From an uncultured Mollicutes bacterium (GTDB taxonomy: Bacteria; Bacillota_I; Bacilli_A; RFN20; CAG-826), in assembly GCA_937893635.1 (NCBI GenBank), contig CALBGF010000057.1, forward strand, positions 1 through 13,706: a stretch of DNA of 13,706 nt. The letters run 5' to 3'. Position 1 is the first letter of the stretch. Each line of letters opens with the position of its first letter. The position numbers were made by a program, and so were the translations under genes. Positions 1 to 13,706 of this stretch are shown here, one piece after another. The notes beneath the pieces are model-generated. The model was not told the origin of the DNA. It worked only from the letters and a program-made list of their open reading frames with translations, and ran no database searches.

Positions 1-315
1 GATAATAATATAAAAGTTGATGTTTTAATATCTAATCCTCCTTATATTAAAAATAAAAATGAAGTTGATGAAAATGTATTAAATTACGAACCTCATCTTG
101 CTTTATTTGCCAAAAATGGTGTTGATTTTTATGAACGAATTCTAAAAGATTCTTATAAAGTGTTAAATCAAAAAGCTATGATTGCCTTTGAATTTAATTA
201 CGATCAAAAGAATGAATTAAATGAAATAATTAAAAAATATTATCCAACAAGCAAAGTTGATTTTTATAAAGATGCTGGAAACAAATGGCGATATGTAATT
301 ATTTGTTTAGAATAA
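1..315 (+). CDS. prmC: Release factor glutamine methyltransferase PrmC, C-terminal part (5' end outside the window)
   Basis: The frame is open from the first base and ends at TAA 313-315, giving the last 104 residues. Residues 12-15 read NPPY, the signature of N5-glutamine methyltransferases, in which the Asn-Pro-Pro-Tyr loop holds the substrate glutamine amide. It is followed by the family's usual downstream segment (YEPHLALFA, then GVDFYERIL). The C-terminus ends shortly after a KWRYVII strand, as is normal for PrmC. Known role: S-adenosylmethionine-dependent methylation of the GGQ glutamine in RF1 and RF2, which speeds peptide release. The N-terminal domain and SAM-binding GxGxG motif lie upstream of the window. 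In many Bacillota prmC follows prfA and precedes sua5, which fits this order. The prfB product encoded further along this window would be a substrate. Confidence 0.93.
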   Translation, partial: DNNIKVDVLISNPPYIKNKNEVDENVLNYEPHLALFAKNGVDFYERILKDSYKVLNQKAMIAFEFNYDQKNELNEIIKKYYPTSKVDFYKDAGNKWRYVIICLE

Positions 316-349
316 GAAAAAATGGGAAAAGTGATTAGGGTGATACTTA

Positions 350-748
350 ATGAAAACTTTTTCTATTAGCGTTTGTTTATTAACTCTCTTACTAGCAGGC
401 TCTTCAAAATTAACTAGTGAACCATTTAAATATAAATATGAAATAACGGGAGATAGGAAAACCGCTAGTGAGATATATAATCTTTATACTTATAAAGAAA
501 AATTAATAGATATCTATGATAAAAACTTTTTAGCGTTAAGTGAAAAAAAACGCGAAGTTAAATTAATTAATGAGATAGATTTATTTAATATGGATGATAA
601 ATGTCGTTCTTATTATGTGTCAGGCACAATTGTAGTATTAATTGGTGAAGCAAAAGGAATGACGATTACTGGTGATTTACGAAGTAATAGTTGCGATGAA
701 ACAGTGATTCGCACAAAAGTATTTATATTTGATATTTTTAATAAATGA
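350..748 (+). CDS. Small putative secreted or membrane-anchored protein of unknown function
   Basis: This 132-residue product is not one I recognise. The start is supported by a Shine-Dalgarno-like AGGGTGAT a few bases upstream of ATG 350. The N-terminus has one basic residue, a hydrophobic core at about residues 5-16 and then AGSS, which looks like a short signal peptide; no lipobox cysteine follows. The mature part is charged and Lys/Glu-rich, with a predicted helical stretch (about 37-70). A beta-rich C-terminal half (about 86-130) carries two cysteines, C85 and C115, that could form a disulphide outside the cell. It lies 34 bases after prmC and 58 bases before sua5, so it is probably co-transcribed with prmC. 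In Bacillus subtilis the slot after prmC holds spoIIR, but I see no resemblance to SpoIIR. The stop is TGA. Confidence 0.7.
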   Translation: MKTFSISVCLLTLLLAGSSKLTSEPFKYKYEITGDRKTASEIYNLYTYKEKLIDIYDKNFLALSEKKREVKLINEIDLFNMDDKCRSYYVSGTIVVLIGEAKGMTITGDLRSNSCDETVIRTKVFIFDIFNK

Positions 749-779
749 ATTAAATAAAATCGCATTACTATCTTAAATA

Positions 780-788
780 TGCTAAAAT
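780..788 (+). promoter_or_regulatory. Possible extended -10 promoter upstream of sua5
   Basis: TGC-TAAAAT at 780-788 has the TGn extension followed by a good -10 hexamer. No convincing -35 lies 16-18 bases upstream. Transcription would start around 795, giving a very short leader before ATG 807. The secA upstream region contains a near-identical motif (TGC-TAGAAT), which adds some support. The area is AT-rich, so a chance match is possible. Confidence 0.35.
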
Positions 789-806
789 AATTTTGGTGAT
801 GTTTTA

Positions 807-1421
807 ATGGAAACTTTGATTATTTTAGATAATGAACTTGATAAAGCAAGTGAATTATTACTTAAAAATGAAGTTGTTGCATTTCCTACCGAAACAGTAT
901 ATGGATTGGGCGTAGTATGTGATTCTTATGAGGCTTTTAAAAAGCTAGTGGCCGCAAAAAACAGGCCATCTGATAAACCATTTACTTTAATGTGCAGTGA
1001 TGTAAAACAAATTGAGAATGTGGCTATTTTAAATGATAAAATAAAAAAAATAATTAATCATTTTATGCCAGGAGAGATAACGTTATTACTTAAGGCAAAA
1101 GATGATGTAAATTCATGGGTGGACTTAAATACTAAAAAAATTGGTGTAAGAATACCTAATTTTCCTTTAGCTTTAAAACTTATTAAAAAAGTAGGAAAGC
1201 CACTTTTAGTGCCTAGTGCTAATCCATCAGGGTTACCGCCGGCTTTAGATTTTAAACAAACATATGATTATTTTAATGGCACAATTGCAGGTATAGTTAA
1301 TGCTAAGTCAGGCGCCCAAAAACCTTCGACAATTATTGATTTATCTAGTGATGAGCCAGTTTTAATAAGACAAGGAAATATTACTTTAGAAGATGTAATG
1401 AAAGTTTGGAGGAATGAATAA
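807..1421 (+). CDS. L-threonylcarbamoyladenylate synthase (TsaC/Sua5 family, YrdC domain)
   Basis: This 204-residue protein forms threonylcarbamoyl-AMP from threonine, bicarbonate and ATP, the first step of t6A37 modification in ANN-decoding tRNAs. The YrdC fold shows FPTETVYGLG at 26-35, the basic KNRPSDKPFT loop at 51-60, VPSANPSG at 135-142 and STIID at 174-178, all family hallmarks. It ends soon after the IRQG segment. It therefore lacks the extra C-terminal Sua5 domain of the B. subtilis YwlC type and is the short TsaC-like form. ATG 807 is preceded by GGTGAT at a suitable distance. The last codons contain the rpiB ribosome binding site, so the two genes are coupled. The stop is TAA at 1419-1421. 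Confidence 0.93.
   Translation: METLIILDNELDKASELLLKNEVVAFPTETVYGLGVVCDSYEAFKKLVAAKNRPSDKPFTLMCSDVKQIENVAILNDKIKKIINHFMPGEITLLLKAKDDVNSWVDLNTKKIGVRIPNFPLALKLIKKVGKPLLVPSANPSGLPPALDFKQTYDYFNGTIAGIVNAKSGAQKPSTIIDLSSDEPVLIRQGNITLEDVMKVWRNE
1408..1412 (+). promoter_or_regulatory. rpiB ribosome binding site, decides the start
   Basis: GGAGG lies inside the end of sua5. The ATG at 1414 is one base away, too close to be used. The ATG at 1423 is 10 bases away and gives the usual RpiB N-terminus (MIFSIGCDHGGY), so 1423 is preferred. Confidence 0.7.
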
Positions 1422-1422
1422 T

Positions 1423-1863
1423 ATGATATTTTCAATTGGATGTGACCATGGTGGTTACGAATATAAAGAAGAATTAAAAAAATATTTAAATAGTTTAGGA
1501 CATGATGTTATTGATTGCGGAACATATTCCACTGATTCATGCAATTATCCAGAATTTGCTATTAAAGCCGCTCAAGCAGTAAGTGAAGGAAAAGCAGATC
1601 GTGGCATTGTTATTTGCCGTAGCGGTGTAGGTGTTTCTATTTGTGCTAATAAAGTAAAAGGCATTAGATGTGTTTTAGCTTATAATCCTCGTGTAGCGGA
1701 ATTAAGTAGAGAACATAATGATGCCAATATGATTGCGTTTGGTGCAGATTACTTTACTCTTGAAGAAGTTAAAACTATGTTAAATAATTTTATTAAAACT
1801 GATTTTGCTGGTGGAAAACACTTAACAAGAGTTAATATGATTAAAGATTTTGAAAATAAATAA
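1423..1863 (+). CDS. rpiB: Ribose-5-phosphate isomerase B (RpiB/LacAB family)
   Basis: This 146-residue protein interconverts ribose 5-phosphate and ribulose 5-phosphate in the non-oxidative pentose phosphate pathway. Visible family residues are the N-terminal GCDHGGY (D8, H9), the active-site Cys65 in ICRSGVGVSICANKVKGIR, SREHNDAN with His98, and the closing GGKHLTRV segment that binds phosphate. The loop after the catalytic cysteine is C-R-S-G where E. coli RpiB has C-G-T-G, a modest change compatible with activity. Cys65 and the isomerase pattern argue against the LacA/LacB forms, but a preference for another sugar phosphate cannot be excluded. A longer in-frame start at 1414 is possible but too close to the Shine-Dalgarno. 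In B. subtilis rpiB (ywlF) also lies in the prmC-sua5 region. A strong terminator follows. Confidence 0.92.
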   Translation: MIFSIGCDHGGYEYKEELKKYLNSLGHDVIDCGTYSTDSCNYPEFAIKAAQAVSEGKADRGIVICRSGVGVSICANKVKGIRCVLAYNPRVAELSREHNDANMIAFGADYFTLEEVKTMLNNFIKTDFAGGKHLTRVNMIKDFENK

Positions 1864-1891
1864 GTAAAATAATAATATAGTAATTTCCAAT

Positions 1892-1927
1892 AAGTGCTAG
1901 TTTACTTTTGAATTAGCACTTTTTTTC
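1892..1927 (+). terminator. Rho-independent terminator after rpiB
   Basis: The arms AAGTGCTA and TAGCACTT pair perfectly. The stem extends inwards by five more pairs, two of them G-U, to a CTTT loop, for about 13 pairs in all. A run of T follows at 1920-1926. It ends the prmC-to-rpiB transcription unit. Confidence 0.9.
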
Positions 1928-1946
1928 TTCGATTACACAATTTTTT

Positions 1947-1974
1947 GTATAAATTTTGAATTTACGGAAAAAAT
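1947..1974 (+). promoter_or_regulatory. Candidate sigma-F-type (forespore) promoter of the SpoIIQ-like gene
   Basis: GTATA at 1947-1951 and GGAAAAAAT at 1966-1974 match the forespore consensus as I remember it (GYATA, then GGnnAnAnT). The spacer is 14 bases, one shorter than the usual 15 or so. No good vegetative -35/-10 pair with normal spacing is visible between the upstream terminator and the gene. The start point would fall near 1981, directly at the Shine-Dalgarno, giving a very short leader. Confidence 0.45.
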
Positions 1975-1980
1975 GTAATT

Positions 1981-1987
1981 GAGGTGA
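1981..1987 (+). promoter_or_regulatory. Ribosome binding site of the SpoIIQ-like gene, decides the start
   Basis: GAGGTGA lies five bases before ATG 1993. A GTG at 1984 is in frame but falls inside this Shine-Dalgarno, so it is part of the ribosome binding site and not the start. Confidence 0.75.
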
Positions 1988-1992
1988 AAAAC

Positions 1993-2691
1993 ATGGAAGA
2001 ACAATTAAATAAAGAAAAGTCCCCTAAACAAAAGAAAAACAAAAAATTCAGCGATAGTGCTAAAGTAGGTATTGCTATTGCGGCTTCATCAATATTATTT
2101 TTTGGCTCAATTTTAGCTATTGAAGCTGGAATAAGAGATCACAATTCCACTAGTGATGTAATTGGAAATATTTCTCCGTCAACACCAATTAATCCGAGTA
2201 CTTCAACAAGTGATGACCCAGTTATTGAAGTCCCCGATGTAATGAAGGAACTTGTTAATAAACCAGTAACTTCTGATATTGAAATTGTTAGACCTTTCTA
2301 TGACAGCAAAGACTCAGAACAAACAAGAGAAAATGCTATCATTGAAATTGATGGAATGTATCGAAAGAATGATGGTGTTGATTATAAAAACACTGACAAA
2401 TTTGATGTTTATTCCTCTTTCTCTGGCAAAGTAATAAAAATTGCTAATGACTCAACTTATGGAAATGTTATCTTTATCGAACATGAATCTGGTATTGTTG
2501 CATCTTATTCTTCTTTAGGTACAACTACAGTCGTGCAAAATCAAGAAATAAAACAAGGCGATATCATTGGCACTTCGGGACAATCTTTATATACAAGTGG
2601 CTTAGGTGAATCATTACACTTTACTTTATTAAAAGATGATAAAAGTATTAACCCAAGCAAATCGTTTGGACAATTAGTCAAAGACTTATAA
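1993..2691 (+). CDS. spoIIQ: SpoIIQ-like membrane-anchored degenerate M23 (LytM) protein
   Basis: The product is 232 residues: a basic cytoplasmic N-terminus (1-23), one membrane segment (about 24-45), a Ser/Thr/Pro-rich linker (about 50-80) and an M23/LytM domain (about 120-223). In catalytic M23 enzymes zinc is held by HxGxD and HxH. Here these read N126-D-G-V-D130 and S207-L-H209, so two zinc histidines are lost and peptidase activity is unlikely. From memory, B. subtilis SpoIIQ also lacks these residues, and several segments align well: a FYDSKDSEQ-like region before the domain, FDVYSSFSGKV, and the SGQSLYTSG loop. Known role of SpoIIQ: a forespore membrane protein that binds SpoIIIAH across the intermembrane space for engulfment and the feeding channel. 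The gene is monocistronic, flanked by terminators, and has a sigma-F-like promoter. Alternative: a generic inactive LytM-domain cell-wall factor. Confidence 0.75.
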   Translation: MEEQLNKEKSPKQKKNKKFSDSAKVGIAIAASSILFFGSILAIEAGIRDHNSTSDVIGNISPSTPINPSTSTSDDPVIEVPDVMKELVNKPVTSDIEIVRPFYDSKDSEQTRENAIIEIDGMYRKNDGVDYKNTDKFDVYSSFSGKVIKIANDSTYGNVIFIEHESGIVASYSSLGTTTVVQNQEIKQGDIIGTSGQSLYTSGLGESLHFTLLKDDKSINPSKSFGQLVKDL

Positions 2692-2715
2692 AAATAATTG
2701 ATAATTTAAAAATTC

Positions 2716-2756
2716 AGCTTAGAAAATTAAAAAAATTCTAAGCTTTTTTCATTTTT
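2716..2756 (+). terminator. Rho-independent terminator after the SpoIIQ-like gene
   Basis: AGCTTAGAA (2716-2724) pairs with TTCTAAGCT (2736-2744) in a 9-bp stem with an A-rich loop, followed by six T, a C-A break and five more T. It separates the SpoIIQ-like gene from comFA. Confidence 0.88.
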
Positions 2757-2773
2757 AATCACTATATATTAAT

Positions 2774-3919
2774 ATGGGAGAAAAATTTGTATGTGAAAGA
2801 TGCGGAAATAGTGATTTAAAATATGTTGGTTATTTAAATGGAGTGCCATACTGTCGAAAATGTATAACATTCAAAAGTCCATCGGTGGAATATGTAAGCC
2901 GTGAGAAAGCGAAGGTGAATTATAAATTAGATTTTGCTTTAAGTCCAGAACAAGAAAAAATTGCTTATGAACTAAAAACAAATTATATAAACGGAAAGAA
3001 TACTCTTTTGAATGCTGTATGTGGTGCTGGTAAAACTGAAATAGTCTATGAAACAATTAGTTATGTTTTAAGTAATGGTGGAAGAGTAGGATTTGCGATA
3101 CCAAGAAGAGATGTTGTAATAGAACTTTTGCCTCGTTTACAAAAAGCTTTTTCTAATCAAAAAGTTATTGCTATATATGGCGGACACACTAAAACTTTAG
3201 TAGGTGATATTACTTTATTAACGACACACCAACTTTATCGATTTTCTAATTATTTTGATTTATTAATTATTGATGAAATTGATGCATTTCCTTTCCAAAA
3301 TAATGATTTATTGGAAGCTTTCTTTAAAAAATCCATACGCACAAATTATATTTTAATGAGCGCTACTCCAAGTGAAAAAATTATTGAAGAATTTAAAAAT
3401 GAAAATAGTCATATTTCTTATTTGTACAAAAGATTTCATAACCATGCTATACCAGTTCCGAAAGTTCTTTTAAGGCCAAAACTATTGCAAATATATTTTA
3501 TTTTGAAAAAAATAAAAGAATACCAAAGCGAACATAAACCATTACTTATTTTTGTTCCGACAATTGAAGAAGGAGAAAAGTTATTAAACTGGTTAAAAGT
3601 ATTTGTTACAAGTATTGATTTAGTACATTCTAAAAAAGAGAATCGTGATGAATTGGTGGCAAGATTTAAAAAACGAGGTATAGATGTATTAATTACAACA
3701 TCAATTTTAGAAAGAGGTATTACTATTGAAGAATTACAAGTAATTGTATTTATGGCAGATCACACCCTATTTAATGAACAAAATCTTACTCAAATCGCGG
3801 GAAGAGTAGGAAGAAAAATTAAATCACCATCAGGAGATGTTTATTTTTTAGCTTATGAACTTACTGAAGCAATGGAAAAATCAATTAGCAGCGTTAACGA
3901 AGCTAACAAACATTTGTAA
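2774..3919 (+). CDS. comFA: ComFA-like competence DNA helicase/translocase
   Basis: This 381-residue superfamily 2 helicase-type ATPase is thought to help pull transforming single-stranded DNA through the membrane with ComEC. An N-terminal zinc finger has cysteines C7, C10, C27 and C30 (CERC and CRKC). The ATPase core shows CGAGKTE (Walker A, 83-89), DEID (Walker B, 167-170), SATPS (motif III, 196-200) and an AGRVGRK motif VI near the C-terminus. It is clearly shorter than the roughly 460 residues of B. subtilis ComFA. ATG 2774 is almost the first possible start because an in-frame TAA lies at 2756-2758. No Shine-Dalgarno precedes it, only an AT-rich TATATATT, so the message could be leaderless. 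It overlaps comFC. Presence of comF alone does not prove natural competence. Confidence 0.88.
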   Translation: MGEKFVCERCGNSDLKYVGYLNGVPYCRKCITFKSPSVEYVSREKAKVNYKLDFALSPEQEKIAYELKTNYINGKNTLLNAVCGAGKTEIVYETISYVLSNGGRVGFAIPRRDVVIELLPRLQKAFSNQKVIAIYGGHTKTLVGDITLLTTHQLYRFSNYFDLLIIDEIDAFPFQNNDLLEAFFKKSIRTNYILMSATPSEKIIEEFKNENSHISYLYKRFHNHAIPVPKVLLRPKLLQIYFILKKIKEYQSEHKPLLIFVPTIEEGEKLLNWLKVFVTSIDLVHSKKENRDELVARFKKRGIDVLITTSILERGITIEELQVIVFMADHTLFNEQNLTQIAGRVGRKIKSPSGDVYFLAYELTEAMEKSISSVNEANKHL

Positions 3920-4499
3920 GATTTGTTTTAATGAATTTGAGTCAATTAACCCTAATACAAAAATATGCCAAAATTGTTATGATAAATTTGAATGTATTTA
4001 TGAAAATTGGAAGATTTGTAATATTGATATTTTAGCTATTTATCGTTATAACAGTTTCTTTAAGAGCCTTCTTTATCAATTGAAAGGCTGTTACGACATT
4101 GAATTGCGAAGTGTTTTTTTAGAAAAACAAGCATTTTATCTTCGAATAAAGTATTTTGGCTACTACCTTGTTTATATTCCTTCTAGTTTCGAAGATGATA
4201 AAAAAAGAGGTTTTAATCATGTTGAAGAAATATTTAAACTTTTGAACTTAAAATATATAAAGCTTTTAAGAAAAAAGTATCATTTTAAACAAAGTGATTT
4301 ATCTAAAAAAGAACGCGAAAAAATAATAGACAAACTAGAAATAATAGAAGGGTTTAGAGTAAAGGACAAGAAAATTCTTTTGGTTGATGATGTTTTAACT
4401 ACAGGAAGCTCTATTAAATCCGCGATTAGATTAATTACAAAGTATCACCCAAAAGACATAAAAGTGCTTGTTTTAGCACATAATTGTCGAAAAAATTGA
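3855..4499 (+). CDS. comFC: ComFC-like phosphoribosyltransferase-fold competence protein
   Basis: The product is 214 residues with ATG 3855. A zinc finger (C21, C24, C38, C41) precedes a phosphoribosyltransferase domain with the signature ILLVDDVLTTGSS (174-186), normal for ComFC/GntX proteins. Family role: partner of ComFA in uptake of transforming DNA. The start is uncertain. ATG 3855 lies 65 bases inside comFA in another frame, and the nearest Shine-Dalgarno-like AGGAG (3832-3836) is 18 bases away. The family usually starts right before the first CxxC, which here would need a non-ATG codon near 3906-3912. The next in-frame ATG is far downstream of the zinc finger, so a later ATG is ruled out. 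The stop is TGA. No clear terminator follows. Confidence 0.87.
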   Translation: MNLLKQWKNQLAALTKLTNICKICFNEFESINPNTKICQNCYDKFECIYENWKICNIDILAIYRYNSFFKSLLYQLKGCYDIELRSVFLEKQAFYLRIKYFGYYLVYIPSSFEDDKKRGFNHVEEIFKLLNLKYIKLLRKKYHFKQSDLSKKEREKIIDKLEIIEGFRVKDKKILLVDDVLTTGSSIKSAIRLITKYHPKDIKVLVLAHNCRKN

Positions 4500-4520
4500 C
4501 AATAAGTCGAACGGAAAAAA

Positions 4521-4548
4521 TTGAAAATGAAGTGTAGTATTCTATAAT
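4521..4548 (+). promoter_or_regulatory. Vegetative (sigma-A type) promoter of the cold-shock gene
   Basis: TTGAAA at 4521-4526 and a perfect TATAAT at 4543-4548 are separated by 16 bases. Transcription would start near 4555, leaving a leader of only about 20 bases that contains the AAAGGTGG ribosome binding site. This is the best sigma-A promoter in the window. Confidence 0.75.
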
Positions 4549-4574
4549 AAGTTTAGCAGGAAAGGTGGTAAAAC

Positions 4575-4775
4575 ATGGTAGGCAAAGTTAAATGGTTTAA
4601 TGCCGAAAAAGGATTTGGATTTATTAACCGTGGTGAGGGTGCCGATATCTTTGTTCATTATTCACAAATAATGGAAGATGGATACCGAACATTAAATGAA
4701 GGCCAAGAAGTTGAGTTTGATTTACTCGAAACAAATCGCGGACTTCAAGCAAAAAACGTTGTTAAAATTTCTTAA
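4575..4775 (+). CDS. Cold-shock protein, CspA/CspB family
   Basis: This 66-residue single cold-shock domain is a small RNA and single-stranded DNA binding protein that melts mRNA structure. [12 protein letters not shown] (residues 5-16) contains the RNP1 motif and DIFVHYSQI the RNP2 motif. Length and sequence are typical for the family in Bacillota. AAAGGTGG lies a few bases upstream of ATG 4575. The gene has its own strong promoter and terminator and so appears monocistronic. No long 5' leader of the kind used as a cold thermosensor in E. coli cspA can fit, since the promoter is only about 27 bases upstream, so constitutive expression is plausible. It sits between comFC and secA, a position often held by hpf in other Bacillota. 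Confidence 0.95.
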
Positions 4776-4786
4776 AATCTAACATT

Positions 4787-4820
4787 TACAGGTCATAAAA
4801 GGCCTGTATTTTTATTGTTT
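4787..4820 (+). terminator. Rho-independent terminator after the cold-shock gene
   Basis: TACAGGTC (4787-4794) pairs with GGCCTGTA (4801-4808) in an 8-bp stem with one G-U pair and an ATAAAA loop. It is followed by a T-rich tract (TTTTTATTGTTTT). Confidence 0.88.
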
Positions 4821-4853
4821 TATTAAAAAATTTAAATATTATATATTTATCAA

Positions 4854-4882
4854 TGGAAAATAGTACCATTTTTTGCTAGAAT
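4854..4882 (+). promoter_or_regulatory. Probable promoter of the secA operon
   Basis: TGC-TAGAAT at 4874-4882 is an extended -10. A weak -35, TGGAAA at 4854-4859, lies 17 bases upstream of the hexamer. It falls just after the cold-shock terminator and about 33 bases before the secA start, where a promoter is needed. The predicted start is near 4889, followed by GAGGAG (4901-4906) and ATG 4916. Confidence 0.55.
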
Positions 4883-4915
4883 ATTTGAGTATGCAACTGA
4901 GAGGAGTTTTATATT

Positions 4916-7339
4916 ATGAATTTTATCGAAAAATTATTTCGTTTTGATCAACGTGCATTGAAAAAAATAAAAAAAGAAAGTGAAAAAGTCATGGCTTATG
5001 AAGGAGAGATGGCAGCTTTATCAGATGATGAATTAAAAGCTAAAACCCCATACTTCAAAGATAGACTTGCTAAAGGTGAAACATTAGAAGATATTAAGTA
5101 CGAAGCTTTTGCAGTAGCAAGAGAAGCAGCAAAAAGAGTTTTAAACCAATTTCCTTTCCAAGTACAAATTGAAGGCGCTTTGGTGTTAAACCAAGGTGAC
5201 GTTGCAGAAATGCGTACTGGTGAAGGTAAAACATTAACCGCTACAATGGCAGTTTACTTAAACGCATTAGAAGGCAAAGGCGTTCATGTTGTAACCGTAA
5301 ACGAATACTTAGCTTCTCGTGATGCTGAGTGGATGGGACAAATTTATCGTTGGTTAGGTTTAACTGTTGGTATTAACTTAAGAGAATTAACAACTTCAGA
5401 AAAACGTGCAGCGTATAATTGCGACATTACTTATACTACAAACTCTGAATTAGGATTTGACTATTTAAGAGATAACATGGCTCAAAGTGTTGATGGCCGT
5501 GTTTTAAGAGGACTACATTTCTGTGTTGTCGATGAAGCTGACTCTATTTTAATTGATGAATCAAGAACACCTTTAATTATTTCTGGTGGCGCTAAGACAC
5601 AATCAAGTGCTTATAAAGCCGCGGACTGGTTTGTTAAGAGTTTAAAGAAAGATCGTGACTATGTCATTGATTTAAAAGATAAGACATGTAACTTAACTGA
5701 CCGTGGTAATGAAAAAGCTCAAATGGCTTTTGGTATTGCTAACCTTTATGAACCTCAATATCAAGATTTAGTTCATAGAATTTATCAAGCATTAAAAGCT
5801 AACTACATCTTTGCTCGTAATGTTGAATATATGGTTGATAGTGAAGGAGAAATTCAACTTATTGACCAATTCACAGGTCGTATCTTAAAAGGTCGTGAAT
5901 ATTCAGATGGTTTACAACAAGCTATTCAAGCTAAAGAAAATGTTAAGATCAAAGAAGAAACTGTGACAATGGCCACAATTACATATCAAAATTTCTTCCG
6001 TCTATATGATAAATGTGCTGGTATGACTGGTACTGCTAAAACTGAAGAAGAAGAATTTAGAAAGATTTATAATATGCGCGTTATTGTTATTCCAACAAAT
6101 AGACCAATTAAACGTGTTGATGCTTTAGATATGATTTTTGCTACTAAAGATGCAAAATTTAAAGCACTTGTAAAAGAAATAAAAGAAAGACATGAAAAAG
6201 GTCAACCAATGCTTATTGGTACTACATCTGTTGAAATGTCTGAATACGTTTCTAACTTGTTAGATAAAGAAGGATTAAAGCATGAAGTTTTAAATGCTAA
6301 AAACCACGCTCGTGAAGCTGAAATTATTAAACACGCCGGTGAAAAAGGCGCAATCACAATTGCCACTAACATGGCTGGTCGTGGTACCGATATTAAGATT
6401 GATGATGAAGTAAAAGCACTTGGTGGATTATGCGTATTTGGTACAGAAAGACATGAATCTCGTCGTATTGATAACCAATTACGTGGTCGTGCTGGTCGTC
6501 AAGGAGATCCAGGTTATTCTTGTTTCTATGTATCATTTGAAGATGATTTAATGGTTAGATTCGTACCTGATAATTTCCGTAAATATTTCTTAAAACTTGG
6601 CGATGAAGCAATTCAAATGTCAATGGCTACGAAAATGATTACTGATGCTCAAACACGTATTGAAGGACAAAACTTTGATACTCGTAAGAGTTTATTAGAT
6701 TATGATGATGTTATGCGTCAACAACGTGAAATTATGTATAAAAAACGTGATAAAGTTTTATTCACTAATGAAATTCACGAAATGATTCAAGACTTCTTTG
6801 AAACAACTGGTAAAGCAATTGCTAAAAAATCTGTACCAGAAGGAAGCAAAGAAGGTTTAATTGATGGTGCAAAATTATATAAATTAGTTACAGAAACGAA
6901 CAAATTATTGCCACCTGATTCATTTAAAGCTTCAGCATTTAATGAAGCGCCTTATGAAGAAGCTGGCGAAGATATTACATTTTTACTAATGAAAGAATAT
7001 AAAAAGAGACGTGATGAATGGGGCGAAGAAGCTGCAAATGCAATCGAAAGACAAATCGCTTTACATTGTATTGACCGTAGTTGGACTAACCACATTGATA
7101 CATTAGCAAGATTACGTGATGGTATTCATTTACGTAGTTACGCTAATATCAATCCATTACAAGATTATGTTAACGAAGGTTTCGAATTATTTAATGAAAT
7201 GCTTGAAACCATTGCTTTAGATGTTGTAGTTCAATTATTAACAGCAAGAATTCAACTTAGACCAGCAGAGCCTCAACCTCAACCTACTGATAAGGTAGAT
7301 GTAGACGCTACAAAGAATTCTGATTCTCAAGGAGAATAA
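4916..7339 (+). CDS. secA: Preprotein translocase motor ATPase SecA
   Basis: This 807-residue cytoplasmic and membrane-associated ATPase drives preproteins through SecYEG. Visible motifs are RTGEGKT (Walker A, 100-106), VVDEAD (Walker B, D206-D209), IDESRTPLIISG just after it, the MTGTAKTEEEEF segment, AGRGTDI, and QLRGRAGRQGDPG (motif VI), followed by the helical scaffold with LDYDDVMRQQRE. The start is supported by GAGGAG nine bases upstream. The C-terminus ends in a short polar tail (PAEPQPQPTD and onward) with no cysteines. The CxCx8CH zinc tail that binds SecB or ribosomes in many bacteria is absent, and the protein is shorter than B. subtilis SecA (841). Its last codons carry the prfB ribosome binding site, and prfB starts four bases after the stop. 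secA-prfB is a common pair in Bacillota. Confidence 0.98.
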   Translation: MNFIEKLFRFDQRALKKIKKESEKVMAYEGEMAALSDDELKAKTPYFKDRLAKGETLEDIKYEAFAVAREAAKRVLNQFPFQVQIEGALVLNQGDVAEMRTGEGKTLTATMAVYLNALEGKGVHVVTVNEYLASRDAEWMGQIYRWLGLTVGINLRELTTSEKRAAYNCDITYTTNSELGFDYLRDNMAQSVDGRVLRGLHFCVVDEADSILIDESRTPLIISGGAKTQSSAYKAADWFVKSLKKDRDYVIDLKDKTCNLTDRGNEKAQMAFGIANLYEPQYQDLVHRIYQALKANYIFARNVEYMVDSEGEIQLIDQFTGRILKGREYSDGLQQAIQAKENVKIKEETVTMATITYQNFFRLYDKCAGMTGTAKTEEEEFRKIYNMRVIVIPTNRPIKRVDALDMIFATKDAKFKALVKEIKERHEKGQPMLIGTTSVEMSEYVSNLLDKEGLKHEVLNAKNHAREAEIIKHAGEKGAITIATNMAGRGTDIKIDDEVKALGGLCVFGTERHESRRIDNQLRGRAGRQGDPGYSCFYVSFEDDLMVRFVPDNFRKYFLKLGDEAIQMSMATKMITDAQTRIEGQNFDTRKSLLDYDDVMRQQREIMYKKRDKVLFTNEIHEMIQDFFETTGKAIAKKSVPEGSKEGLIDGAKLYKLVTETNKLLPPDSFKASAFNEAPYEEAGEDITFLLMKEYKKRRDEWGEEAANAIERQIALHCIDRSWTNHIDTLARLRDGIHLRSYANINPLQDYVNEGFELFNEMLETIALDVVVQLLTARIQLRPAEPQPQPTDKVDVDATKNSDSQGE

Positions 7340-7343
7340 AATA

Positions 7344-8448
7344 ATGCTAGACTTAGTAGCATTGAAAAATGACTTACAAAAAGTCACCCAACAATTTAAT
7401 AAGTTGGGTGACTCTCTTTGACATTAATACACTTTTAAAAAAAGTTCAAGATATTGAAAATCAAATGACTGTTGATGGCTTTTGGGACGACCAAAAACAA
7501 GCAACAAGTATAATGCAAGAACTAAGCGAATATAAAGAAAAGATTGATTTTTACAATGATATTTCTAATTCAATTAATGGTGTAAAAGATTTAATTGAAT
7601 TATGTGATATGGATGAATCATTACTTAACGAAACAAATATAGAATTTGAAAATTTAAAGAAGAAAATGCACAATCTAAATATGATGGTGCTTTTTTCTGG
7701 TGAATTTGACGGAAATAACGCTATTTTAGATTTCCATCCTGGAGCGGGCGGAACTGAAAGCCAAGATTGGGCAGAAATGCTTTATCGTATGTACATTAGA
7801 TGGGCAGAACAAAAACATTTCAAAATGCAAATTCTTGATTATCAACCAGGTGAAGAAGCAGGATTAAAATCTGCTTCCTTAATGATAAAAGGAAAGAATG
7901 CTTATGGTATGTTAAAAGGCGAAAGTGGAGTGCATCGTTTAGTAAGAATATCACCATTTGATGCTTCTGGACGTCGTCATACTTCATTTGCTTCTGTGGA
8001 GGTTATGCCAGAGATTACTGATAACAATGATGTCGAAATACTTGATAAAGATTTAAAAATAGATACTTATCGTTCACAAGGTGCAGGTGGACAAAATGTT
8101 AATAAAACCGAATCTGCGGTACGTATTACTCATATTCCAACGGGAATAATTGTATCTTGCCAAGTCGATCGTTCACAGTTATCGAATAAAGAAATGGCTA
8201 TGAATATGCTAAGAGCTAAACTTTATCAATTACAATTACAAGAAAAACAAAAAGAATTAAATAAACTTCGCGGAGAACAAAAAAATATTGAGTGGGGTTC
8301 ACAAATTCGTTCTTATGTATTTTGCCCTTATACAATGGTTAAAGACTTAAGAACAAACTATCAAGAGGGAGATGTGAGCAAAGTTATGGATGGGCAAATT
8401 GATGGATTTATAGAAGCCTATCTAGAAATGGAGGCAAAAAAACAATGA
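7344..8448 (+). CDS. prfB: Peptide chain release factor 2 (RF2), expressed through a +1 programmed frameshift
   Basis: RF2 recognises UGA and UAA and triggers peptide release. Translation starts at ATG 7344, nine bases after GGAG (7331-7334). It runs 25 codons to an in-frame TGA at 7419-7421. Slippage of the CTT codon (7416-7418) to TTT places GAC (7420-7422) next, and the frame then continues to TGA 8446-8448. The full product is 367 residues, close to the 365 of E. coli. In this numbering the SPF stop-codon recognition motif is at 203-205 and the catalytic GGQ at 248-250. Gln250 is the PrmC methylation site. An ATG at 7369 in the main frame has no Shine-Dalgarno and would give an abnormal N-terminus. 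The gene's own stop is also UGA and overlaps the next start (ATGA). An inverted repeat directly precedes the shift site. Confidence 0.96.
7382..7413 (+). repeat. Perfect 11-bp inverted repeat (RNA hairpin) just upstream of the RF2 frameshift
   Basis: AGTCACCCAAC (7382-7392) and GTTGGGTGACT (7403-7413) are exact reverse complements around a 10-base AT-rich loop. Six of the 11 pairs are G-C, which is rich for this genome. The 3' arm ends two bases before the shift codon CTT. The repeat lies wholly inside the 25-codon leader frame and holds the only SD-like sequence (GGGTGA) near the shift. The sequence after it (CTCTTTGACATT) is not a proper T-run, so a terminator role looks unlikely. Confidence 0.85.
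7416..7422 (+). promoter_or_regulatory. Programmed +1 frameshift site CTT-TGA-C of prfB
   Basis: CTTTGAC is the conserved RF2 recoding heptamer. When RF2 is scarce, slow termination at UGA lets the P-site tRNA-Leu slip from CUU to UUU, making more RF2. The usual AGG-GGG stimulator ending three bases before CTT is missing here. The nearest purine-rich match, GGGTGA, has its GGG run ending seven bases before CTT. Confidence 0.96.
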
Positions 8449-9404
8449 AAAAACTAGCATTAATGACTAAAAAAGAAAAGATGTCTCTACTACGCAATTC
8501 TTTGCAAATTATTCTTGGAACATTTATCCTAGCTATCGGACAAGTTTTGTTTATCGAACAATGTTCATTAGTCACTGGTGGATTAGCATCTATTGGTAAC
8601 ATTATTAATAAGTTTTTGCCATCTCAATACACTGTTAGTATTACAGTTGTTATTTTAAATATATTATGCTTTTTGGTTGGCTCTATTTTTATTGGTAAAA
8701 CATTTGCTGCTCAAACGCTTTTATCAGCAGCCTTTTATACATTGCTTTATCCAGCAATAAGTGCGCTTATGAATAATAATTTATTACCATTTCTTCATTT
8801 TAGTGAAATGAATGATTTGAATTTGTTATTGGCAGGACTTTTTGGTGGAGTGATAAGTGGAATAGGTATTGGAATATGCATGTCCGCTGGTGGATCAACA
8901 GGCGGTGTTGATGTATTTGCAGTTTTAATTTCTAAAATTACTAGAATAAAAGTTTCAATTTTGATGTTTATTATTGACGGAACTGTTGTTTTACTGGGTT
9001 TTATTTTTGTTAAACAAGATTTTGTTTATTTCTTAATTTGTGTACTATCTTCTATTTGTTGTTCGGCAGCATTAGAATTTGTATTTGCTAGGAAAAATAA
9101 TTGCTATGTCGTTGATATAATTTCTAAAGAATGGAAAGCGATTAATGACTATATCATTATAAATCTTGAACGTGGCTCTACAATTGTAAATGTTCAAGGC
9201 GGCTATAAATTTGAAGATTATCGTATGATTCAAGCTGCAATTTCTCGTGACCAATACTCACTATTAATTGATAAAATATCAGAAATTGATCAAAGTGCTT
9301 TTGTTATCGTCAGTAGCGCTCATGAAGTTAATGGTGAAGGTTTTCAAAATTTACCAAAAAAGAAACAATTAAAAGGAGATAGCAGTAATGAATCAAAAAA
9401 ATAA
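8445..9404 (+). CDS. YitT family membrane protein (DUF161 plus C-terminal DUF2179)
   Basis: This 319-residue protein has about five to six hydrophobic segments in residues 15-210 (for example around 17-35, 55-75, 130-150 and 175-210), with the glycine-rich GVISGIGIGICMSAGGSTGG stretch typical of YitT proteins. A soluble C-terminal domain (about 225-305) matches DUF2179, with ERGSTIVNVQGGY, the SRDQYSLL segment and the closing DQSAFVIVSSAHEVNGEGF pattern. The family is widespread in Bacillota; its transport substrate or role is not established. GGAGG at 8430-8434, within prfB, is the ribosome binding site. The start overlaps the prfB stop as ATGA, so translation is probably coupled. It occupies the place where ftsE-ftsX often lies between prfB and the S41 peptidase gene in other Bacillota. 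Confidence 0.9.
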   Translation: MKKLALMTKKEKMSLLRNSLQIILGTFILAIGQVLFIEQCSLVTGGLASIGNIINKFLPSQYTVSITVVILNILCFLVGSIFIGKTFAAQTLLSAAFYTLLYPAISALMNNNLLPFLHFSEMNDLNLLLAGLFGGVISGIGIGICMSAGGSTGGVDVFAVLISKITRIKVSILMFIIDGTVVLLGFIFVKQDFVYFLICVLSSICCSAALEFVFARKNNCYVVDIISKEWKAINDYIIINLERGSTIVNVQGGYKFEDYRMIQAAISRDQYSLLIDKISEIDQSAFVIVSSAHEVNGEGFQNLPKKKQLKGDSSNESKK

Positions 9405-10770
9405 AAAAACAAATACCGCTTTAATGGTTTGTGGTGCTTTATTAGTTGGAAGTATTTTAGGCGGAATCTGTGTTAAAATTTCTTATGCAAAATATGATAA
9501 TCCATATATTCAAAAAATAGTGGATATGTTTTATACAATGAAAGATGAATGGTTATATAAATCTGATTATGATAATTTAGATGAATATTTAAGTGATTTG
9601 GCTATTGCTGGACTTAATTCTAATAAAGACCCATACACTTTTTATACAAGTTCTATTGAAGAACAAGGATTAGGAATTGTAACTAAAGGAGCAGGATTTG
9701 CACACACTTATTATGGTGGAAATCGTATTATTAGTATGGTTTATGATAAATGTCCTGCTAAAGATGCTGGACTAGAAGTTGGTGATGTTATTGTAGGAGT
9801 TTATGATAGTAGCACTAATGAATTAGTAAAATTTAAAGATTTAAGTATTGGAGAAAGTACGACTCTAATTACTAGCAATGAGGATGATACAATATCATTA
9901 GAAATAGAATCTAAAGGTAAAGTAGATATTACAAAAGCAAACTATACACAATATGCCACACAATACAATGCTTTTAAAAATGATAAAGAAGAAGTTGTTG
10001 TTAATATGAAAATTAATAATTTTTTAGATCGTTATTTAGTTAGTGATGTAAAAGAAGATTTAAACAAAGTATTAGAAGAATATGGCACTATTGATCGCTT
10101 ATCAATAGATTTAAGAAATAATGGGGGAGGTTATGTGGATTTGGCTATAGACTTATCAAGTCTATTTGTACCTAAAAATAGTACAATTATGAGTGTTAAA
10201 TTGGCAAATGGTCAAAAAAGAACATATAAAAATAATGTTAATCCTATTTATGATAACATCAAAAAAATTAATTTAATTCAAAACGAAGGAACAGCTTCGG
10301 CATCAGAATTATTTATTTTAGCTTTAAAAGACAATTTACCAGAATCACAAGTTGATGTTTTTGGCTCAACATCATATGGTAAAGGCATTATGCAAAATGT
10401 TAAAACTAACAAAGATGGTTCAGTTTTACGATATACTTTTGCCGAGACTTATTCCCCCAAGGGTTATTCAATTCATGGAAAAGGAATAGAACCAACAGTG
10501 AATGATGGAAACTATAAGAATATGTATGCTTATTATGGTGAAACAGGATTTGTAACTAAAGATGTTAAAGAAAAAGTTGTTGAACAAATTAATTGTGTTT
10601 TAAATACTAACTACACTGATTATAGCGAAGCATTAAATGCATTTTTAAGTAGCCAAGGATTAGATGAGCAAGAGTTTAATTATCATATTGGAAGATTACT
10701 TCAACAAATGGCTTATGATGTGTATGTAAATAACGAACAAAAAGCTTATAAACAAGCTTTGGAGCAATAA
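9388..10770 (+). CDS. S41 family C-terminal processing peptidase (CtpA/CtpB type)
   Basis: This 460-residue protein has a membrane anchor or uncleaved signal (about 12-33). A helical region and a PDZ domain (about 95-180) follow, with [17 protein letters not shown] as the usual PDZ core. The S41 catalytic domain (about 200-375) contains [15 protein letters not shown] with the nucleophile Ser306, and YGKGIMQ with Lys332 and Gln336, so the Ser-Lys-Gln site is intact. A C-terminal helical domain extends to the end. Family role: extracytoplasmic processing protease; in B. subtilis CtpB cleaves SpoIVFA during sporulation, while other members act on envelope or secreted proteins. Given the SpoIIQ-like gene nearby, a sporulation role is possible but not shown. 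AAAGGAG lies upstream and the start overlaps the YitT gene by 17 bases. uvrB follows after one base. Confidence 0.93.
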
Positions 10771-10771
10771 A

Positions 10772-12745
10772 ATGGAATACCGCAAATTTGAACTAATATC
10801 AAAATATTCGCCAACGGGAGATCAACCACAAGCGATTGAAAAACTCGTTAATGGTATAAAAGAAGGAAAAAAGATGCAAGTTTTATTAGGTGCGACTGGC
10901 ACGGGTAAAACTTTTACGATTTCTAATGTTATAGCAAAAACTAATAAACCAACACTTGTTTTAGTCCATAATAAGACTTTAGCGGGACAACTTTATGCAG
11001 AATTCAAAGAATTATTTCCACATAATCGTGTGGAATATTTCGTATCAAATTTCGATTTTTATCAACCAGAAGCTTATATTCCTAAATCGGATACTTATAT
11101 TGATAAAAATGCGGTAATGAACGAAGAAATTGAAATGCTAAGAACATCCGCGATTAATTCGGTTTTAGAAAGAAGTGATACAATAGTTGTAGCTTCGGTA
11201 GCCTCTATTTATGGCTTAACTGATCCAGATGAATATCGTAACCTTTCTTTTAGCTTACGCGTTGGCGATATAATTGATCGTAATAAATTATTTAAGTCAT
11301 TAATAGAAGGACAATATAAAAGAAATAACTATGAATTAGTGCCAGGATCATTCCAAGTAAAGGGTGATATTATAAATATTGCACCAGCATCTAACGACTC
11401 ATTTTATATTAAAATTGATATGTTTGATGATGAAATTGAAGCAATTTCGAAAGTAGAAACACTTACTGGGGAAGTTATGCATACCTATTCCACATATCCT
11501 ATTTTCCCAGCATATGGTCATGCATCAAGTCGTAGAAGAATTAATGAAACTATTCCCCATATTGCTGATGAAATGATTGAACGCATTAAATATTTCCAAG
11601 ATAACAATAAATTACTTGAGGCACAACGTATTGAAATGCGTACTCGTCAAGATATGGAATCATTAATGGAATTTGGTATATGTCCAGGTATTGAAAACTA
11701 TTCTCGCCATATTGATGGAAGAAAACCAGGAGAAAGACCATTTACATTATTAGATTATTTTCCAAAAGATTTCTTATTAGTAGTGGATGAATCGCACGTT
11801 ACACTCCCACAAATTAGAGGTATGTATAATGGTGATAGATCACGTAAAGAAACATTGGTAGAATACGGTTTTCGTTTACCATCAGCGTTAGATAATAGAC
11901 CGCTTAAATTTGAAGAATTCGAAGCATTAATGCCACAAGTAATATGTGATTCGGCTACACCAGGTGATTATGAACTTAATCGTGTAAATCACGAAGTTAT
12001 TGAACAAGTAATTCGTCCTACTGGATTACTAGATCCACGTATTGAAGTACGTCCAACAAGAGGACAAATTGATGATTTAGTAGATGAGATTAGAAAACGT
12101 ATTGAAAATAAAGAAAAAGTAATGATTGTTACTTTAACAATCAAAATGGCAGAAGATTTAACAGCTTACTTAAAAAATTGTGATTTAAAAGTAGCTTATC
12201 TTCATAATGAAACTAAAACCTTAGAAAGAACACAAATCATTTATGAACTACGTAAAGGTAAGTACGATGTTTTAGTGGGTATTAACTTATTAAGAGAGGG
12301 ATTAGATATTCCTGAAGTATCTTTAGTTGCAATTTTAGATGCTGATAAAGAAGGATTCTTACGTTCTAATCGTTCATTAATTCAAGTTATTGGTCGAGCG
12401 GCAAGAAACGCCAACGGACTAGTTATAATGTATGCGGATAAGATTACAGATTCGATGCGTTACGCAATTGATGAAACAAATCGAAGAAGAACAATCCAAA
12501 ATGCTTATAATGAAGAAAATGGTATTATTCCAACTACCATTAAAAAAGAAATTCATATGCCTATTAAAAATCAAGATGTCGAGAATATTAATGTATTAGC
12601 AAGTAAAGGCAAGAAATCTAAGAAACAACTTGAAATGGAAATCCGTGACTTAGAAAAACAAATGCGTGAAGCCGCTAAAAACCTTGATTTTGAAAAAGCT
12701 GCCGAAATTCGTGATATTGTTTTAGAGTTAAAAGCTGAACTATAA
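10772..12745 (+). CDS. uvrB: Excinuclease ABC subunit UvrB
   Basis: This 657-residue DNA damage-verification helicase of nucleotide excision repair works with UvrA and UvrC. GATGTGKT (40-47) is Walker A and YQPEAYIP (97-104) belongs to the region that forms the beta-hairpin clamping DNA. DESH is the Walker B. Later motifs are [22 protein letters not shown], and QVIGRAARN (motif VI). The last 35 or so residues ([20 protein letters not shown] onward) form the UVR domain that contacts UvrC. Length and motif order are normal. The start at ATG 10772 has TTGGAG within the end of the S41 gene. uvrA commonly follows uvrB in Bacillota, but here a cation efflux gene follows instead. Confidence 0.98.
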
Positions 12746-12759
12746 GCAGGTGAGGAACA

Positions 12760-13706
12760 ATGATTAAACTTTTAGTGCGAAAATGTATTAAAAATTATGA
12801 AAATACTAGTGATCCTAAAGTACGTGAAAGATACGGAGTTTTAGGTGGAATATTAGGAATAATTTGTAATATTATATTATTTGTTATAAAGATTATAATT
12901 GGAAATCTAGTTATGTCTAGTTCTATTATTTCTGATGCTTTTAATAACTTATCAGATATGGGATCTAATTTAGTAAGTACAATAAGTGCAAAATTATCAA
13001 GCAAAAAACCAGATAAAGATCATCCTTTTGGTCATGGTAGATTAGAGTATATTGCCTCATTAATAGTTTCATTCTTAATTATATTTATGGGGTTACAAAT
13101 TGTTATGACTTCGACAGCTACTTTAATAAAAGTTTTTAAAGGAGAAGAAACTGTTAATTATAATTTAGATTGGATTTTGATTGGTATTTTACTTGCTTCA
13201 ATTTTAATTAAGGTATGGATGTTTTCTTATAATATGTATTTAAGTAAGAAAATAAATTCACCAGTTTTAAAAGCTGCGGCAATTGATAGTATTTCCGATG
13301 TTATTACTTCTTTGGTTATTATTGTTACTACAATAATTGGGGCTTTGTGGTTAAAAACATTTCCTTTAGATAGTGTTTTATCTATTATAGTTGGTTTAAT
13401 TATTGCTATTAATGGATTAAAAATGACTATTGAAACAATTAGTGATTTATTAGGAAAACCCGCTGATCCAGAAATTGCCGATAAATTAGATAAACTTATT
13501 TGCTCAGGAAAAGGTGTTTATGGAACCCATGATTTAATAATTCATGATTATGGTCCAGGTAGAATGATGGCTTCCGCGCATGTTGAAGTATCTGATAAAG
13601 CTAATATTGTAACCGCTCATGAAATGATTGATGAATTAGAAGTAAGAGCGATGAAAGAGTTACAAATTCCACTTGTTTTACATATGGATCCAATTAGTAT
13701 TGATGA
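12760..13706 (+). CDS. Cation diffusion facilitator (CDF) family metal efflux transporter, 3' end outside the window
   Basis: The frame is open from ATG 12760 to the window end (315 complete codons, no stop); AGGTGAGG lies just upstream. CDF proteins export divalent metals in exchange for protons. The protein has six likely membrane segments in residues 25-225, DAFNNLSD in TM2 (D59, N63), DHPFGHGR (87-94) in the following loop, IDSISD in TM5 (D176, D180) and a cytoplasmic C-terminal domain after about 235 with an Asp/His-containing metal-site region. TM5 has DxxxD, not the HxxxD usual in zinc transporters; from memory this pattern is linked to manganese exporters such as MntE, so manganese or iron is more likely than zinc, but this is inference. 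It lies 14 bases after uvrB and is probably the last visible gene of the secA operon. Confidence 0.92.
   Translation, partial: MIKLLVRKCIKNYENTSDPKVRERYGVLGGILGIICNIILFVIKIIIGNLVMSSSIISDAFNNLSDMGSNLVSTISAKLSSKKPDKDHPFGHGRLEYIASLIVSFLIIFMGLQIVMTSTATLIKVFKGEETVNYNLDWILIGILLASILIKVWMFSYNMYLSKKINSPVLKAAAIDSISDVITSLVIIVTTIIGALWLKTFPLDSVLSIIVGLIIAINGLKMTIETISDLLGKPADPEIADKLDKLICSGKGVYGTHDLIIHDYGPGRMMASAHVEVSDKANIVTAHEMIDELEVRAMKELQIPLVLHMDPISID

Follow-up and report, generated by a model that had tools for sequence, protein, structure and literature searches.

The question raised by this locus is how the +1 frameshift of a release factor 2 (RF2) gene, prfB, is stimulated when its leader lacks the AGGGGG-like element that usually lies three bases 5' of the shift codon CTT. 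The window, by which the whole analysed stretch of 13,706 nucleotides is meant, carries secA (4916–7339) directly 5' of prfB; all features described here lie on the forward strand. The short zero-frame ORF of prfB (7344–7421) runs from ATG to an in-frame TGA over 25 sense codons (MLDLVALKNDLQKVTQQFNKLGDSL) and is preceded by an ordinary initiation Shine–Dalgarno (SD) sequence, GGAG at 7331–7334; such ordinary initiation SDs were seen before several genes of the window. The shift site CTT TGA C occupies 7416–7422 (CTT at 7416–7418, TGA at 7419–7421, C at 7422), and the main frame, reached by a +1 shift with GAC at 7420, covers 7420–8448. Its product was assigned to prfB with the NCBIfam model TIGR00020 (505.9 bits; cutoff 370). 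With its early in-frame TGA and its main frame in +1, the gene is, as judged from its reading frames, one whose RF2 needs the shift at CTT TGA C, a site that was also found in the relatives. The short zero frame, the CTT TGA C site and the location of RF2 in the +1 frame are shared with the canonical prfB shift of the E. coli type, and the spacer codon UCU of the window is also common at canonical sites according to one source (PMC13245932). Unlike in the canonical case, no AGGGGG stands three bases before CTT in the window, whose leader has a conserved intramolecular hairpin that stops two bases short of CTT.

The 5' arm of this hairpin, AGTCACCCAAC, was located at 7382–7392 (−34 to −24 from the C of CTT), the 10-nt loop at 7393–7402 and the 3' arm, GTTGGGTGACT, at 7403–7413 (−13 to −3). 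The arms are perfectly complementary over 11 bp, and two bases (7414–7415) separate them from CTT. With a calculated stability of −17.3 to −18.0 kcal/mol, the structure is a stable stem directly 5' of the shift site. Folding of the 101-nt region gave −22.9 kcal/mol, versus −11.4 ± 2.8 kcal/mol for 200 dinucleotide shuffles (z −4.2, 0/200 as low), and a z of −5.0 was obtained for the window leader against synonymous-codon shuffles (0/300 as low). The perfect 11-bp stem two bases before CTT, which had been claimed in a sequence-only reading of this DNA, was borne out by its coordinates, its complementarity and these z-scores. By itself, a perfect inverted repeat of 11 nt is no rarity in a window so rich in A and T, where others of 12 and 10 nt, likewise perfect, were found; the hairpin at 7382–7413 is notable among the repeats because of its position, its G+C content and its conservation. 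A perfect 12-nt inverted repeat consisting of A and T only lies within prfB itself (7566–7602, TAATTCAATTAA/TTAATTGAATTA). An intrinsic terminator or attenuator was rejected as the identity of the hairpin: the stem is followed by CTCTTTGAC with no U run, and no terminator-like site was returned for 7250–7550 by a scan with a loop limit of 3–8 nt. A known RNA family was likewise rejected, no Rfam family having reached its gathering score in the window.

Relatives were collected by a scan of species genomes, in which 141 places encoding a relative were found; the best 80 of the 141 were kept. The nearest among these best 80, L001–L003 (genomes G001–G003), encode RF2 proteins with 75–77% identity. 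The genus of G001 (one GTDB genus) was represented by four genomes, G001–G003 and G008 (locus L084), a set chosen by kinship and not by pairing. Membership of the window in this genus is likely, because the window and the four genomes are grouped at 100/100 on the RF2 tree. The hairpin was found in all four genomes in the same register (−34 to −24 with −13 to −3 from the C of CTT). In the ungapped alignment of the window with these four, all 11 pairs are kept (55/55 cells paired); both partners are changed in three pairs (C–G/U–A, A–U/C–G and G–C/A–U), one pair goes from C–G to U–G, and seven are invariant. When the structure was slid by 1–3 columns as a control, 11–36% pairing and no double changes were obtained. 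In L084, GGTGA is destroyed by a substitution (AGTGAC) and the stem is intact. Covariation of the two arms in related prfB leaders, which had been proposed earlier as a check, was therefore present as three double-changed pairs in a kin-defined set, and the view that the hairpin is a conserved RNA under selection, and not a product of chance, is well supported by these sequence comparisons.

A further 120 stretches were taken from the family of G001 (187/196 genomes matched, not all of these among the matches listed). The resulting leader set comprised 235 sequences (the window and 234 loci, many of them fetched twice), of which 213 had a CTTTGAC leader; 165 of the leaders were distinct. The 22 rows dropped from the 235 were L111–L114 (second matches at 39–43% identity, taken as RF1), L044, L047 and L060 (CTTTGAC leader present, FW filter failed), L183, L194, L212 and L232 (CTTTGA followed by T or A), the in-frame genes L056, L064, L068, L075, L077, L216, L218 and L226 (L218 repeats L064, and L226 repeats L075), as well as L190, L203 and L223; the contig of L203 has the same length as that of L047. 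Leaders with at least 10 of the 11 pairs in the window register were assigned to class A, and those with 7/7 pairs of a second hairpin, described below, to class B. Among the 165 distinct leaders, 17 belonged to class A, 47 to class B and 101 to neither, GGTGA being present in 61 of the 101. A scan of 38 registers gave nearly complete stems in 16 leaders at −37 and in 0–2 leaders elsewhere, this first extraction containing some false sites; after cleaning, 17 class A leaders were found at register −37.

Thirteen of the 17 class A leaders were represented on the RF2 protein tree (91 rows), where they occupy four places with other rows between them: the window group, L041 with L100, the L020 group, and L036. 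L224, L151, L173 and L178 are absent from the tree and were placed by leader similarity. Outside the nearest genus, the class A register (10 or 11 pairs formed) was seen again in three other clades of the family. One old origin with losses is possible; the change count on the RF2 tree compares class A with class B only and is no evidence for separate origins. In the alignment of the 17 leaders (16 distinct rows), 96.6% of the cells were paired, six pairs had double changes, and 22 cells were double-changed versus at most 4 in slid controls, counts that are biased upward because the set was chosen for pairing. A covariance model built from the 17 leaders matched in 43/279 genomes of the order at E ≤ 0.01, the matches ranging from full stems to weak ones; outside the model, L250 (30 loci fetched) has 10/11 pairs in the class A register and strong folding. 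No relatives were found among viral contigs.

Two kinds of relative had been named in advance as evidence against the hairpin. Relatives that keep CTTTGAC without this pairing make up most of the wider family (148/165 distinct leaders lie outside class A), which counts in part against the hairpin, and were not seen in the nearest genus. A normal AGGGGG element was found in none of the distinct leaders: AGGGGG or five close variants occurred at −9 to −4 in 0/165 distinct leaders, and GGGG, GGAGG or AGGAG at −14 to −4 likewise in 0/165. The nearest G-rich element was GGGGA at −9 to −5 in L044, a row dropped by the filter and outside the 165. The hairpin design is not universal in the wider family; outside class A, leaders show either a different hairpin or an SD-like element in a shifted position, and some have no recognisable element at all.

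The reading preferred here, to which a probability of roughly 0.6 is given, is that the 11-bp hairpin serves as the 5' stimulator of the RF2 +1 shift, in place of the strained SD:anti-SD duplex; this stimulatory role is suggested by the comparative evidence. The leader hairpin would be melted by the translating ribosome. As CUU enters the P site, it would re-form from the loop side, behind the E site, where the SD helix would otherwise sit, and its last closing pairs, reaching the first base of the E-site codon UCU, would pull the mRNA 5'-ward or block backward movement. Closing of the hairpin might also help the E-site tRNA to leave, and at low RF2 levels, with UGA decoded slowly, the peptidyl-tRNA would slip from CUU to UUU. 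We infer the stimulation itself, the site of re-forming and the RF2 level as determinant, the last of these by analogy with work on E. coli. Folding of the leader as free RNA gave −4.1 kcal/mol with bases up to −11 free, −11.4 kcal/mol up to −8 and −17.6 kcal/mol up to −3. The calculated fold becomes more stable towards CUU, so that stem closure would release energy as the mRNA moves 5'-ward, if the helix may enter the space of the SD helix. While CUU occupies the P site, a large part of the 3' arm is expected to remain inside the ribosome, and re-forming of the hairpin would need room, since only −4.1 kcal/mol is left when the bases from −10 on are held. The sequence-only reading had already proposed a refolding hairpin as the source of a forward push; selection on the hairpin, the absence of AGGGGG from 165 leaders and the retention of the hairpin in some relatives that have lost the SD-like stretch speak for this idea, whereas the push itself keeps the conditional standing of the steps just described.

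An engineered precedent is available for such an effect. In PMC6321510, a synthetic stable 12-bp hairpin beside the E site is described as stimulating the +1 shift at CUUUGA on E. coli ribosomes, with about 60% of the effect of an SD, and the layout of the window hairpin matches that of this construct. The effect of the synthetic hairpin in vitro was seen only without RF2 and was much smaller with a destabilised stem (PMC6321510). In another system, a hairpin spacing of 2 nt, which is also the spacing in the window, attenuated −1 shifting more than one of 5 nt (PMC3639245). These engineered upstream refolding hairpins (Cho 2013, PMC3639245; Huang 2018, PMC6321510) have in common with the window a stable hairpin beside the E site and upstream of a shift site, CUUUGA being one of the shift sites used. 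They are reporter constructs or derived from a viral attenuator, whereas the element in the window is natural, covarying and part of a cellular gene.

The best-surviving alternative, which is considered unlikely, is that the hairpin was selected for some other reason, such as slowing of early ribosomes, mRNA stability or a protein site, and has no direct effect on the shift. Such roles are possible for structure near a gene start, the link between hairpin and shift is drawn from sequences only, and relatives have a second hairpin at a different distance from CTT. This second hairpin, GTTGNNG/CNNCAAC (−33 to −27 with −18 to −12, 8-nt loop), covaries in another clade of the family. Its test set was chosen by 3' letters only (CT at −12 to −11, GGG or AGG at −9 to −7; 51/165 leaders, 33 of them distinct over the last 40 bases). 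In the 33 distinct leaders, 98.3% of the cells were paired and 29/33 stems were complete, with 20 double-changed cells versus a shuffle mean of 4.1 (0/500 as high). It ends 11 nt before CTT and is mostly followed by TCGGGTCTTCT (for example L093:1445–1491). Against selection for another purpose stand the identical distance of the class A stem to CUU in four groups and the negative outcomes of the terminator and Rfam searches given above. The leader structure also stands out from the rest of prfB: among 79 distinct leaders with full genes, the stretch of 39 nt that precedes CTT was more stable than its synonymous shuffles in 26 leaders at p ≤ 0.05 and in 16 at p ≤ 0.01, versus 2–11 and 0–4 of the 79, respectively, for ten windows of the prfB body. 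Among six distinct in-frame prfB relatives, 0/6 reach 10/11 pairs in the register (3–6 pairs each), a control that is weak because it comprises six sequences only and 1/6 is structured at p ≤ 0.05. These single-frame genes without a shift (L056, L064, L068, L075, L077 and L216; LGDSLDL or a close variant occurs in four) are apparent frameshift losses within the wider group, as far as their sequences indicate.

Slightly less probable is the second possibility raised in the sequence-only reading, namely that the hairpin gates a shifted SD, the stem keeping GGGTGA covered until a leading ribosome has melted it, so that anti-SD stimulation depends on ribosome traffic. GGGTGA (7406–7411) is the only SD-like stretch of the leader and is buried within the 3' arm, with four bases (CTCT) between its edge and CTT. 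It had been described as lying four bases further upstream than usual, which is true in the 16S pairing register, its edge being only one base further than in AGGGGG-NNN-CTT. Its calculated pairing with the anti-SD is usable, −8.1 versus −6.8 kcal/mol for the E. coli element with a 10-nt tail and −9.3 versus −10.7 kcal/mol with a 16-nt tail, and because of this fair calculated pairing there may be an anti-SD contribution in the window. However, GGTGA is missing from 9/17 class A leaders (including L084, L100, L041, L224 and the L020 group), and an intact 16S anti-SD was found in four of the nine hosts (those of L084, L100, L041 and L224). A ribosome at CUU would, moreover, itself just have opened the stem, so that gating would add little. 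The retention of the hairpin where the SD-like stretch has been lost therefore favours the stimulator over gating of SD access. Among 17 relatives searched, 5 (the hosts of L084, L100, L041, L224 and L036) yielded the 16S end GGATCACCTCCTTT in its 16S context and 12 gave no match; the 16S genes of these assemblies may be misbinned, as G090, which is among the five, has two 16S ends that differ from each other. Given an intact GGATCACCTCCTTT in the five hosts, the missing RF2 element there is not explained by loss of the anti-SD.

It is quite improbable that the shift is in fact stimulated by anti-SD pairing, in a shifted and extended register that runs into the E-site codon (GGUGAYUC with 16S GGAUCACC), and that the hairpin is a by-product. 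GGTGA was found just upstream of CTT in 69/165 leaders, and AGGTGA in 15/165, none of the 15 belonging to class A or B and one of them, L067, having a different hairpin. The leaders of L005, L011, L013, L021, L109 and L126 have no strong hairpin and contain AGGTGATTC, whose complementarity to 16S extends as far as the E-site codon; they possibly represent an extended-SD design, and their calculated anti-SD pairing exceeds that of the E. coli element in strength. A by-product would not maintain its pairing through double changes, however, and the calculated anti-SD pairing in L041, L100 and L224 is weak (−2.8 to −3.6 versus −10.7 kcal/mol for E. coli). In addition, GGTGAT encodes the GD of the peptide LGDSLDL, which is exact in 2/6 distinct in-frame prfB relatives (L075, L077) and near-exact in L064 and L068. 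Since shift-free prfB genes keep LGDSLDL, GGTGAT is at least partly protein-coded, and it is therefore not to be taken as a selected SD without a test.

A trade-off between SD and hairpin was considered and not upheld. Among the 91 tree rows, strong SDs were found with any hairpin in 6 and without in 27, and weak SDs with a hairpin in 36 and without in 22; the Spearman coefficient over the 165 leaders, rows that are not independent by kinship, was −0.19 (p 0.014). By independent pairs on the tree the trade-off was not significant, its significance being lost once kinship was taken into account. In whole genomes, AGGGGGNNNCTTTGAC was found in 3/224 of the family (spacers CGC, CTT and TGC; none TCN, unlike all 165 leaders), in 7/296 of the class, 6 of them with a TCN spacer, and in 2/149 of the phylum, counts that give no rate of loss, the denominators being all genomes and not genomes with a shift site. 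Complementarity of the arms as mere chance imposed by the protein sequence, for which the other perfect inverted repeats of the AT-rich window might be cited, is hardly credible, as it is contradicted by the synonymous shuffles (z −5.0, 0/300) and by the compensatory changes in the nearest genus.

Some of the 101 leaders of neither class have other stems, for example L009, L043 and L098. In Holdemania, a genus with cultured species, L052, L054 and L059 have a 7-bp stem, GCCTAAC/GTTAGGC, that ends six bases before CTT; the folding of the in-frame prfB of L068 (uncultured Holdemania) differs from theirs. L034, L048 and L051 have CTTTGAC with neither a hairpin nor appreciable anti-SD pairing (TTAGAGTCGTCT). 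Among the dropped rows, L183, L194, L232 and L212 have CTTTGAT or CTTTGAA instead of CTTTGAC and are, on their sequences, probable RF2 shift sites; in L183 a stem, GCACTAAG/CTTAGTGC, lies just 5' of the shift site.

T4 gene 60 is a long bypass of 50 nt. For its 5' stem-loop, too, re-forming of a hairpin behind the ribosome has been proposed as a motor (PMC5009743). The class A stem differs in its shorter distance to the P codon, which places it in the space of an SD helix; the class B hairpin, which ends 11 nt before CTT, resembles the arrangement in gene 60 more closely. The −1 shift of E. coli dnaX is similar in its upstream SD:anti-SD duplex, whose effect is set by spacing (PMC5009743); it differs in its opposite direction, its slippery run of A and its downstream hairpin (PMC3711429).

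No natural upstream hairpin in prfB was found in a literature search by titles and abstract openings, to which subscription papers may hold exceptions. The earlier claim of a different stimulatory design holds in part: stimulation by a hairpin has an engineered precedent (PMC6321510) and is thus no new idea, whereas natural use of one by prfB seems to be novel. The hairpin is a case of variant RF2 frameshifting and no new kind of recoding.

For the family as a whole, a broader proposal may be put forward tentatively, with somewhat less than an even chance of being right: across this family-level lineage, and perhaps more widely, the classical SD stimulator would have been lost and replaced by interchangeable 5' duplexes, namely a hairpin next to the E site (A), one at the mRNA exit (B), or anti-SD pairing extended as far as the E-site codon. 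RF2 autoregulation would then need only some duplex behind the ribosome, and not a strained anti-SD as such. A natural covarying hairpin in place of the usual stimulator would show that the RF2 stimulator is exchangeable and would be a natural counterpart to the engineered hairpin effect, allowing one to ask whether a duplex as such or anti-SD tension drives the +1 shift. Searches for RF2 sites that require AGGGGG could then miss whole lineages, and a recoding switch that is among the best known may have more than one mode of operation.
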